Part shown: piece after piece, positions 1 to 52,078 of the stretch
Position numbering within the stretch: position 1 is the first letter of the stretch
Layout of the letters: each line of letters begins with the position of its first letter
Assembly (NCBI GenBank): GCA_017469265.1
Contig: JAFUGS010000043.1
Coordinates: forward strand, 1-52,078
Length of the DNA: 52,078 bases
Direction: 5' to 3'
Source of the DNA: Clostridia bacterium
GTDB taxonomy: Bacteria > Bacillota > Clostridia > Christensenellales > Aristaeellaceae
The notes under the pieces: generated by a model
What the model was told of the DNA's origin: nothing
What the model saw: the letters and a program-made list of their open reading frames with translations, nothing else
Databases searched by the model: none
Program-made: the position numbers and the translations under genes

Positions 1-75
1 AATGAGATCGCCGCGCTGCGAAGGTTGTGTGAAGGACGGCCATATACAGTAGGAGAGCTGTTCTCGAAAAAATAA
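1..75 (+). CDS. C-terminal end of a gene cut by the window edge
   Basis: An open frame enters from the left edge and stops at TAA 73-75, giving 24 residues that end in GELFSKK. Nothing in so short a piece identifies the family. It is followed by about 100 bases without a gene and then by a strong promoter for the next operon, which supports a true gene end here. Confidence 0.4.
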   Translation, partial: NEIAALRRLCEGRPYTVGELFSKK

Positions 76-180
76 CATACAAATCTGTGTAAAAACGGGC
101 GATGTGTTCCCTGTGCCCTTCATTTCACTGTGAATGGTAACGTAATGGCCCGTATGTCGTGTGACAGAGAAGGTCCGTCG

Positions 181-209
181 TTGCCAAAAAAACGGGCGTA
201 TGCTAAAAT
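181..209 (+). promoter_or_regulatory. Sigma-A promoter of the DUF1538-PII-SpoIIE operon
   Basis: TTGCCA (181-186), a 17-base spacer and TAAAAT (204-209) preceded by TGC, an extended -10. It lies about 60 bases upstream of the first ribosome site of the operon. The stretch from 76 to 180 shows nothing else I can support. Confidence 0.7.
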
Positions 210-270
210 GTAAAATAAGGCTGAAACCCGGCGGTCAGCGGGAGAAAGGCCGGAGGAAGAGGGAGATTTA

Positions 271-441
271 ATGGACATCCAATATTTGCTGTCGCTGCAG
301 GATTTCAGGAACAGCATTCAGGACGCGTGGACGCCTCTTATGGAAGGGGTGTCCCTCTTCGCGGTCCATTATCTGATCCTGATCCCGCTGGTGCTGAAGC
401 TCTGCGGAGGCAAGGCTGCCTCAACGAAAGCGGAGGGATGA
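271..441 (+). pseudogene. Truncated N-terminal fragment resembling a PAP2 phosphatase
   Basis: A 56-codon frame starts with ATG behind a GGAGGAAGAGGG ribosome site. Its first 45 residues (MDIQYLLSLQDFRNSI, then a hydrophobic stretch LFAVHYLILIPLVLKL) look like the N-terminus of Clostridia PAP2-family membrane phosphatases, as I remember them. It ends before any of the PAP2 catalytic motifs (KxxxxxxRP, PSGH, SRxxxxxH). It is the first cistron of the operon and stops 7 bases before the DUF1538 gene. It may be a relic kept as a leader cistron, or a genuine small membrane protein; the sequence cannot decide this. Confidence 0.5.
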
Positions 442-448
442 TCGATCC

Positions 449-1975
449 ATGATTTTAACGAACAAACTGCTGGAGAAGTTCAGGGAAGCGCTGGCGGCTG
501 TCCTGCCCATAGTCACGCTGGTGCTGCTGCTGAGCCTGACCGTCGCGCCGATTCCCAGCGGCGTCATGCTCAGCTTTCTCATGGGCACGATCATGCTGAT
601 CGGCGGCATGATGTTCTTCTCCGTCGGGGCCGAGGTGGCGATGCAGCCCATGGGGGAATTGGTGGGCGCGCGGGTGACGAAAAGCAAAAACCTGAAGCTG
701 ATCCTGATCCTCGGCTTTGTGCTGGGGGTCCTGATCACGGTTTCCGAGCCGGATCTGCAGGTGCTGGCCCAGCAGGTGCAGGCCATTCCCAATCTGGCGC
801 TGATCCTGGCGGTAGGCATCGGCGTGGGCGGATTCCTGGCGCTGGGGCTGGCCCGTATCTTTTACCGGGTCTCCCTGCGGCTGCTGCTGTTTGGGTTTTA
901 CGCGCTGATCCTGGGGCTGACCTTTCTGGCGCCGGAGAATTTCCGCGCGGTGGCCTTCGATTCCGGCGGCGTTACCACTGGCCCCATGACCGTACCCTTT
1001 ATCATGGCCTTTGGTCTGGGTATTGCTTCCATTCGAAGTGACTCCAGCGCAGCGGAGGATTCCTTTGGCCTGGTGGCGCTGTGCTCGGTGGGGCCGATTC
1101 TGGCCGTGCTGGTCCTGAGCATGATTTTCCGGGCGGACGCGGCGGATTATTCCCCGATGGCCGTGACCAACGTGAAGGATTCCATTGAGCTGCGGATGCT
1201 GTTCAGCGGCGGCTTTCCGGAATACCTTCAGGAAATGCTGATCTCGATTCTGCCCATTACCGTGTTCTTCTTCGTGTTCAATTTCATCATGCTCAGGCTC
1301 AATTTCGAGATGCTGTCCCGCATCGGGCTGGGCATTCTGTACACCTACATCGGTCTGACGATCTTCATGACGGGAGCCAACTACGGCTTTATGCCGGCTG
1401 GCGTATATCTGGGGCAGACGCTGGGCAGCCTGTCCTACCGGTGGATCATCATTCCGGTGGGGATGCTGATCGGCTATCTGGTGGTCAAGGCGGAGCCCGC
1501 GGTCTACGTGCTGATGCGGCAGGTAGAGGATCTGACGGACGGCGCCATCACCGGCCGCAGCCTTCAGCTGAGCATGTGCGCGGGCGTGGGGATCTCGGTG
1601 GGCCTTTCCATGCTGCGGGTCATGCTGGGCATCAATGTGCTGTGGATCATTGTGCCGGGATATGTGCTCGCGCTGGGTATGAGCTTTATCTGCCCCCGGC
1701 TTTTCATGGCCATTGCCTTTGACTCCGGCGGCGTGGCCTCCGGCCCCATGACGGCGGCCTTCCTGCTGCCGATGACCATGGGCTTCTGTACCGCTCTGGG
1801 CGGCGACCTGGCCAAAGACGCCTTTGGCGTGGTGGCGCTGGTGGCGATGACGCCGCTGCTTACCATCCAGGGTCTGGGCATCGTGTACCGCTTCAAGACC
1901 CGGCATCGCAAACAGCAGGAGACAGCGGTGGATCTGTTCGCGGAGCTGCCCAATGACGCTGTCATTGAACTGTAA
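449..1975 (+). CDS. DUF1538 family integral membrane protein
   Basis: This is a 508-residue, highly hydrophobic protein with about a dozen predicted membrane helices. It is built from two halves, each carrying a nearly identical signature: AFDSGGVTTGPMTVPF near residue 170 and AFDSGGVASGPMTAAF near residue 427. That internal duplication is typical of full-length DUF1538 proteins. The family is thought to be a transporter or channel, and its substrate is unknown to me. Members are often next to PII-like genes, and here a PII-like gene starts 9 bases downstream, so the pair probably works as transporter plus cytosolic regulator. The start is ATG at 449, with the GGAGGG at the end of the preceding fragment as ribosome site. 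Confidence 0.85.
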   Translation: MILTNKLLEKFREALAAVLPIVTLVLLLSLTVAPIPSGVMLSFLMGTIMLIGGMMFFSVGAEVAMQPMGELVGARVTKSKNLKLILILGFVLGVLITVSEPDLQVLAQQVQAIPNLALILAVGIGVGGFLALGLARIFYRVSLRLLLFGFYALILGLTFLAPENFRAVAFDSGGVTTGPMTVPFIMAFGLGIASIRSDSSAAEDSFGLVALCSVGPILAVLVLSMIFRADAADYSPMAVTNVKDSIELRMLFSGGFPEYLQEMLISILPITVFFFVFNFIMLRLNFEMLSRIGLGILYTYIGLTIFMTGANYGFMPAGVYLGQTLGSLSYRWIIIPVGMLIGYLVVKAEPAVYVLMRQVEDLTDGAITGRSLQLSMCAGVGISVGLSMLRVMLGINVLWIIVPGYVLALGMSFICPRLFMAIAFDSGGVASGPMTAAFLLPMTMGFCTALGGDLAKDAFGVVALVAMTPLLTIQGLGIVYRFKTRHRKQQETAVDLFAELPNDAVIEL

Positions 1976-1984
1976 GGAGGAAAG

Positions 1985-2740
1985 ATGAATCAGTCGGAGC
2001 TTTACCTGATGATGACCGTAACCAGCCGGGAAAAGATGCAGGATTTCATCCGCCTCTATCGGGACAAAGGGCTGGAAATTCATACGCTTTCCCTGGGCCA
2101 TGGAACCGCGCAGAGACGGTACATGCGGCTGCTGGCGCTGAATGAAACGGAAAAAATGGTCTGCCTGACCGTGGTAACTGGACGGAAGTGGCTGGAAGTG
2201 AAAAAAGCCATGTCCGTGCGGCTTCGGATTGAAGCCCCCGGCGTGGGGATTGCCTATATTGTGCCCCTGGCCGCCATCGGCGGAAAAAGGGAGCTGATGT
2301 TCCTGACAAACGGGCAGGGATTTGAGAAGGGAGAGGAACAGACGTTGAAAGGGACGGAACAGGAGCTGCTGGTCGTGATCGGCAAACAGGGATACAGCGA
2401 GCAAATCATGGACGCGGCCCGAAAAGCCGGCGCCAGGGGCGGCACGGTGATTCACGCCCGGGGGACGGGTCAGGAAAAGGCGGAGCAGTTCATGGGCATC
2501 TCCCTGGCCAGCGAGAAGGACCTGATCCTGATTGTGACCCCCACTGAGGAAAAAACGGAAATGATTCGCCAGATCATGCATGACGCCGGACCGGGAACCG
2601 CGGCGGAGGCCATCGCCTTCTCCCTTCCCGTGACGGATACGGCGGGCATGACGCTGCGCCCGCAGAGCGAGGAACTGGAGGAAGCCGATCTGCCAAAGGC
2701 GGAAACGGAAGCGGAAACAGCAAAAGAAACGGAAGCCTGA
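1985..2740 (+). CDS. Tandem PII-like regulatory protein partnered with DUF1538
   Basis: The protein has 251 residues. Residues about 1-110 and 115-220 each look like a ferredoxin-like PII domain. The second is clearer: it begins ELLVVIGKQGYSEQIMDAAR and includes a GARGGTVIHARGTG segment like the T-loop/B-loop region of PII proteins. A glutamate-rich tail (about 225-251) is probably disordered. The gene follows DUF1538 by 9 bases with AAGGAGG as ribosome site. PII proteins sense adenylates, 2-oxoglutarate or other small ligands and gate transporters; the ligand here is unknown. The tandem format is less common than single-domain PII. Confidence 0.8.
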   Translation: MNQSELYLMMTVTSREKMQDFIRLYRDKGLEIHTLSLGHGTAQRRYMRLLALNETEKMVCLTVVTGRKWLEVKKAMSVRLRIEAPGVGIAYIVPLAAIGGKRELMFLTNGQGFEKGEEQTLKGTEQELLVVIGKQGYSEQIMDAARKAGARGGTVIHARGTGQEKAEQFMGISLASEKDLILIVTPTEEKTEMIRQIMHDAGPGTAAEAIAFSLPVTDTAGMTLRPQSEELEEADLPKAETEAETAKETEA

Positions 2741-2825
2741 GCGGGTGGAGCTGTCCGGAGAACAGCGCCGGCCAGCACGGGCTGTCCGGCGTGACGGGCG
2801 AAACAGGAGAGCGGGGTGAACTTTC

Positions 2826-5009
2826 TTGAGAAAGTTTAAGAATCTGGTTATCGGCGGCATCGAAAGCAAGGTCGTGAACCTCGTGCTGATTTCGATTCTG
2901 CTGGTGGCGGCGGTATTCGTGGCGTCCATGCTGACACAGAACCGTCTGCTGACAGACCTGACCGAGGAGACCAGCGAACGGCAGCTCGCTTCCGTAACCG
3001 GAACCACGTCGGACGTGATTCATACGGCGATCGAGGAAAGCATGAGCCGCCAGACGGAGCTGGAAGCCATGGTCATCGATGACCTGTTCCGCGCCCGCTC
3101 GGTCGGCGTCCAGATGGTGGGCGAGTTGGCCGCGAAGCTGCTGAGCGCGGAGGAAATTGTTCCCCACGCGTCCTGGCAGCGGCCGGACGCGTCGCGTGAC
3201 GGTGAGCTGTTTGTGAAGGCCCTTTTCGCGGATGGGGTGGATGCGTCGGCGGTGGCGGATCAGCTGGGGGTGATCGCCAACCTGACGGATCTGATGGTTT
3301 CCCTCTGCACAGCTTACAGGACGGACAACATCTGGTTCTCCCTGCCGGAGGGGGTTACGCTGATGGCGGACACCGTTCCCGGCAACTGGGTTAACGAGGA
3401 CGGCTCTTTTGTGCCCTACAACGCGGCGGACCGCTACTGGTACCGCCAGGCGGTGGAGGCGGGAAAGCTTGTCTTCTCCGATGTGGAGTTTGACTACCGG
3501 ACCGGGCGGATGTGCGTCACCTGCGCCATGCCGGTCTATGGTGAAGACGGCGCGCTGCTGGGCGTGGCCGGGGCGGACATTTTTCTGGATGAAATGCAGG
3601 AAAATATTCGCAAATCGATGGAAGCGGGCGGACGCCTGAGCGTTGTCAACCAGAGCGGCCACCTGATCATCTCCCCGACGAAGGACGGCACGATCCAGGT
3701 GACGAATACCGCCGAAGCCCTGGATCTGCGTGATTCGGAATATGAGGATCTGGCCAATCTGGTGCGGGACGCCCTGCGGGGAAAGACGGATGTGCGTCTG
3801 GTCACCGCGGGGGATGAAACCTATTACGCGGTGGGTGTCCCGATGGAAACGGTGGGGTGGACGCTGCTGGCGGCTTACAGCCAGGCGGACGCGGAACTTC
3901 CCGTTCGCCAGCTGCAGTCGGACTATCAGTCGATTCAGCAGGACGCCATCGAGGAATACCGCGGCAGAAGCGCCTCGGGCAAAACCATGATGTGGGCTAT
4001 TCTGGCCGCGCTGCTGGTCATGACGCTGACCGGCTCGATTCTCATCGGCAAAAGAATTGTGAAGCCCCTCAACACGATTTCCCGGCGGATTTCAGAGCTG
4101 AGCGAAACCAATCTGGAATTCAAGATGGAGGACGCGTACCGGACCGGGGACGAGGTGGAGGAGCTGGCCGAATCCTTTGCCTCCATCTCCCATAAGACGG
4201 TGGAATACCTGGATACCGTCAAGCGGGTTACGGCGGAGAAGGAGCGCATCGGGGCGGAGCTGTCCCTGGCGACGCAGATTCAGGCGGCCATGCTGCCCCA
4301 TATCGTGCCCGCCTTCCCGGACCGCAAGGATTTTGACATTATCGGCAGCATGGATCCCGCCAAGGAGGTGGGCGGTGATTTCTACGATTACTTCCTGGTG
4401 GACGATGACCATCTGGGCATGGTGATCGCGGACGTATCCGGCAAGGGGGTGCCCGCCGCGCTGTTTATGATGGCCAGCAAGATCATCATTCAGAGCGTGG
4501 CCATGCTGGGCGGGTCGCCGTCTGAAATCCTGACCAAGACCAACGCGGCCATCTGCTCCAACAATGAGGCACAGATGTTCGTCACCGTGTGGATCGGTAT
4601 CCTGGAGCTTTCCACAGGGAAGCTGACCTGCTCGAACGCGGGTCATGAGTATCCGGTGTTTAAGCGGCCGGACGGCAATTTTGAGCTTTACAGGGACCGG
4701 CATGGGTTTGTGATCGGCGGGATGGAAGGCGCGAAATACAGGGAATACGAAATCCAGCTGGAGCCCGGGGCGAAGCTGTTTGTCTATACGGACGGCGTGC
4801 CCGAGGCCACCGACGCGAACAAGGAACTGTTCGGGACGGACCGGATGATCCAGGCGCTGAACAGCCGGCCGGATGACGCGCCGATCGACATTCTGAAAAA
4901 CGTGCGCAGGGCCGTGGACGAATTTGTGCTCGACGCGGAACAGTTTGACGACCTGACGATGCTGTGCATGGAATACAAGGGACCGGACGCCGCGAAAAAG
5001 GAGGGATGA
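2826..5009 (+). CDS. Membrane sensor phosphatase: Cache, HAMP and SpoIIE (PP2C) domains
   Basis: The protein has 727 residues and a TTG start at 2826, about 8 bases after GGGGTG; no better start is in frame. A membrane helix at about 15-37 is followed by a roughly 340-residue extracytoplasmic part with Cache-like features (YWYRQAVEAGKLVFSDV, AMPVYGEDGALLGVAGADI). A second helix lies near 388-408, then HAMP, then a PP2C/SpoIIE domain with EVGGDFYDY, ADVSGKGVPAAL, YTDGVPEATD and a final FDDLTML metal site. It should dephosphorylate a STAS-type anti-sigma-antagonist in response to an outside ligand. The gene downstream encodes the matching RsbW-like kinase. Confidence 0.9.
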   Translation: MRKFKNLVIGGIESKVVNLVLISILLVAAVFVASMLTQNRLLTDLTEETSERQLASVTGTTSDVIHTAIEESMSRQTELEAMVIDDLFRARSVGVQMVGELAAKLLSAEEIVPHASWQRPDASRDGELFVKALFADGVDASAVADQLGVIANLTDLMVSLCTAYRTDNIWFSLPEGVTLMADTVPGNWVNEDGSFVPYNAADRYWYRQAVEAGKLVFSDVEFDYRTGRMCVTCAMPVYGEDGALLGVAGADIFLDEMQENIRKSMEAGGRLSVVNQSGHLIISPTKDGTIQVTNTAEALDLRDSEYEDLANLVRDALRGKTDVRLVTAGDETYYAVGVPMETVGWTLLAAYSQADAELPVRQLQSDYQSIQQDAIEEYRGRSASGKTMMWAILAALLVMTLTGSILIGKRIVKPLNTISRRISELSETNLEFKMEDAYRTGDEVEELAESFASISHKTVEYLDTVKRVTAEKERIGAELSLATQIQAAMLPHIVPAFPDRKDFDIIGSMDPAKEVGGDFYDYFLVDDDHLGMVIADVSGKGVPAALFMMASKIIIQSVAMLGGSPSEILTKTNAAICSNNEAQMFVTVWIGILELSTGKLTCSNAGHEYPVFKRPDGNFELYRDRHGFVIGGMEGAKYREYEIQLEPGAKLFVYTDGVPEATDANKELFGTDRMIQALNSRPDDAPIDILKNVRRAVDEFVLDAEQFDDLTMLCMEYKGPDAAKKEG

Positions 5010-5011
5010 TC

Positions 5012-5419
5012 ATGCAGGAAAAAACGCTGCCCGCCGTGATTGAGAGCATTCCCCAGGTCATCGCCTGGGTGGATGAAGCCCTTGAAAAGCTGGACTGCCC
5101 CATGAAAGCCCAGATGCAGATCGATGTGGCCGTGGATGAGATTTTTGCCAATATCGCCAATTACGCCTATCCGGATCAGGAAGGAACCGCCACCGTCCGG
5201 CTGGATTTTGAGGAAGAAACGCGGACGCTGTCCATCATTTTCATCGATCAGGGTCAGCCGTTTGATCCGCTGAACAAGGAAGATCCGGACGTTTCCCTCA
5301 GCGCGGAGGAAAGAGTCATCGGGGGCCTGGGGATCTTCCTGGTCAAAAAAACCATGGATGACATGAGCTATCAGTATAAAGATGGCTGTAATATTCTGAG
5401 CCTGAAAAAACGGGTTTAA
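5012..5419 (+). CDS. RsbW/SpoIIAB-like anti-sigma factor, ATP-binding protein
   Basis: This is a 135-residue GHKL ATPase of the HATPase_c_2 type. The N box is seen as DEIFANIANYAY, followed by DQGQPFDP (G1) and GGLGIFLVKKTMDD (G2). Such proteins bind a sigma factor and phosphorylate an STAS antagonist, which the upstream SpoIIE phosphatase would reverse. The start is ATG 5012, 6 bases after AAGGAGGG; ATG 5006 is too close to that site. No STAS protein or sigma factor is encoded in this window, so the partners must lie elsewhere. Confidence 0.85.
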   Translation: MQEKTLPAVIESIPQVIAWVDEALEKLDCPMKAQMQIDVAVDEIFANIANYAYPDQEGTATVRLDFEEETRTLSIIFIDQGQPFDPLNKEDPDVSLSAEERVIGGLGIFLVKKTMDDMSYQYKDGCNILSLKKRV

Positions 5420-5490
5420 GGAAGCGCGGATTTCTTCAAATCAGTGGGAAGGCACGCTGCTTCCTTAGCTGATTTGGTTGGGTTTTCCTG

Positions 5491-5522
5491 CTTCCCCGCG
5501 AAGCGGGGGAGCGTTTTCTTTC
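5491..5522 (+). terminator. Intrinsic terminator of the DUF1538-SpoIIE operon
   Basis: A 9-bp stem, CTTCCCCGC and GCGGGGGAG with a GAA loop, is followed by CGTTTTCTTT. It lies 70 bases after the anti-sigma gene. Confidence 0.8.
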
Positions 5523-5566
5523 TGACCTGGCACAACCCCCGTACATGAAAAAAACAATCCTGTCTC

Positions 5567-5595
5567 TTGACAGCGGCTGAAAATGGGCTTATGAT
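5567..5595 (+). promoter_or_regulatory. Sigma-A promoter of the trpXYZ transcript
   Basis: A consensus TTGACA (5567-5572), an exact 17-base spacer and TATGAT (5590-5595). Transcription would start near 5602, just before the T-box leader. Confidence 0.85.
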
Positions 5596-5604
5596 TCATC
5601 CATA

Positions 5605-5870
5605 AACCATTGAGGGAGAGAAGTAACCGCCTGGAAGGGGATTTTCAGGGAGCCGCGAACAGTGTGACCGCGGCAGTCCGCGAGACGGTGAATGGACTCC
5701 TGAGGGCATCGGCGAAAGGAACCGAGTAGTCGATGACGGGATCCGCACCCGTTATCATGGCGGCGCGTATGTCGGTACGCGGAGAACGAGCCTGCCCATG
5801 GGCGGGGAAGTTGAGTGGCACAGCGAAGAATTCGCCTCAACCGGAGATGATCCGATTGGGGCTTTTTGTT
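5605..5870 (+). promoter_or_regulatory. T-box leader, tryptophan-specific
   Basis: The 5' part has the layout of T-box Stem I, and the segment GAATGGACTCCTGAGGGC carries the specifier codon TGG (Trp) at 5693-5695. The T-box bulge is GAGTGGCACAGCG (5813-5825). Its TGGC can pair with the GCCA end of a tRNA whose discriminator base is G, as expected for bacterial tRNA-Trp. The antiterminator pairs GTTGAG (5810-5815) with CTCAAC, plus GCGAA with TTCGC. Uncharged tRNA-Trp should therefore let transcription continue into trpXYZ. The specifier codon, the discriminator match and the downstream genes all agree. Confidence 0.88.
5834..5870 (+). terminator. T-box-controlled intrinsic terminator
   Basis: GCCTCAACCGGA (5834-5845) pairs with TCCGATTGGGGC (5851-5862) over a GATGA loop with a single mismatch, followed by TTTTT. 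Its left arm overlaps the antiterminator, giving the usual on/off choice. Confidence 0.88.
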
Positions 5871-5946
5871 TGTGCCGGGTTTCCGACAAGGATGATTCGA
5901 CTCCGCGGAGACGGAGCGAAAAGACATTTTTGAAAGGAGAACAACC

Positions 5947-6975
5947 ATGAAAAAGCTCGCTACCATGCTCATCGCCCTGATCCTGACCCTGACCGTCCTC
6001 TGCGGTGCCGGCCTGGCGGAGGAAAAAAGCTTCAAAATCGGCATCTGCAATTTTGTGGATGACGCGAGCCTGAACCAGATTATCGCCAACATCCGGACCC
6101 GGCTGGGCGAAATCGAGACTGAAAAGGGCGTGACCTTCGAAATCATGGAGGACAACTGCAACCTGGACGGCAGCGTGATGCAGCAGATTATCGAGAACTT
6201 TATGGCCAGCGATGTGGACCTGATGGTGGGCGTGGCTACGCCGGTGGCCATGACCATGCAGGGCATGACGGAGGAGAACGGGATCCCGGTCGTGTTCGCG
6301 GCGGTTTCCGATCCGCTTGGCGCGGGACTGGTGGAAAGCATGGAAAAGCCCGGCGGAAACATTACCGGCACCTCGGACTATCTGGACACGAACGCGGTGC
6401 TGAACCTGATCTTCGCGGCGAATCCCGAAGCGAACAAGATCGCGCTGCTTTATAACCCGGCGGAGGACGCCTCCACCGCGCCCATCGCGGCGGCCAGGGA
6501 GATTCTGGAAGCAAAGGGCGTCAGCTACAAGGAGTACTCCGGCAGCAACATCAGCGAGGTGGTGCTGGCGGCGGACGCGATTGTGGCGGATGAAATGGAC
6601 GCGGTGTTCACGCCCACGGACAACACCATCATGGCGGCGGAGCTGTCCATTTATGAAAAGCTGGCGGAGGCGGGGATTCCGCACTACACGGGCGCGGATT
6701 CCTTCGCCCTGAACGGCGCCTTCCTGGGATACGGGGTGGATTACGCGAACCTGGGACGGGAAACCGCGGACATGATCGCGGAGATTCTGGTAAACGGCGC
6801 CAATATCGCGGAAACCCCGGTCCGGACCTTCGATAACGGCACGGCAACCGTCAACACGGATACCGCCGCTCTGCTCGGATTCGACTTTGAGAAACTGACG
6901 GAGGCATTCGGCCCCTACTGCACCAGCGTACAGGCAATCACCACGGCGGAATCCTTTGATGACCTGACGGATTAA
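5947..6975 (+). CDS. trpX: TrpX: substrate-binding protein of the tryptophan ABC importer
   Basis: The protein has 342 residues and an N-terminal export signal, with a likely cleavage after AGLA near residue 24; a Cys at 20 lies in a poor lipobox context. The mature part matches the ABC_sub_bind (former DUF534) family: FKIGICNFVDDASLNQI, then DLMVGVATPVAMTMQ and PVVFAAVSDPLGAGLV. In Firmicutes this family with its permease and ATPase, under Trp T-boxes, is called TrpXYZ and predicted to import tryptophan. The ribosome site is AAAGGAG. Substrate choice rests mainly on the T-box upstream. Confidence 0.87.
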   Translation: MKKLATMLIALILTLTVLCGAGLAEEKSFKIGICNFVDDASLNQIIANIRTRLGEIETEKGVTFEIMEDNCNLDGSVMQQIIENFMASDVDLMVGVATPVAMTMQGMTEENGIPVVFAAVSDPLGAGLVESMEKPGGNITGTSDYLDTNAVLNLIFAANPEANKIALLYNPAEDASTAPIAAAREILEAKGVSYKEYSGSNISEVVLAADAIVADEMDAVFTPTDNTIMAAELSIYEKLAEAGIPHYTGADSFALNGAFLGYGVDYANLGRETADMIAEILVNGANIAETPVRTFDNGTATVNTDTAALLGFDFEKLTEAFGPYCTSVQAITTAESFDDLTD

Positions 6976-7050
6976 TCTGACGAGGCCAGATTCGGAACAG
7001 CAAAATGAGGAGGAAGGAGCAATCCTTCCTCTTCGCCATGGAGAGAAGAT

Positions 7051-7986
7051 ATGAGTTTAGACAAGATGGCGGCCCTGGGGCAGACAGCCCTGGAGCTGGG
7101 ACTGATCAACGGACTGACGGTGCTGGCCCTGTTTTTAAGCTACAGCATGCTGAATGTCTGCGATCTGAGCACGGACGGATGCTTTACTTTCGGCGCAGTG
7201 GTGGGGACGCTGACCGCGCTGGCCGGGTATCCGTGGCTATCCATCCCGGCGGCGATGCTGGCGGGAATGGTGTCTGGCTTTGTGACAGCAACGCTGCAGA
7301 TGCGGATGGGCGTGCAGAGCCTGCTGGCGGGCATTGTGGTCAACACGGCGCTCTACTCCGTGAACATGGCCATGTCCGGCAATAAGGCGACGATGAACAT
7401 GAACAAGACGACCACCGTTTTTTCCATGGCGAAGGATCTGCTGCGGGGAACCCCGCTGGCGGGGCAGAGCACCCTGATGGTCGCCCTGGCCGCGGTGATC
7501 CTGGTGGTGGTTTTCCTGTGCTTCTTCCTGCGGACCAGGCTGGGCCTGGCCATCCGGGCTACGGGAAGCAACGCGGACATGGTTCGATCCTCCTCCATCA
7601 ACCCGGCCTTCACCACCACGGTGGGGCTGTGCGTTTCCAACGCCATGACCGCGCTGAGCGGCTGCCTGATGGCGCAGCAGCAGAAGAATTACGACGTGAA
7701 CATGGGCAGCGGCATGGTGACGGTGGCGCTGGCCTCGCTGCTGATCGGGGGGGTATTCTTCGGGAAACACCGGAGCATCCCGCTGCGGGCCTTTGGCGCC
7801 GTGCTCGGCGCGTTTCTCTTCCGGCTGATTTACGCCCTGGCGCTGCGGATGAACATGCCGGCCTTCATGCTGAAGGCGGTTTCCTCCGTGATCGTGGTGA
7901 TCGCCATCAGCGGGCCTTACCTGAAAAAGCAGGCTCCGCTGATGCTGCGCCGCTGGAAGACGGGACGGGAAGGGGGGCTGCGCTGA
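7051..7986 (+). CDS. trpY: TrpY: permease of the tryptophan ABC importer
   Basis: This 311-residue membrane protein belongs to the BPD_transp_2 (LivH/RbsC-like) permease group, with about eight to ten hydrophobic helices. Typical features are DGCFTFGAVVG near residue 41, a loop with LAIRATGSNADMVRSS, and VALASLLIGGVFFG. The start at 7051 follows GGAGAGAAGAT. It lies 75 bases after trpX and one base before the ATPase gene, so all three should be co-transcribed under the T-box. Confidence 0.87.
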   Translation: MSLDKMAALGQTALELGLINGLTVLALFLSYSMLNVCDLSTDGCFTFGAVVGTLTALAGYPWLSIPAAMLAGMVSGFVTATLQMRMGVQSLLAGIVVNTALYSVNMAMSGNKATMNMNKTTTVFSMAKDLLRGTPLAGQSTLMVALAAVILVVVFLCFFLRTRLGLAIRATGSNADMVRSSSINPAFTTTVGLCVSNAMTALSGCLMAQQQKNYDVNMGSGMVTVALASLLIGGVFFGKHRSIPLRAFGAVLGAFLFRLIYALALRMNMPAFMLKAVSSVIVVIAISGPYLKKQAPLMLRRWKTGREGGLR

Positions 7987-7987
7987 A

Positions 7988-8773
7988 ATGCTGCGGATGG
8001 AAAACATTTCCAAAACCTTCAATCCCGGGACCCCGGACGCTAAGGTGGCGCTGGACGGGCTGAGCGTGCATATCCGGAAGGGCGACTTTGTCAGCATCAT
8101 CGGCGCGAACGGAGCCGGGAAGTCCACCCTGTTCAACGCGATCTGCGGCAGTTTCTTTGTGGATCAGGGAAGCATCTTTCTGGACGGGGAAAACATCACC
8201 ATGAAGCCGGAGCACAAACGCGCCAGGCAGATTGGCCGGCTGTTTCAGGATCCCATGCGGGGAAGCGCGCCGGATATGAGCATTGAGGAAAACCTGGCCC
8301 TGGCGGCGGGCCGCGGCGGCTGGCTGAGCCGGGTCAACGCGGCGGACCGGAAAGCCTTCCGGGACCGGCTGGCCCTGCTGGGGCTGGGGCTGGAGGATCG
8401 GATGCGGCATCCGGTAGGCCTGCTTTCCGGCGGACAGCGGCAGGCCCTGACCCTGCTGATGGCCACCTACAGCAGACCGAAGCTGCTGCTGCTGGATGAG
8501 CATACGGCGGCCCTGGATCCAGGCACGGCGGAAAAGGTGATCGACCTGACCTGCCGGATGATTTCGGAGGACGGACTGACCTGTCTGATGGTGACCCATA
8601 ATATGCAGAGCGCGCTGGATCTGGGGAACCGGACCCTGATGATGCATCAGGGAAGGATCATCCTGGACGTGAGCGGAGAGGAACGAAAAGGCCTGACCGT
8701 GGAGGATCTGACGGAACGCTTCCGCCAGCTGAGCGGCGCGAAACTGAACAATGACCGGATGCTCCTGCGCTGA
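7988..8773 (+). CDS. trpZ: TrpZ: ATPase of the tryptophan ABC importer
   Basis: The protein has 261 residues with a complete ABC ATPase set: Walker A GANGAGKST, Q-loop in GRLFQDPMRG, signature LSGGQRQAL, Walker B KLLLLDEHTAALDP and switch His in LMVTHNM. Its start lies one base after the permease stop (TGAAATG), which implies translational coupling. It powers tryptophan uptake on the cytoplasmic face. Confidence 0.9.
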   Translation: MLRMENISKTFNPGTPDAKVALDGLSVHIRKGDFVSIIGANGAGKSTLFNAICGSFFVDQGSIFLDGENITMKPEHKRARQIGRLFQDPMRGSAPDMSIEENLALAAGRGGWLSRVNAADRKAFRDRLALLGLGLEDRMRHPVGLLSGGQRQALTLLMATYSRPKLLLLDEHTAALDPGTAEKVIDLTCRMISEDGLTCLMVTHNMQSALDLGNRTLMMHQGRIILDVSGEERKGLTVEDLTERFRQLSGAKLNNDRMLLR

Positions 8774-8803
8774 GGTTTTCCGCGGCGGCGCGCCGGTACG
8801 AAA

Positions 8804-8842
8804 AAGAGGATCGATCATTGCCTGACCGGTCCTCTTCTGATT
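8804..8842 (+). terminator. Probable terminator after trpZ
   Basis: AAGAGGATCG (8804-8813) pairs with CGGTCCTCTT (8827-8836), a 10-bp stem including one G-U pair, followed by a weak CTGATTTCT tract. Plausible, but the T-run is poor. Confidence 0.45.
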
Positions 8843-8900
8843 TCTGATGAACCCGATAAGCTTGCGCCAGTGCGGCGCCGCGATCCGGGCAGGCACGGAT

Positions 8901-8933
8901 AGTAAAAGGGGAGGGCTTATTCAACCCTCCCCC
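8901..8933 (-). terminator. Terminator of the flotillin gene
   Basis: Read on the minus strand, GGGGAGGG, a 9-base loop and CCCTCCCC are followed by TTTTAC. It starts 11 bases past the flotillin stop. Confidence 0.75.
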
Positions 8934-8943
8934 TTCTGAATGT

Positions 8944-10377
8944 TTACGCTTCCGGGGCCTGCTGCGTGGAAACAGGCGTTGTGTCTTCATCTTTGGCGGC
9001 TTTCCCGACCAGGCCTCCGGTGGCCACGTCGCGGATCGTCCTGGGGATGTCCAGGCCGACCGCGTCCTTCACGGCCTCGAAGGTCTGCAGCATGGTGCCG
9101 GCGGTATCCCTGGCCATGGAGGTGGCGCCGCCCTCGCCGAAGAGGATGATCTTTTCCGTCCTGCTCAGGGGCTCGGACACGGCCCGGGCGATGTCAGGCA
9201 GCTTGTCGGTGACCATTTCCATCATGGCGGCCTGGCCGTAGAGCTGCATGGCTTCCGCCTTCATCCGCATGGCTTCGGCTTCGGCTTCACCCTTCATGCG
9301 GATCGCTTCCGCCTCCTTCTGGGCGGCGTACAGCGAGGCGTCCGCCTCCGCCTGCCGGCGGTACTTTTCCGCCTCCGCTTCCGCGATGGCGCGGTCCTTC
9401 TCCGCGGCGGCCTTCTCACGGATTTCCACGTTCAGTTTTTCCCTTTCGATCTCAACAGCCTGCCGCTTCAGTTCCGTTTCCTTTTCCAGACGGGTCAGCT
9501 CCGCGGCGGCGTGTTCTGTTTCGTAGGTCTTCTGAATGCGTTCCTGCTCAATTTTGTAAGCCATCTCCGCCTTGGCGCGGGCTTCTTCGGTTTCCTGCTT
9601 GAAGGCGGCCTTCTGCACCTCCACGTCACGGTTCTGGCGGGCGATTTCCGCTTCCGCCTGCATCTCGGCGAACTTGGACTGCTTTTCCGCCTCCGCCTCG
9701 GCAATGCGCTTGTCCTGCTCCTTCTCCGCCACATTCCGGGCTGCCATGGTGTCGATCACGTTGCCATCCTTGTCCGAGAAGTTCTGAATCGTCAGGTTGA
9801 TGATCTCCAGACCCATGTTGCCCATGTCGCTCATGGCGGCCTTGATGGATTCCTGGGCGAATTTGTCCCGGTTCTGCACCAGCTCCGCGATGGTCATCTG
9901 GCCGATGATCTCACGCATGTTTCCTTCCAGCACGTCCTTGGCCAGGGCTTTGATCTGGTCGGAGTTATAATGCAGCAGCTGCTCGGCGGCGGTGGCGATG
10001 GACAGGTCATCCGACCCGATCTTGATGTTCGCGACAGCGTCCACCAGCACGGAGATGTACTCCTTGGTGGGAACCGGCTGCGCCGTCTTGATGTCCACCT
10101 GCGTCAGGCACATATCCAGCTGGTCGATCCGCTCAATCGCCGGGATGTAGAAGGTGGCGCCGCCACGGACGATCCGATATCCGAACTTTTTCGTGGACAC
10201 GGTTCCGTCCGCGCTGCGCACCTTATAGTTCCGCCGCAGCAGGCCGGAGATGATCAGGGCCGTGTCCGGCGGGGCGATCTTGTAGCGGGGAATAAACTTC
10301 AGAAGGATAATGAACGCGGCGATGCCTATCAGAATCCAGTGCCAGTTGGTCTGCAGAAAAGCGAGTACGTTTTCCAT
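8944..10377 (-). CDS. floT: Flotillin-family SPFH membrane scaffold protein
   Basis: The protein has 477 residues. An N-terminal membrane anchor (about 12-30) precedes the SPFH/band 7 domain (about 30-200, including KKFGYRIVRGGATFYIP and ISVLVDAVANIKIGS). A long alanine- and glutamate-rich coiled coil (about 215-390) follows, then a tail with LSRTEKIILFGEG. This matches FloT/YuaG, which organises membrane microdomains and oligomerises through the coiled coil. The start at 10377 follows AAAGGAGTTCTTAGC. The NfeD-type partner usually encoded beside it is not here. Upstream, a TGCGATAAT extended -10 is visible but no clear -35. Confidence 0.9.
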   Translation of the reverse strand: MENVLAFLQTNWHWILIGIAAFIILLKFIPRYKIAPPDTALIISGLLRRNYKVRSADGTVSTKKFGYRIVRGGATFYIPAIERIDQLDMCLTQVDIKTAQPVPTKEYISVLVDAVANIKIGSDDLSIATAAEQLLHYNSDQIKALAKDVLEGNMREIIGQMTIAELVQNRDKFAQESIKAAMSDMGNMGLEIINLTIQNFSDKDGNVIDTMAARNVAEKEQDKRIAEAEAEKQSKFAEMQAEAEIARQNRDVEVQKAAFKQETEEARAKAEMAYKIEQERIQKTYETEHAAAELTRLEKETELKRQAVEIEREKLNVEIREKAAAEKDRAIAEAEAEKYRRQAEADASLYAAQKEAEAIRMKGEAEAEAMRMKAEAMQLYGQAAMMEMVTDKLPDIARAVSEPLSRTEKIILFGEGGATSMARDTAGTMLQTFEAVKDAVGLDIPRTIRDVATGGLVGKAAKDEDTTPVSTQQAPEA

Positions 10378-10618
10378 GCTAAGAACTCCTTTCGTTTCGT
10401 CCGGTCGTACAGGATTACGGTAAAAGGGGAAGGGTTCGGTTCCCGCCTTCGGAAAAATTATCGCAGGTTTCCGGGTTGGAAAAAAGGATCGACCCAGGAA
10501 AATAGGCTCCCTTATTTTTCATTTTATGGAACAGAACACGCCGCCGTCAGCCGGGAAAGCATTGGCGCGCGGAATGGGCACGGCGGCCGGAAAGCCTTTG
10601 CCGGCGGCCTCCGGGCGA

Positions 10619-11848
10619 TCAGGCCCAGGTGCCGTTCCGGAAAACGGGTACGGCCGTGCCGTCGGGCCGGATGCCGTCGATGGACAGGTCATCCGCGCCG
10701 ACCATGAAGTCCACATGGATGATGGAATCATTGATGCCCTGTTTCCCGGCCTGCTCCATGGTCAGGTCGTCCCCGCCGGGCAGCACCTCCTTGAAGCCCA
10801 TGCCCAATGCGCAGTGGCAGCAGGCGTTTTCGTCGAACAGGGTTTCGTAGAACAGGAAACCGCACTGGTTCACCGGGCTCTCCTTGGGCACCAGGGCCAC
10901 CTCGCCCAGCATGGCGGCGCCGTCGTCCATGTGGATCATCTTCTCCAGCAACTCCTGCCCTTTGGCGGCGGCGCAGGAAACGGCCCTGCCGTTCCGGAAG
11001 GTGATGGAGAAGTCCTCGATCAGCTGGCTGTTCCAGGACAGAGGCTTGACTGCCACCAGGGTTCCCTCGCACCGCCCGGCCATGGGGGAGGTAAAAATTT
11101 CCTCCGTGGGCATGTTGGGAATATAGAAGGCGCCGTTGACGGAATTGACCGCGCCGGCCCCCTCCCATCTGGCGCCGGGAATCAGATCCACGGTGAAATC
11201 CGTACCGTTTTCACTGTGATACCGCAGGGAGGCAAAGCCCTGGGTGTTGAGCCATGCCGCCTTTTCCTCAATGAAGGCGGTGTGGGCCTTCCAGGCTTCC
11301 ACCGGATCGTTCTCCGCCTGGACGCGGACGGTTTTCAGGATGGCGTCCCAGAGCAGATCCACGGGGTTTTCCGCTTCCGGGAAGCATTTTTGGGCCCATT
11401 TCAGGGACGGGTAGGCGGCGATGACCCACTGATGCTTTCCCTCAATGGCGTTGCGGTAGGGCTTCATCACGGAGGCCCGGCGCTGCATGACCGCGGACAG
11501 CTTCTCCGGGTCGATGCCGTTCATGGCGTCCGGATCCTCAGAGGCGATAAAGATGCGGCAGGGCAGATCTTCTGTCATCTGCTTCATCTTGGCTTCCTCC
11601 CAGGGGAGGACGGCGGACAGGGTTTCCTGATCCGCGTAGAGGTAATGGAGGCGGGACTGCGTGTCGCTTGTCCAGTCCACGTTGACCTTTTTCGCGCCGG
11701 CTTTGTAGCATTCCTCCGTGATCAGGGCGGCGAAGTCGTGCTGTTCGACGGAGACGGCCAGCTGCACAACTTGCCCCGGCTGCACGTTCGCGCCGGTGCG
11801 TACGATGAGGGTGGCGTATTTTTGCAGAAGTTCACTGGAAATGCCCAT
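10619..11848 (-). CDS. M29 family metallo-aminopeptidase (AmpS/PepS type)
   Basis: The protein has 409 residues, the usual length for M29 aminopeptidases, cytosolic enzymes that use paired divalent metals to remove N-terminal residues from peptides. Family landmarks are RTGANVQPGQVVQL at the N-terminus, the metal-ligand regions CEGTLVAVKPL and LGEVALVP, an ENACCHCALGMGF segment and the C-terminal DSIIHVDFMVG. I chose ATG 11848, since AGGAGG lies 8 bases before it; a longer frame adds 11 residues without a ribosome site. It is probably monocistronic from the promoter at 11954-11982. Confidence 0.88.
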   Translation of the reverse strand: MGISSELLQKYATLIVRTGANVQPGQVVQLAVSVEQHDFAALITEECYKAGAKKVNVDWTSDTQSRLHYLYADQETLSAVLPWEEAKMKQMTEDLPCRIFIASEDPDAMNGIDPEKLSAVMQRRASVMKPYRNAIEGKHQWVIAAYPSLKWAQKCFPEAENPVDLLWDAILKTVRVQAENDPVEAWKAHTAFIEEKAAWLNTQGFASLRYHSENGTDFTVDLIPGARWEGAGAVNSVNGAFYIPNMPTEEIFTSPMAGRCEGTLVAVKPLSWNSQLIEDFSITFRNGRAVSCAAAKGQELLEKMIHMDDGAAMLGEVALVPKESPVNQCGFLFYETLFDENACCHCALGMGFKEVLPGGDDLTMEQAGKQGINDSIIHVDFMVGADDLSIDGIRPDGTAVPVFRNGTWA

Positions 11849-11953
11849 AACTGTTTTCCTCCTGAGCGGTTTTGTTTTCATTCAGACCGACAGTGCTGAG
11901 CGGAGGCTTCACGAAAGCCCGTCAGGGACGCCGGCCTTTTTGTTTTCCAGGCT

Positions 11954-11982
11954 ATTTTACAATGCTTTCGGGCGTTTGACAA
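11954..11982 (-). promoter_or_regulatory. Promoter of the M29 aminopeptidase
   Basis: On the minus strand, TTGTCA, a 17-base spacer and TAAAAT. Transcription would start about 100 bases before the gene. Confidence 0.65.
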
Positions 11983-12023
11983 TCCAAAAACAAAAAGCCA
12001 GGAAAAAGAAAAGCAACCGCCGC

Positions 12024-12052
12024 TTGAATCCGCGGGGCTTTTGCTGTAAACT
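12024..12052 (+). promoter_or_regulatory. Promoter of the GltD/PreT-like flavoprotein
   Basis: TTGAAT (12024-12029), a 17-base spacer and TAAACT (12047-12052), 75 bases before the start codon. It is divergent from the aminopeptidase promoter. Confidence 0.6.
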
Positions 12053-12126
12053 GGTCGTGAACCCGCTGAACGGGACCGGTGAAGAATATCCGCGCGGACA
12101 GAATCCGAAAAAAGGAGCAATTACGC

Positions 12127-13431
12127 ATGGCGCTGCATGTTATGGAGGAGGCCAACCGCTGCCTGGGCTGCAAGAAGCCCCGGTGCCGGGAGGGCTGTCC
12201 CATTCATACCAATATTCCCGAGATCATCCGTCTGCTGAAGGAGAACAGGCTGAACGAAGCCGGCTGGATGCTGTTTGAAAACAATCCGCTGACCACGGTC
12301 TGCGCCCTGGTGTGCAATCACGAAAACCAGTGCGAGGGCCACTGCGTGCGGGGAATCAAGGATGCGCCCGTACATTTTTCGGTGATCGAAAGCTATATTT
12401 CCTCCACCTACGCCAATCAGATGGTCCGGGGCCCGGCCCCTTCCAACGGCCGCAAGGCCGCCGTGATCGGCGCGGGCCCGGCGGGCCTTACCATCGCCAT
12501 CATTCTGGCGCGCTACGGCTATCAGATGACGATCTTTGACAGCCGGGACAAGATTGGCGGCGTGCTGCGCTACGGCATTCCCGATTTCCGCCTTCCGGAT
12601 TCGGTGCTGGATGACATGGCCTACCGCCATCTGGAGCTGAAGGGCATTCAGTTCCGCCCCAATACGTATATCGGCAGCGCGATTACCATTGACGACCTGT
12701 TCCGGGACGGATATCAGAGCGTGTTTGTGGGCGCGGGGCTGTGGAAGCCCCGCCGGCTGAACATCCGTGGGGAAAGCCTGGGCCACGTGACCTACGCCAT
12801 CAATTACCTGGCCAGCCCGGCGGCCTTTCGCCTGGGGGAGCGCATCATGGTGATCGGCACGGGCAACAGCGCCATGGACTGCGCCCGCACCGCCATCCGC
12901 CACGGCGCGCGGTTTGTGACCTGCGTCAACCTGACGGACACCCTGACCGCCAGCCAGTACGAAAGCAGCTATGCCCGGCTGGAGGGCGTGGATTTTATCT
13001 ACAACAAGTGCACCATGGAAATCCGTTCCGACGGCGTCATCCTGGCCGACAGTCAGGTGGACGGGGAGGGCCGGGTTTCACCCGTCCCGGGTACGGAAAA
13101 ACTGTATCCCTGCACCGGCGTGATCATCGCCGTCAGCCAGGGCGCCGAAAGCAACCTGGTGACCACTACCAGAAATATCGACACCAGCAAAACCGGCCTG
13201 CTGACCGTGGATGAGGATGGCCACACCAGCCGGCCGGGCGTGTTCGCGGCGGGGGATGCCGCCAGCGGCGCGCGCACCGTGGTGGAGGCGGTGGCCAACA
13301 GCAAGCGCGTGGCTGAGGCCATGCACGCCTACATGCAGTCGCTGCCCATGCCGCGGCTCACGGACTATCCGGACGCGCCGGTGGTGGAAACCATGGATGC
13401 CGCCGCCCAGGCGGAGCAGGTCATTCCCTGA
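12127..13431 (+). CDS. NAD(P)-dependent FAD oxidoreductase, GltD/PreT-like
   Basis: The protein has 434 residues. The N-terminal Fe-S domain has CLGCKKPRCREGCP (13-26) and CALVCNHENQCEGHC. An FAD-binding Rossmann motif (GAGPAGLTIAIILARYG), an NAD(P) motif (GTGNSAMDCARTAIRHGA) and a closing FAD contact (GVFAAGDAASGARTVVEAV) follow. This is the fold of the glutamate synthase small subunit, PreT and NfnB. No large subunit is adjacent; a PreA-like protein is encoded at 23.8 kb and could be a partner, but that is only inference. The start follows AAAAAAGGAGCAATTACGC; an in-frame upstream ATG at 12079 has no such site. Confidence 0.85.
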   Translation: MALHVMEEANRCLGCKKPRCREGCPIHTNIPEIIRLLKENRLNEAGWMLFENNPLTTVCALVCNHENQCEGHCVRGIKDAPVHFSVIESYISSTYANQMVRGPAPSNGRKAAVIGAGPAGLTIAIILARYGYQMTIFDSRDKIGGVLRYGIPDFRLPDSVLDDMAYRHLELKGIQFRPNTYIGSAITIDDLFRDGYQSVFVGAGLWKPRRLNIRGESLGHVTYAINYLASPAAFRLGERIMVIGTGNSAMDCARTAIRHGARFVTCVNLTDTLTASQYESSYARLEGVDFIYNKCTMEIRSDGVILADSQVDGEGRVSPVPGTEKLYPCTGVIIAVSQGAESNLVTTTRNIDTSKTGLLTVDEDGHTSRPGVFAAGDAASGARTVVEAVANSKRVAEAMHAYMQSLPMPRLTDYPDAPVVETMDAAAQAEQVIP

Positions 13432-13484
13432 TTATTCTGGAAAAGCACAGGGCGGGGAGACGCCAGAAGACGTTTCAAAGCGCA

Positions 13485-13527
13485 AAAACAACAGGCTATG
13501 CGGGTGAATCTCGCATGGCCTGTTTTT
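13485..13527. terminator. Bidirectional terminator between convergent genes
   Basis: ACAGGCTATGCG (13491-13502) pairs with CGCATGGCCTGT (13512-13523) with one G-U pair. TTTTT follows on the plus strand and a T-rich run on the minus strand, so it can end both the flavoprotein and the hydrogenase transcripts. Confidence 0.8.
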
Positions 13528-13540
13528 CGAATTACCGATC

Positions 13541-14962
13541 TTACCGGAGCGGCGCGACAGCGTCCAGAATGGTTTTCTCCAGCGCTTCCCGGCCGTAGCT
13601 GTCCACGGCGGCCTTATTCTTTTCCCCATGGGTCAGGTTGCCGGCGCCGCCGATGCAGCCGTTCACGCACGCCATACCCTCGATGAAGTTGGCGTCCAGC
13701 GCGTTCCTGCTCTTCTTCAGCAGGGCCAGGCGGCATTCCTCGATGCCGTCACAGGCGCAGGCCTTCAGCTGGAAATCATCCAGGTGCTGCTCCTTCAATC
13801 CCTCGGCCACGGCGTCGGACAGGCCGCCGCTGCGGGCGAAAATCCGGCCAAAGTAGCTGGCGTTATCCAGCACATCTTCCGGGAGCGTGGTAATGTCGAT
13901 GTCCCGGCTGTCCAGCAGGGCCTGCAGTTCCTCAAAGGTGATGGCGGCGTCCACATAGGGCTTCACATCATCCAGCTGCACTTCCGCCTTTTTGGCGGTG
14001 CAGGGGCCGATGAACACGATTTTCACGTTCTGCTCATGCTCTTTGATGTATTTGGCGATGGTGGCCATGGGGGAGAGATTGTGGGAGATATACGGTACCA
14101 GCGCCGGGAACGCGGTTTTGACATAACGCACGAACGCCGGACAGCAGGAGGAGGTCAGGAAGCCTTTCTCCGCCAGCTCCCTGGATTCCGCCTGGGCTAC
14201 CATGTCAGCGCCAAGGGCGGCTTCCACTACGGTGTAGAAGCCCAGCTCCTTGATGCCGGTGACGGCCTGACCGAGCTTCGCGTAGGTCAGCTGGCTGCCG
14301 ATGGCGGGCGCTACCAGAGCATATACCCTGTACTTCGTATTCCCCTGGCTTTTTTTCAGCATGTCGATCACGTTGATGATGAAGGAACGGTCGCTGATGG
14401 CGCCGAAGGGACACTGGTACACGCAGGCGCCGCACTGGATGCACTTTTCATCATCGATACTGGCGGCGTTATCCTCATTGATGGAGATGGCTTTGATTTT
14501 GCAGGCGTTCTGGCAGGGACGCTTGCGGTTGACGATGGCGCTGTAAGGACAGACCTTGGCGCACTGGCCGCATTCCACGCATTTGGTTTTGTCGATATGG
14601 GCCTCATGCTTATGATCAAAGGAGATCGCGCCGCGTCGGCAGGCGTCTTCGCACCGGTGGGCCAGGCAGCCCCGGCAGGAATCGGTGACCTGATAGCCCA
14701 CGGCGGGGCAGTCGTCACAGGCGATATCGATCACGTTGATGATGTTGGCGGGATTGCCGCCGCCCATGGCCAGCTTGACGCGTTCCGCCAGAATGGCCCG
14801 CTCCTTGTACACGCAGCAGCGCATGGTGGGCACCTTGCCGGGCACGATCACCTTCGGAATATCCAGCACGTTTTCCAGCAGCGTATCGTTCCAGGCCTGC
14901 CGGGCCACTTCCCGCAGCACCTTGTATTTCAGGTATTGTACCTTGGTATCAAACTTGTGCAT
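13541..14962 (-). CDS. Monomeric [FeFe] hydrogenase, group-B-like, last gene of the redox operon
   Basis: The protein has 473 residues. An N-terminal region (1-90) with PTMRCCVYKER is followed by three ferredoxin-like segments (about 95-195), each rich in CxxC motifs. The H-cluster domain carries L1 TSSCCPAF (270-277), L2 IGPCTAKKAE (318-327) and L3 EGMACVNGCIGG (428-439). The GPC form of L2 and the missing W in L1 suggest group B rather than the classical group A. It should reduce protons or oxidise H2 using ferredoxin. It starts 9 bases after the phosphatase gene behind AAGGAGC. A paralogue lies at 39838-41322. Confidence 0.87.
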   Translation of the reverse strand: MHKFDTKVQYLKYKVLREVARQAWNDTLLENVLDIPKVIVPGKVPTMRCCVYKERAILAERVKLAMGGGNPANIINVIDIACDDCPAVGYQVTDSCRGCLAHRCEDACRRGAISFDHKHEAHIDKTKCVECGQCAKVCPYSAIVNRKRPCQNACKIKAISINEDNAASIDDEKCIQCGACVYQCPFGAISDRSFIINVIDMLKKSQGNTKYRVYALVAPAIGSQLTYAKLGQAVTGIKELGFYTVVEAALGADMVAQAESRELAEKGFLTSSCCPAFVRYVKTAFPALVPYISHNLSPMATIAKYIKEHEQNVKIVFIGPCTAKKAEVQLDDVKPYVDAAITFEELQALLDSRDIDITTLPEDVLDNASYFGRIFARSGGLSDAVAEGLKEQHLDDFQLKACACDGIEECRLALLKKSRNALDANFIEGMACVNGCIGGAGNLTHGEKNKAAVDSYGREALEKTILDAVAPLR

Positions 14963-14971
14963 GTTCGCTCC

Positions 14972-16141
14972 TTAAAAGAAACTGACCTTGATGCGCTTGC
15001 CCATCTTTTTGAGCGCCTCCGACAGTTCCTGCACCAGGTTCATCTTGATGTTGAAGTTGATGGGCAGATCGGGGTTCTGATGGGCGGGGTTGATGGCCTT
15101 GCCCACGTAGAAATTGATGTCGGTGGCCTCCTCAAACAGCAGGCGGCTGATGAGGGATGCGCCGTCCTTTCCGCTGCTCCAGTCCTCGTAGCGCCTGTTT
15201 TCCCCGATGTAATCCCGGGCGTACTCCACCACCCGGTTTACGGTGATCACGCCCTCTGTGACCAGGTCGACGCCCTCCAGATAGGCGATGGGCGGAATGT
15301 CCCCCTCAAAGTCCAGGGACGCGCGCAGGGGCATGTTCAGCCATTTGGCGGCGATGGAAGAGGTGGTGCCGCCGCAGATGATGTGCTTCCCTTCCTTGGC
15401 GAAGAAAAGGCTCATCATCCGGTCCCCGTCATCCCGGTTGCTGGGCGGGCCGAAGAGCATGTTCATGGGCACGCGCCTGCGGACGCGCACCACGCAGGAG
15501 GTGGCGTCATCTCCGGGCTCGCCGCCGTAGAGCTTGTTGCATTCGTCCACCAGCAGGGTGGACAGGTTTTTGGCCGTGTAGCCGCACAGGCTCATGGCCT
15601 CCATGAAGGTAATGATGTCCTCCCGCTTCCAGCCAAAGTTGTAGCCAACGCCGATGCCCGCGTGGGGACAGCCGTCGCTCATGGCGATGAACACATCATC
15701 CTCCTGCAGCCGGATGAGGGATCTGAAAATCTGTTTGCCGCCGATGGTCATTTCCGTGCGTGGATACTCCCAGTTCTCGCCGTTCCGGAGCACGATCACC
15801 TGCGGGTTGTCGTACTGGATCAGCTCCGCGGTCTGGTTCCGGATCAGGCGGATGATGGTGAAGGTGGAATAGGCCACGCCCCGCACAGAGCACACGGGCA
15901 GGGTGGCGGCGATGGTTTCCACGCATTCCTCAATGGAAAGCCCGGCGGCCAGCATGGTGGAAATGATCTTGCTGGTGAGGGTGGACAGGATGCTGGCTTT
16001 CACGCCGCTGCCCAGCCCGTCGGCCAGGACGATGACGGTGGAGCTGTCCTCCTGCTCCACCACCTCCACATGGTCGCCGCAGAGCTGTTCCCCCGCGTGG
16101 TTGATGCTTTTATAGCCGATATCACAGGTCAGATCATTCAT
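14972..16141 (-). CDS. SpoIIE/PP2C-type Ser/Thr phosphatase of the HydS module
   Basis: The protein has 389 residues. The first 240 hold a PP2C fold with metal-binding motifs LADGLGSGVKAS (about 39-50), MSDGCP and GDDATSCVVRV. The remaining 150 residues form a second domain I cannot name; it is not part of the phosphatase core. As known for R. albus, such phosphatases are encoded beside sensory hydrogenase HydS. Here its ATG lies in ATGAATGA, overlapping the end of hydS, with AAGGAG inside the hydS coding end. A TTG two codons upstream is possible but too near the ribosome site. It probably reverses a phosphorylation governed by H2 or redox state. Confidence 0.85.
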   Translation of the reverse strand: MNDLTCDIGYKSINHAGEQLCGDHVEVVEQEDSSTVIVLADGLGSGVKASILSTLTSKIISTMLAAGLSIEECVETIAATLPVCSVRGVAYSTFTIIRLIRNQTAELIQYDNPQVIVLRNGENWEYPRTEMTIGGKQIFRSLIRLQEDDVFIAMSDGCPHAGIGVGYNFGWKREDIITFMEAMSLCGYTAKNLSTLLVDECNKLYGGEPGDDATSCVVRVRRRVPMNMLFGPPSNRDDGDRMMSLFFAKEGKHIICGGTTSSIAAKWLNMPLRASLDFEGDIPPIAYLEGVDLVTEGVITVNRVVEYARDYIGENRRYEDWSSGKDGASLISRLLFEEATDINFYVGKAINPAHQNPDLPINFNIKMNLVQELSEALKKMGKRIKVSFF

Positions 16142-17810
16142 TGGCAATGGACTCCTTCAGCTTGGACAGGGCGATCTTGGTTTCAGCGGCGGTTTCGCCC
16201 AGCAGGCTCGCGATCTCCTGCACGATGCGCATCTGTTTGTCCACCACCTTATCGGCCACCTCCACCGTCTGCCGGCTGATTTCCTCCCGCTGGCGGCGGG
16301 CTTCCTCCTCATCGCTGACGTCACGCATGATGCACAGCAGCATCCGTCCGTCCTCAGCGGGCACGATGGTCTGCTGGATGGTGCAGCCGTATTCGGCCAG
16401 ATAGGAGCGCTGGTGGAAAATGCCGCGGCCGGTGGACTTCACCTTCAGGAAAGGCGCGGGATCAAGAATGCGGATGACCTGGTCGCCCAGCACGGCGTTT
16501 TCGGACCGCAGATTCAGGATTTTCAGCGCGGCCGGGTTGATCTGCTGAACCTCCAGCTGATCGTTCAGCATGATAATGCCGTTGGGGCTGTTGCGGGCGA
16601 TGGTGTCGTTGACGTTTTCCGCCTTTTCCATCAGATAGGGCAGGCACATGGAGATTTCCGCCTTGCCCTGGAAAATGGCGATGGCCTTTTCCCGGCAGGT
16701 GTCATAGCCGCAGGAGCCGCAGTTCAGCTCCTGGCTGGGCTTGAACTTGCCCATTTCCCGCAGGATGTCCCGGATTTCAGTTTCGCTGGGCATGGCGGCC
16801 CGCTGGTCGATGGGCTCAAAGCGCTTGCGCAGCTGCCGGTTTTCCGGCTGCGCGATCTCAAAATCCTTTTCGCCGGCGTACTGGGCCACCGCCAGATAGT
16901 CCCGGAGGGGGCTGCGGCCATACTTCTCCATCACCGGCCCGCCGGCGCAGCTGCCCACGCAGGCGCTCATTTCAATGAAGCAGTGATGGATTTTGCCCTG
17001 CTCGATTTCCTTCAGGGCGGAAATGCAGTTTTCCACCCCATCCAGAGCCAGATAACTGTAATTTGGCGCGTCCTGGGCCATGGTTTTCAGAATGCCGCCC
17101 GTGGTCGGGAAGAAACGGGTACGGCTGTGTTCGTCGGGCTGCTGTGTGCGCTGAATTTCAATCCCTTCTCTTTTCAGCCAGCTGGTCAGCTCTTCGTAGG
17201 TCAGCACCGCGTCCACGATTCCCTCGTAGTATTCGGCTTCATCCTTCTTGGCCACGCAGGGACCGATAAACACGGTCTTCGCGTTCGGGATACGCCGCTT
17301 GATATCCTCGCAGTGGGCCTGCATGGGCGACAGCACATCCGCCAGGCTGGGCAGCACCCGGGGGAAATATTTCTGAATCAGCAGGTTGATGGAATGACAG
17401 CAGGAGGAGATGACTACATCCCTGTCTTCTTCTTTTAGAATACGGTCATACTCCCGCTTGACCAGGGTCGCTCCCAGCGCGGTTTCCTCCACGTCGTAAA
17501 AGCCCAGCTTTTTCAGCGACTCCCGCATGGCTTCGATGCCCGCGCCATCATAGTTCGCCACGAAGGACGGGGCCAGGGATACCACCACCGGGTCGCCGCT
17601 CTGGATGAGCACTTTGACCTTTTCGGTTTCATCCACGATCTCCTTGGCGTTCTGCGGGCAGACCACGAAGCAATGGCCGCAGAGAATACACTCGTTGCCG
17701 ATAATATGAGCCTGGCTGCCGGAGAAACGGATGGATTTCACCGGGCAGTGGCGGATGCACTTGTAGCAGTTTTTGCAGTTGGATTTTTTCAGCGTCAGAC
17801 AGTTCGGCAT
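16134..17810 (-). CDS. hydS: HydS: PAS-containing sensory [FeFe] hydrogenase
   Basis: The protein has 558 residues. A 2[4Fe-4S] ferredoxin domain (12-52) is followed by the H-cluster domain with L1 ISSCCHS (134-140), L2 IGPCVAKKDE (182-191) and L3 EMSACVGSC (280-288). A further Fe-S domain follows (364-389, GSCGYDTC), then a PAS domain (about 400-500) and a charged helical tail (500-558). This is the group C sensory architecture, thought to measure H2 and signal through PAS rather than make gas in bulk. Both Cys of L1 are present. It sits between the [2Fe-2S] protein (2-base gap) and the phosphatase (overlap), so the three are surely co-translated. Confidence 0.9.
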   Translation of the reverse strand: MPNCLTLKKSNCKNCYKCIRHCPVKSIRFSGSQAHIIGNECILCGHCFVVCPQNAKEIVDETEKVKVLIQSGDPVVVSLAPSFVANYDGAGIEAMRESLKKLGFYDVEETALGATLVKREYDRILKEEDRDVVISSCCHSINLLIQKYFPRVLPSLADVLSPMQAHCEDIKRRIPNAKTVFIGPCVAKKDEAEYYEGIVDAVLTYEELTSWLKREGIEIQRTQQPDEHSRTRFFPTTGGILKTMAQDAPNYSYLALDGVENCISALKEIEQGKIHHCFIEMSACVGSCAGGPVMEKYGRSPLRDYLAVAQYAGEKDFEIAQPENRQLRKRFEPIDQRAAMPSETEIRDILREMGKFKPSQELNCGSCGYDTCREKAIAIFQGKAEISMCLPYLMEKAENVNDTIARNSPNGIIMLNDQLEVQQINPAALKILNLRSENAVLGDQVIRILDPAPFLKVKSTGRGIFHQRSYLAEYGCTIQQTIVPAEDGRMLLCIMRDVSDEEEARRQREEISRQTVEVADKVVDKQMRIVQEIASLLGETAAETKIALSKLKESIANE

Positions 17811-17812
17811 GC

Positions 17813-18052
17813 TTACACCTTTGCCTTTATTTCTTTTTCAAAGAAGGAGGAGACGGTTTCCGGGGACACGGAGAAGAATTCCCCGTCCACGGTGACGCAT
17901 ACGCCCTGCTGGCATTTGCCCATGCAGAAGGTGCCGCCCAGCTCGATTTTGTCGGTCAGGTTTTCCTTCGCGATCAGGTCCTGCAATTGCTCCACCACAG
18001 GACGGGAACCCTTGATATGGCAGGAGGAACCGATACAAACAGTAACTTTCAT
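17813..18052 (-). CDS. Thioredoxin-like [2Fe-2S] ferredoxin (NuoE C-terminal type)
   Basis: The protein has 79 residues. Four Cys lie in the pattern CIGSSC (6-11) and CMGKCQQGVC, as in the C-terminal domain of NuoE/HydC and in small [2Fe-2S] thioredoxin-like proteins. It should carry single electrons. It ends 2 bases before hydS, and its start at 18052 follows AAGGAGATTGGAAA. Position suggests it feeds or reads HydS. Confidence 0.88.
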   Translation of the reverse strand: MKVTVCIGSSCHIKGSRPVVEQLQDLIAKENLTDKIELGGTFCMGKCQQGVCVTVDGEFFSVSPETVSSFFEKEIKAKV

Positions 18053-18154
18053 TTTCCAATCTCCTTTTGATAAATGCGGGATGAAACGGGAAGGGGAGCG
18101 GTATCATCCTGCTCCCCTTCCCGGTCAAAACTGTAAACGTGGAAGAAAACAGAC

Positions 18155-18904
18155 TTAATGATATTCCACCACATTGGCCCAGGACAGCAGGAACTCCCGT
18201 TCCTTTTCATTGCCCTTGACGGACTGGCTGGCCGCCACGATGGGCATCCACTTCTGCACGTACTGCGTGGGGGTGCCGCTCTTCTCGCAGAACAGGTTCA
18301 GGTATTCCTTGGCGCCTTCGATGTCTCCGTTCAGCCAGAACAGCAGATAGGTCCGGGCTACGTCCGCGGAGGCATTCCCCTGGGTCACATGGCTCCAGTC
18401 AATGATATAGGGGGTGCCATCCTCGCTGATGATCACATTGGAGGGCCAGAAGTCACCATGGCACACCTTGTTATGGGTAGGCATGCCTTCCAGACGGGCG
18501 TGCAGGTCGTAGCGGGTGGTGGCATCCAGATCGGCCTGGCTGATCTTGCGGCTCATCTTGTCCTTGAGCCGGTTCAGCATGGGACAGGTCTTGCTCTGCA
18601 CTTCCATCTGCAGGTCCACAAACTGCTTCAGATAATCGGACTTATGATCCGGGTCTTCCTTCATCAGCTGGGACAGGGTTCTGCCCTTGATGAACTCGGA
18701 GAGAATGGCCCATTTGCCCTCGATCATGGTTACGCCCAGAATTTTGGGGATATGCAGTCCGGTTTCCTCAATGCGGGCCTGGTTCAGCGCTTCGTTGAGA
18801 ATGTCGGCCTTGGAATAGTTTTCATTGAACACCTTGACGCACTGGTCGCCGTCCCGATAAATGGTCTTGGCGTTGCGTACGGCAATAACGCGGTCCAGAT
18901 TCAT
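18155..18904 (-). CDS. APH/choline-kinase-fold kinase in the redox operon
   Basis: The protein has 249 residues and an intact kinase core: N-lobe Lys in QCVKVFNENYS, Brenner motif HGDFWPSNVI (catalytic Asp and Mg-binding Asn) and the second metal Asp in IIDWSH. The fold is that of aminoglycoside and choline phosphotransferases, which also includes protein and small-molecule kinases. The substrate is not given by sequence. Its place between adhE (16 bases) and the HydS-phosphatase genes suggests it is the kinase opposing the phosphatase; that is inference. I chose ATG 18904, which follows GGAGG; a longer frame overlaps adhE. Confidence 0.82.
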   Translation of the reverse strand: MNLDRVIAVRNAKTIYRDGDQCVKVFNENYSKADILNEALNQARIEETGLHIPKILGVTMIEGKWAILSEFIKGRTLSQLMKEDPDHKSDYLKQFVDLQMEVQSKTCPMLNRLKDKMSRKISQADLDATTRYDLHARLEGMPTHNKVCHGDFWPSNVIISEDGTPYIIDWSHVTQGNASADVARTYLLFWLNGDIEGAKEYLNLFCEKSGTPTQYVQKWMPIVAASQSVKGNEKEREFLLSWANVVEYH

Positions 18905-18920
18905 GTTCTTTTCCTCCCTC

Positions 18921-21623
18921 TCACTTTTTCCTGCCGGTCCGATAGGCTTTCTTGGCGGCGTCGTCCTGTACGGCGCAGAGGTCGTCCGCCGTGGGACGGG
19001 GCACCTCCGTAAAATGCTTTTCGCCGTAATAGGCATCCAGGTACATCTGCTTGATTTCGCTCATGAGGGGATAGCGCGGGTTGGCGCCGGTGCACTGGTC
19101 ATCGAAGGCCTGCTCCACCATCGCGTCCAGCCGGTCCAGGAAGTCCTTCTCGTCCGGCACATAATCCCGGATGGTGGGCTTGATGCCCACATAGGCCTTC
19201 AGGTCATTGATGATCTTAATGAGGCCTTCCAGCTTGTCCCGGTCCGTGTCGCCGCGGACGCCCAGGGCTTCCGCCACCTCGGCGTAGCGGCGCAGGGTGT
19301 GGGGATGATCGTACTGGGGGAAGGTGCCCATCTTGGCGGGAGCTTCGGCGGCGTTGAAGCGCAGCACTTCCTCGATCATCAGGGCGTTGGCCACGCCATG
19401 GGCGATGTGATGGAACGCGCCCAGCTTGTGGGCCATGGAGTGGCACACCCCCAGGAAGGCGTTGGCGAAGGCCATGCCCGCCATGGTGGCGGCGTTGGCC
19501 ATCTTTTCCCGGGCTTCCACATCGGTGAGCCCGTTGTCATAGGCGCGGGGCAGATACTCGAAAATGGTCTGCAGCGCCTTGATGGCCAGGCCGTCGGTAT
19601 AATCCGTCGCCATCATGGAGGCGTAGGCTTCCAGGGCGTGGGTTACCGCGTCGATGCCGCTGGCGGCGGTCAGGCCCTTGGGGGCGGTCATATGGAAGTC
19701 GGTGTCGATCACCGCCATGTTGGGCAGCAGCGCGTAATCCGCCAGGGGATATTTGACGCCGGTCTTCTCGTCGGTGATGACCGCGAAGGGCGTCACTTCG
19801 CTGCCTGTGCCGGCGGAGGTGGGAATGGCGATGAAGTAGGCTTTTTCACCCATCTTGGGGAAGGTGTATACACGCTTGCGGATGTCCATGAAGCGCATGG
19901 CCATATCCTGGAAATCCACTTCGGGATGCTCGTAAAGCACCCACATGATCTTGGCGGCGTCCATGGCGCTGCCGCCGCCCAGGGCGATGATCACGTCGGG
20001 CTGAAACAGGCGCATCTGCTCCGCGCCGGCCTTGGCGCAGGCCAGGGTGGGATCCGGCGCCACGTCAAAGAAAGTGGCGTGCTGGATGCCCAACTGATCC
20101 AGCTTCTCGGTAATGGGCTTCGTGTTGCCATTCTGGTAGAGGAACGTATCGGTCACGACGAAGGCCTTCTTCTTGCCCATCACGTGCTTCAGCTCGTCCA
20201 GCGCCACCGGCAGGCAGCCCTTCTTGATGTACACCTTTTCCGGCGCGCGGAACCACAGCATGTTCTCTCTCCTCTCGGCCACGGTTTTCATATTCAGCAG
20301 ATGCTTGACGCCGACGTTTTCGGACACGGAGTTGCCTCCCCAGCTTCCGCAGCCCAGCGTGAGAGAGGGGGCCATTTTGAAGTTGTACAGATCGCCGATG
20401 CCACCCTGGGACGAGGGCGTGTTCACCACGATCCGGCAGGTTTTCATCCGCGCCGCGAAGGCGTCCAGCACCTCGGGACATTTCCGGGTGTCGGCGTAGA
20501 GGGAAGCGGTGTGGCCGTATCCGCCGTCCGCGATCAGTCGGTCCGCCTTGCTGAAGGCGTCTTCCAGATCCCGGGCCCGGTACATGGCCAGCACGGGGCT
20601 CAGCTTCTCATGGGCGAATTCTTCGGCCAGATCCACGGATTCGACTTCCCCGATGAGCACCTTGGTTCCCTCCGGCACGGTCACACCCGCCAGGGAGGCG
20701 ATTTTGCAGGCGCTCTGGCCGACAATCCGGGCGTTCAGGGCGCCGTTGATCAGAATGGTATGGCGAACCTTGTCCAGCTCGGCGCCCTTCAGGAACCAGC
20801 AGCCCCGGGCGGCAAATTCCGCCTTCACTTCCTCATAAATATCGTTCAGCACGATCACGCTCTGCTCGGACGCGCAGATCATGCCGTTGTCAAAGGTCTT
20901 GGAATGAATGACGGAGTTGACCGCCAGCACGATGTCGGCGCTGGTGTCGATCACCGCGGGCACGTTGCCCGCGCCAACGCCCAGGGCGGGTTTGCCGCTG
21001 GAATACGCGGCCTTGACCATACCGGGGCCGCCGGTGGCCAGGATAATGTCCGCGTCCCGCATCAGGGTGTTGGTCATCTCCAGGGAGGGTACGTCGATCC
21101 AGCCGATGATGCCTTCCGGCGCGCCGGCTTTCACCGCCGCGTCCAGCACCACCCTGGCCGCGGCGATGGTGGCTTTCTTCGCCCGGGGATGGGGGCTGAA
21201 GATAATGCCGTTGCGGGTTTTCAGGCAGATCAGCGCCTTGAAAATGGCGGTAGAGGTGGGGTTGGTGGTGGGGATGACCGCAGCGACCACGCCGATGGGC
21301 TCGGCGATCTTTTTCATGCCATAAGCCTTGTCTTCCTCAATGACGCCGCAGGTTTTGGTATCCCGGTAAGCATTGTAAATGTATTCGCTGGCGTAGTGGT
21401 TCTTGATGACCTTGTCCTCCACCACACCCATGCCGGTTTCCTCCACGGCCAGTTTCGCCAGGGGAATCCGGGCCTGGTTCGCCGCGGTGGCGGCGGCCAG
21501 GAAAATCCGATCCACCTGCTCCTGGGTATAGGTCGCGAAAACCCGCTGGGCGGCGCGCACCCGCGCGATGGCCGCTTCCAGCGCTTCCACGCTGTCTACC
21601 GTGTCAAATTCTTTGGCTTCCAT
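18921..21623 (-). CDS. adhE: AdhE: bifunctional acetaldehyde-CoA and alcohol dehydrogenase
   Basis: The protein has 900 residues, the normal AdhE length. The N-terminal half is a CoA-acylating aldehyde dehydrogenase (catalytic Cys in NGMICASEQ). The C-terminal half is an iron-dependent alcohol dehydrogenase (GGGSAMDAAK for NAD; metal-site His residues in THALEAY and GVCHSMAHKLGAFHH). It turns acetyl-CoA to ethanol with two NADH and forms spirosomes in known cases. ATG 21623 follows AAGGAGAAAGAGT and lies inside the end of rex, a 20-base overlap, so Rex probably controls its own expression and ethanol formation together. Confidence 0.96.
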   Translation of the reverse strand: MEAKEFDTVDSVEALEAAIARVRAAQRVFATYTQEQVDRIFLAAATAANQARIPLAKLAVEETGMGVVEDKVIKNHYASEYIYNAYRDTKTCGVIEEDKAYGMKKIAEPIGVVAAVIPTTNPTSTAIFKALICLKTRNGIIFSPHPRAKKATIAAARVVLDAAVKAGAPEGIIGWIDVPSLEMTNTLMRDADIILATGGPGMVKAAYSSGKPALGVGAGNVPAVIDTSADIVLAVNSVIHSKTFDNGMICASEQSVIVLNDIYEEVKAEFAARGCWFLKGAELDKVRHTILINGALNARIVGQSACKIASLAGVTVPEGTKVLIGEVESVDLAEEFAHEKLSPVLAMYRARDLEDAFSKADRLIADGGYGHTASLYADTRKCPEVLDAFAARMKTCRIVVNTPSSQGGIGDLYNFKMAPSLTLGCGSWGGNSVSENVGVKHLLNMKTVAERRENMLWFRAPEKVYIKKGCLPVALDELKHVMGKKKAFVVTDTFLYQNGNTKPITEKLDQLGIQHATFFDVAPDPTLACAKAGAEQMRLFQPDVIIALGGGSAMDAAKIMWVLYEHPEVDFQDMAMRFMDIRKRVYTFPKMGEKAYFIAIPTSAGTGSEVTPFAVITDEKTGVKYPLADYALLPNMAVIDTDFHMTAPKGLTAASGIDAVTHALEAYASMMATDYTDGLAIKALQTIFEYLPRAYDNGLTDVEAREKMANAATMAGMAFANAFLGVCHSMAHKLGAFHHIAHGVANALMIEEVLRFNAAEAPAKMGTFPQYDHPHTLRRYAEVAEALGVRGDTDRDKLEGLIKIINDLKAYVGIKPTIRDYVPDEKDFLDRLDAMVEQAFDDQCTGANPRYPLMSEIKQMYLDAYYGEKHFTEVPRPTADDLCAVQDDAAKKAYRTGRKK

Positions 21624-22260
21624 ACTCTTTCTCCTTTTCCTGTTTCTTTGTTTCACCGGCCATCGCGTGCAGATAAGCCAGCGATAAAGCGATGTTTTCC
21701 TGGTGTACCGTCACGTTTTTCGGTACCCTGATGGGAACCGGCGCGAAATTGAGGATCGCTGTCAGCCCCGCGGCCGTCATGGCGTCGGCGGCGTTTTGCG
21801 CCGATGCCGCCGGAACCGTCAGGATGCCCGCGTGCACATGGCGAGAGGCGCAGAACGCCGGCAGCTGCTCCATGGAATATACGGGAACCCGGCCCTGGAA
21901 GAACGGCTCCGCCGTGGCGCTCAGATCAAAGGCGGCGGCGATCTTCATTCCGTAGTCCAGGAATCCGTCGTATTCCATCAGCGCTGTGCCCAGCTTGCCC
22001 GCGCCGACGATCACCGCGGAAATCGGTCCGTCCATCTTCAGGGCTTTTTCCATGTCCCGGCGCAGAACCGTCACCGGATAGCCCACCCTGGGGAGCCCGG
22101 CGGCGCATACGCTGGCCAGATCCTTGCGCACCAGAATCTCCCCCAGACCCAGCCCCCTGGCGATCTGGGCGGCGGAAACCTTCTCCGTGTCCGTCCCGCG
22201 GATAAACTGCAGGTACATGGGCAGCCGCCCCAGCGTCGCTTTGGAAAGCGTACTCTGCAA
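21604..22260 (-). CDS. rex: Rex: NADH/NAD+-sensing transcriptional repressor
   Basis: The protein has 218 residues. A winged-helix N-terminus (YLQFIRGTDTEKVSAAQIAR, then GEILVRKDLA) precedes a Rossmann domain with GAGKLGTALMEY. Rex binds DNA when NAD+ is high and releases when NADH rises. I take TTG 22260 as start, because AAAGGAGGG lies 8 bases before it; an in-frame ATG further up overlaps the promoter. Residue order in the Gly-rich loop (GAGKLG) differs slightly from the common GxGNLG. It heads the operon with adhE and the hydrogenase genes. I found no exact TTGTTAAN4TTAACAA operator in the leader. Confidence 0.92.
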   Translation of the reverse strand: MQSTLSKATLGRLPMYLQFIRGTDTEKVSAAQIARGLGLGEILVRKDLASVCAAGLPRVGYPVTVLRRDMEKALKMDGPISAVIVGAGKLGTALMEYDGFLDYGMKIAAAFDLSATAEPFFQGRVPVYSMEQLPAFCASRHVHAGILTVPAASAQNAADAMTAAGLTAILNFAPVPIRVPKNVTVHQENIALSLAYLHAMAGETKKQEKEKEYGSQRI

Positions 22261-22284
22261 AGGATTACCCTCCTTTCGATACGG

Positions 22285-22313
22285 ATTATATCGAATTGTT
22301 TTCACCTTGCGAA
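22285..22313 (-). promoter_or_regulatory. Promoter of the rex-adhE-hydS operon
   Basis: On the minus strand, TTCGCA, a 17-base spacer and a perfect TATAAT, 25 bases before the rex start. Confidence 0.65.
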
Positions 22314-22368
22314 TTACCAAAAAAGTATAGTCGGTATATCATTATCGATCATACCGGATCGATTCATG

Positions 22369-22408
22369 GATAAAAAAGAAGCTTTGCTGCCAGATGCGAC
22401 AGCAAAGC
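22369..22408 (-). terminator. Terminator of the LysR gene
   Basis: On the minus strand, GCTTTGCTG, a 10-base loop and CAGCAAAGC are followed by TTCTTTTTTATCC. A second stem, CGGACGCG and CGCGTCCG (22442-22464), lies just past the stop codon and may add to it. Confidence 0.75.
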
Positions 22409-22467
22409 GGAAAATCAGGAAGGGGATTGCAAAAAACTTTTCGGACGCGGCGGCTGGCGCGTCCGTT

Positions 22468-23391
22468 TTATGGTGTAATGCAGGCGCGCTTGGACCGCGT
22501 CAGCTCGGTGATAAAGCGCTTGTCCAGCTCGGTCAGGTGATAATCCTGCCGGTAGATCAGCATGTCCCGGTACACCCGGTGATTGTCCGCGCATTCCCGC
22601 TGCATCAGATGCAGCATGCGCAGCAGCCGGTCCGGCAGGGGAGACACCCACATGAAGGTTTCCGGATTTTCGGACAGCAGATCCAGCTGGCTGCCCCGCT
22701 CAAACACGAAGATGCGGCGCGGCGTCTGTGGCAACTCCGTGCTTTTCACGGTGGAGAGAGGCAGGGAAGGGACGTAGGGATCGGCGTGCGCGATCTGAAT
22801 ATACCGGGCCAGATCTGCAAAATGGATGGTTTCCATCCTCGCCAGGGTACTGTCTTCCCGCATGACCAGCACATATTTGAACTCCGCGGCCAGCTCTCCG
22901 CGCAGTCCTTTTTCTTCCAGCATCTGCCGGAAGTACGGACCGTAGCTGGCGGCAAAGCGGATGATTCCCAGGTTGTATCCGACTTCCAGAATGTTTTTGA
23001 CCGCCTGCAGCGCGTTGGTCTCATGATAGAAAACCTCGACTTCCTCTTTCCCCAGGGTCCGGGAAAAAGCGGCGAAGGCGTCTGAAACATAGCTGGCCCT
23101 GGGCACGGAAATGGAAAAGCGCTGCTTCTCCTCTTTTTTCTCCTTATAAAGACTTTCCATTTCATCAACCTGCTCCAGAATTTTCCGCGCCTGGCTGACA
23201 AACCGTTCCCCGTCCGGCGTGAGCAGCATGCCCCTGGAGGAACGGCGGAAAAACTGGATACCCAGATCGGCTTCCATCTCCCTGACGATCCTGCTTAAAT
23301 TGGGCTGGGCTACGTGCAGCTCCTCCGCGGCTTTGTTGATGGAGCCGTTCTCCGCGATACAGACAACATACTTCATGTGCAGGATGTTCAT
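22468..23391 (-). CDS. LysR-type transcriptional regulator
   Basis: The protein has 307 residues. The N-terminal winged helix is classical: NGSINKAAEELHVAQPNLSR, then a FFRRSSRGMLLTPDG wing. The rest is a periplasmic-binding-like effector domain. It is transcribed away from the preA-like gene with 399 bases between, the usual layout for a LysR regulator and its target. The effector is unknown; a pyrimidine or related metabolite would fit the neighbour but is inference. Confidence 0.88.
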   Translation of the reverse strand: MNILHMKYVVCIAENGSINKAAEELHVAQPNLSRIVREMEADLGIQFFRRSSRGMLLTPDGERFVSQARKILEQVDEMESLYKEKKEEKQRFSISVPRASYVSDAFAAFSRTLGKEEVEVFYHETNALQAVKNILEVGYNLGIIRFAASYGPYFRQMLEEKGLRGELAAEFKYVLVMREDSTLARMETIHFADLARYIQIAHADPYVPSLPLSTVKSTELPQTPRRIFVFERGSQLDLLSENPETFMWVSPLPDRLLRMLHLMQRECADNHRVYRDMLIYRQDYHLTELDKRFITELTRSKRACITP

Positions 23392-23790
23392 TTCGGTTTC
23401 CTCACTTCCGACTGTTCAAGGGTGATGATGGCGGCTCCGTCAGCGCGCGGATTTCCTTCCGCCAGAGGAGAAGTGTCTCCCGCGGGAAATGACGCGCTTG
23501 TTCCGGCCCGCAAAAATATATAATTTCACTTCTTCTTTCCCTTTTCCTGCCAAAACACGTATTTTTCACAGGGCGCTGCCCAAACGGCGAGCATGAAAAG
23601 GCGGCCGAGATGGAGGCCGGATCATGCCCAGGCGGCAGAGAACCTAACGGATGTCAGTCAAAAGGATTTTCGCTTTCGATGGCGAATCACTGAAATGACC
23701 GAGTATCCTGTTCATTTCTAAGGACGTGTGCTTATTTGCATAATCAACCTTTTCCGTGACAGCATCCAAGGATGTGGAAGGAGAAACCAT
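23392..23790. other. Divergent intergenic region, LysR and preA-like genes
   Basis: No coding region was found in these 399 bases. An AT-rich patch (ATATATAATTTC, 23516-23527) in otherwise GC-rich DNA may hold the LysR promoter, but no -35 at a good distance was seen. LysR binding sites would be expected here; I could not pick one with confidence. Confidence 0.4.
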
Positions 23791-25308
23791 ATGATCCAGA
23801 ATCAATCCGCGATCTCCAGATCGGACATGATCCGCTGCGCGCTGTGCATGGACGCGCCATGTGACGCGGCCTGCGACAAGATCAGGCCGGCCGGGCTGCT
23901 CAGAAGCATCTGGCTCCAGAATGAGCAGACCGCCGCGCAGCGCCTCGCGGACCCGAATCCCTGCATCACCTGTGCCGCTCCCTGCGAGCGGGCATGCGTC
24001 CGGCCGACGGAGGTGCCCATCCGGGATCTGATCAACCGGCTGTATTACCAGGTCCGCCCGCAGTGTGAAACGGCGCTGCCGGAGAATGAGGACCGGCTGC
24101 GCTGCGATCTGTGCGGGATTCCACTGGAGAATCCTTTCCTGCTGTCCTCCTCCGTCGTGGCCAGTACCTATGACATGTGCGCCCGCGCGTTTGAGGCGGG
24201 CTGGGCAGGCGCCTGTTTCAAAACGATCTGCTCGCTGGATATCCATGAGGCTTCCCCGCGCTTTTCCGCACTTACGGGCAGCGACGGCGGTATCGCGGGA
24301 TTCAAGAATATCGAGCAGCTGTCCGACCACAGCGTGGCGGAAAACATGGCCATTTTCCGCCGGCTGAAGAAGAAATACCCGACGAAGTTCCTGCTGGCGT
24401 CCATCATGGGGAAGGATGAAGCGGAATGGGGAGAGCTGGCGCGGCGCTGCGAGGAAAACGGCGCGGACGCGGTGGAGCTCAATTTCTCCTGCCCCAACAT
24501 GGCGGAGGGTGGACTGGGGTCTGACATCGGGCAGATCCCGGAGCTGGTGGAGCGGTTCACCGCGGCGGCGAAGCGCGCGTGCGGCATTCCGGTGCTTGCG
24601 AAGCTGACGCCCAACGTGGCCAGCATGGGCCCCGCGGCGGAGGCGGCCAGGCGGGGAGGGGCTGACGGCATCGCCGCGATCAATACGATTAAATCCATCG
24701 TGGGCATCGACCCGCATACCTATGTATCCGCTCCGGCCGTCCGCGGGCAGAGCGCGGTGGGTGGTTACAGCGGCAACGCGGTGAAGCCCATCGCCCTGCG
24801 GTTCATCGCCGAGCTGGGTCAGAATCCGGCGCTGGAGGGCATGCATATTTCCGGCATGGGCGGCATCGAGACCTGGCGGGACGCGTTGGAATTCATTCTG
24901 CTGGGATCCGGCTCGATCCAGATTACGACAGCCGTCATGCAGTACGGCTATCGGATCGTCGAGGACCTGAAGGCGGGCCTGAATCTGTACCTGGCGGAGA
25001 AGGGCTTTTCAAACATCAAAGAGGTCATGGGGCTGGGGCTGGATTCCCTAAGCCAGACGACGGACACCCTGGAGAGGGACACTGTCATTTTTCCCAGATT
25101 TATCGGGGAGCGCTGCGTCGGGTGCGGCCGTTGTGTGATTTCCTGCATGGACGGAGGCCATCAGGCGATTCGTCTGGACGCGAGCCGGCGTCCCAGGCTG
25201 GACGGGAAGAAATGCGTTGGCTGCCACCTGTGCGTCCTGGTGTGCCCACAGCAGGCGATTGTTCCCGGCGCCAAAAGAGTCAGAAAAGGCCGGAAAAAGG
25301 CCGACTGA
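23791..25308 (+). CDS. preA: PreA-like dihydropyrimidine dehydrogenase subunit with N-terminal Fe-S domain
   Basis: The protein has 505 residues. Residues 16-70 form a Cys-rich domain (CALCMDAPCDAAC, CITCAAPCERAC) like the N-terminus of PreT/GltD proteins. From about 108 follows a dihydroorotate-dehydrogenase-like FMN barrel (GIPLENPFLLSSS, ELNFSCPNM, ISGMGGIETW). The C-terminus has two [4Fe-4S] motifs, CVGCGRCVISC and CVGCHLCVLVC. PreA reduces uracil and thymine in concert with PreT. Here no PreT is adjacent, and the extra N-terminal domain is not in standard PreA as I know it. The substrate may differ. The start follows GGAAGGAGAAACCAT. Confidence 0.82.
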   Translation: MIQNQSAISRSDMIRCALCMDAPCDAACDKIRPAGLLRSIWLQNEQTAAQRLADPNPCITCAAPCERACVRPTEVPIRDLINRLYYQVRPQCETALPENEDRLRCDLCGIPLENPFLLSSSVVASTYDMCARAFEAGWAGACFKTICSLDIHEASPRFSALTGSDGGIAGFKNIEQLSDHSVAENMAIFRRLKKKYPTKFLLASIMGKDEAEWGELARRCEENGADAVELNFSCPNMAEGGLGSDIGQIPELVERFTAAAKRACGIPVLAKLTPNVASMGPAAEAARRGGADGIAAINTIKSIVGIDPHTYVSAPAVRGQSAVGGYSGNAVKPIALRFIAELGQNPALEGMHISGMGGIETWRDALEFILLGSGSIQITTAVMQYGYRIVEDLKAGLNLYLAEKGFSNIKEVMGLGLDSLSQTTDTLERDTVIFPRFIGERCVGCGRCVISCMDGGHQAIRLDASRRPRLDGKKCVGCHLCVLVCPQQAIVPGAKRVRKGRKKAD

Positions 25309-25334
25309 TCCTGTTCAGTGCGGCGCCCTGCATA

Positions 25335-25372
25335 CAAAAAAAGCTCCCCCGCGGGCCGCGGGGGAGCTTTTC
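25335..25372. terminator. Strong bidirectional terminator
   Basis: AAAAGCTCCCCCGC pairs perfectly with GCGGGGGAGCTTTT over a five-base GGGCC loop, with an A-run before and a T-run after. It can serve preA; the minus-strand sfsA ends about 75 bases away. Confidence 0.88.
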
Positions 25373-25446
25373 GCGGCACTTTTGCGGAAGCAGGACACCA
25401 TTGCGCGGCCATGTCCGGCTCCTCTTTTTCCGTGCCCTGTTTTCTT

Positions 25447-26109
25447 TTATTCCGGACAGGCCGCCACAACCAGCAGATCCGGTTCCACATGACAGGGGAG
25501 ATACAGTATTTCCACGCCGGCTTCCCGGGCCTCCCGCATGGCGGTTGCGAATTCCGGATGTGTGGCTGTGTTGGGCCGGACCTCGGTAATTCCGTTCATC
25601 TGAATCGCGAAGGCGAGGACGGCATGATATCCCTGGGAGACGGCTCTGGCCAGGTCCCGGAGATGTTTTACGCCGCGCTCCGTCGGCGCGTCCGGAAAAT
25701 AGCCGATTCCGTCCACTTCCAGCGTGCAGCCTTTGACCTCCATCAGCGTTTTCTCTTCTTTACGCTCAAGAAGGAAGTCGATTCTGGACGCGCCGTAGGT
25801 GTATTCCGGAACCACGCGGTCACAGCCCTGATTGTCCAGCCATTCCCGCACGACTTTGTTCGGGGCCTGACTGTCAATATTGATCAGCAGGCCGTTCTGC
25901 TTCCGCACGGCGATCAGGTCGTAACGGGTTTTCCGCCCGGGCGTATCCGGCTCCGTAAGCCAGACATCCGCTCCCGGAAGCAGCAGTTCCTGGCAGCGGC
26001 CGGTGTTCTTCACGTGGACCGTCTCCACACGTCCATCCAGCGCCACATGGGCGACGAACCGGTTCGGCCGGTCGATGAAGCTTGCTTTTTTCACGTTCGG
26101 ATATTTCAT
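25447..26109 (-). CDS. sfsA: SfsA family DNA/RNA-binding nuclease-like protein
   Basis: The protein has 220 residues, close to the normal 230. Family motifs are all present: RPNRFVAHV (N-terminal OB-like part), HVKNTGRCQELLLPG, DSQAPNKVV, SRIDFLL, MEVKGCTLE and FPDAPTERGVKHLRDL. The E-x-K and D residues match the restriction-endonuclease-like core. SfsA was named for effects on sugar fermentation in E. coli; nuclease activity is proposed. I use ATG 26109, which has GGAAAGGAAG upstream, rather than a longer frame. Confidence 0.92.
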   Translation of the reverse strand: MKYPNVKKASFIDRPNRFVAHVALDGRVETVHVKNTGRCQELLLPGADVWLTEPDTPGRKTRYDLIAVRKQNGLLINIDSQAPNKVVREWLDNQGCDRVVPEYTYGASRIDFLLERKEEKTLMEVKGCTLEVDGIGYFPDAPTERGVKHLRDLARAVSQGYHAVLAFAIQMNGITEVRPNTATHPEFATAMREAREAGVEILYLPCHVEPDLLVVAACPE

Positions 26110-26388
26110 GGCTTCCTTTCCAGACCCGGCGTTCTTTTCCATGACGCGCTGAATGAACTGGGAAACAAACGCCGCCACGTTGTCCCGCTGTATGGCGGAT
26201 GTAAGCGGGCGACCAGCGCTCGGAACGCATGAAGATTCCTGCTCAAAGGCTTCCTTGGCCATGGGATACAGCTCTTTTCATATGGTTTCAGGGGACGTTC
26301 TGGCGCCGAATCTGCGGGGGCAGGCGTCATATTCCGCGCCGTTGTATGCCGCGGGCTTGCCGGACCCGTTTTATGGTTTTGTCTCTGT

Positions 26389-26931
26389 TCATCGCTGATT
26401 CAGCGAAAGGCCCGCCCGCTCCAAAGCCATGACCAGAACGGGGATCAGAACCAGCTGCAGAATAATGCCGGGAATCGCGTTGGTGACGGCACCGGCCAGG
26501 AACAACGCCCAGGTGAAGGCGCTGCCGGACAGACCTGCCAGGATCAGCCGCGCAATGCCCCACACAACACGTCCTGCGATCATGGAGACGAGCAGCACGA
26601 CATAAGTATAGCCATTTCCGCGGGGAAGCTTCCGGCGAAGGTATCCCGCCATCCCACCATAAACAGCCAGCTCAAACGCCATGGCTGCCGCGCCGGGAAA
26701 CATGACCGGAATGCCGAAAAGCACGGAACGAAGCAGCGGCGCGATGAAGCCCACCGCCAGGCCCCAGGGCCAGCCGCACAAAAAGCCGCACAGCAGCACC
26801 GGAATGTGCATCGGGCACAGTGCCGCGCCGATCTGGGGGATCTGGCCGGTAACAAAAGGCAGCACCAGGGCAATCGCCAGGAAAAGCGCCGCAAAAGTCA
26901 GGCGGCGGACCTGCAGGGATGTGCTTTTCAT
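26389..26931 (-). CDS. ECF transporter S component, substrate unknown
   Basis: This 180-residue protein has about six hydrophobic helices. MHIPVLLCGFLCGWPWGLAV and APLLRSVLFG are typical of ECF-type vitamin-binding S components, which work with a shared EcfA-EcfA'-T module encoded elsewhere. The substrate cannot be read from sequence. Its ATG overlaps the stop of a decayed DUF3842 frame (ATGA), so it was once second in an operon. Upstream lies a promoter and an attenuator leader (27187-27345), implying ligand control. Confidence 0.82.
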   Translation of the reverse strand: MKSTSLQVRRLTFAALFLAIALVLPFVTGQIPQIGAALCPMHIPVLLCGFLCGWPWGLAVGFIAPLLRSVLFGIPVMFPGAAAMAFELAVYGGMAGYLRRKLPRGNGYTYVVLLVSMIAGRVVWGIARLILAGLSGSAFTWALFLAGAVTNAIPGIILQLVLIPVLVMALERAGLSLNQR

Positions 26932-27164
26932 TTTGCTTGATTCCTTTCCATCAGTTCATAAATGTGATTCACGGCATCCTCCAGAATCGCCGCGGTGCCC
27001 TTCGCAACGCCAGCCACACAGGTGTTTCACAGGTTCAGGGGAATCAGCACCCGATAGGCGGCGCTGGATGCCACGGCATTGGCCATGGCCAATTCTCCCT
27101 TTCACTGCGGTTCCGTTACGGCTCTGGCACTGCCGACTCCAAAGCGCCCGCGGATCGAGAAGAC
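26928..27164 (-). pseudogene. Decayed DUF3842 gene upstream of the ECF component
   Basis: One minus-strand frame keeps recognisable DUF3842 pieces. A start-like FSIRGRFGVGSARAVTE resembles the VIDGQGGGxGRALVE N-terminus. It is joined, with about 70 residues missing, to ELAMANAVASSAAYRVLIPL and then NTCVAGVAK. Two TGA codons break the frame (27104-27102 and 27029-27027). The second replaces the Cys of the family's N-x-C-N motif. The frame ends in ATGA with the ECF start. The family match is from memory; function of DUF3842 is unknown. Confidence 0.6.
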
Positions 27165-27186
27165 GGGGAACCGGCGCCGGGCTTCA

Positions 27187-27231
27187 AAAGAAAAAGGCAC
27201 CAGAAGCCATCTTCGGATGGCCTTCGGCACC
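27187..27231 (-). terminator. Terminator inside the ECF leader
   Basis: On the minus strand, GGTGCCGAAGGCCATC, a CGAA loop and GATGGCTTCTGGTGCC pair at 15 of 16 positions when G-U is allowed, followed by TTTTTCTTTT. The plus strand forms a much poorer stem and has no T-run, which fixes the direction. Confidence 0.82.
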
Positions 27232-27310
27232 TTATGATACCGGATTTGACCTGGAGCCTTTTATCGGAACGGCTTGCTTGTGCAAACCCATGGACAGCTT
27301 ATGCTGACGG
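27187..27310 (-). promoter_or_regulatory. Attenuator leader of the ECF operon, class not recognised
   Basis: Between the promoter and a terminator lies an approximately 80-base leader with compact hairpins, read on the minus strand: CAGC-ATAA-GCTG and GGTTTGC-ACAA-GCAAGCC. There is no gene between it and the decayed DUF3842 frame. A promoter followed by structured RNA and a terminator ahead of a vitamin-type importer is the usual form of a riboswitch. I checked by eye for TPP, FMN, cobalamin, folate and preQ1 cores and saw none. Confidence 0.55.
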
Positions 27311-27315
27311 GTGGT

Positions 27316-27345
27316 ATCGTAGCACGGAGCCCGCTACTTTGTCAA
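27316..27345 (-). promoter_or_regulatory. Promoter of the ECF leader
   Basis: On the minus strand, TTGACA, an 18-base spacer and TACGAT with TGC before it (extended -10). The predicted start is near 27309. Confidence 0.72.
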
Positions 27346-27531
27346 CGGCTTCAGCGGATTGAAAGAAACGGTCTCAAACCGCGCAGGCAGTAACGGGCTG
27401 GCGGGTACAGCCTGATGGAATCCAGGTAAATCAATTCTGTTTTGGTGTGGACAATGGGGTAATGCATGGCTGGGCACCCGAGAAGCGAAATCAGCAGATG
27501 CATCACTTGCGCTGCCGTTCCATAGCGGCAC

Positions 27532-27556
27532 GAAAAAAGAGACCCTCAGGTCTCTT
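27532..27556 (-). terminator. Terminator overlapping the XRE stop codon
   Basis: On the minus strand, AAGAGACC-TGAG-GGTCTCTT is followed by TTTTCG. The TGA stop of the XRE gene lies in the loop. Confidence 0.75.
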
Positions 27557-27737
27557 CGGTCGGTACGCGCAGTCCAAAGCGATGTGCGAGCTCGATGAGC
27601 AGCTCCTCCTCCGGTTCTTCCCAGCCGTTTTCCCACCGGGAAACAGTGCCGGCCATGAGTCCCAGGGATTCCTCAATTCCAGCCCGCGTCAGGCCGCGGC
27701 CTTCCCGCAGCTCCCGAAAAATGCGGCCGAAGGACAT
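27546..27737 (-). CDS. Small XRE-family DNA-binding protein
   Basis: The protein has 63 residues, essentially one helix-turn-helix: LREGRGLTRAGIEESLGLMA, then GTVSRWENGWEEPEEELL. The SRWENG core is diagnostic of XRE/Cro regulators. It stands alone between its own promoter and terminator, so it is a complete small transcription unit. No toxin or phage gene is next to it; its targets are unknown. Confidence 0.82.
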   Translation of the reverse strand: MSFGRIFRELREGRGLTRAGIEESLGLMAGTVSRWENGWEEPEEELLIELAHRFGLRVPTEET

Positions 27738-27788
27738 GAGATCACCTGCTTCCGTCCCTCTCGTTCATACGGCTCATCTGTCACAGCT

Positions 27789-27818
27789 ATTGTACCATGG
27801 ACATAGGATGTCTGACAA
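27789..27818 (-). promoter_or_regulatory. Promoter of the XRE gene
   Basis: On the minus strand, TTGTCA, an 18-base spacer and TACAAT. The remaining bases up to 28082 hold no gene; TGGTATCAT at 28005-28013 may be an extended -10 for the following hydrolase, without a good -35. Confidence 0.62.
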
Positions 27819-28082
27819 TCCGGAGGGAAGCGCTTTTCCGTAAGGACTGGGTGAAGAACGGCTGAAAATCCGGTGAAGTCCGTTGCGATACGAAAAAACA
27901 GACAAGCTTATCGGTCAAAAACAAGCTATCCATCATTATCCCGCGCGACAGTGGTTGGCGCCCTGGCTGTCAATACTGTTTTTCTGGAACACGGGGGCGA
28001 AGTGTGGTATCATCAATGAAACGAGTCATACGGTTGTGAATGCTGAAGCCGGCGGCGCGGCATGAGAGAGGAGAGCGGCAGG

Positions 28083-28781
28083 ATGAAGACGGTGAATGTG
28101 AACGGGGTTACACTGCATTACGCTGTTTTTGGGGAAGGCAGTCCCATTGTATTGATCCACGGGAACGGAGAAGATCATACCATCTTCCGCACGGAGATCG
28201 ATCAGCTTACAGCTGCCGGATACAGGGTATACGCGCCGGATTCCAGAGGGCATGGAGCGAACAGCCCGATGACGGAATATCACTACGCGGACATGGCGGA
28301 GGATATGTACGCGTTCATTACAGCCTTGGGGCTCTCCCGGCCGGCTCTTTACGGCCACAGCGACGGCGGAATCATTGGCCTCCTGCTGGAAATCGGGCAT
28401 CCCGGAACCCTGGGAATGCTGGCGGTAAGCGGAACCAATTTATCACCGGCGGGGCTGATCCCTTCCTTTATCGAGGAGTTTTCCGCCATCAATCAGGAGC
28501 GGCCGGATCCGCTGGTCACGCTGATGCTGACAGAACCGCAGATCACCACCGAGGAGCTGAAAAACATCCGGATCCCCGTGCTGGTGACAGCCGGGGAAAA
28601 CGACCTTGTGCTTCGCACGGAGACGGAGAAGATCGCAGGAGCGATTCCCGGCGCGGAAATGATGATCGTCGAAAAGGAAGATCATGGCAGCTATATTGTT
28701 GACAGTGAGATCATGGGAAACCTGCTAATCGGCTTTCTGAGAAAAAACCGGCGGAATTACGCGGATCAGCCGGGTACCTGA
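28083..28781 (+). CDS. Alpha/beta-fold hydrolase
   Basis: The protein has 232 residues. The nucleophile elbow is GHSDGG (Ser), the oxyanion-loop motif is IHGNGEDH, the acid is in AGENDLV and the catalytic His in EDHGSY, so the triad is complete. The overall form is that of small esterases, lactonases or epoxide-type hydrolases; the substrate cannot be told. I use ATG 28083 behind AGAGGAGAG; an in-frame ATG 7 codons upstream would leave that site inside the gene. It appears monocistronic. Confidence 0.85.
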   Translation: MKTVNVNGVTLHYAVFGEGSPIVLIHGNGEDHTIFRTEIDQLTAAGYRVYAPDSRGHGANSPMTEYHYADMAEDMYAFITALGLSRPALYGHSDGGIIGLLLEIGHPGTLGMLAVSGTNLSPAGLIPSFIEEFSAINQERPDPLVTLMLTEPQITTEELKNIRIPVLVTAGENDLVLRTETEKIAGAIPGAEMMIVEKEDHGSYIVDSEIMGNLLIGFLRKNRRNYADQPGT

Positions 28782-28849
28782 TCTATGGGCGGACGATCGG
28801 ACAAACCGGGCCGGTCAGCATGAACGGCCGGTAATAAGAAGAGAAAGTT

Positions 28850-29362
28850 TTACTTTTCCTTTCCAAACAGCAGACCCCTGATCCCGCAGATGATGTTATC
28901 GGTGGTCTGGCTGCCGGTGCCGAAGCCTTCTCTGAAAACATAGCCCATGGCGTCATAGAAGTTTGTCAGCGCCTGCTTCGCAAACGCCGCTTTCAGATCT
29001 TTCCCGCCGGAACAGGAATCGCCGCTGGCTTTCCTGAATTCCTCCATGCAGTCGGACAGGTATTTACGCCATTCAGGGCCAAGCAGGGGCGCCGTGTACT
29101 TGTCCTCAAACTCCCTGAGGGCTGCGCAGATATCCAGCGGGATGTCCATGTAATAATACTTGATCAGGCTCAGGGTTTCCTGATGATCTTTTCGCAGTTC
29201 GGCGATCATATTGTTATTCAGCGCGTCCGTGTCCGCAAAGTATTTTTCAAACAGACGCATGTATCTGGCGTAGACAGCGCGAAGAATCGTGTCCAGCGCT
29301 TCCTTCTGCACGGTTTCCTCATGCAGAATTTCCTTTATTCTTTCCCTGCTGATTTCAACCAT
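28850..29362 (-). CDS. Conserved helical protein, function unknown
   Basis: The protein has 170 residues, mostly alpha-helical and charged, with no membrane segment or signal peptide. The C-terminus (FYDAMGYVFREGFG, IICGIRGLLFGKE) looks somewhat like the ligand-binding half of TetR regulators, but no DNA-binding helix-turn-helix precedes it. I do not recognise the family. ATG 29362 is placed 7 bases after AAAGGAG; an ATG two codons earlier is too close. It lies between an unrelated hydrolase and the ZIP transporter. Confidence 0.65.
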   Translation of the reverse strand: MVEISRERIKEILHEETVQKEALDTILRAVYARYMRLFEKYFADTDALNNNMIAELRKDHQETLSLIKYYYMDIPLDICAALREFEDKYTAPLLGPEWRKYLSDCMEEFRKASGDSCSGGKDLKAAFAKQALTNFYDAMGYVFREGFGTGSQTTDNIICGIRGLLFGKEK

Positions 29363-29492
29363 GCCCATGCTCCTTTCACGCGGCTCCCTGCCGCCCGAAT
29401 GTCAGCGCCGTTTCATGATGATTGTTTCAAGAGCGATTATAGATCAATCATATGGCCGCGTCAAATGGATGCATGCAGGCCCGGGGCGTAGG

Positions 29493-30272
29493 TTATCCCA
29501 GCGTCACGTCCAGGATCATCATGACCACGAAGCCCAGAGAGAAGGCGATGGTGCCAATGTTGGAATGCCTGCCCTCTGACATTTCCGGAATCAGTTCCTC
29601 CACCACCACGTACATCATGGCGCCGGCGGCGAAGGCCAGAAAATAGGGCATTACGGGCGTCACCCGGCTGGCGGCCAGCAGCGTGACCAGCGCGGCCACA
29701 GGCTCTACCGCTCCGGAGAGAACACCCATCCAGAAGGTTTTTCGCTTTTGCATTCCTTCCGCCAGGAGCGGCATGGAGACGATAGCGCCTTCAGGGAAGT
29801 TCTGGATGGCGATTCCCAGGGCCAGGGCCAGGGCGCCGGCGGCGGTGATGCCAGTATCGCCGGAAAGAAACCCGGCGTATACCACGCCCACCGCCATGCC
29901 TTCGGGAATATTGTGCAGCGTGACGGCAAGGATCAGCTTCGTGGTGCGTTTGAAGCCGCTGCGGGGCCCTTCATTCTGTTTGTCCATGTGCATATGGGGT
30001 GTGATCACATCCAGCGACAGCAGAAAGCCCATGCCGATCAGAAAGCCGACGGCAGCCGGCAGGAACGCCAGCGCGCCCATATCCGCGCTGCTTTCCAGCG
30101 CGGGCTGCAGCAGGCTCCAGAAGGAAGCCGCCACCATGACGCCCGCCGCGAAGCCGGTCAGGGCCTTCTGCACGCCGGAGGAAATCTGTTTTTTCAGGAA
30201 AAAGACCATGGCCGATCCCAGACTGGTGCCCAGAAAGGGGATCAACAGACCTTCCGCGATCTGTATGTTCAT
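29493..30272 (-). CDS. ZIP family divalent metal transporter
   Basis: The protein has 259 residues and about eight membrane helices. Metal-site motifs of ZIP/GufA-type carriers are seen in helix 4, LAVTLHNIPEGMAVG, and helix 5, IAIQNFPEGAIVSMPL. A His-containing loop (TPHMHMDKQ) may bind metal in the cytoplasm. ZIP proteins import zinc, iron or manganese. A GTTAG-N6-CTAAC palindrome covers its transcription start, so expression is probably metal-controlled. The leader is unusually long (about 215 bases) and the ribosome site before 30272 is weak. Confidence 0.9.
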   Translation of the reverse strand: MNIQIAEGLLIPFLGTSLGSAMVFFLKKQISSGVQKALTGFAAGVMVAASFWSLLQPALESSADMGALAFLPAAVGFLIGMGFLLSLDVITPHMHMDKQNEGPRSGFKRTTKLILAVTLHNIPEGMAVGVVYAGFLSGDTGITAAGALALALGIAIQNFPEGAIVSMPLLAEGMQKRKTFWMGVLSGAVEPVAALVTLLAASRVTPVMPYFLAFAAGAMMYVVVEELIPEMSEGRHSNIGTIAFSLGFVVMMILDVTLG

Positions 30273-30476
30273 AAAACACGCTTCACTTTCTGTCCGCCAC
30301 GGCGCTGACCCGGTCAGGAGCGAAAGACGGACGATGGTTGAAACTTCCCTCCGCGCGGCGCCGGATCAGCGCTCTACGGAGGATGACGGGCCTGATCGGA
30401 GCTTCACTGACGGCTGACGGCCGCTGCATTGGTAAGACGCCGCTCCTCCGGGAGAGGGATTTGGAACGACATAGAA

Positions 30477-30492
30477 GTTAGCCAAAGCTAAC
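30477..30492. promoter_or_regulatory. GTTAG-N6-CTAAC operator at the ZIP promoter
   Basis: GTTAGCCAAAGCTAAC, a near-perfect palindrome placed 6 bases downstream of the -10 box. Identical sequence recurs at 39525-39540 and a variant at 39602-39617. The TTAG/CTAA arms resemble DtxR-family (IdeR/MntR) boxes. The bases 30273-30476 are untranslated leader without a recognised element. Confidence 0.72.
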
Positions 30493-30498
30493 AACCTG

Positions 30499-30527
30499 AT
30501 CATAACATATTCTGTTTCTTCCGTCAA
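30499..30527 (-). promoter_or_regulatory. Promoter of the ZIP transporter
   Basis: On the minus strand, TTGACG, a 17-base spacer and TATGAT. A hairpin at 30547-30588 between this and the NRPS stop has a 9-bp stem but no T-run. Confidence 0.78.
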
Positions 30528-30595
30528 GCACAGACCGGCGCTTTCATCCGGCGGCGCAGAACGGCATGAACATCACCTTGCCGCCGGATAGGGAC

Positions 30596-33500
30596 TTAAA
30601 CGTCTTCCCGCTTCAGGATCAGGGCTTCCAGAATCCGCACATACAGATCGTGGAAGGCTTCGATCCGCTCCCGGTCATATAGCCCCTCGGCATATTCCAT
30701 TTCGGAATCAAAGCCGCCGTCGCCAAATTCGTTCTCCAGCAGATCCAGGGCCAGCATGGTTCCGGCGGCGGAAAAATCGTCGTTCAGCTCAATGAGCTCA
30801 TGGGGCAGCTCGTCCAGTTCATCCCCGTTGATGCCCAGCTGCAGGTCGACCTCCATGCATTCGTTGAGGAAGGCCGCGCTGGTTTCGGCCATGAAATCCC
30901 AACTGCTGTGGGCGATGCCCTCGGCCACCTGCTCCTTTACGGACTGCAGCAGGCCGCGCATGGAGGAAACTTCCTCCATACGGATCGCGGCGGGCAGATC
31001 GCGGATCAGCATCCCCACGGTGTTTTCCGCCTCCGGCGAAAGCCGGTTGTTAAAAATCCAGTTGACCATCACATGCTTTTTCCCCGTAAAGCGGGACAGC
31101 GCGATGAGCGCGGCGCTGACAGCCATGACGGAATGAGAAACGCCCCAGTATTCCTCCGCTTCCGCGACCTGCTTCCCGTTGAAGCGGAGACGCTTCATCC
31201 GTTCGGCGAGATTGATATTTGTGCTCGTGTGATCCGGCTCCGGAATATGGCACCAGTTATCTTCCAGATCGCCGTACCGCCCGGTGAACCAGGCGCGGTC
31301 CCTTTCCACACTGCCTTCCGCCGCCCGTTTTTCCGCTTCGGAGAGCATGGCAAAGTAGTAATCCGGTTTCATCTCCCTGCCAAAGTAGGCGTTCGCGATA
31401 TCTCCGATCACCACGCCCAGGGAACCGCCGTCCATCAGCAGGTTGCTGATATCCATAAAAAGATAGCAGCCCTTCCGTCCCCGGAATACGTTCGCCCTGC
31501 AAAGGCTGGCGTTCAGGATGCGATGGAAGGGGAGAAGCAGAATGTCCGCCAGCGCGTCCTCGGTTTCGGGCAGGATGTCCCGCACCTTCACCTCCGGCAG
31601 CAGGCCGGGGACGTATTTCTGCCTCAGCTCGCTGTTTTCGTCGAAATAGAAGGCGACGGACAGGGCGGGATGGTTCCGGAGCGACGCGTTCACCGCCGCG
31701 CAAAGCCGTTCCGCGTCCACTTCCGCCGGGAACCGGGCCAGGAAGTGCATGTTGTTCCACATGGTGGAGCCCGGCCGGAAGAGCTGATTGTCGATCATCA
31801 GCTGCTGCAGCGGCGACAGGGCGTGCGGAACCAGCCGCGCCTTCGCCTCTCGCTCAGGCAGACTTTCCAGACCGCTTCGCTTTTCCAGCTCCCTTGCGAT
31901 GGCCCCAGGCGTACGCAGGTGGAAGATGTCCGCCGCGGTCAGGCCGTCCAGCTGCGCGTCCGCCAGCACCACCATCGCCCGCAGGGAATCGCCGCCCAGG
32001 TCGAAAAAGTCATCCTGCAGGCCGACCTGGTTTCCGTCCAGCCTGAGCGTGCGGGCAAAGGCGGCGCACAGCTTTTTTTCCGTTTCCGTCTCCGGGGGAA
32101 GATATTCCGCCTTCAGTTCCCGCAGATCGGGCTCCGGCAGCGCGTTCCGGTCCACTTTTCCATTTTGGGTCATGGGCATTTCGGCCAGCCGGGTCAGCAC
32201 GGACGGGATCATGTATTCCGGCAGCTTTTCCCGCATGAATGCCTTGAGGGCGCCGGTGTCGATGGATTCTCTGGCGGTATAGTATCCGGCCAGATACGCA
32301 CTGCCGCCCGCTTTGCGAACCGCCGCGGCGCTGCTGGAAACGCCGGGGAATTCCGTCATCACCTTTTCGATTTCGTCCAGCTCAATGCGGAAGCCCCGCA
32401 GCTTGATCTGGTTGTCGATGCGGCCGAAGATTCTGATTTCGCCGGTCTCCGTCCAGGCAGCCAGGTCTCCGCTGTGATAGGCGCGCAGCCCCTCGTGGGT
32501 GAAGAAGGCCGCGGCGGTTTTTTCCGGCAGGTTCACATAGCCCCGGCCCACCTGCTCGCCGCAGATGATGAGCTCGCCCTTCAGGCCCACGGGCAGCTCG
32601 CCTCCGAAAGTGTCCGCCACGTAGAAACGGGTATTGGCGATGGGCGCTCCCACCGTCACCCGTTCTTCCCCGGCCATCAGGGCGGCAGCACAGCCCATGG
32701 TGCACTCCGTGGGGCCGTACACATTCAGGATGACGGAATCCTGCCTCAGCTCCCGCAGACGGTCATACAGCTGCCGGGGGAAGGCTTCCGCTCCAATATC
32801 AAAGAAGGTGAACCCGCGAAGGGCGTCCCGGCTCTCCGGAATCTCCAGCAGGCTCAGCAGATAGGTCGGTGTGCAGGTGATCCCGTCCGCGCCGGTCTCC
32901 TTCACCAGCCGGGCAAAGGAAACGGGGTCGTGAATCTCCGCCTCCGTGGCCATGACGACGGTATTTCCGTTGCAGAGGGGCACAAATTCTTCCACCACGG
33001 ATACGTCGAAGGAGAAGGAGGCCAGCGCCAGATTGACCCGCCCGGGGGCGGCGTAATGCATGATTTCGATGGATTTTTCATTGCGATGAACATAGTTGGC
33101 GATATTCCGGTGCTCGATCATCACGCCCTTGGGACGGCCTGTGGAGCCGGAGGTATAGATGCAGTAAGCCAGATCCCCGGGACGGACAGACACGGCGGGA
33201 TCCTCGGCGGTATACGCGTCCGGATTGACTTTGTCCAGGCTGGAAACGCCAAAGGCTTCTTCCAGGGTCAGGACCGTATCGCTTTTCCCTGCCAGCCCGC
33301 GGCCTTTCATCTGCCGGGCTGTCGTCAGCAGCAGAGGGCAGGCACCGTCCTCCAGGCAGAATTCAATCCGGTCATCCGGGTATTCCGGGATGAAAGGCAG
33401 AAAGGCCGCTCCCGCTTTCAGGATGGCGATTTCCGCCACATAAGCCCAGATTTCCCGATCGAAAAGGACGCCGATGAGCCGGCCGCTTCCCGCGCCTTTC

Positions 33501-36500
33501 GCCTGAAGAACGCCGGCCAGAAAGCTGCTCAGCCGGTCCAGCTCCCGGAAGGTCAGCTTTTTTCCCGCGGCAAGAACCGCCGCCTTGTCTGGCTGCCGAA
33601 GGGCCTGATGGTGAATCTGCTCATGCACGGGGATAAAATCCATTGGTACGTGGGTGTCGTTGAAGCGCTTCAGCCGGGCCCGGTCCTCCGCCGTCAGCAG
33701 GGAAACCTGCCCGATGGTGGAAACGGTCATCAGCTGCTGGGCCACGGTGAATAAATCAAGGGCGAAGCGGCGGACCCATCCTTCCGAAAACTTCTCATTC
33801 CGATACTCAATGGTCATGTTGTACAGCCCGCCCGTGGAGAAGAACTGGATGGACATGCATCCGGTCACCATGCCAGTGTGGTAGTGCTCCATGAACCATT
33901 TGTCACCCATCAGCAGGCTTTCGCCCGCGCCGGTTCCCATCTGGTCGGTAAACAGATCCCCCTGATAGATAAACTCCACATCCTCGTTGACGGGGCAGGT
34001 CTTGAGCACCTCGTCGAAGGAATAGATGTCATTGGCCATGGTGGAAAAGACCTGCCGGCTGACGCCCCGAAGGAAGTCCCCCACCGGCTGATCCTGCCGC
34101 AGGTCACCATAAACCGGAATGCGCTTGATCAGCGTACCGATGGTATGGCGCATCTCCGCCAGGGGCCTGCCGTTGTAGACCGTGGAAAAGGAAACATGCC
34201 TGCTGTTCAGGTATTTGCCCAGCAGCACGGCCATGGCCCCCTGGAAAAAGCCGCTCTCGGAAATGCGCTGCGCCTGGCAGAAGGCCTTGACCCTTTCCGC
34301 GGTCAGGGTACCGGGTTCATAGCGGATGTTCCTGCTGACGCCGGGGGTCAGCGGGCCGTTCAGGTCGCCGGACAGGGCGGGCACGTCCCCCGCATTCCTG
34401 AAGAGGTTCAGGAAGTAGGCCTCTGCCTTCTCATGGGTTCCGTCCCGCAGCTGGCGTTCCTCGATCATGGCCGCCTGCTGGATGGCGCATTCCTCACCCA
34501 GCGGCGCCTGACCGGCCAGTACTCTGTTCATCTCCGCGATAAACTGGCTGATAGAGGTTCCGTCAAAGAAAATCAGGTGCGTTTTGATCGCCAGATAGCA
34601 TCTTTCCGGCGTCCGGTAGACGGCGGGACAGAACAGGGGATGATCCATCATGGGCACCACCGGCATAAAGTCCTTCATGAAATCCAGACGGCCTTCCTCC
34701 GTCCCGTCAAAGACGGGAATCTCCACCTTCGCGTCCGTCACCGGCACCATTTCGGGCATGGCGTTCCGCTCCGCATGAAGCGTATAATTCATGCCGGGAT
34801 GCGCCTGTAGCACCTGTCTGACGGCGCTGATCAGATCCTCCGCGCCGATGCCTTCCGCCGCCCGGGCCAGATAGGGGATGGTATAGGTTTCCCGGCTGCC
34901 GCCGGTGAGGCTTTCCAGATAGATTCCCGTTTGCGTCTTAGTCAGCGGATAGGCGGCGCGGTTCATGGGCGGAAGCGCCGCATCCCGGCGGGAGGCGATA
35001 AACGCCGCCAGCGCCCTCGGCGTGGGATACGCGGAAATGTCCTGGAAGGAGAGCGAAACATCCCCCTCGCTCAGACGGCTGATCAGCACGGCCGCGCTGA
35101 GGCTTGTGCCACCACAGTCAAAGAAGCTGGCGGTGGCGCTGACACGGTCCATGCCCAGCGTTTCAGCGAATGCTTCGCTGACCCGTTTTTCCGCCTCCGT
35201 CCTCGGCGGTTCATACGCGGCCTTCTCCGTCTCGATTTCCAGCGACTGCAGGGCTGGAAAATCCACCTTGTTCCGGTCGTTCCGGGGCATCGCCTCCAGA
35301 TGGATAAAGTATTCCGGAATCATGTAATCCGGCAGGTAGCGGCCGGCGTAAGCCTTCAGTTCCTCCGGGGACGTTTCCACTCCCGTATAATAGCAGCAGA
35401 CCAGATCCCCGCCGTGAACGTGGACACGCACACTGGCCGCTTCCTCCACCGCTTCCAGCCGTCCCATGACCTGGTCAATTTCGCCCAGCTCTACCCGGTA
35501 TCCCCGTACCTTGACCATCCGGTCGTTTCGCCCGTGGAAGACCAGGCAGCCATCCTGGTCCCAGGCCATCTGATCCCCGCTGTGGTACAGGCGCGCGCCG
35601 GGGTGGAAGGGGTTTTCTGTAAACCGTTCCGCCGTTTCCTTCGGCATATTGCAGTACCCCACGGCCAGCCAGGGACCGCTGACGCACAGCTCGCCGACGA
35701 CGCCGGGCTTTTCAATTCTTTGACCGCTTTCATCAAGCAGATATACGTCAATGCCGCGGCATGGCTTTCCGAGACATTTCGGGCCGCCGCTGCCGGCCGG
35801 ATGCGTCAGGACGCAGAAATTCTCGCTGGCACCATACAGCTCCAGCGCGCCCGGCGGGTATTCCGTTCCCTGCGCCTTTTCCCCGGCGAGAATCACATAT
35901 TTCAGCGGCGGGTTTCCGTAAAGCTTCCGCAGAACATCGTACATCTGGGGCGGGCAGAACATTCCGGTGATTTCCCGCTTCGTGAACAGCGCATGGATTG
36001 CTTCCATGTTTTTCCGTTCTGTCTCACTGGCGATATAGACGCTGCCGCCGCAGGTCAGCATCGGCGCAAAATCCAGCAAGCTCGCGATAAAACTGAACCC
36101 GGAGATATTCAGCGCCCGGGAATGCTCTGTCATGGGAATCTGCCCGGCCAGGACCGTGGGCGCGCAGCTCAGAATGGACTGCCGGTGAAGGACGCCCTTG
36201 GGTTTTCCGGTGGAGCCGGAGGTATACAAAATATAGCCTTCCGCTTCCGGATCCGAGTAATCCAGGGTCATGTCTCCTTCCGGATCCTCTTCCAGCGGGG
36301 GAAAAACTTCCTCCATCAGCAGCGTCGGATATTCCTTTGCTTTAGGGGCGAGCTCCGCGGTGGTGACGCACAGCGCGCAGCCGGAGTCCGCCAGAATGCC
36401 TCTCACCCGTTCCTCCGGGTATTCGCCGTCAATTGGAACCGCGGCGCAGCCGGCGCGCAGCACGGCCAGCAGCGCGACAGGAAAAGCCTTTGTCCGGGGA

Positions 36501-36682
36501 AGATGCAGGGCGATTCTGCCGCGGCGGTTCCGCCCGCCGAGCTTTTCCAGCATACGTTCCGCCAGCGCCGCGGAGAGCCGGTTCACGCGGCCATAGGTAT
36601 ACGCGCCCCGGATATCCAGCACCGCCGTGAGATCCGGATGCTTTTGGGCCTGCCCAAGAAATGCCTGTACAAAGTTTTCCAT
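30596..36682 (-). CDS. Non-ribosomal peptide synthetase, A-T-C-A-T-C
   Basis: The protein has 2028 residues. A1 spans 1-480 (YTSGSTGKPKG at 153, ELYGASE 281-287, A10 Lys472). The first carrier has Ser527 in CGGTSL. C1 is about 575-1000; A2 about 1010-1515 (YTSGSTGRPKG at 1176, YGPTE, NGKVD). The second carrier has Ser1566 in LGGDSL; a last C-type domain is about 1617-2025. Odd points: A1 has Ile199 where amino-acid-activating domains have the substrate-binding Asp. C1 reads HLIFFDG (702-708) and C2 reads SNLLMDG (1746-1752) instead of HHxxxDG. There is no thioesterase or reductase domain. The start follows GAGGAGG, 40 bases after the MATE exporter gene. The product is unknown. Confidence 0.93.
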   Translation of the reverse strand: MENFVQAFLGQAQKHPDLTAVLDIRGAYTYGRVNRLSAALAERMLEKLGGRNRRGRIALHLPRTKAFPVALLAVLRAGCAAVPIDGEYPEERVRGILADSGCALCVTTAELAPKAKEYPTLLMEEVFPPLEEDPEGDMTLDYSDPEAEGYILYTSGSTGKPKGVLHRQSILSCAPTVLAGQIPMTEHSRALNISGFSFIASLLDFAPMLTCGGSVYIASETERKNMEAIHALFTKREITGMFCPPQMYDVLRKLYGNPPLKYVILAGEKAQGTEYPPGALELYGASENFCVLTHPAGSGGPKCLGKPCRGIDVYLLDESGQRIEKPGVVGELCVSGPWLAVGYCNMPKETAERFTENPFHPGARLYHSGDQMAWDQDGCLVFHGRNDRMVKVRGYRVELGEIDQVMGRLEAVEEAASVRVHVHGGDLVCCYYTGVETSPEELKAYAGRYLPDYMIPEYFIHLEAMPRNDRNKVDFPALQSLEIETEKAAYEPPRTEAEKRVSEAFAETLGMDRVSATASFFDCGGTSLSAAVLISRLSEGDVSLSFQDISAYPTPRALAAFIASRRDAALPPMNRAAYPLTKTQTGIYLESLTGGSRETYTIPYLARAAEGIGAEDLISAVRQVLQAHPGMNYTLHAERNAMPEMVPVTDAKVEIPVFDGTEEGRLDFMKDFMPVVPMMDHPLFCPAVYRTPERCYLAIKTHLIFFDGTSISQFIAEMNRVLAGQAPLGEECAIQQAAMIEERQLRDGTHEKAEAYFLNLFRNAGDVPALSGDLNGPLTPGVSRNIRYEPGTLTAERVKAFCQAQRISESGFFQGAMAVLLGKYLNSRHVSFSTVYNGRPLAEMRHTIGTLIKRIPVYGDLRQDQPVGDFLRGVSRQVFSTMANDIYSFDEVLKTCPVNEDVEFIYQGDLFTDQMGTGAGESLLMGDKWFMEHYHTGMVTGCMSIQFFSTGGLYNMTIEYRNEKFSEGWVRRFALDLFTVAQQLMTVSTIGQVSLLTAEDRARLKRFNDTHVPMDFIPVHEQIHHQALRQPDKAAVLAAGKKLTFRELDRLSSFLAGVLQAKGAGSGRLIGVLFDREIWAYVAEIAILKAGAAFLPFIPEYPDDRIEFCLEDGACPLLLTTARQMKGRGLAGKSDTVLTLEEAFGVSSLDKVNPDAYTAEDPAVSVRPGDLAYCIYTSGSTGRPKGVMIEHRNIANYVHRNEKSIEIMHYAAPGRVNLALASFSFDVSVVEEFVPLCNGNTVVMATEAEIHDPVSFARLVKETGADGITCTPTYLLSLLEIPESRDALRGFTFFDIGAEAFPRQLYDRLRELRQDSVILNVYGPTECTMGCAAALMAGEERVTVGAPIANTRFYVADTFGGELPVGLKGELIICGEQVGRGYVNLPEKTAAAFFTHEGLRAYHSGDLAAWTETGEIRIFGRIDNQIKLRGFRIELDEIEKVMTEFPGVSSSAAAVRKAGGSAYLAGYYTARESIDTGALKAFMREKLPEYMIPSVLTRLAEMPMTQNGKVDRNALPEPDLRELKAEYLPPETETEKKLCAAFARTLRLDGNQVGLQDDFFDLGGDSLRAMVVLADAQLDGLTAADIFHLRTPGAIARELEKRSGLESLPEREAKARLVPHALSPLQQLMIDNQLFRPGSTMWNNMHFLARFPAEVDAERLCAAVNASLRNHPALSVAFYFDENSELRQKYVPGLLPEVKVRDILPETEDALADILLLPFHRILNASLCRANVFRGRKGCYLFMDISNLLMDGGSLGVVIGDIANAYFGREMKPDYYFAMLSEAEKRAAEGSVERDRAWFTGRYGDLEDNWCHIPEPDHTSTNINLAERMKRLRFNGKQVAEAEEYWGVSHSVMAVSAALIALSRFTGKKHVMVNWIFNNRLSPEAENTVGMLIRDLPAAIRMEEVSSMRGLLQSVKEQVAEGIAHSSWDFMAETSAAFLNECMEVDLQLGINGDELDELPHELIELNDDFSAAGTMLALDLLENEFGDGGFDSEMEYAEGLYDRERIEAFHDLYVRILEALILKREDV

Positions 36683-36722
36683 GCGCGTCCTCCTCGACAT
36701 GCAGACAGATAAGGGAGGTTTT

Positions 36723-38081
36723 TTATTCCTCCGGGCGGACCGTTTTCCGCGCCATTCGGCCCTCTTCCTTCCGCCACCACAGGAAACAGACGGCCACCGT
36801 TCCCATGGCCAGCACCTCCGCGGCGGGGGTGGAGAGCCAGAGCCCGTCCGCGCCCAGGAGAAGCGGCAGCAGGTAAACCGCGGCCAGCGGCCCGGCAAAG
36901 CCCTTTACAGCGGCGATGGCCAGGGAGATGGATCCCTGGTTCAGACCGGTGAAGTAAGAGGAGGCGTAGGTCGTGATTCCGCCCAGCAGGTAGGAAAGGG
37001 AAATCAGCCGCATCGCGCGCGCCGCGAGGGCGGTCAGGTCCGCGTTGTATCCCACGAAAAAGCGGGAGACGGGCTCCGCCAGGGTCAGGCACAGGACGGT
37101 CATGGCGGCGCCGCAGACGGCGTTCAGCAGGATGCCGCCGCGCCGCAGGCTGCGCAGTTCCGCCGTGTGATTCTTTCCCAGATGATAACCTACCACCGGC
37201 ACGATGCTCATGCTGATGCCGTAAAACACCGCGGAGAACAAGCCGCTCATATATTCGCTGACCGCATAGGCGCCAACACCGTCATCGCCGAGATACCGCA
37301 GCATCTGCAGATTGAAAATCAGCGCCACGATGGCATAAGCCACCGCGTCCACCATTTCGGACGCGCCGTTGTACAGGACCTTTCCCAGCGAACCGATTTC
37401 AGACCCGGGGCGGACAAAATGCAGGGGGTGCTTCCGGTTCGCGAAAAAGGCGAAGGGAATGACGGCGCTGACCAGCCAGGCCAGCCCGGTGGCGACCGCC
37501 GCGCCGCGCATGCCCCATCCGCATCCCGCCACGAAAGCCCAGTCCAGCAGGATATTGGCCGCCGCGTTGGCGACGGTTGTGATCAGCCCCAGACCGGGCC
37601 GCTCCGCTGTGATCAGCAGCGGATGAAAAGCCATGGAAAGCATCTGGAAGGGCATGAAGAACGCCAGCACCCTGCCATAGATGACACAGTCTGGGGCGAG
37701 GACTTCGGAAGCCCCGACCCATCGGGCAATATCGGGCAGCAGAAAATACAGCGCGGCGGACAGCAGCACGCCGAAAAAGGCCAGGGAAAGCGTCACCAGA
37801 CTGAGAATGCGTCTGGCCCGATCATCTCGGCCTTCACCCAGCTCCCTGGAGATCAGCGCGCTCGCGCCGGTACCAAACATGAGCCCGACGTACATCACGA
37901 TCAGCAGGGGAGGAAAGATCAGGTTTTCCGCCTCAAAGGCGGCCTCCCCGATATATTTGGAAATAAAGAACCCGTCCGCGATCTGGTAGGAATTGTCCAC
38001 AATCTGCATGCCGATACTGGGCAGGGAAAACAGCAGGATTGTCGAGCATTTGAAATGATCTGAAAGCTGGATATGTTTCAT
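36723..38081 (-). CDS. MATE family efflux transporter, coupled to the NRPS
   Basis: The protein has 452 residues and about twelve hydrophobic helices in two similar halves, the MATE layout. Landmarks are FSLPSIGMQIVDNSYQIADG, where MATE proteins have the (V)DG(I/F)F segment, and a glycine/alanine-rich GTGASALISRELG. MATE carriers expel cationic or amphipathic compounds with Na+ or H+. Being upstream of and in the same direction as the NRPS (40-base gap), it is the likely exporter of the NRPS product. I use ATG 38081; the ribosome site (GGAAAGG) is rather distant, and in-frame starts further up are possible. Confidence 0.87.
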   Translation of the reverse strand: MKHIQLSDHFKCSTILLFSLPSIGMQIVDNSYQIADGFFISKYIGEAAFEAENLIFPPLLIVMYVGLMFGTGASALISRELGEGRDDRARRILSLVTLSLAFFGVLLSAALYFLLPDIARWVGASEVLAPDCVIYGRVLAFFMPFQMLSMAFHPLLITAERPGLGLITTVANAAANILLDWAFVAGCGWGMRGAAVATGLAWLVSAVIPFAFFANRKHPLHFVRPGSEIGSLGKVLYNGASEMVDAVAYAIVALIFNLQMLRYLGDDGVGAYAVSEYMSGLFSAVFYGISMSIVPVVGYHLGKNHTAELRSLRRGGILLNAVCGAAMTVLCLTLAEPVSRFFVGYNADLTALAARAMRLISLSYLLGGITTYASSYFTGLNQGSISLAIAAVKGFAGPLAAVYLLPLLLGADGLWLSTPAAEVLAMGTVAVCFLWWRKEEGRMARKTVRPEE

Positions 38082-38213
38082 GGCGTCCGGCCTTTCCAAG
38101 GGATGAGGCGTTGCTTTTCCGTCAGCGGCTTCCACCATCCGCCGCAGCTTACAGGGATCATCATCTTCATCCCTGCGCGAAGCGGCGTCATCTGGTGACC
38201 GCTTATCCTCACC

Positions 38214-38242
38214 AGTATACCACAGGACCGGCGGCCGAACAA
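38214..38242 (-). promoter_or_regulatory. Promoter of the MATE-NRPS operon
   Basis: On the minus strand, TTGTTC, a 17-base spacer and TATACT. The leader of about 125 bases has a small hairpin, AGGGAT and ATCCCT, but nothing I can name. Confidence 0.55.
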
Positions 38243-38334
38243 GTTTCCGCGCCGCCACGCATCATGAACGATCTTTGAAAGCTGAACCATTTTCTGATTC
38301 CAGTCCTCCGCCGCGGGAAAGCCGTCCAAGACGC

Positions 38335-38366
38335 AAAAAGGACGCCAGCGGCTTCGTCTGGCGTCC
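38335..38366 (-). terminator. Terminator of the flavodoxin-DUF3793 operon
   Basis: On the minus strand, GGACGCCAG, a 9-base loop and CTGGCGTCC are followed by TTTTTGCG. Confidence 0.82.
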
Positions 38367-38473
38367 CGAAAGCTGATGAAGAGCGTTCTCCGCTTCACCT
38401 GCGCTTGCGGCCACAATCAGCCTGACGCGGGCGGGGATCAGCTTTCTTATGATGTATAAATGGTACCTTCTGC

Positions 38474-38890
38474 TCAGGCCAGCGCCGCGCCCAGCTTTTT
38501 GCAGGCGTCGATGGCGGCGTCATCCGGGGCGTTGTTGGCCTTCACGCTGTCGGCGGCCAGGGAGATGCCCTTTTCCGCGCAGCGGGCTTCCCAGTTCTCC
38601 AGCCATTCGCCGACACCCCAGTCGTAGCTGCCAAACAGGGCCACCTTTTTGCCGGCCAGCGCGGGCTCAATGCCTTCCAGCATGGGCAGGAACTCACCAT
38701 CCTCCAGTTCCTCCGAACCCATGGCCGGGCACCCCAGGGCCACGGCGTCGTAGCCGTCGATGCCAACCACGTCCGCGCAGGTCAGCAGATCCACATCCGC
38801 CCCAGCCGCCTTCGCGCCTTCCGCCACAGCATTGGCCATGGCTTCCGTGTTGCCCGTTCCGCTCCAGTAGATCACTGCCACTTTACTCAT
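38474..38890 (-). CDS. Flavodoxin
   Basis: The protein has 138 residues, a short-chain flavodoxin. The FMN phosphate loop WSGTGNTEAMA (9-19) and the isoalloxazine-contacting segments around GCPAMGSEEL and GSYDWGVGEWLENW are present. It carries one-electron currency in place of ferredoxin, classically when iron is short. It is the second gene after DUF3793 (64-base gap) and shares its two operator boxes, which supports iron-limited expression. Confidence 0.92.
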   Translation of the reverse strand: MSKVAVIYWSGTGNTEAMANAVAEGAKAAGADVDLLTCADVVGIDGYDAVALGCPAMGSEELEDGEFLPMLEGIEPALAGKKVALFGSYDWGVGEWLENWEARCAEKGISLAADSVKANNAPDDAAIDACKKLGAALA

Positions 38891-38954
38891 TGTTGATCCA
38901 TCCTTTCTTTTCTATGGTCTATTCCAATCCCTTGCGGGACAATGAATAGCGGGA

Positions 38955-39503
38955 TTATTCCGCGACTGCCAGCCGATCCAGCGAAAAGCCCAGGGCATAA
39001 CAGCGCAGGTACACTTCCGTGCAGTGCCGGCATTTTTCAAATTGCCGGATGGCTCCTTCCACATCGTCATAGACCTTCCAGAGGCCCCGATATTTGCAGA
39101 GCTCCTTCCGGTGCATGAATCCGTCCACGTCCGCCGGCGGATAGCCCAGGAACAGCCCGACCTCATGGGGAAAATCCGCTTCCTGCCGCAGGCGGGCCAT
39201 AAGCCTGGCGAGACAGCTGTTGGCGCTGCGGCCTTCATATCCGCATTCGGCCAGCAGCCTTTTCGCCAGCGGGTCACGCAGATCCCGATCCAGCTGGCGG
39301 GGACGGTACAGGTACAAAAGCGCCTTTCCGTCCCGCCATCGAAGCGGCAGGATACGGAGGCCCTTTCGCCGAAGACGCTGATTCAGCTGTCTCAGTTCCT
39401 CCGTCATTTCATTCCGGTCCGCGAAAGCACAGGTGAACATATTGCCGGTCTTCAGCCGGGCCATGGTCGGCGCGCAGCACCGAATCAGCGTTTCATTGGA
39501 CAT
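38955..39503 (-). CDS. DUF3793 family protein
   Basis: The protein has 182 residues. Family landmarks as I recall them are present: the N-terminal CAPTMARLKTGNMF, GLRILPLRWRDGKALLYLYR in the middle, and HEVGLFLGYPPADVDGF toward the C-terminus, with several Cys (KCRHCTEVYLRC). DUF3793 genes in Clostridia are often found with flavodoxin and FeoAB, and function is unknown. ATG 39503 is 6 bases after AGGAGG; the longer frame overlaps the operator. Two GTTAG-N6-CTAAC boxes precede it. Confidence 0.82.
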   Translation of the reverse strand: MSNETLIRCCAPTMARLKTGNMFTCAFADRNEMTEELRQLNQRLRRKGLRILPLRWRDGKALLYLYRPRQLDRDLRDPLAKRLLAECGYEGRSANSCLARLMARLRQEADFPHEVGLFLGYPPADVDGFMHRKELCKYRGLWKVYDDVEGAIRQFEKCRHCTEVYLRCYALGFSLDRLAVAE

Positions 39504-39524
39504 GGATGCCTCCTGTTCCTTGAT

Positions 39525-39540
39525 GTTAGCCAAAGCTAAC
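39525..39540. promoter_or_regulatory. GTTAG-N6-CTAAC operator, promoter-distal copy before DUF3793
   Basis: GTTAGCCAAAGCTAAC, identical to the ZIP operator. It lies in the 5' leader just upstream of the DUF3793 ribosome site. Confidence 0.7.
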
Positions 39541-39601
39541 CTATGTGCCTTAAAAAAGCCGCGGCGGTCGTCCTGGGGGAAGAATCCCTTGCCGCGACGA
39601 T

Positions 39602-39617
39602 GTTAGCTTCAACTAAC
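39602..39617. promoter_or_regulatory. GTTAG-N6-CTAAC operator at the DUF3793 promoter
   Basis: GTTAGCTTCAACTAAC, with arms conserved and the centre changed. It starts 6 bases after the -10 box, exactly as at the ZIP promoter. Confidence 0.72.
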
Positions 39618-39623
39618 AACATC

Positions 39624-39652
39624 ATCATACCATATTCCTTTTTTCGCGTCAA
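39624..39652 (-). promoter_or_regulatory. Promoter of the DUF3793-flavodoxin operon
   Basis: On the minus strand, TTGACG, a 17-base spacer and TATGAT, the same hexamers as the ZIP promoter. Confidence 0.8.
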
Positions 39653-39736
39653 GCGCTGATTGATGTTTTTTTCCGGGAACGGCAGCGCGGCGGCCGACGC
39701 CGCTCCCAACGCGGGGCGCTGGAAGCGGGGAAGGAA

Positions 39737-39765
39737 TTGGCGGAATCCGTATCGAAAAATAATCA
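39737..39765 (+). promoter_or_regulatory. Possible promoter of the second hydrogenase
   Basis: TTGGCG (39737-39742), a 17-base spacer and TAATCA (39760-39765), 72 bases before the gene. The -10 is weak. Confidence 0.4.
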
Positions 39766-39837
39766 TATGCAATCGGGCCGCCTTCGTTTTTTCTACCCCG
39801 AAAGGCGCATCCTGTATTCCGGAGAAAGGAAAGCGCA

Positions 39838-41322
39838 ATGATTACCAACGATAAGGGAATTGTGAAACTGAAACATCTGGTCCTGCGGGAGGTCTGCCGC
39901 TTGGCCTGGGAGGACAACCTGAACCAGGAGAGCTGCGAAAAGCTTGTGCAGAAGATCATCCCCGGGCCCAAACCGGAATATCGCTGCTGTATCTATAAGG
40001 AGCGGGAAATTGTCCGGGGAAGAATCCGGCTGGCCATGGGCCTGGCGCCGGACGTGAATTCCGATTCCCGAAACGTGGTGGCGGTGATTCCCGCTGCCTG
40101 TGATGACTGCCCGATCCAGGAATACCTGGTGACGGATATCTGCCGGTTCTGCCTGGGCAAAGCCTGCCTGAACGCCTGCCGCTTCGGGGCGATCAGCCCC
40201 GGTGATACCCGGATGCGGATCGATCCCGCCAGGTGCAAGTCCTGCGGGATGTGCGCGAAATCCTGTCCTTACGGCGCGATTGTGCATATGACCCGTCCCT
40301 GCCAGAAGGCCTGCCCGGTGGACGCCATCTCCTACGGCGAAAACGGAATCTGCTATATCGACGACGAAAAGTGTATTCAATGCGGGCACTGTATCCACAA
40401 CTGTCCTTTCGGCGCGGTGGGCTCCAAAATATACGCGACGCAGATCATCCGGAAAATCAGGGAAGGAAAGCGCGTCGTCGCGATGTGCGCCCCGGCGACA
40501 GAGGGGCAGTTTGGCAGCGAAATCACCATGGCGGCCATCCGCGCGGCCCTGAAAAAACTGGGCTTCGCGGATATGGTGGAGGTTGGCCTGGGGGGAGACA
40601 TGACCGCGGCATACGAGGCGCGGGAATGGATCGAAGCCCGGAAGGAAGGGCGGAAGATGACCACGTCCTGCTGCCCGGCTTTTATCTCCATGCAGCGGCA
40701 TCATTTTCCCAGAGAATATGAACTGTACAAGTCCAATACGGTCAGCCCCATGGTCGCGGTTTCCCGGTACCTGAAATGCCTGGATCCGGACTGTGTCACC
40801 GTTTTTATCGGGCCGTGCATCGCGAAAAAAGGCGAGACGCTGAATGAATTCATCGCGGACCGGCCGGATTATGCCCTGACCTACGGGGAAATCGTGGCGA
40901 TGCTGGACTCCCGTGATATTCCGATCGAGCCGGTGGAAGAAGACTACCAGGAGGCCTCCCTCTTCGGCAAGCAGTTCGCGGGCAGCGGAGGGGTGGCGGC
41001 GGCGGTGCTGCAGGTAATGAAGGAAATGGGGGAGAATACCGAAGGCATCCGGCTGCGCCGGTGCTCCGGCGGCGATGAGTGCAAGAAAGCCCTGATGCAG
41101 CTGCGGGCGGGGAAACTGGAGGAAGATTTTGTCGAGGGCATGATCTGCCCGGGCGGCTGTATCGGCGGCCCTTCCAAACACCAGGTGGAAACGCAGGTGC
41201 TCCGCGACCGGCAGACCCTGCTGAACCGGGCGGATGACCGGAAGATTCTGGAGAATCTGCAAAAATATCCGATGAACCGTTTCTCCATGTTCCGGGACGG
41301 GCGTATGGAAAATGAAACATAA
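39838..41322 (+). CDS. Second group-B-like monomeric [FeFe] hydrogenase
   Basis: The protein has 494 residues and the same architecture as the hydrogenase at 13541-14962. An N-terminal region with YRCCIYKER precedes Cys-rich ferredoxin segments (about 92-192) and then the H-cluster domain with L1 TTSCCPAF (275-282), L2 IGPCIAKKGE (324-333) and L3 EGMICPGGCIGG (433-444). All expected cluster Cys residues are present. It lacks the sensory and phosphatase neighbours of its paralogue and stands next to the DUF3793-flavodoxin operon, transcribed divergently. The start follows GGAGAAAGGAAAGCGCA. Its role (H2 evolution or uptake) cannot be told. Confidence 0.87.
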   Translation: MITNDKGIVKLKHLVLREVCRLAWEDNLNQESCEKLVQKIIPGPKPEYRCCIYKEREIVRGRIRLAMGLAPDVNSDSRNVVAVIPAACDDCPIQEYLVTDICRFCLGKACLNACRFGAISPGDTRMRIDPARCKSCGMCAKSCPYGAIVHMTRPCQKACPVDAISYGENGICYIDDEKCIQCGHCIHNCPFGAVGSKIYATQIIRKIREGKRVVAMCAPATEGQFGSEITMAAIRAALKKLGFADMVEVGLGGDMTAAYEAREWIEARKEGRKMTTSCCPAFISMQRHHFPREYELYKSNTVSPMVAVSRYLKCLDPDCVTVFIGPCIAKKGETLNEFIADRPDYALTYGEIVAMLDSRDIPIEPVEEDYQEASLFGKQFAGSGGVAAAVLQVMKEMGENTEGIRLRRCSGGDECKKALMQLRAGKLEEDFVEGMICPGGCIGGPSKHQVETQVLRDRQTLLNRADDRKILENLQKYPMNRFSMFRDGRMENET

Positions 41323-41362
41323 AGTCTGTCCGGCCGGGGCAGCGTGGAAGGAGAGAAGCCGG

Positions 41363-41608
41363 ATGGAAAAAACCATGACGCAGGATCAGCGGCTGAGCTT
41401 CCTGGTGGAAGCCTTCAAGGCTGATTCAGACGGGTATCAGGCGCTGACCACCCCGGAAGATACCGCGGGCCGGCAGCGCGTACTCCGATCCCTGATGAAC
41501 ATCCGCATGCCCGGCGTGATGCCGGAGGACGTGCTGCGGGTTCAGGATGACTATCTGCGGACTCGCATTCCAAATACAGTGGAAAAACATATAAACCTAT
41601 TTACATAG
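41363..41608 (+). pseudogene. N-terminal fragment of a macrodomain protein-ADP-ribose hydrolase
   Basis: The frame of 81 residues starts behind AAGGAGAGAAGCC. Residues 5-70 (LSFLVEAFKADSDGYQ, then LRSLMNIRMPGVMPEDVLRV) closely resemble the helical N-terminal region that precedes the macrodomain in Clostridia protein-ADP-ribose hydrolases, from memory. The macrodomain itself is missing: after residue 72 the DNA turns AT-rich and the frame stops. The break point adjoins the metY promoter. It is probably a truncated gene; a free-standing domain is possible. Confidence 0.65.
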
Positions 41609-41628
41609 TAGTTTAGTGGTGATAATAT
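41600..41628 (+). promoter_or_regulatory. Promoter of the metY leader
   Basis: TTTACA (41600-41605), a 17-base spacer and TAATAT (41623-41628). The predicted start is near 41635, giving a leader of about 370 bases before metY. Confidence 0.68.
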
Positions 41629-41712
41629 ACGTTTCATTCAGAGAAAGGAGGCGTGAAGGATGGTCGGTACGGGCAAGCGGGGATGGTTTTGGATGTGTGG
41701 CCGAATGCTTAA

Positions 41713-41831
41713 CTCCCGGACAGACGTTTTGGCGGGGGCGTACGGTCATACCCTGATACGCCTTCAGCGCGTGGGCTGATTCCGCCACAGGATTGTTTGT
41801 CCGGGAGCTTGCAGGAAGCCCCGGTTTTTTT
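41713..41831 (+). promoter_or_regulatory. Structured leader RNA of metY, unassigned riboswitch or attenuator
   Basis: CTCCCGGACA (41713-41722) pairs perfectly with TGTCCGGGAG (41798-41807). Inside are TGGCGG (41730-41735) with CCGCCA (41782-41787), GGCGTA (41737-41742) with TACGCC (41757-41762), and TCAGC (41764-41768) with GCTGA (41775-41779), a three-way junction. Seven bases of the closing helix are also the left arm of the terminator, so the two folds exclude each other. I saw no SAM-I, SAM-II, cobalamin or T-box core. Bases 41635-41712 belong to the same leader and may add an alternative pairing. Confidence 0.65.
41801..41831 (+). terminator. Terminator in the metY leader
   Basis: CCGGG-A-GCTT (41801-41810) pairs with AAGC-CCCGG (41816-41824), with one bulged A, followed by seven T. 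It lies about 175 bases before metY, so it is an attenuator rather than the end of a gene. Confidence 0.85.
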
Positions 41832-42007
41832 GTGGGCAGATTTCTTCCGGGCAGATATGCAGCTCAGCCTGAAATCGCTCAGTGAATGGTTATGCTGGAC
41901 GGAGGCGGGAACCTGATTCACCGCTGCCGCAGACGGCGCGGACAATGGTTTCCTGCAGTCGGGGGAATGGACATCAAGGAAAAGGAAAAGAAAAGGAGAG
42001 ATGAATC

Positions 42008-43297
42008 ATGCGTAATTATCGTTTTGAAACACTGCAGCTTCACGTAGGACAGGAACAGGCGGATCCGGCGACGGACGCGCGGGCCGTACCGATTTATCAG
42101 ACCACCTCCTATGTGTTCCGAAACAGCCAGCATGCCGCAGACCGATTCGGACTGGCGGACGCGGGGAACATTTATGGCCGGCTGACCAATTCGACGCAGG
42201 AGGTACTGGAGAAGCGCCTGGCCGCACTGGAGGGCGGCAGCGCGGCCCTGGCGGTCGCTTCCGGCGCGGCGGCGATTACCTATACGATTGAGGCCCTGGC
42301 TGCAAACGGCGGGCATATCGTCGCGCAGAAGACGATCTACGGCGGCAGCTTCAACCTGCTGGGGCATACGCTGCCGCAGTACGGCGTGCGGACGACCTTT
42401 GTGGACGCGCACAACCTGCGGGAGATGGAAGACGCGATTCAGGAGAACACGCGGGCGATCTACCTGGAAACCCTGGGCAATCCGAACAGCGATATCCCCG
42501 ATATCGACGCGGTTGCGGAGATCGCGCACCGGCACGGACTGCCGCTGGTGATCGACAATACCTTTGGGACGCCGTATCTGATCCGGCCGATCGCGCATGG
42601 AGCGGACATCGTGGTTCATTCCGCGACCAAGTTTATTGGCGGTCATGGGACAACGCTGGGCGGCGTAATCGTGGAATCTGGAAAATTCGACTGGAAAGCC
42701 AGCGGCAAGTATCCGAACATCGCGGAGCCGAACCCGAGCTATCATGGCGTGTCGTTCTTTGACGCAGCCGGCCCGGCCGCCTTTGTGACCTATATCCGCG
42801 CGATTCTGCTGCGGGATACCGGTGCTTCGATTTCTCCCTTCAACGCGTTCCTGCTGCTGCAGGGCGTGGAAACGCTGTCGCTGCGGCTGGAGCGGCACGC
42901 GGAAAACACGAAGAAGGTGGTGGAATACCTGAGCGGTCATCCGCTGGTTGAGAAGGTGAACCATCCGTCGCTGCCGGACCATCCGGATCACGCGCTGTAC
43001 GAGCGGTATTTCCCGAACGGAGGCGCGTCGATTTTCACTTTTGAAATCCGGGGCGGGCAGAAGGAAGCCTGGACATTTATCGACCATCTGACGATTTTCT
43101 CACTGCTGGCCAATGTCGCGGATGTGAAGAGCCTGGTGATTCATCCCGCTTCGACCACCCATTCGCAGCTGTCGGAGGAGGAACTGCTGGATCAGGGAAT
43201 CCGTCCGAATACGATTCGACTGTCCATCGGGACGGAGCATATTGACGATATCATCGCGGATCTGGAGCAGGGGTTCGACGCGGTCAGGAAGCTGTGA
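42008..43297 (+). CDS. metY: MetY: O-acetylhomoserine aminocarboxypropyltransferase
   Basis: The protein has 429 residues and belongs to the Cys/Met-metabolism PLP enzymes. The PLP-binding Lys lies in SATKFIGGHGTTLGG (about 205-219). The N-terminus (FETLQLHVGQEQADPATDAR) and YGRLTNSTQEVLEKRLAALE are typical of O-acetylhomoserine sulfhydrylase. It uses sulfide or methanethiol to make homocysteine or methionine. The start follows AAAAGGAGAGATGAATC. Its attenuator leader suggests control by a methionine-pathway compound. Confidence 0.94.
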   Translation: MRNYRFETLQLHVGQEQADPATDARAVPIYQTTSYVFRNSQHAADRFGLADAGNIYGRLTNSTQEVLEKRLAALEGGSAALAVASGAAAITYTIEALAANGGHIVAQKTIYGGSFNLLGHTLPQYGVRTTFVDAHNLREMEDAIQENTRAIYLETLGNPNSDIPDIDAVAEIAHRHGLPLVIDNTFGTPYLIRPIAHGADIVVHSATKFIGGHGTTLGGVIVESGKFDWKASGKYPNIAEPNPSYHGVSFFDAAGPAAFVTYIRAILLRDTGASISPFNAFLLLQGVETLSLRLERHAENTKKVVEYLSGHPLVEKVNHPSLPDHPDHALYERYFPNGGASIFTFEIRGGQKEAWTFIDHLTIFSLLANVADVKSLVIHPASTTHSQLSEEELLDQGIRPNTIRLSIGTEHIDDIIADLEQGFDAVRKL

Positions 43298-43342
43298 AGG
43301 ACCGCGATCTTCCGGAACGGGCCACCGGGCCGGGGTGACCGG

Positions 43343-44083
43343 TTAAGGACCTGCGGGATAATCGGAGTGACTCACTTCTATCAGTTGACCTTCCTTAAAC
43401 CGGGCGTAACTGTTGTATGGAGAATACCAGTCCTCAGAAATATCATCCAGGAAGGTTTCAGCATCTCCCTTATTGCCGGCATAATCCAGGAAAACAAAGT
43501 CATCAGGCAGAGGAAGACGGATTGTTATATCGCCCAGATAATTGCAGGGCGACCAGTCATTCATGACGCTTCTGCACTCAGTCTCAGAAACCGGCTCAAA
43601 AACAATATATCCTTCAAAGTCTTCCAGCATAATCAGCTCGTATGCGGATAACTCAAAACTGGCCGGTATTTCGCCGGAGTCCCCGTCATCCGCCAGTTCC
43701 TGGCCGTCAGCAAGTTCATCATCCGGATTTTTTGCAAACGTAAAGGATCTGTCGGCCTCTCCATCGCCATCCGAATCATAATAGCCATGAATCCGAATAT
43801 ATCCAACGGTAAAGGTTTCTCCATGAACGATTACTTTGTCCCCGCGCTTCAAATTCTCGATTGATTCGCGATTGTAAAGATCTTCCGAATAGAGGGACAA
43901 TGTGAAATAGTCATCTTCCAGATGCTCCGTATCCTTAACGCCAATGCAGTAGTCGCCGTCCGGCCATCCATCCCAGACCGTTTCCTTTGGAGTAATGGTC
44001 AGGTCAGATTCAGCTTTACAACCTCCCGGAACGCCCCACATTAAAAGGATCCCTGCCAGCAGAGCGAATACCTTCCTGATCAT
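43343..44083 (-). CDS. Exported acidic protein, probable lipoprotein
   Basis: The protein has 246 residues. An N-terminal signal (MIRKVFALLAGILLMWGVPG) ends at GGC, a plausible though imperfect lipobox. The mature part is acidic and includes YYDSDGDGEADRSF, a calcium-loop-like DxDxDGxxD segment. No enzyme motif is recognised. The start at 44083 has AGGTGG upstream. Base composition is lower in GC than the neighbours, hinting at a separate origin. Confidence 0.72.
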   Translation of the reverse strand: MIRKVFALLAGILLMWGVPGGCKAESDLTITPKETVWDGWPDGDYCIGVKDTEHLEDDYFTLSLYSEDLYNRESIENLKRGDKVIVHGETFTVGYIRIHGYYDSDGDGEADRSFTFAKNPDDELADGQELADDGDSGEIPASFELSAYELIMLEDFEGYIVFEPVSETECRSVMNDWSPCNYLGDITIRLPLPDDFVFLDYAGNKGDAETFLDDISEDWYSPYNSYARFKEGQLIEVSHSDYPAGP

Positions 44084-44302
44084 CTGTCACCACCTCATCT
44101 TTCATGACCATGCCCTCCTTCGGATTCATTGCTCAAGCAACTTCCGGGGTTGTTGTATCGGACAGCCACAGGTGTCTTCCTCCATAAAATGCTGTTAAAA
44201 ATATACTATTTCATCAATGTGATTGCAAGGCTTTTTCTGCGGGCAAACTATACAGTTTGGCGTAAGTATGGTAAACTCATTTTGCAAAAGGAGGGATGAG
44301 TG

Positions 44303-44413
44303 ATGCAACCCCTTATCAATCGCCCGGCCTATACGGAACAGCTTATCAGCTTCCGGGAGAAACAAAGGTTAAAAGCACTGACAGAAATCCGCCGGTTTGA
44401 CGAACAAGGATAA
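44303..44413 (+). pseudogene. N-terminal fragment of a DUF4143-type AAA ATPase
   Basis: A 36-residue frame behind AAAAGGAGGG reads INRPAYTEQLISFREKQ, the usual start of the archaeal/bacterial ATPases that carry DUF4143. The following Walker A (normally TGIRRCGKST) is degraded to TEIRRFDEQG and the frame stops. It sits 14 bases before the acetyltransferase gene. Bases 44084-44302 upstream hold no gene. Confidence 0.6.
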
Positions 44414-44427
44414 AAGGAGAAGATCGC

Positions 44428-45096
44428 ATGAACAACCTGGAACGGCGGGATCGGCAGATCCTGTATATCTCCGATGAAGCGGTATTAGAGGAACAGAAGA
44501 AGTGCCGGGCCATTCTGCAAAAGCTGAATTTCATGGATCGGTCAGATTTTGATGGTATATCCGCATTGGTCAAGGAGCTCTTCGGCGCCTCAGACGGGGC
44601 CTTTCTGAACCCGCCGTTCTATTGTGATTACGGCACTCATATTCGCGTCGGGAAGAACTTCTTCGCAAACTACAATTGCACCATCATCGACGTGGCTCCC
44701 GTTGTGATCGGAGATAACTGCCAGATGGCGCCCAATGTGGCGATCTATACAGCGGGGCATCCCGTGCATTCCGCCACAAGAAACACGGCCTATGAATACG
44801 GCATCGGCGTGACCATCGGTCATAACGTGTGGATCGGCGGCAATTCGGTGATTCTGCCGGGGGTACGTATTGGCGATAACGCGGTCATCGGCGCGGGCAG
44901 CGTGGTAACAAAGGATATTCCCGCCTGGTGCGTTGCCGCCGGCAATCCCTGCAGGGTCATTCGCAGAATCACCGAAGCGGATCGGGAAACCTACTACCGT
45001 CATGTACCCGTCGACCAGGAGGCGCTGGAGCATATGCGGCGGATGTGGTCAGAGAGCGATGATCCGATCAAATATCCTGTCGCACCGGAAGAATGA
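44428..45096 (+). CDS. Sugar O-acetyltransferase, maltose/galactoside type
   Basis: The protein has 222 residues. A left-handed beta-helix made of hexapeptide repeats is clear in HIRVGKNFFANYNCTIID, VVIGDNCQMAPNVAIYTAGH and VWIGGNSVILPGVRIGDNAV. The catalytic His lies in YTAGHPV, the family position. These enzymes transfer acetyl from acetyl-CoA to sugars. The start follows AAAAGGAGAAGATCGC. The PPOX-family gene starts 18 bases downstream, so they probably share a transcript. Confidence 0.93.
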   Translation: MNNLERRDRQILYISDEAVLEEQKKCRAILQKLNFMDRSDFDGISALVKELFGASDGAFLNPPFYCDYGTHIRVGKNFFANYNCTIIDVAPVVIGDNCQMAPNVAIYTAGHPVHSATRNTAYEYGIGVTIGHNVWIGGNSVILPGVRIGDNAVIGAGSVVTKDIPAWCVAAGNPCRVIRRITEADRETYYRHVPVDQEALEHMRRMWSESDDPIKYPVAPEE

Positions 45097-45114
45097 ATAA
45101 GGAGCGTTCAGATC

Positions 45115-45642
45115 ATGTTCAGAGAAATGCGCAGAATCAAACAGCAGATTTCCCAGGAGGAGTGTATAGAAATCCTTCAGCGCGCCACCTCCGGCGTGCT
45201 GGGATTGCACGGGGATGACGGCTATCCCTACACGGTACCGGTCAGTTTTGTCTGGCAGGAAGGCGGCGCAGGGCTTGGCATCATTGGGTTTCACTGTGCG
45301 AAAACCGGGCACAAGATCGACGCGATCCGCAGAAATAACAAGGTTTCCTTTACCGTCATTGACCGGGACGAGGTGATGCCCCGGGAGCGCACCACCAAGT
45401 TTTGCAGCGTGATCGTTTTCGGACACGCCAGAATGCTGGAGGACGAAGAAGAAATGCGCCGCGCGGCCAATGCGATAGGCGCCAAGTATTCCAAGGGCTT
45501 TGAAGACCTGTATATGCAGGAAACGGAAGAGACGATTCGCGCTGGCCGGCTTTGCTGTGTAGAAATCACGATTGATCATATGACAGGCAAAATCGGACGG
45601 CAATTGCTGCTGGAACGCCAGCGAGAGGGAAAGTCGAAATGA
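45115..45642 (+). CDS. Pyridoxamine-5'-phosphate-oxidase-family flavoprotein (NimA-like)
   Basis: The protein has 175 residues with the split-barrel FMN fold of the PPOX superfamily: ATSGVLGLHGDDGYPYTVPV at the start of the barrel, then GFHCAKTGHKIDAI and KVSFTVIDRDEV. In this group NimA-type proteins reduce nitroimidazoles; the natural substrate is unclear. The start follows ATAAGGAGCG. Confidence 0.88.
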   Translation: MFREMRRIKQQISQEECIEILQRATSGVLGLHGDDGYPYTVPVSFVWQEGGAGLGIIGFHCAKTGHKIDAIRRNNKVSFTVIDRDEVMPRERTTKFCSVIVFGHARMLEDEEEMRRAANAIGAKYSKGFEDLYMQETEETIRAGRLCCVEITIDHMTGKIGRQLLLERQREGKSK

Positions 45643-45694
45643 AAACCGGATTCAAGCTGTATCCGCCTTCAAGAGACAGCGCCGGTTCGTCAGT

Positions 45695-45733
45695 CAGGCG
45701 GCTGATTTTCTCCGTACCCATTTTGTTTTCCAC
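45695..45733 (-). pseudogene. Remnant of the N-terminus of a MATE transporter
   Basis: A GTG behind GGAGGAG opens a frame reading MENKMGTEKISRL, the common start of many Clostridia MATE proteins. After these 13 codons it loses all resemblance and runs antisense into the PPOX gene. The rest of 45643-45876 shows no gene. The match is short, so it may be chance. Confidence 0.35.
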
Positions 45734-45876
45734 GACTTGTGCTCCTCCGGCTTTCTTCCTGCGGTCCAGATTCCGGTCTGCTGTCAGCCGGAACGTTCTT
45801 TAAGGCTCAATGCCCAAACCCTTTGCCCAATTTACCAATTCTTCCACCTAATCTTATTTCATTTCCTTTTGTGTGT

Positions 45877-46803
45877 TTATATCAGCCTTATTTGTCCGTC
45901 AATCCAGCTCTCCTGCTTTGCTTCATGAACGGTATCCCCTGGCCTCAGGTGACCGATTAGCAGCGGTGACAGCGGGTCATGCTTCCGAATATTCTGCCGA
46001 ACGGTCTCCTCGTCATAGTTGGCATAGCAGTACCGGCACAGATGGCCGCAGGTGTTGTATGCGCCAATGTCTGCACCCAGATAGCAGGCGCAGGCCTTCC
46101 GCGCCGGGGCCTGGTTTGGCGCCTTCAGCCGCTGGCCAATGGCATCTTCATACATGGAGAGGGTCATGCAGCCAGAGCAGTCCGCGCCGAACCGGGCAAG
46201 TTCATTGCCCTCCGCGCAGGGGCGGATCGTCATGCCATACCTTTTTCCGATCTCTACGAAAGCCTTGCCCAGGGTCAGGCGGTCTTCTGTACGGACCGGC
46301 CTTACTTCCGGAAAGTTCCGCTTTGTTTTCTCATAGAGATCGATAAAGCTGATGACCGCTGTGTGTGTATAGCCCGAAAGCGCCTTCGCCATGTATTCAA
46401 AGGCACGCATATGCCGCTCCACGGGATAAGCTTCACTGATGAAGATCGGATCGTACCGCCAGCCCATACAGTCCGGGCCAACGAGCTCCGATACGCGCCT
46501 GAAACTGTCCAGCACCTTCAGCTTGTTTGGCACGCGGGGCTCGATCTCTTTCCCGTAGGGCGTGATGGTCACGTACCAGAACTGATGAAAAGGCTCAAGA
46601 AGTTCCATGTATTTCAGCATCGGTTCTGGGTTCTTGGTGCAGAAGCCGATGCAGTCCACCACATTGGGCGTCAGGCGATAGCGGGTAACGCTTTGAGGAT
46701 TGTAGGGATTGCGCACCAGCACGAAGCCCTCCCTCAGCCGGTTGGCAAACCAGTCCGCATAGAAAGCAGGAATATCCGTGCGCTGGCCTGTATTGATGAT
46801 CAT
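45877..46803 (-). CDS. DUF1848 family protein with Cys-rich (radical-SAM-like) C-terminus
   Basis: The protein has 308 residues. The N-terminus IINTGQRTDIPAFYADWF, the VRNPYNPQSVTRYRL segment and FCTKNPEPML mark DUF1848. The C-terminus has TCGHLCRYCYANYD, a Cx3Cx2C motif as in radical SAM clusters, plus several other Cys, so an Fe-S cluster is likely. Function is unknown. Its ATG overlaps the stop of the sirtuin gene (ATGA), so the two are translationally coupled. Confidence 0.83.
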   Translation of the reverse strand: MIINTGQRTDIPAFYADWFANRLREGFVLVRNPYNPQSVTRYRLTPNVVDCIGFCTKNPEPMLKYMELLEPFHQFWYVTITPYGKEIEPRVPNKLKVLDSFRRVSELVGPDCMGWRYDPIFISEAYPVERHMRAFEYMAKALSGYTHTAVISFIDLYEKTKRNFPEVRPVRTEDRLTLGKAFVEIGKRYGMTIRPCAEGNELARFGADCSGCMTLSMYEDAIGQRLKAPNQAPARKACACYLGADIGAYNTCGHLCRYCYANYDEETVRQNIRKHDPLSPLLIGHLRPGDTVHEAKQESWIDGQIRLI

Positions 46804-47684
46804 GATACTAGCTCCTGAATGATCTGCGATGAATCGCCGCTGATCACGATGGAGCGCTCCCGGATGGCATCCGGAACCGGACTCTCCTCCATATTCAGGC
46901 AGGCATAGACCGCGTCCTCGTTCCGGTACACCTGCTGCCAGAAGTTGTATTTGATGATGCCCGGTGTATTGTAGCCCACGCCGATCTCCAGGTAGACCAC
47001 CTTCCGGTGCTGATGGGCTGTGAGCCAAATCTCATATTCCACTGCCGCAGCCTGCCAGCCTTCATCCTCTACAAACTTATCATCCGAACGGAGGTTCATG
47101 GTCAGGGGACGTCCGCAGTTGGGACATATCGGCAGCAGCTCCGTGGGGATGCGCATGGCGGCGGTTTGGCCCTCCGGCAGGCTGAGCTTATTATGCTCTC
47201 CGATGACGAAGCCCTGGGCGAGAATCATCCGACGAACCATCTCTTCATTGTCCCATGTCTTTTTACAGCAGGGCTTGCTGCACTGGAACAGGCCATAATC
47301 GCCCTGTGTGTAGAAGAGGCGCTTCTTGTCAAACCCAGCTTTCTGAAAGCAATGATCCACATTGGTGGTAAGGACGAAATAGTCCTTATCCCGCACCAGC
47401 TTGAACAGGTCTTCATAGGTGCGTTTTGGTGCGTCCATATACCGATTAATCCAGATGTTCCGGCTGAAGAAAGCCCAGAATTCCTCCTGCGTCCCATAAG
47501 GATAGAAACCACCGGAATACATATCGTGGAAGCCGTATGCCCGGCCGAAGTCTCCAAAGGTTCGCTCAAACCGTTCTCCGGAATATACAAACCCGGCTGC
47601 CGTGGAAAGGCCCGCACCTGCGCCGATGATTATGGCGTCCGCCTGCTGAATGCTTTCCTTTAATTTCTGAATTTCGTTTTCCAT
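46800..47684 (-). CDS. SirTM-type (class M) sirtuin, probable ADP-ribosyltransferase
   Basis: The protein has 294 residues. NAD-binding motifs GAGAGLSTAAGF (about 21-32) and TTNVDHCFQKAGF are present. The normal catalytic His (HG) is replaced in FYTQGDYG by Gln, the change described for SirTM enzymes that ADP-ribosylate lipoylated GcvH-L rather than deacylate. Zn-binding Cys are in CSKPCCKKTW and CPNCGRP. ATG 47684 follows AGGGAGTGATCAGC. No GcvH-L, lipoate ligase or intact macrodomain gene is adjacent; a truncated one lies at 41363. The promoter carries a palindrome at 47737. Confidence 0.85.
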   Translation of the reverse strand: MENEIQKLKESIQQADAIIIGAGAGLSTAAGFVYSGERFERTFGDFGRAYGFHDMYSGGFYPYGTQEEFWAFFSRNIWINRYMDAPKRTYEDLFKLVRDKDYFVLTTNVDHCFQKAGFDKKRLFYTQGDYGLFQCSKPCCKKTWDNEEMVRRMILAQGFVIGEHNKLSLPEGQTAAMRIPTELLPICPNCGRPLTMNLRSDDKFVEDEGWQAAAVEYEIWLTAHQHRKVVYLEIGVGYNTPGIIKYNFWQQVYRNEDAVYACLNMEESPVPDAIRERSIVISGDSSQIIQELVS

Positions 47685-47727
47685 GCTGATCACTCCCTGC
47701 CGCCTGTTTTTTCCCGGCGGCATTTTC

Positions 47728-47756
47728 ATTATATGCCAGAAATATATTTCTGACCA
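47728..47756 (-). promoter_or_regulatory. Promoter of the sirtuin-DUF1848 operon
   Basis: On the minus strand, TGGTCA, a 17-base spacer and a perfect TATAAT, 44 bases before the gene. Confidence 0.68.
47737..47752. promoter_or_regulatory. Palindromic operator in the sirtuin promoter
   Basis: CAGAAATATATTTCTG is a perfect 16-base palindrome in the spacer between -35 and -10, where a bound repressor would block polymerase. The regulator is not known. Confidence 0.6.
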
Positions 47757-47883
47757 GTACGCACTTTAAGGTGCCCCGATAACAAAAAGGTGCCTATCTA
47801 ATTCCCTTCACCATCATGGGTAATTCCTTCCACCTGACGGATGAAGTGTGCTAAAGAATGAAGCTTTTAGGCTGTAGACACAC

Positions 47884-47910
47884 GAATCATTTTCATGATT
47901 CTTCTTTTTC
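47884..47910 (+). terminator. Terminator-like hairpin in the AT-rich gap
   Basis: GAATCAT-TTTC-ATGATTC is followed by TTCTTTTTC on the plus strand. No plus-strand gene ends just upstream, so it may be left over from lost DNA. The gap 47757-48120 has lower GC than its surroundings, and a frame at 47858-48067 has no support. Confidence 0.5.
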
Positions 47911-47973
47911 AGCAGCAGACACCAGAGATGTTTTCAATCAGCATTATTTGGCCTTTGACAGGAAGAAAAAGCC

Positions 47974-48002
47974 TTTAGATATCATAGATTTCGTGGTATA
48001 CT
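47974..48002 (+). promoter_or_regulatory. Promoter of the YfcE-ThpR genes
   Basis: TTTAGA (47974-47979), a 17-base spacer and TATACT (47997-48002), about 120 bases before the phosphoesterase gene. Confidence 0.55.
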
Positions 48003-48120
48003 ATGCTTGCCTTTGCAAACGGGCCAAAGGCTTATTTCAAAAGGATTGCAGGTTAGAGGAACCATGAAGTGTACACGGGCCGGGGGATTCCACAGAAATG
48101 AAGCGAGGAACTGAGATAGG

Positions 48121-48804
48121 ATGAAGATAGGCATTATTTCCGATACTCACGATCTTCTCCGCCCGGAAGTGATTGAAGCTCTTCGGGGATGCGACTGCAT
48201 TCTTCACGGAGGGGATATCAGCAGTCAGAGCGTTCTTGATCAGCTGGAAGAGATTGCTCCTGTAAAAGTTGTACGCGGTAACAATGATAAGGAGTGGGCG
48301 GAGTATCTGCCAATGTTCCTTGACTTTGAACTAGGCGGTCTCCGTATCTATATGACTCATAAGAAAAAAGACCTTCCCAGGGATTTGATGTCATACGATC
48401 TGGTGATCTATGGCCACTCTCATCAGTATGCATCCACCTGGCAGGATGATGTTGGAAAACACCGCACCTTGCTGCTTAACCCCGGGAGCTGCGGCCCCAG
48501 AAGGTTCATTCAACCGATTACCATGGCCATTCTCAGAATAGATCCGGACGGCTGGGTCATAAAGCAAATCACCATTCCGCATGCAGCTAAAGAAAAAGCT
48601 CCGAAAATCGACAGCAGTGATATTCACAGGCAGATCGAAGTGGTTGTCAAAGATATAGAAAAAGGGTTATCCATCCAGAACATTGCGGAAAAACGCGGAC
48701 TGGATCCGGTTCTAGTGGAACAAATTGTCCGGCTGTATGTAACCCATCCCGGCGTAACAACAGATGGCATCATGACAAAGATGGGCCTGCTGGGAAAACT
48801 CTGA
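48121..48804 (+). CDS. YfcE-type metallophosphoesterase with C-terminal extension
   Basis: The protein has 227 residues. The calcineurin-like metal motifs are all there: SDTHD (8-12), HGGD, RGNND and GHSH. Residues 1-160 match YfcE/MJ0936 phosphodiesterases, which hydrolyse model phosphodiesters and perhaps cyclic nucleotides. About 65 extra residues follow (LSIQNIAEKRGLDPVLVEQI, then YVTHPGVTTDGIMTKMG), which look like a helix-turn-helix pair and are not part of standard YfcE. It precedes thpR by 16 bases. Confidence 0.85.
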   Translation: MKIGIISDTHDLLRPEVIEALRGCDCILHGGDISSQSVLDQLEEIAPVKVVRGNNDKEWAEYLPMFLDFELGGLRIYMTHKKKDLPRDLMSYDLVIYGHSHQYASTWQDDVGKHRTLLLNPGSCGPRRFIQPITMAILRIDPDGWVIKQITIPHAAKEKAPKIDSSDIHRQIEVVVKDIEKGLSIQNIAEKRGLDPVLVEQIVRLYVTHPGVTTDGIMTKMGLLGKL

Positions 48805-48820
48805 AAATCGGAGGGACAGG

Positions 48821-49432
48821 ATGCGATTATTTGTTGGTCTTCGGCCGTCTGAAGAGTTTCGAGGGGCATTATCAGTCCTGCGGTCCCAGCTTCAGTCTGC
48901 CGGTGTTGCCGCAAGATTTCTTGATCCTTCCAATTTGCATCTGACACTGGCTTTTATTGGAGAATGGCCGGAAAACGTCTCCGCGGTTCTTCCTCCTGTG
49001 GAACGGCCGTTCACCCTGACACTTTCCGGCATTGGCCTTTTCCCGGAAGCAAAAGTAATCTGGGCTGGCGTTCAGAAATCCTCCGCATTGGATCATCAGG
49101 CACAGTTGGTTCGCGAAAAGCTGACGGCAGCCAATATCCCGTTTGATCCGAAGCCCTTTGTACCGCATATTACTCTGGGACGAAAGCCAGTCGTTCCGGA
49201 AACCGTCGATCTCTCTGGAATTATGATTCCTCCCGCTGCTATGACTGTAAAGGATGTATTCCTCTACAGATCCGACCGCGTAGGGAACGGAATGGTTTAC
49301 TCTGTAATCGGCAGCAGTTCTGAGAAAGAAGGAACGGCCTTACGGTCTTTTGACATCCAAGGTATGCAGCAAGGCACTTTAGAGGATTCTTCCGGAACGG
49401 GAGAAAGTAAAAGAGGGGTGGCTTTCACGTAA
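48821..49432 (+). CDS. thpR: ThpR: RNA 2',3'-cyclic phosphodiesterase (2'-5' RNA ligase family)
   Basis: The protein has 203 residues. Two catalytic HxTx motifs are present, HLTLAF near residue 40 and HITLGR near 110, plus the family start MRLFVGLRP. It opens 2',3'-cyclic phosphates on RNA ends. The last 35 residues (from about 168, SEKEGTALRSF onward) exceed the usual length and look unrelated, leading straight into a transposase remnant; the original end was probably lost by insertion. The ribosome site is GGAGGGACAGG. Confidence 0.86.
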   Translation: MRLFVGLRPSEEFRGALSVLRSQLQSAGVAARFLDPSNLHLTLAFIGEWPENVSAVLPPVERPFTLTLSGIGLFPEAKVIWAGVQKSSALDHQAQLVREKLTAANIPFDPKPFVPHITLGRKPVVPETVDLSGIMIPPAAMTVKDVFLYRSDRVGNGMVYSVIGSSSEKEGTALRSFDIQGMQQGTLEDSSGTGESKRGVAFT

Positions 49433-49590
49433 CCAGACGGACATTTGCAACTACTACTATTTGAAGTATCTGATGGAGCAGATGCCGAGGCCACCTCTAC
49501 GAAAAAGGAAGGGAATATATGCCGGAGATGACGCCGTGGTCGGAGAAATACCGACAATATGAAACCCGGGAGCGCCTGAACGCACCCTGA
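49431..49590 (+). pseudogene. IS66-like transposase C-terminal remnant
   Basis: Two adjoining frames resemble the end of IS66 transposases. The first reads NYYYLKYLMEQMP (frame of 49431) and the second TPWSEKYRQYE, stopping at 49590 (frame of 49519). The shift between them and the loss of all upstream parts show decay. No terminal inverted repeat was found. The match is from memory. Confidence 0.5.
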
Positions 49591-49647
49591 GCCCAGGCCA
49601 CGCCGGGTAATGAGCGGCCAAAGACGCCGACAAAGCGAAAACGCGAT

Positions 49648-50514
49648 TCACGATCTGCCTAAAACCTCATAATCCGCACCCTGTTCAAAAAAGGATAGCA
49701 CTTTTCGCACTATGGACAAAAAGTGCGGGCGTCTGGTGCGGCTATGTGGAGTGTAGCAGATCCTGTACGATGACCGATCTTCCTCTCTTATCCCGCTGGC
49801 CTGTTTCCTCACGCTGACCAGCAGGCCGTTTTCCTTCCTCAGCAGCTCGTACGCCTGCGCAATGGGATGACGGTCGCCCACAATACAGTAATCGCAGCAG
49901 GTCGATTCAACACATGTCCCTTCCCGGATCAGGCAGGCGTGGAGCTTCTGCATGGCCAGATGGTCGCAGTTGCACATCACTGGCAGCACGTCCTCCATGT
50001 GGTGGCGTTTGGCAAACTCCGCGTTGGGGCATTGGGTGAAGCTGTAGCGGATCACGCCGTTTTCCTTGTCGTAGGAGCAGGCACCCATCCGAAAGGAACC
50101 GGGGAAGCGCCGGATCTCCTCGGCCCGGATATCATTGGCCTTCCGGAAGATCCGGCTGGCCAGAAGATTGTCCAGTCTGCGGTTGAGGTTGAAGACTTTG
50201 CCCAATGCATCGAATGATCCCATAAAGCAGTCAAAAATGTCCTGCTGTACTTCTTCCAGTTGTGGCTTAACCGGAACGACTTTGTACCAGGCGAAGATCA
50301 GGATCGGGTCATAGATGCTGACCTTGATCTTTGCGCCGGCCATGGGCGGCTCGTCCCGGAGAAACTCGCAGTACTGCAGCTGGATTTTCTCCCAGAGCTG
50401 TTCGCAGGTCCGATCATCATAATCACGGTGCAGAAGCCGCAGAACGCATTTCTTTGCCTTCTTGGTATAGACCGCGTGCCGGGTACGGTCGATGGGCAAG
50501 TCCTTTTCTTTCAC
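49648..50514 (-). CDS. L-2-amino-thiazoline-4-carboxylate hydrolase family protein
   Basis: The protein has 288 residues. The diagnostic part lies about 175-235: CPNAEFAKRHHMEDVLPVMC, then CDHLAMQKLHACLIREGTC and STCCDYCIVGD, as in ATC hydrolases and related L-2-amino-thiazoline enzymes with a conserved Cys-rich C-terminus. The last 60 residues are basic and seem unrelated to the family. I use GTG 50514, which overlaps the previous stop as GTGA; an ATG 11 codons earlier is possible. It is last in a four-gene minus-strand operon. Substrate unknown. Confidence 0.78.
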   Translation of the reverse strand: MKEKDLPIDRTRHAVYTKKAKKCVLRLLHRDYDDRTCEQLWEKIQLQYCEFLRDEPPMAGAKIKVSIYDPILIFAWYKVVPVKPQLEEVQQDIFDCFMGSFDALGKVFNLNRRLDNLLASRIFRKANDIRAEEIRRFPGSFRMGACSYDKENGVIRYSFTQCPNAEFAKRHHMEDVLPVMCNCDHLAMQKLHACLIREGTCVESTCCDYCIVGDRHPIAQAYELLRKENGLLVSVRKQASGIREEDRSSYRICYTPHSRTRRPHFLSIVRKVLSFFEQGADYEVLGRS

Positions 50515-50954
50515 TGTACTTCGCCTTCTTTCAGCAGCCTGATCCATTTCCTCTGCCTGTGAGCGTAGAACACCTTTGCCCACAGCCAAATGAATAATGT
50601 TTTCCAACCCGCCTTGATCTCCACTCTGTCGGTGTATTCGGTGTGGCTCTCATCGATCGGGACGAGCAGTATGTCGTGATTCCACACCGGCACATGCCTG
50701 TTGCTCTCCCGGCTGCAGATCCCCTCCGGGTCAAAACGCACGATGCGGATGGCGTGTGTGCCAAAGGGGATAAGGCCAAAGAGCCGTAAGCGGTAGGAAG
50801 ACTTACTGCCAACTGTCCATACAGCCGCTGCGTTGTCTAAAGGCTCAAAGGTGGCGTAAGGCTTTGCGATGGCTTGGAGTGTTTCCAGCCTTTGCAGCTT
50901 CTGAAAAACCACATCCCGTGACGCTGGAAAGATGGAAGATTTCTGTACAATCAT
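50511..50954 (-). CDS. Small SRPBCC-like protein
   Basis: The protein has 147 residues. The N-terminus (SSIFPASRDVVFQKLQRLETL) and the alternating strands that follow (SYRLRLFGLIPFGTHAIRIV, TEYTDRVEIKAGWKTLFIWL) fit the START/SRPBCC fold that binds hydrophobic ligands. Start and end both overlap neighbours by ATGA and GTGA, so translation of the three genes is coupled. Function is unknown; ligand carriage for the ATC-hydrolase-like enzyme or the reductase is only a guess. Confidence 0.72.
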   Translation of the reverse strand: MIVQKSSIFPASRDVVFQKLQRLETLQAIAKPYATFEPLDNAAAVWTVGSKSSYRLRLFGLIPFGTHAIRIVRFDPEGICSRESNRHVPVWNHDILLVPIDESHTEYTDRVEIKAGWKTLFIWLWAKVFYAHRQRKWIRLLKEGEVQ

Positions 50955-51946
50955 TTCATGCTTCCCCTGGCGTACTGTTTCCGGATCGCGTCCCAACTCG
51001 GCATCTGTGCTTTCAGCTCCCGCCATTTTGGCATGGGGAGCTCCGGCCTGCGGGCCAGCACCTTCTCGAACTCCTCATCCAGCATCTCCATCTCCTCAAA
51101 GGCGTTCCGGCAATGCTCGCAGGCGATGAGATCTCCTGCCGTTTTCCACTTGGCCATGCCGAAGTACAGGAACCGCATGATTGTGCCTTTGATGCCGGGT
51201 GCGTAGTATTGATCATCGCCCGCCGGCAGAATCGGGATGCCCTGCGCCTTCAGCATGGCGTACGCCTCCCGGGAGGCCATGCGCATGAGCCTTCGCTGTT
51301 TCCCTGTGGAGCCTGTCAGATCCCCGTTGCAGGCATAGGCCAGATAGCAGATGGGGAGCACTGCCGCCAGATGGCAGATGAGATAGGCCTCCATATCGGA
51401 CTGCCAATGGAGCCTGTAGCTGGTTTTTCCAAACAGGGCAGTCAGCTTTGATTTCGTGGAAGCATCCGCTTCGCCATGCAGGCAGCCAATGTCCATGCCG
51501 CCGACGCCGGCCCGTTCGCAGACCAGCATGCCCTTTGCATGATCCCGTTTGCCCGCGGTGGCCTGAAAGCCGAACAGCACCTGCTTCTCGCACATAGAGC
51601 GATCCAGTATTTCGCGCCGCATCAGAGCGGGACTCATGTTGTTACCTACCAGCACCACAATCGGAGAACGAACGGCTGCCAGCGGTTCAAGGATCGCCCG
51701 CATTTTGTTGTACGGCATGACAGCGAACACCGCGTCATAGGCGTCGTCTTCTTCGATGCCGCCGATCACCCTCGGGTGATCCAGCGTGGTCTTCCGCTGG
51801 AGATGATGGCGGATCCTCAACCCGTTCTGCTGCAGCTGCTCTTTCCATTGACCGCGGGCCAGCAGCGTCACATCATTGCCGGCTGTGCAGAGCACATGGG
51901 CCAGATAACAGCCGATCACGCCAGAACCGTAAACCAGTACTTTCAT
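50951..51946 (-). CDS. Ketopantoate-reductase-family oxidoreductase (ApbA/PanE-like)
   Basis: The protein has 331 residues. The N-terminal Rossmann motif YGSGVIGCYLAHVL (6-19) and the VGNNMSP segment are those of the ApbA/PanE family. The C-terminal half (from about 180) is helical and less typical, with extra Cys/His. Pantothenate synthesis genes are not near, so it may reduce another 2-oxo acid. ATG 51946 is behind GAGGT; a TTG one codon earlier is less likely. It follows a membrane-protein gene by 6 bases. Confidence 0.82.
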   Translation of the reverse strand: MKVLVYGSGVIGCYLAHVLCTAGNDVTLLARGQWKEQLQQNGLRIRHHLQRKTTLDHPRVIGGIEEDDAYDAVFAVMPYNKMRAILEPLAAVRSPIVVLVGNNMSPALMRREILDRSMCEKQVLFGFQATAGKRDHAKGMLVCERAGVGGMDIGCLHGEADASTKSKLTALFGKTSYRLHWQSDMEAYLICHLAAVLPICYLAYACNGDLTGSTGKQRRLMRMASREAYAMLKAQGIPILPAGDDQYYAPGIKGTIMRFLYFGMAKWKTAGDLIACEHCRNAFEEMEMLDEEFEKVLARRPELPMPKWRELKAQMPSWDAIRKQYARGSMK

Positions 51947-51952
51947 CAACTT

Positions 51953-52078
51953 TTACCTCACCAGCACGATCAGCCATCCAACCAACGCCGCGGGGATCAG
52001 CGCAAAGATGATGCCCGGAAAAAGCATTCCTTTTACATGAAACCACTTCTGATGATAGGCCCTGTCCATATGTTCCGT
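51953..52078 (-). CDS. C-terminal end of a membrane protein cut by the window edge
   Basis: A minus-strand frame entering from the right edge gives 41 residues ending in a hydrophobic helix (MLFPGIIFALIPAALVGWLI) and VLVR. It stops 6 bases before the reductase start and so belongs to the same operon. Too little is present to name it. Confidence 0.6.
   Translation of the reverse strand, partial: TEHMDRAYHQKWFHVKGMLFPGIIFALIPAALVGWLIVLVR

Follow-up and report, generated by a model that had tools for sequence, protein, structure and literature searches.

How is metY, the gene for O-acetylhomoserine sulfhydrylase, controlled when the leader in front of it belongs to none of the RNA classes expected there? 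Accounts of how Firmicutes regulate their cysteine and methionine genes usually center on SAM riboswitches, T-boxes, and CymR-type repressors, with the SAM-I riboswitch (RF00162) and the T-box (RF00230) being the usual RNA controls. The gene in question (42008–43297; TIGR01326, 619.3 bits against a cut-off of 495.1) lies on the forward strand, like all of the features described below, in a 52,078-nucleotide stretch of DNA from a Clostridia bacterium that is referred to here as the window. An original prediction, made from the window alone, saw in the leader a branched RNA whose closing helix competes with a terminator. Comparative sequence analysis points to a more particular answer, in which the leader is probably a ribosome-mediated transcription attenuator that reports the supply of cysteine, and probably of methionine, through a leader peptide.

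The leader region carries a sigma-70-like promoter, TTTACA–17 nt–TAATAT (41600–41628), that matches nine of 12 consensus positions and has a TG before the second hexamer. One such site was found where shuffling gives 0.5, so the promoter call depends mainly on likeness to relatives, in many of which CCTATTGACATAGTAGG spans the −35 position. Downstream lie a Shine-Dalgarno (SD) sequence, AAGGAGG (41645–41651), read from the sequence and mirrored by SD-like sequences before the start codon in relatives, and a leader ORF of 39 amino acids, MVGTGKRGWFWMCGRMLNSRTDVLAGAYGHTLIRLQRVG (41660–41779), with no match to its peptide in NCBIfam or Pfam. This ORF had been overlooked in the original prediction, whose "upstream 80 bases" include its first part. 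The ORF carries the candidate sensing codons ATG-TGT (Met-Cys; 41693–41698), the codon pair CGA-ATG (Arg-Met; 41702–41707), and the 5′ arm of the closing helix P1a, CUCCCGGACA (41713–41722); the sensing codons have their first bases 20 and 17 nt before that arm.

The 5′ arm forms a perfect 10-bp helix with the 3′ arm, UGUCCGGGAG (41798–41807), and folding places a three-way junction in the enclosed segment, just as the original prediction had described; both arms are seen in folds and in family alignments. Inside P1a, folds give the helix P1b, with a 5′ strand reading UGGCGG in the window genome (41730–41735) and a 3′ strand reading CCGCCA (41782–41787); the 5′ strand also appears in the family alignment, where the window's own P1b is offset. 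The stop codon of the leader ORF, TGA (41777–41779), falls inside this antiterminator loop. The predicted reuse of the 3′ strand of the closing helix holds as well, in that the 3′ arm serves as the left arm of an intrinsic terminator, CCGGG(A)GCUU-GCAGG-AAGCCCCGG followed by seven Ts at 41825–41831 (41801–41831 in all), whose hairpin has nine base pairs and one bulge and is supported by energies across the family. The folding energy of the window leader is ordinary (z of −1.74 for 41640–41834 and −1.00 for the whole stretch); with z-scores this weak, a single sequence is no proof of structure, and it is conservation and covariation that supply it.

That no SAM or T-box core is visible, as originally noted, agrees with the covariance models for both classes, which do not match the window leader. 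An Rfam scan of the leader at the gathering threshold, a check that had been proposed from the start, matched no known class. With E values of up to 10, only mir-138, GlsR14, and chrB-b appeared, all at chance level, and in the same window an Rfam model does find a T-box at 5601–5842. Scanning of 20 family loci, including leaders of the second class described below, likewise gave no match at the element, the single match being a tmRNA in one of them (L115). Since 38 of 45 congeneric genomes have SAM-I riboswitches at other sites, both kinds of control coexist. Text searches of the open PMC literature, which excludes subscription papers, turned up no description of the family, and within that scope the claim of an undescribed regulatory RNA has held.

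At the level of DNA similarity, the leader was matched in only three of 41 related genomes, its own included, and the comparison was consequently moved to the orthologous gene. Orthologous metY, here called type A, was found at E < 1e-240 in 20 of 45 congeneric genomes, and each of the 20 carries the leader ORF, the core CGAATG-NNNNN-CTCCCGG, and the 3′ arm. The idea of a regulatory leader with a competing antiterminator and terminator is supported. A covariance model of the element gave 45 matches in 30 of the 45 congeneric genomes, and 13 matches in nine of 245 genomes of the class; its lack of any copy in 15 of the 45 congeneric genomes counts against the attenuator. A search of 391 class genomes for the exact core and arm found 11 matches in nine genomes, window included, all 11 with a leader ORF, and the reversed pattern gave three among the matches listed for the same genomes.

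For a wider view, the best 80 of 547 metY relatives were taken, with loci from named genomes. CGAATG occurs within the 400 nt upstream of 51 of these best 80, ranking third of all 4096 hexamers by number of loci, behind two Shine-Dalgarno words; its reverse complement is found at three of the 80. The hexamer sits inside an ORF at 50 of these 80 loci, 45 of which have an SD-like sequence, and is followed by a CTCCCG arm at 26 of the 80. The other 30 of the best 80 have no CGAATG ORF upstream of metY, which again counts against the attenuator. The sources with CGAATG among the 80 include assemblies labelled Lachnospiraceae, Ruminococcus, and Oscillospiraceae, and the isolates include Lachnospiraceae bacterium YSD2013 and Atopobacter sp. 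AH10; the proposed switch would occur in several groups of rumen and gut bacteria.

The covariation check in related leaders, likewise proposed at the outset, was favorable for the antiterminator. It used 39 sequences drawn from the 51 with 70–110 nt between the arms, out of 57 then collected. The antiterminator (P1a, P1b, and P2) is paired in 91.3% of cells, compared to 27–54% for structures slid along the alignment as a control, and 11 of its 21 pairs changed on both sides against a shuffled mean of 4.5, a level reached in none of 500 shuffles; RNAalifold recovers P1a only from this alignment, and P1b and P2 depend on columns chosen by the authors, a choice that leans towards structure. P1a itself is nearly fixed there, with six of 10 pairs that never vary. 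Since the collection pattern favored fixed arms, 17 rows were picked by hand to include divergent ones, and in these P1a is 95.9% paired, with five of 10 pairs changed on both sides and 16 double-changed cells against 4.5 after shuffling (reached in none of 500). Three leaders (L106, L107, and L109) retain P1a through compensating changes, and L109 has concerted changes in both arms of P1a and in the right arm of the terminator. In two others (L198 and L199), P1a is down to about 6–7 bp, a point against the attenuator; L197, which lies outside the 17-row alignment, resembles these two.

Leaders of the window's kind, termed class 1, were collected by pattern as 71 distinct elements, from 74 candidates before a T-run and start and stop codons were required; the set holds many close relatives, and the pattern itself fixes the ATG and CTCCCG. 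The terminator has a mean energy of −15.8 kcal/mol in these 71 elements and −7.1 kcal/mol when shuffled, with at most two of 50 shuffles as good in 64 of the 71. Its covariation on the alignment is close to the shuffled level, with a nearly fixed left arm, and this too counts against the attenuator. In every one of the 71, the computed stability of P1 exceeds that of the terminator. The arms lie 49 to 142 nt apart in the members measured, a value of 198 nt for L061 being due to a mis-assigned arm. A pairing partner for CGAAUG among the other fixed stretches was looked for by eye and not found. Pairing of the SD (GAGGCGC) with a P2 strand (GCGCCUC) was visible by eye in some members and absent from others, such as L065 and L010, and was dropped.

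The reading frame is also conserved. Between −24 and +45 relative to the core, frame 0 is uninterrupted in 69 of the 71 elements, compared to 19 and 35 for the other frames, and a stop codon falls between the arms in frame 0 in all 71, compared to 35 and 42. A Cys codon is present within three codons before CGA in 69 elements, and the remaining two (L103 and L108) have Cys directly after the core ATG instead. Counted from the first base of the codon to the arm, the distance for Cys is 14 nt in 57 cases, 17 nt in 45, and 20 nt in five, and for Met it is 20 nt in 47, 17 nt in nine, and 14 nt in three. From position −5 upstream, no residue of the class 1 peptides exceeds 27%, which fits the sensing of codons better than a nascent-chain signal. 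One leader outside the 71, L191, ends CGA-ATG-CGA-TAA before the arm and yet retains both arms, UCCCGGACA and UGUCCGGGA, so that selection on the arm acts on the RNA and not on the peptide.

One arginine codon of the ORF is nearly invariant. The Arg before the core ATG is CGA in 70 of 71 elements and AGA in one (L169), with the reservation that 10 of the 71 came from a search that also fixed CGA and 17 from the covariance model or from regions fetched afterwards. Where Arg precedes a different Met or Cys codon of the leader, CGA makes up 24 of 51 Arg codons, and elsewhere in the leaders six of 156; within the P1 arm, Arg is encoded by CGG in 70 elements and by CGA in one. Among 108 distinct metY ORFs, CGA accounts for 37 of 1516 Arg codons (86 of 2148 with duplicates), and in four ORFs of the window, it accounts for five of 90.

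The spacing of these parts suggests how they could work together. The front edge of a ribosome lies about 15–16 nt from the first base of its P-site codon. When Cys-tRNA or Met-tRNA is short, a ribosome translating the leader would halt at the Met/Cys codons 14–20 nt before the 5′ arm, so that its front edge would just reach the arm and leave it free. The free 5′ arm would then pair with the 3′ arm, the terminator would be blocked, and metY would be made. With a good supply, the ribosome would pass CGA-AUG and the arm and open P1 and the inner helices; the 3′ arm would be left free, the terminator would form, and transcription would end about 176 nt before metY. The original prediction had also considered the branched fold as the ON state; we judge this supported and infer the same direction for the switch.

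Set beside what is expected of an attenuator, the leaders have a short ORF with a ribosome-binding site upstream of an operon, codons for pathway amino acids just before the antiterminator arm, and an antiterminator and an intrinsic terminator that exclude each other. A stop codon from which a ribosome would mask the arm is absent from them; in L191, outside the set of 71, the ORF does stop at the arm. In the trp attenuator, it is the stop codon that holds the ribosome in the fed state, and because the stop codon here lies in the loop, an OFF state of the trp type, with the ribosome at the stop beside the arm, is unavailable. For this reason, namely a stop in the loop in 71 of 71 elements that does not mask the antiterminator arm as in the classical arrangement, the family is called a variant of leader-peptide attenuation, and apparently an undescribed one. 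Once translation of the ORF is complete, the arm would be free again, and P1 is the more stable structure; the OFF state therefore depends on a well-timed ribosome occupying the arm, which counts against the attenuator. The greater stability of P1 also means that untranslated RNA should be ON, a further point against the attenuator. We propose, as an unproven detail, that a pause at the CGA-AUG pair keeps ribosomes of well-supplied cells on the arm, replacing the stop codon; a ribosome whose P site contains CGA would extend over about five bases at the start of the arm, given the footprint mentioned above. CGA as a merely slow codon was considered for this role, and the reading of CGA in Bacillus subtilis speaks against it, since the wild type is described in PMC10454642 as reading four CGA codons in lacZ without loss.

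Other metY leaders suggest that the peptide itself could matter. A second class comprises 14 metY leaders with the motif R-x-N-F-R-x-G-R-M, where the first R is K in two and the G is D in one. Among the residues before CGA-AUG, N and R are each kept in 14 of 14 of these leaders and G in 13 of 14, but they are encoded by two, five, and four different codons, respectively, so the peptide seems to be selected there; TTC and CGA-ATG are invariant as codons, the latter in 14 of 14. Three leaders (L091, L103, and L113) are hybrids that join a class 2 peptide to a class 1 arm; apart from these, no terminator was seen by eye in class 2. The N-F-R-F-G-R-M pattern had no match in 398 genomes of the phylum, with two for the reversed control among the matches listed. 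In addition, the paralogous type B metY (SDIKNSANWSF or similar) has a different leader peptide, S-R-[N/D/G]-R-M, in nine of 12 cases read by eye; all nine contain CGAATG, and no terminator was seen in type B leaders by eye.

Class 2 leaders may work as arrest peptides, and it is tempting to extend the idea to the window, with Arg-Met at the peptidyl transferase center stalling the ribosome at high methionine, SAM, or cysteine. A ribosome stalled at CGA-AUG would cover about 5–8 nt of the 5′ arm and so favor the terminator. The presence of CGA-AUG in all three leader types (70 of 71, 14 of 14, and nine of nine) would be explained, the N-F-R-x-G-R-M relatives with their conserved peptide suggest a nascent-chain component, and in Arabidopsis, the related enzyme CGS1, from the same family, is controlled by a SAM-dependent arrest peptide. 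We nevertheless consider nascent-chain arrest unlikely for the window leader. The signature of an arrest peptide, a conserved peptide with free codons, is seen in class 2, bar the fixed TTC and CGA-ATG, but is absent from class 1, the window's class, in which nothing is conserved upstream of the Met/Cys codons. Moreover, a signal carried by the peptide would not require one particular Arg codon, as is seen with CGA, and class 2, having no visible terminator save in the hybrids, may work differently.

In a further reading, the near-invariant CGA would sense sulfur status through tRNA modification and not through aminoacylation, a bold proposal to which we give quite a low probability. The thiol of tRNA derives from cysteine and its methyl groups from SAM. 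In one congeneric genome (G023; a single contig, 97% complete), a scan covering 51 of 52 tRNA matches, with the odd one at 2156910–2157101 left outside, found Arg tRNAs with the anticodons ACG, CCG, CCT, and TCT. From this set, CGA should fall to tRNA-Arg(ACG), expected as ICG, by I-A wobble; the anticodon loop of this tRNA, CTACGAA, has C32, A34, and A37. The window's own draft genome has 33 tRNA matches, and the 30 loci scanned include one Arg tRNA (CCT) only, which made it unsuitable for this comparison. In E. coli, 2-thiocytidine at position 32 makes tRNA-Arg(ICG) unable to wobble onto CGA, according to PMC5372741, and in Vibrio, the loss of RlmN, which methylates A37, is reported in PMC12588516 to lower CGA decoding. 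With cysteine plentiful, the tRNA would be thiolated, and ribosomes delayed at CGA would sit on the antiterminator arm and let the terminator fold; sulfur-poor cells would read through. TtcA-like proteins were found in 37 of 45 congeneric genomes, including 13 of 13 good ones, with all scores below the curated cut-off, and that of the window genome is fused to a rhodanese domain. If true, this reading would explain CGA-AUG in leaders without upstream Cys codons, and we know of no earlier attenuator that measures tRNA thiolation. Because CGA-AUG is fixed, synonymous mutations offer a direct test of whether tRNA modification is linked to sulfur supply.

The reading of the branched RNA as a metabolite sensor, in which the three-way junction binds a ligand and the ORF is incidental, has fared less well. 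The conserved inner helices P1b and P2 and the near-fixed nucleotides of P1a would be in keeping with a riboswitch, but the frame, SD, start, and stop are all conserved, the distance between the arms varies over 49–142 nt, no Rfam class matches, and the hybrids join class 1 arms to class 2 peptides. What is conserved for sensing has the look of a translated leader peptide, read in a frame that runs over the 5′ arm, and a riboswitch must be regarded as very improbable. Of the original prediction, then, the leader with competing structures is supported and the metabolite-sensing RNA is not. Finally, weak single-sequence z-scores might suggest a chance structure in a GC-rich leader, which conservation and covariation over many genera contradict so plainly that we give the idea practically no credence.

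As a leader-peptide attenuator, the family would join a known mode of control. Attenuators of the trp and his type similarly have a short ORF with pathway codons and an antiterminator and a terminator that share an arm, with the position of the ribosome deciding between them. The family differs from these in the sulfur amino acids that it would sense, in its few sensing codons, in having its stop inside the antiterminator loop, in its near-invariant CGA-AUG and nearly fixed arm sequence, and in the placement of one element before transporters, synthases, and a peptidase. Translation-based feedback on the same family of PLP enzymes is also seen in the CGS1/MTO1 arrest peptide of Arabidopsis, which in contrast is eukaryotic, lies inside the coding region, and acts via mRNA decay. 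Cysteine leader peptides of Actinobacteria are reportedly the subject of a study by Canestrari in 2020.

Leader-peptide attenuation, the cysteine leaders of Actinobacteria without terminators, and the histidine leaders of Firmicutes were all known beforehand. A recent example of an attenuator is ilvB1 of Mycobacterium tuberculosis, where, according to PMC13236596, the antiterminator arm is masked by a ribosome that has reached the stop codon. The Actinobacteria cysteine leaders (Seliverstov 2005, PMC1262725) resemble the family in placing a Cys-codon ORF upstream of cys genes; as described in that paper, their Cys codons are clustered in runs close to the stop and a conserved terminator hairpin is lacking, whereas the present leaders have one to three Cys codons before the arm together with a terminator and an antiterminator, and so do not belong to that group. 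In Bacilli, histidine leader peptides upstream of hisS/hisZ (Naville and Gautheret 2010, PMC2965389) likewise represent leader-peptide attenuation in Firmicutes, but use stretches of His codons and thus a different amino acid; the term metY does not occur in the text of that paper. To these, the family would add an apparently undescribed translation-based switch, in one compact architecture, before genes of synthesis, import, and peptide cleavage, and it could be used to examine how the OFF state is maintained by a leader ribosome that has no well-placed stop codon.

The genes that follow the element agree with a role in sulfur amino acid supply. Among the 45 congeneric matches, assigned by reading N-termini with HMM checks on representatives, the downstream gene is metY in 20, an ABC permease of the polar amino acid type in 13, a MetQ/NlpA lipoprotein in three, MetN in three, a family 3 solute-binding protein in two, a PepT-like M20 peptidase in three, and a rhodanese-domain protein in one. 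For the permease, ectoine permease models score above the cystine model, all below cut-off, and the binding protein is matched below cut-off by several amino acid models, so the substrates of both are presumed from the company of the genes; the PepT-like peptidase is tied to sulfur only by such reasoning. The 13 matches in class genomes lie before metY (three), MetQ (four), cystathionine-gamma-lyase-like enzymes (four), a permease (one), and a PLP-enzyme fragment (PF00291, CysK-like by eye) that is followed by glutamate-cysteine ligase (one). By reading, with HMM checks on some, all 13 precede sulfur amino acid genes.

Upstream of metY (42008-43297), the palindrome-like sequence CCTATTGACATAGTAGG overlies the -35 box of the leader's promoter at 41600-41628 in the window, and it does likewise in relatives (loci L012, L015 and L043-L122). 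A loose form of the palindrome lies upstream of 35 of the 80 metY genes, and a gene for an Rrf2-family regulator adjoins metY in both L012 and L015. The palindrome and the regulator are candidates for a second, transcriptional layer of metY control. Immediately upstream of the promoter, a macrodomain ADP-ribose hydrolase gene breaks off, leaving an N-terminal fragment of 81 codons at 41363-41608, which scores 34.3 bits against PRK04143 and spans positions 2-74 of that 265-position profile.

Another form of control may reside in the class 2 leaders, whose peptide carries the motif R-x-N-F-R-x-G-R-M and which precede metY in L049, L063, L077, L084, L085, L086, L102, L116, L119, L121 and L122. 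The peptide is kept in these leaders while its codons vary, apart from TTC and the CGA-ATG pair, and by eye no terminator is evident in any of the loci just listed. The class 2 leader peptides are candidate arrest peptides. Among the other loci compared, identical leader peptides occur in L052, from CADBEB010000013.1 (MAG RUG13884, labelled "uncultured Clostridiales bacterium"), and in L038, from the congeneric G054:C13.

Repeats were also read near metY in relatives. Short repeated stretches resembling AATTCAGAATTCAGAAT lie upstream of the type B metY paralogue in L016, L022, L025, L027 and L030 and could possibly represent a small mobile repeat, while about four copies of a GC-rich, REP-like palindrome similar to TCCCCCGCGNAGCGGGGGA occupy the terminator-metY interval of L009. 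In L126, the element is followed on its 3' side by the C-terminal fragment of a PLP enzyme (1562-1876; PF00291, CysK-like by eye) and then by a glutamate-cysteine ligase family 2 gene (1950-2831).

The window's own genome encodes, at L201 1033-2211 (G000:C92), a TtcA-like PP-loop protein with a fused rhodanese domain. In the single-contig congeneric genome, L277 (G023:C1:2125178-2125412) holds three tandem tRNA genes to which ARAGORN assigned odd anticodons, namely a four-base tgta, cta (amber) and Ile tat; this trio is perhaps a phage or suppressor cluster. Finally, the window contains a T-box leader at 5601-5842 (95.6 bits), downstream of which an ORF at 5947-6975 looks, by eye, like an ABC transporter substrate-binding protein.
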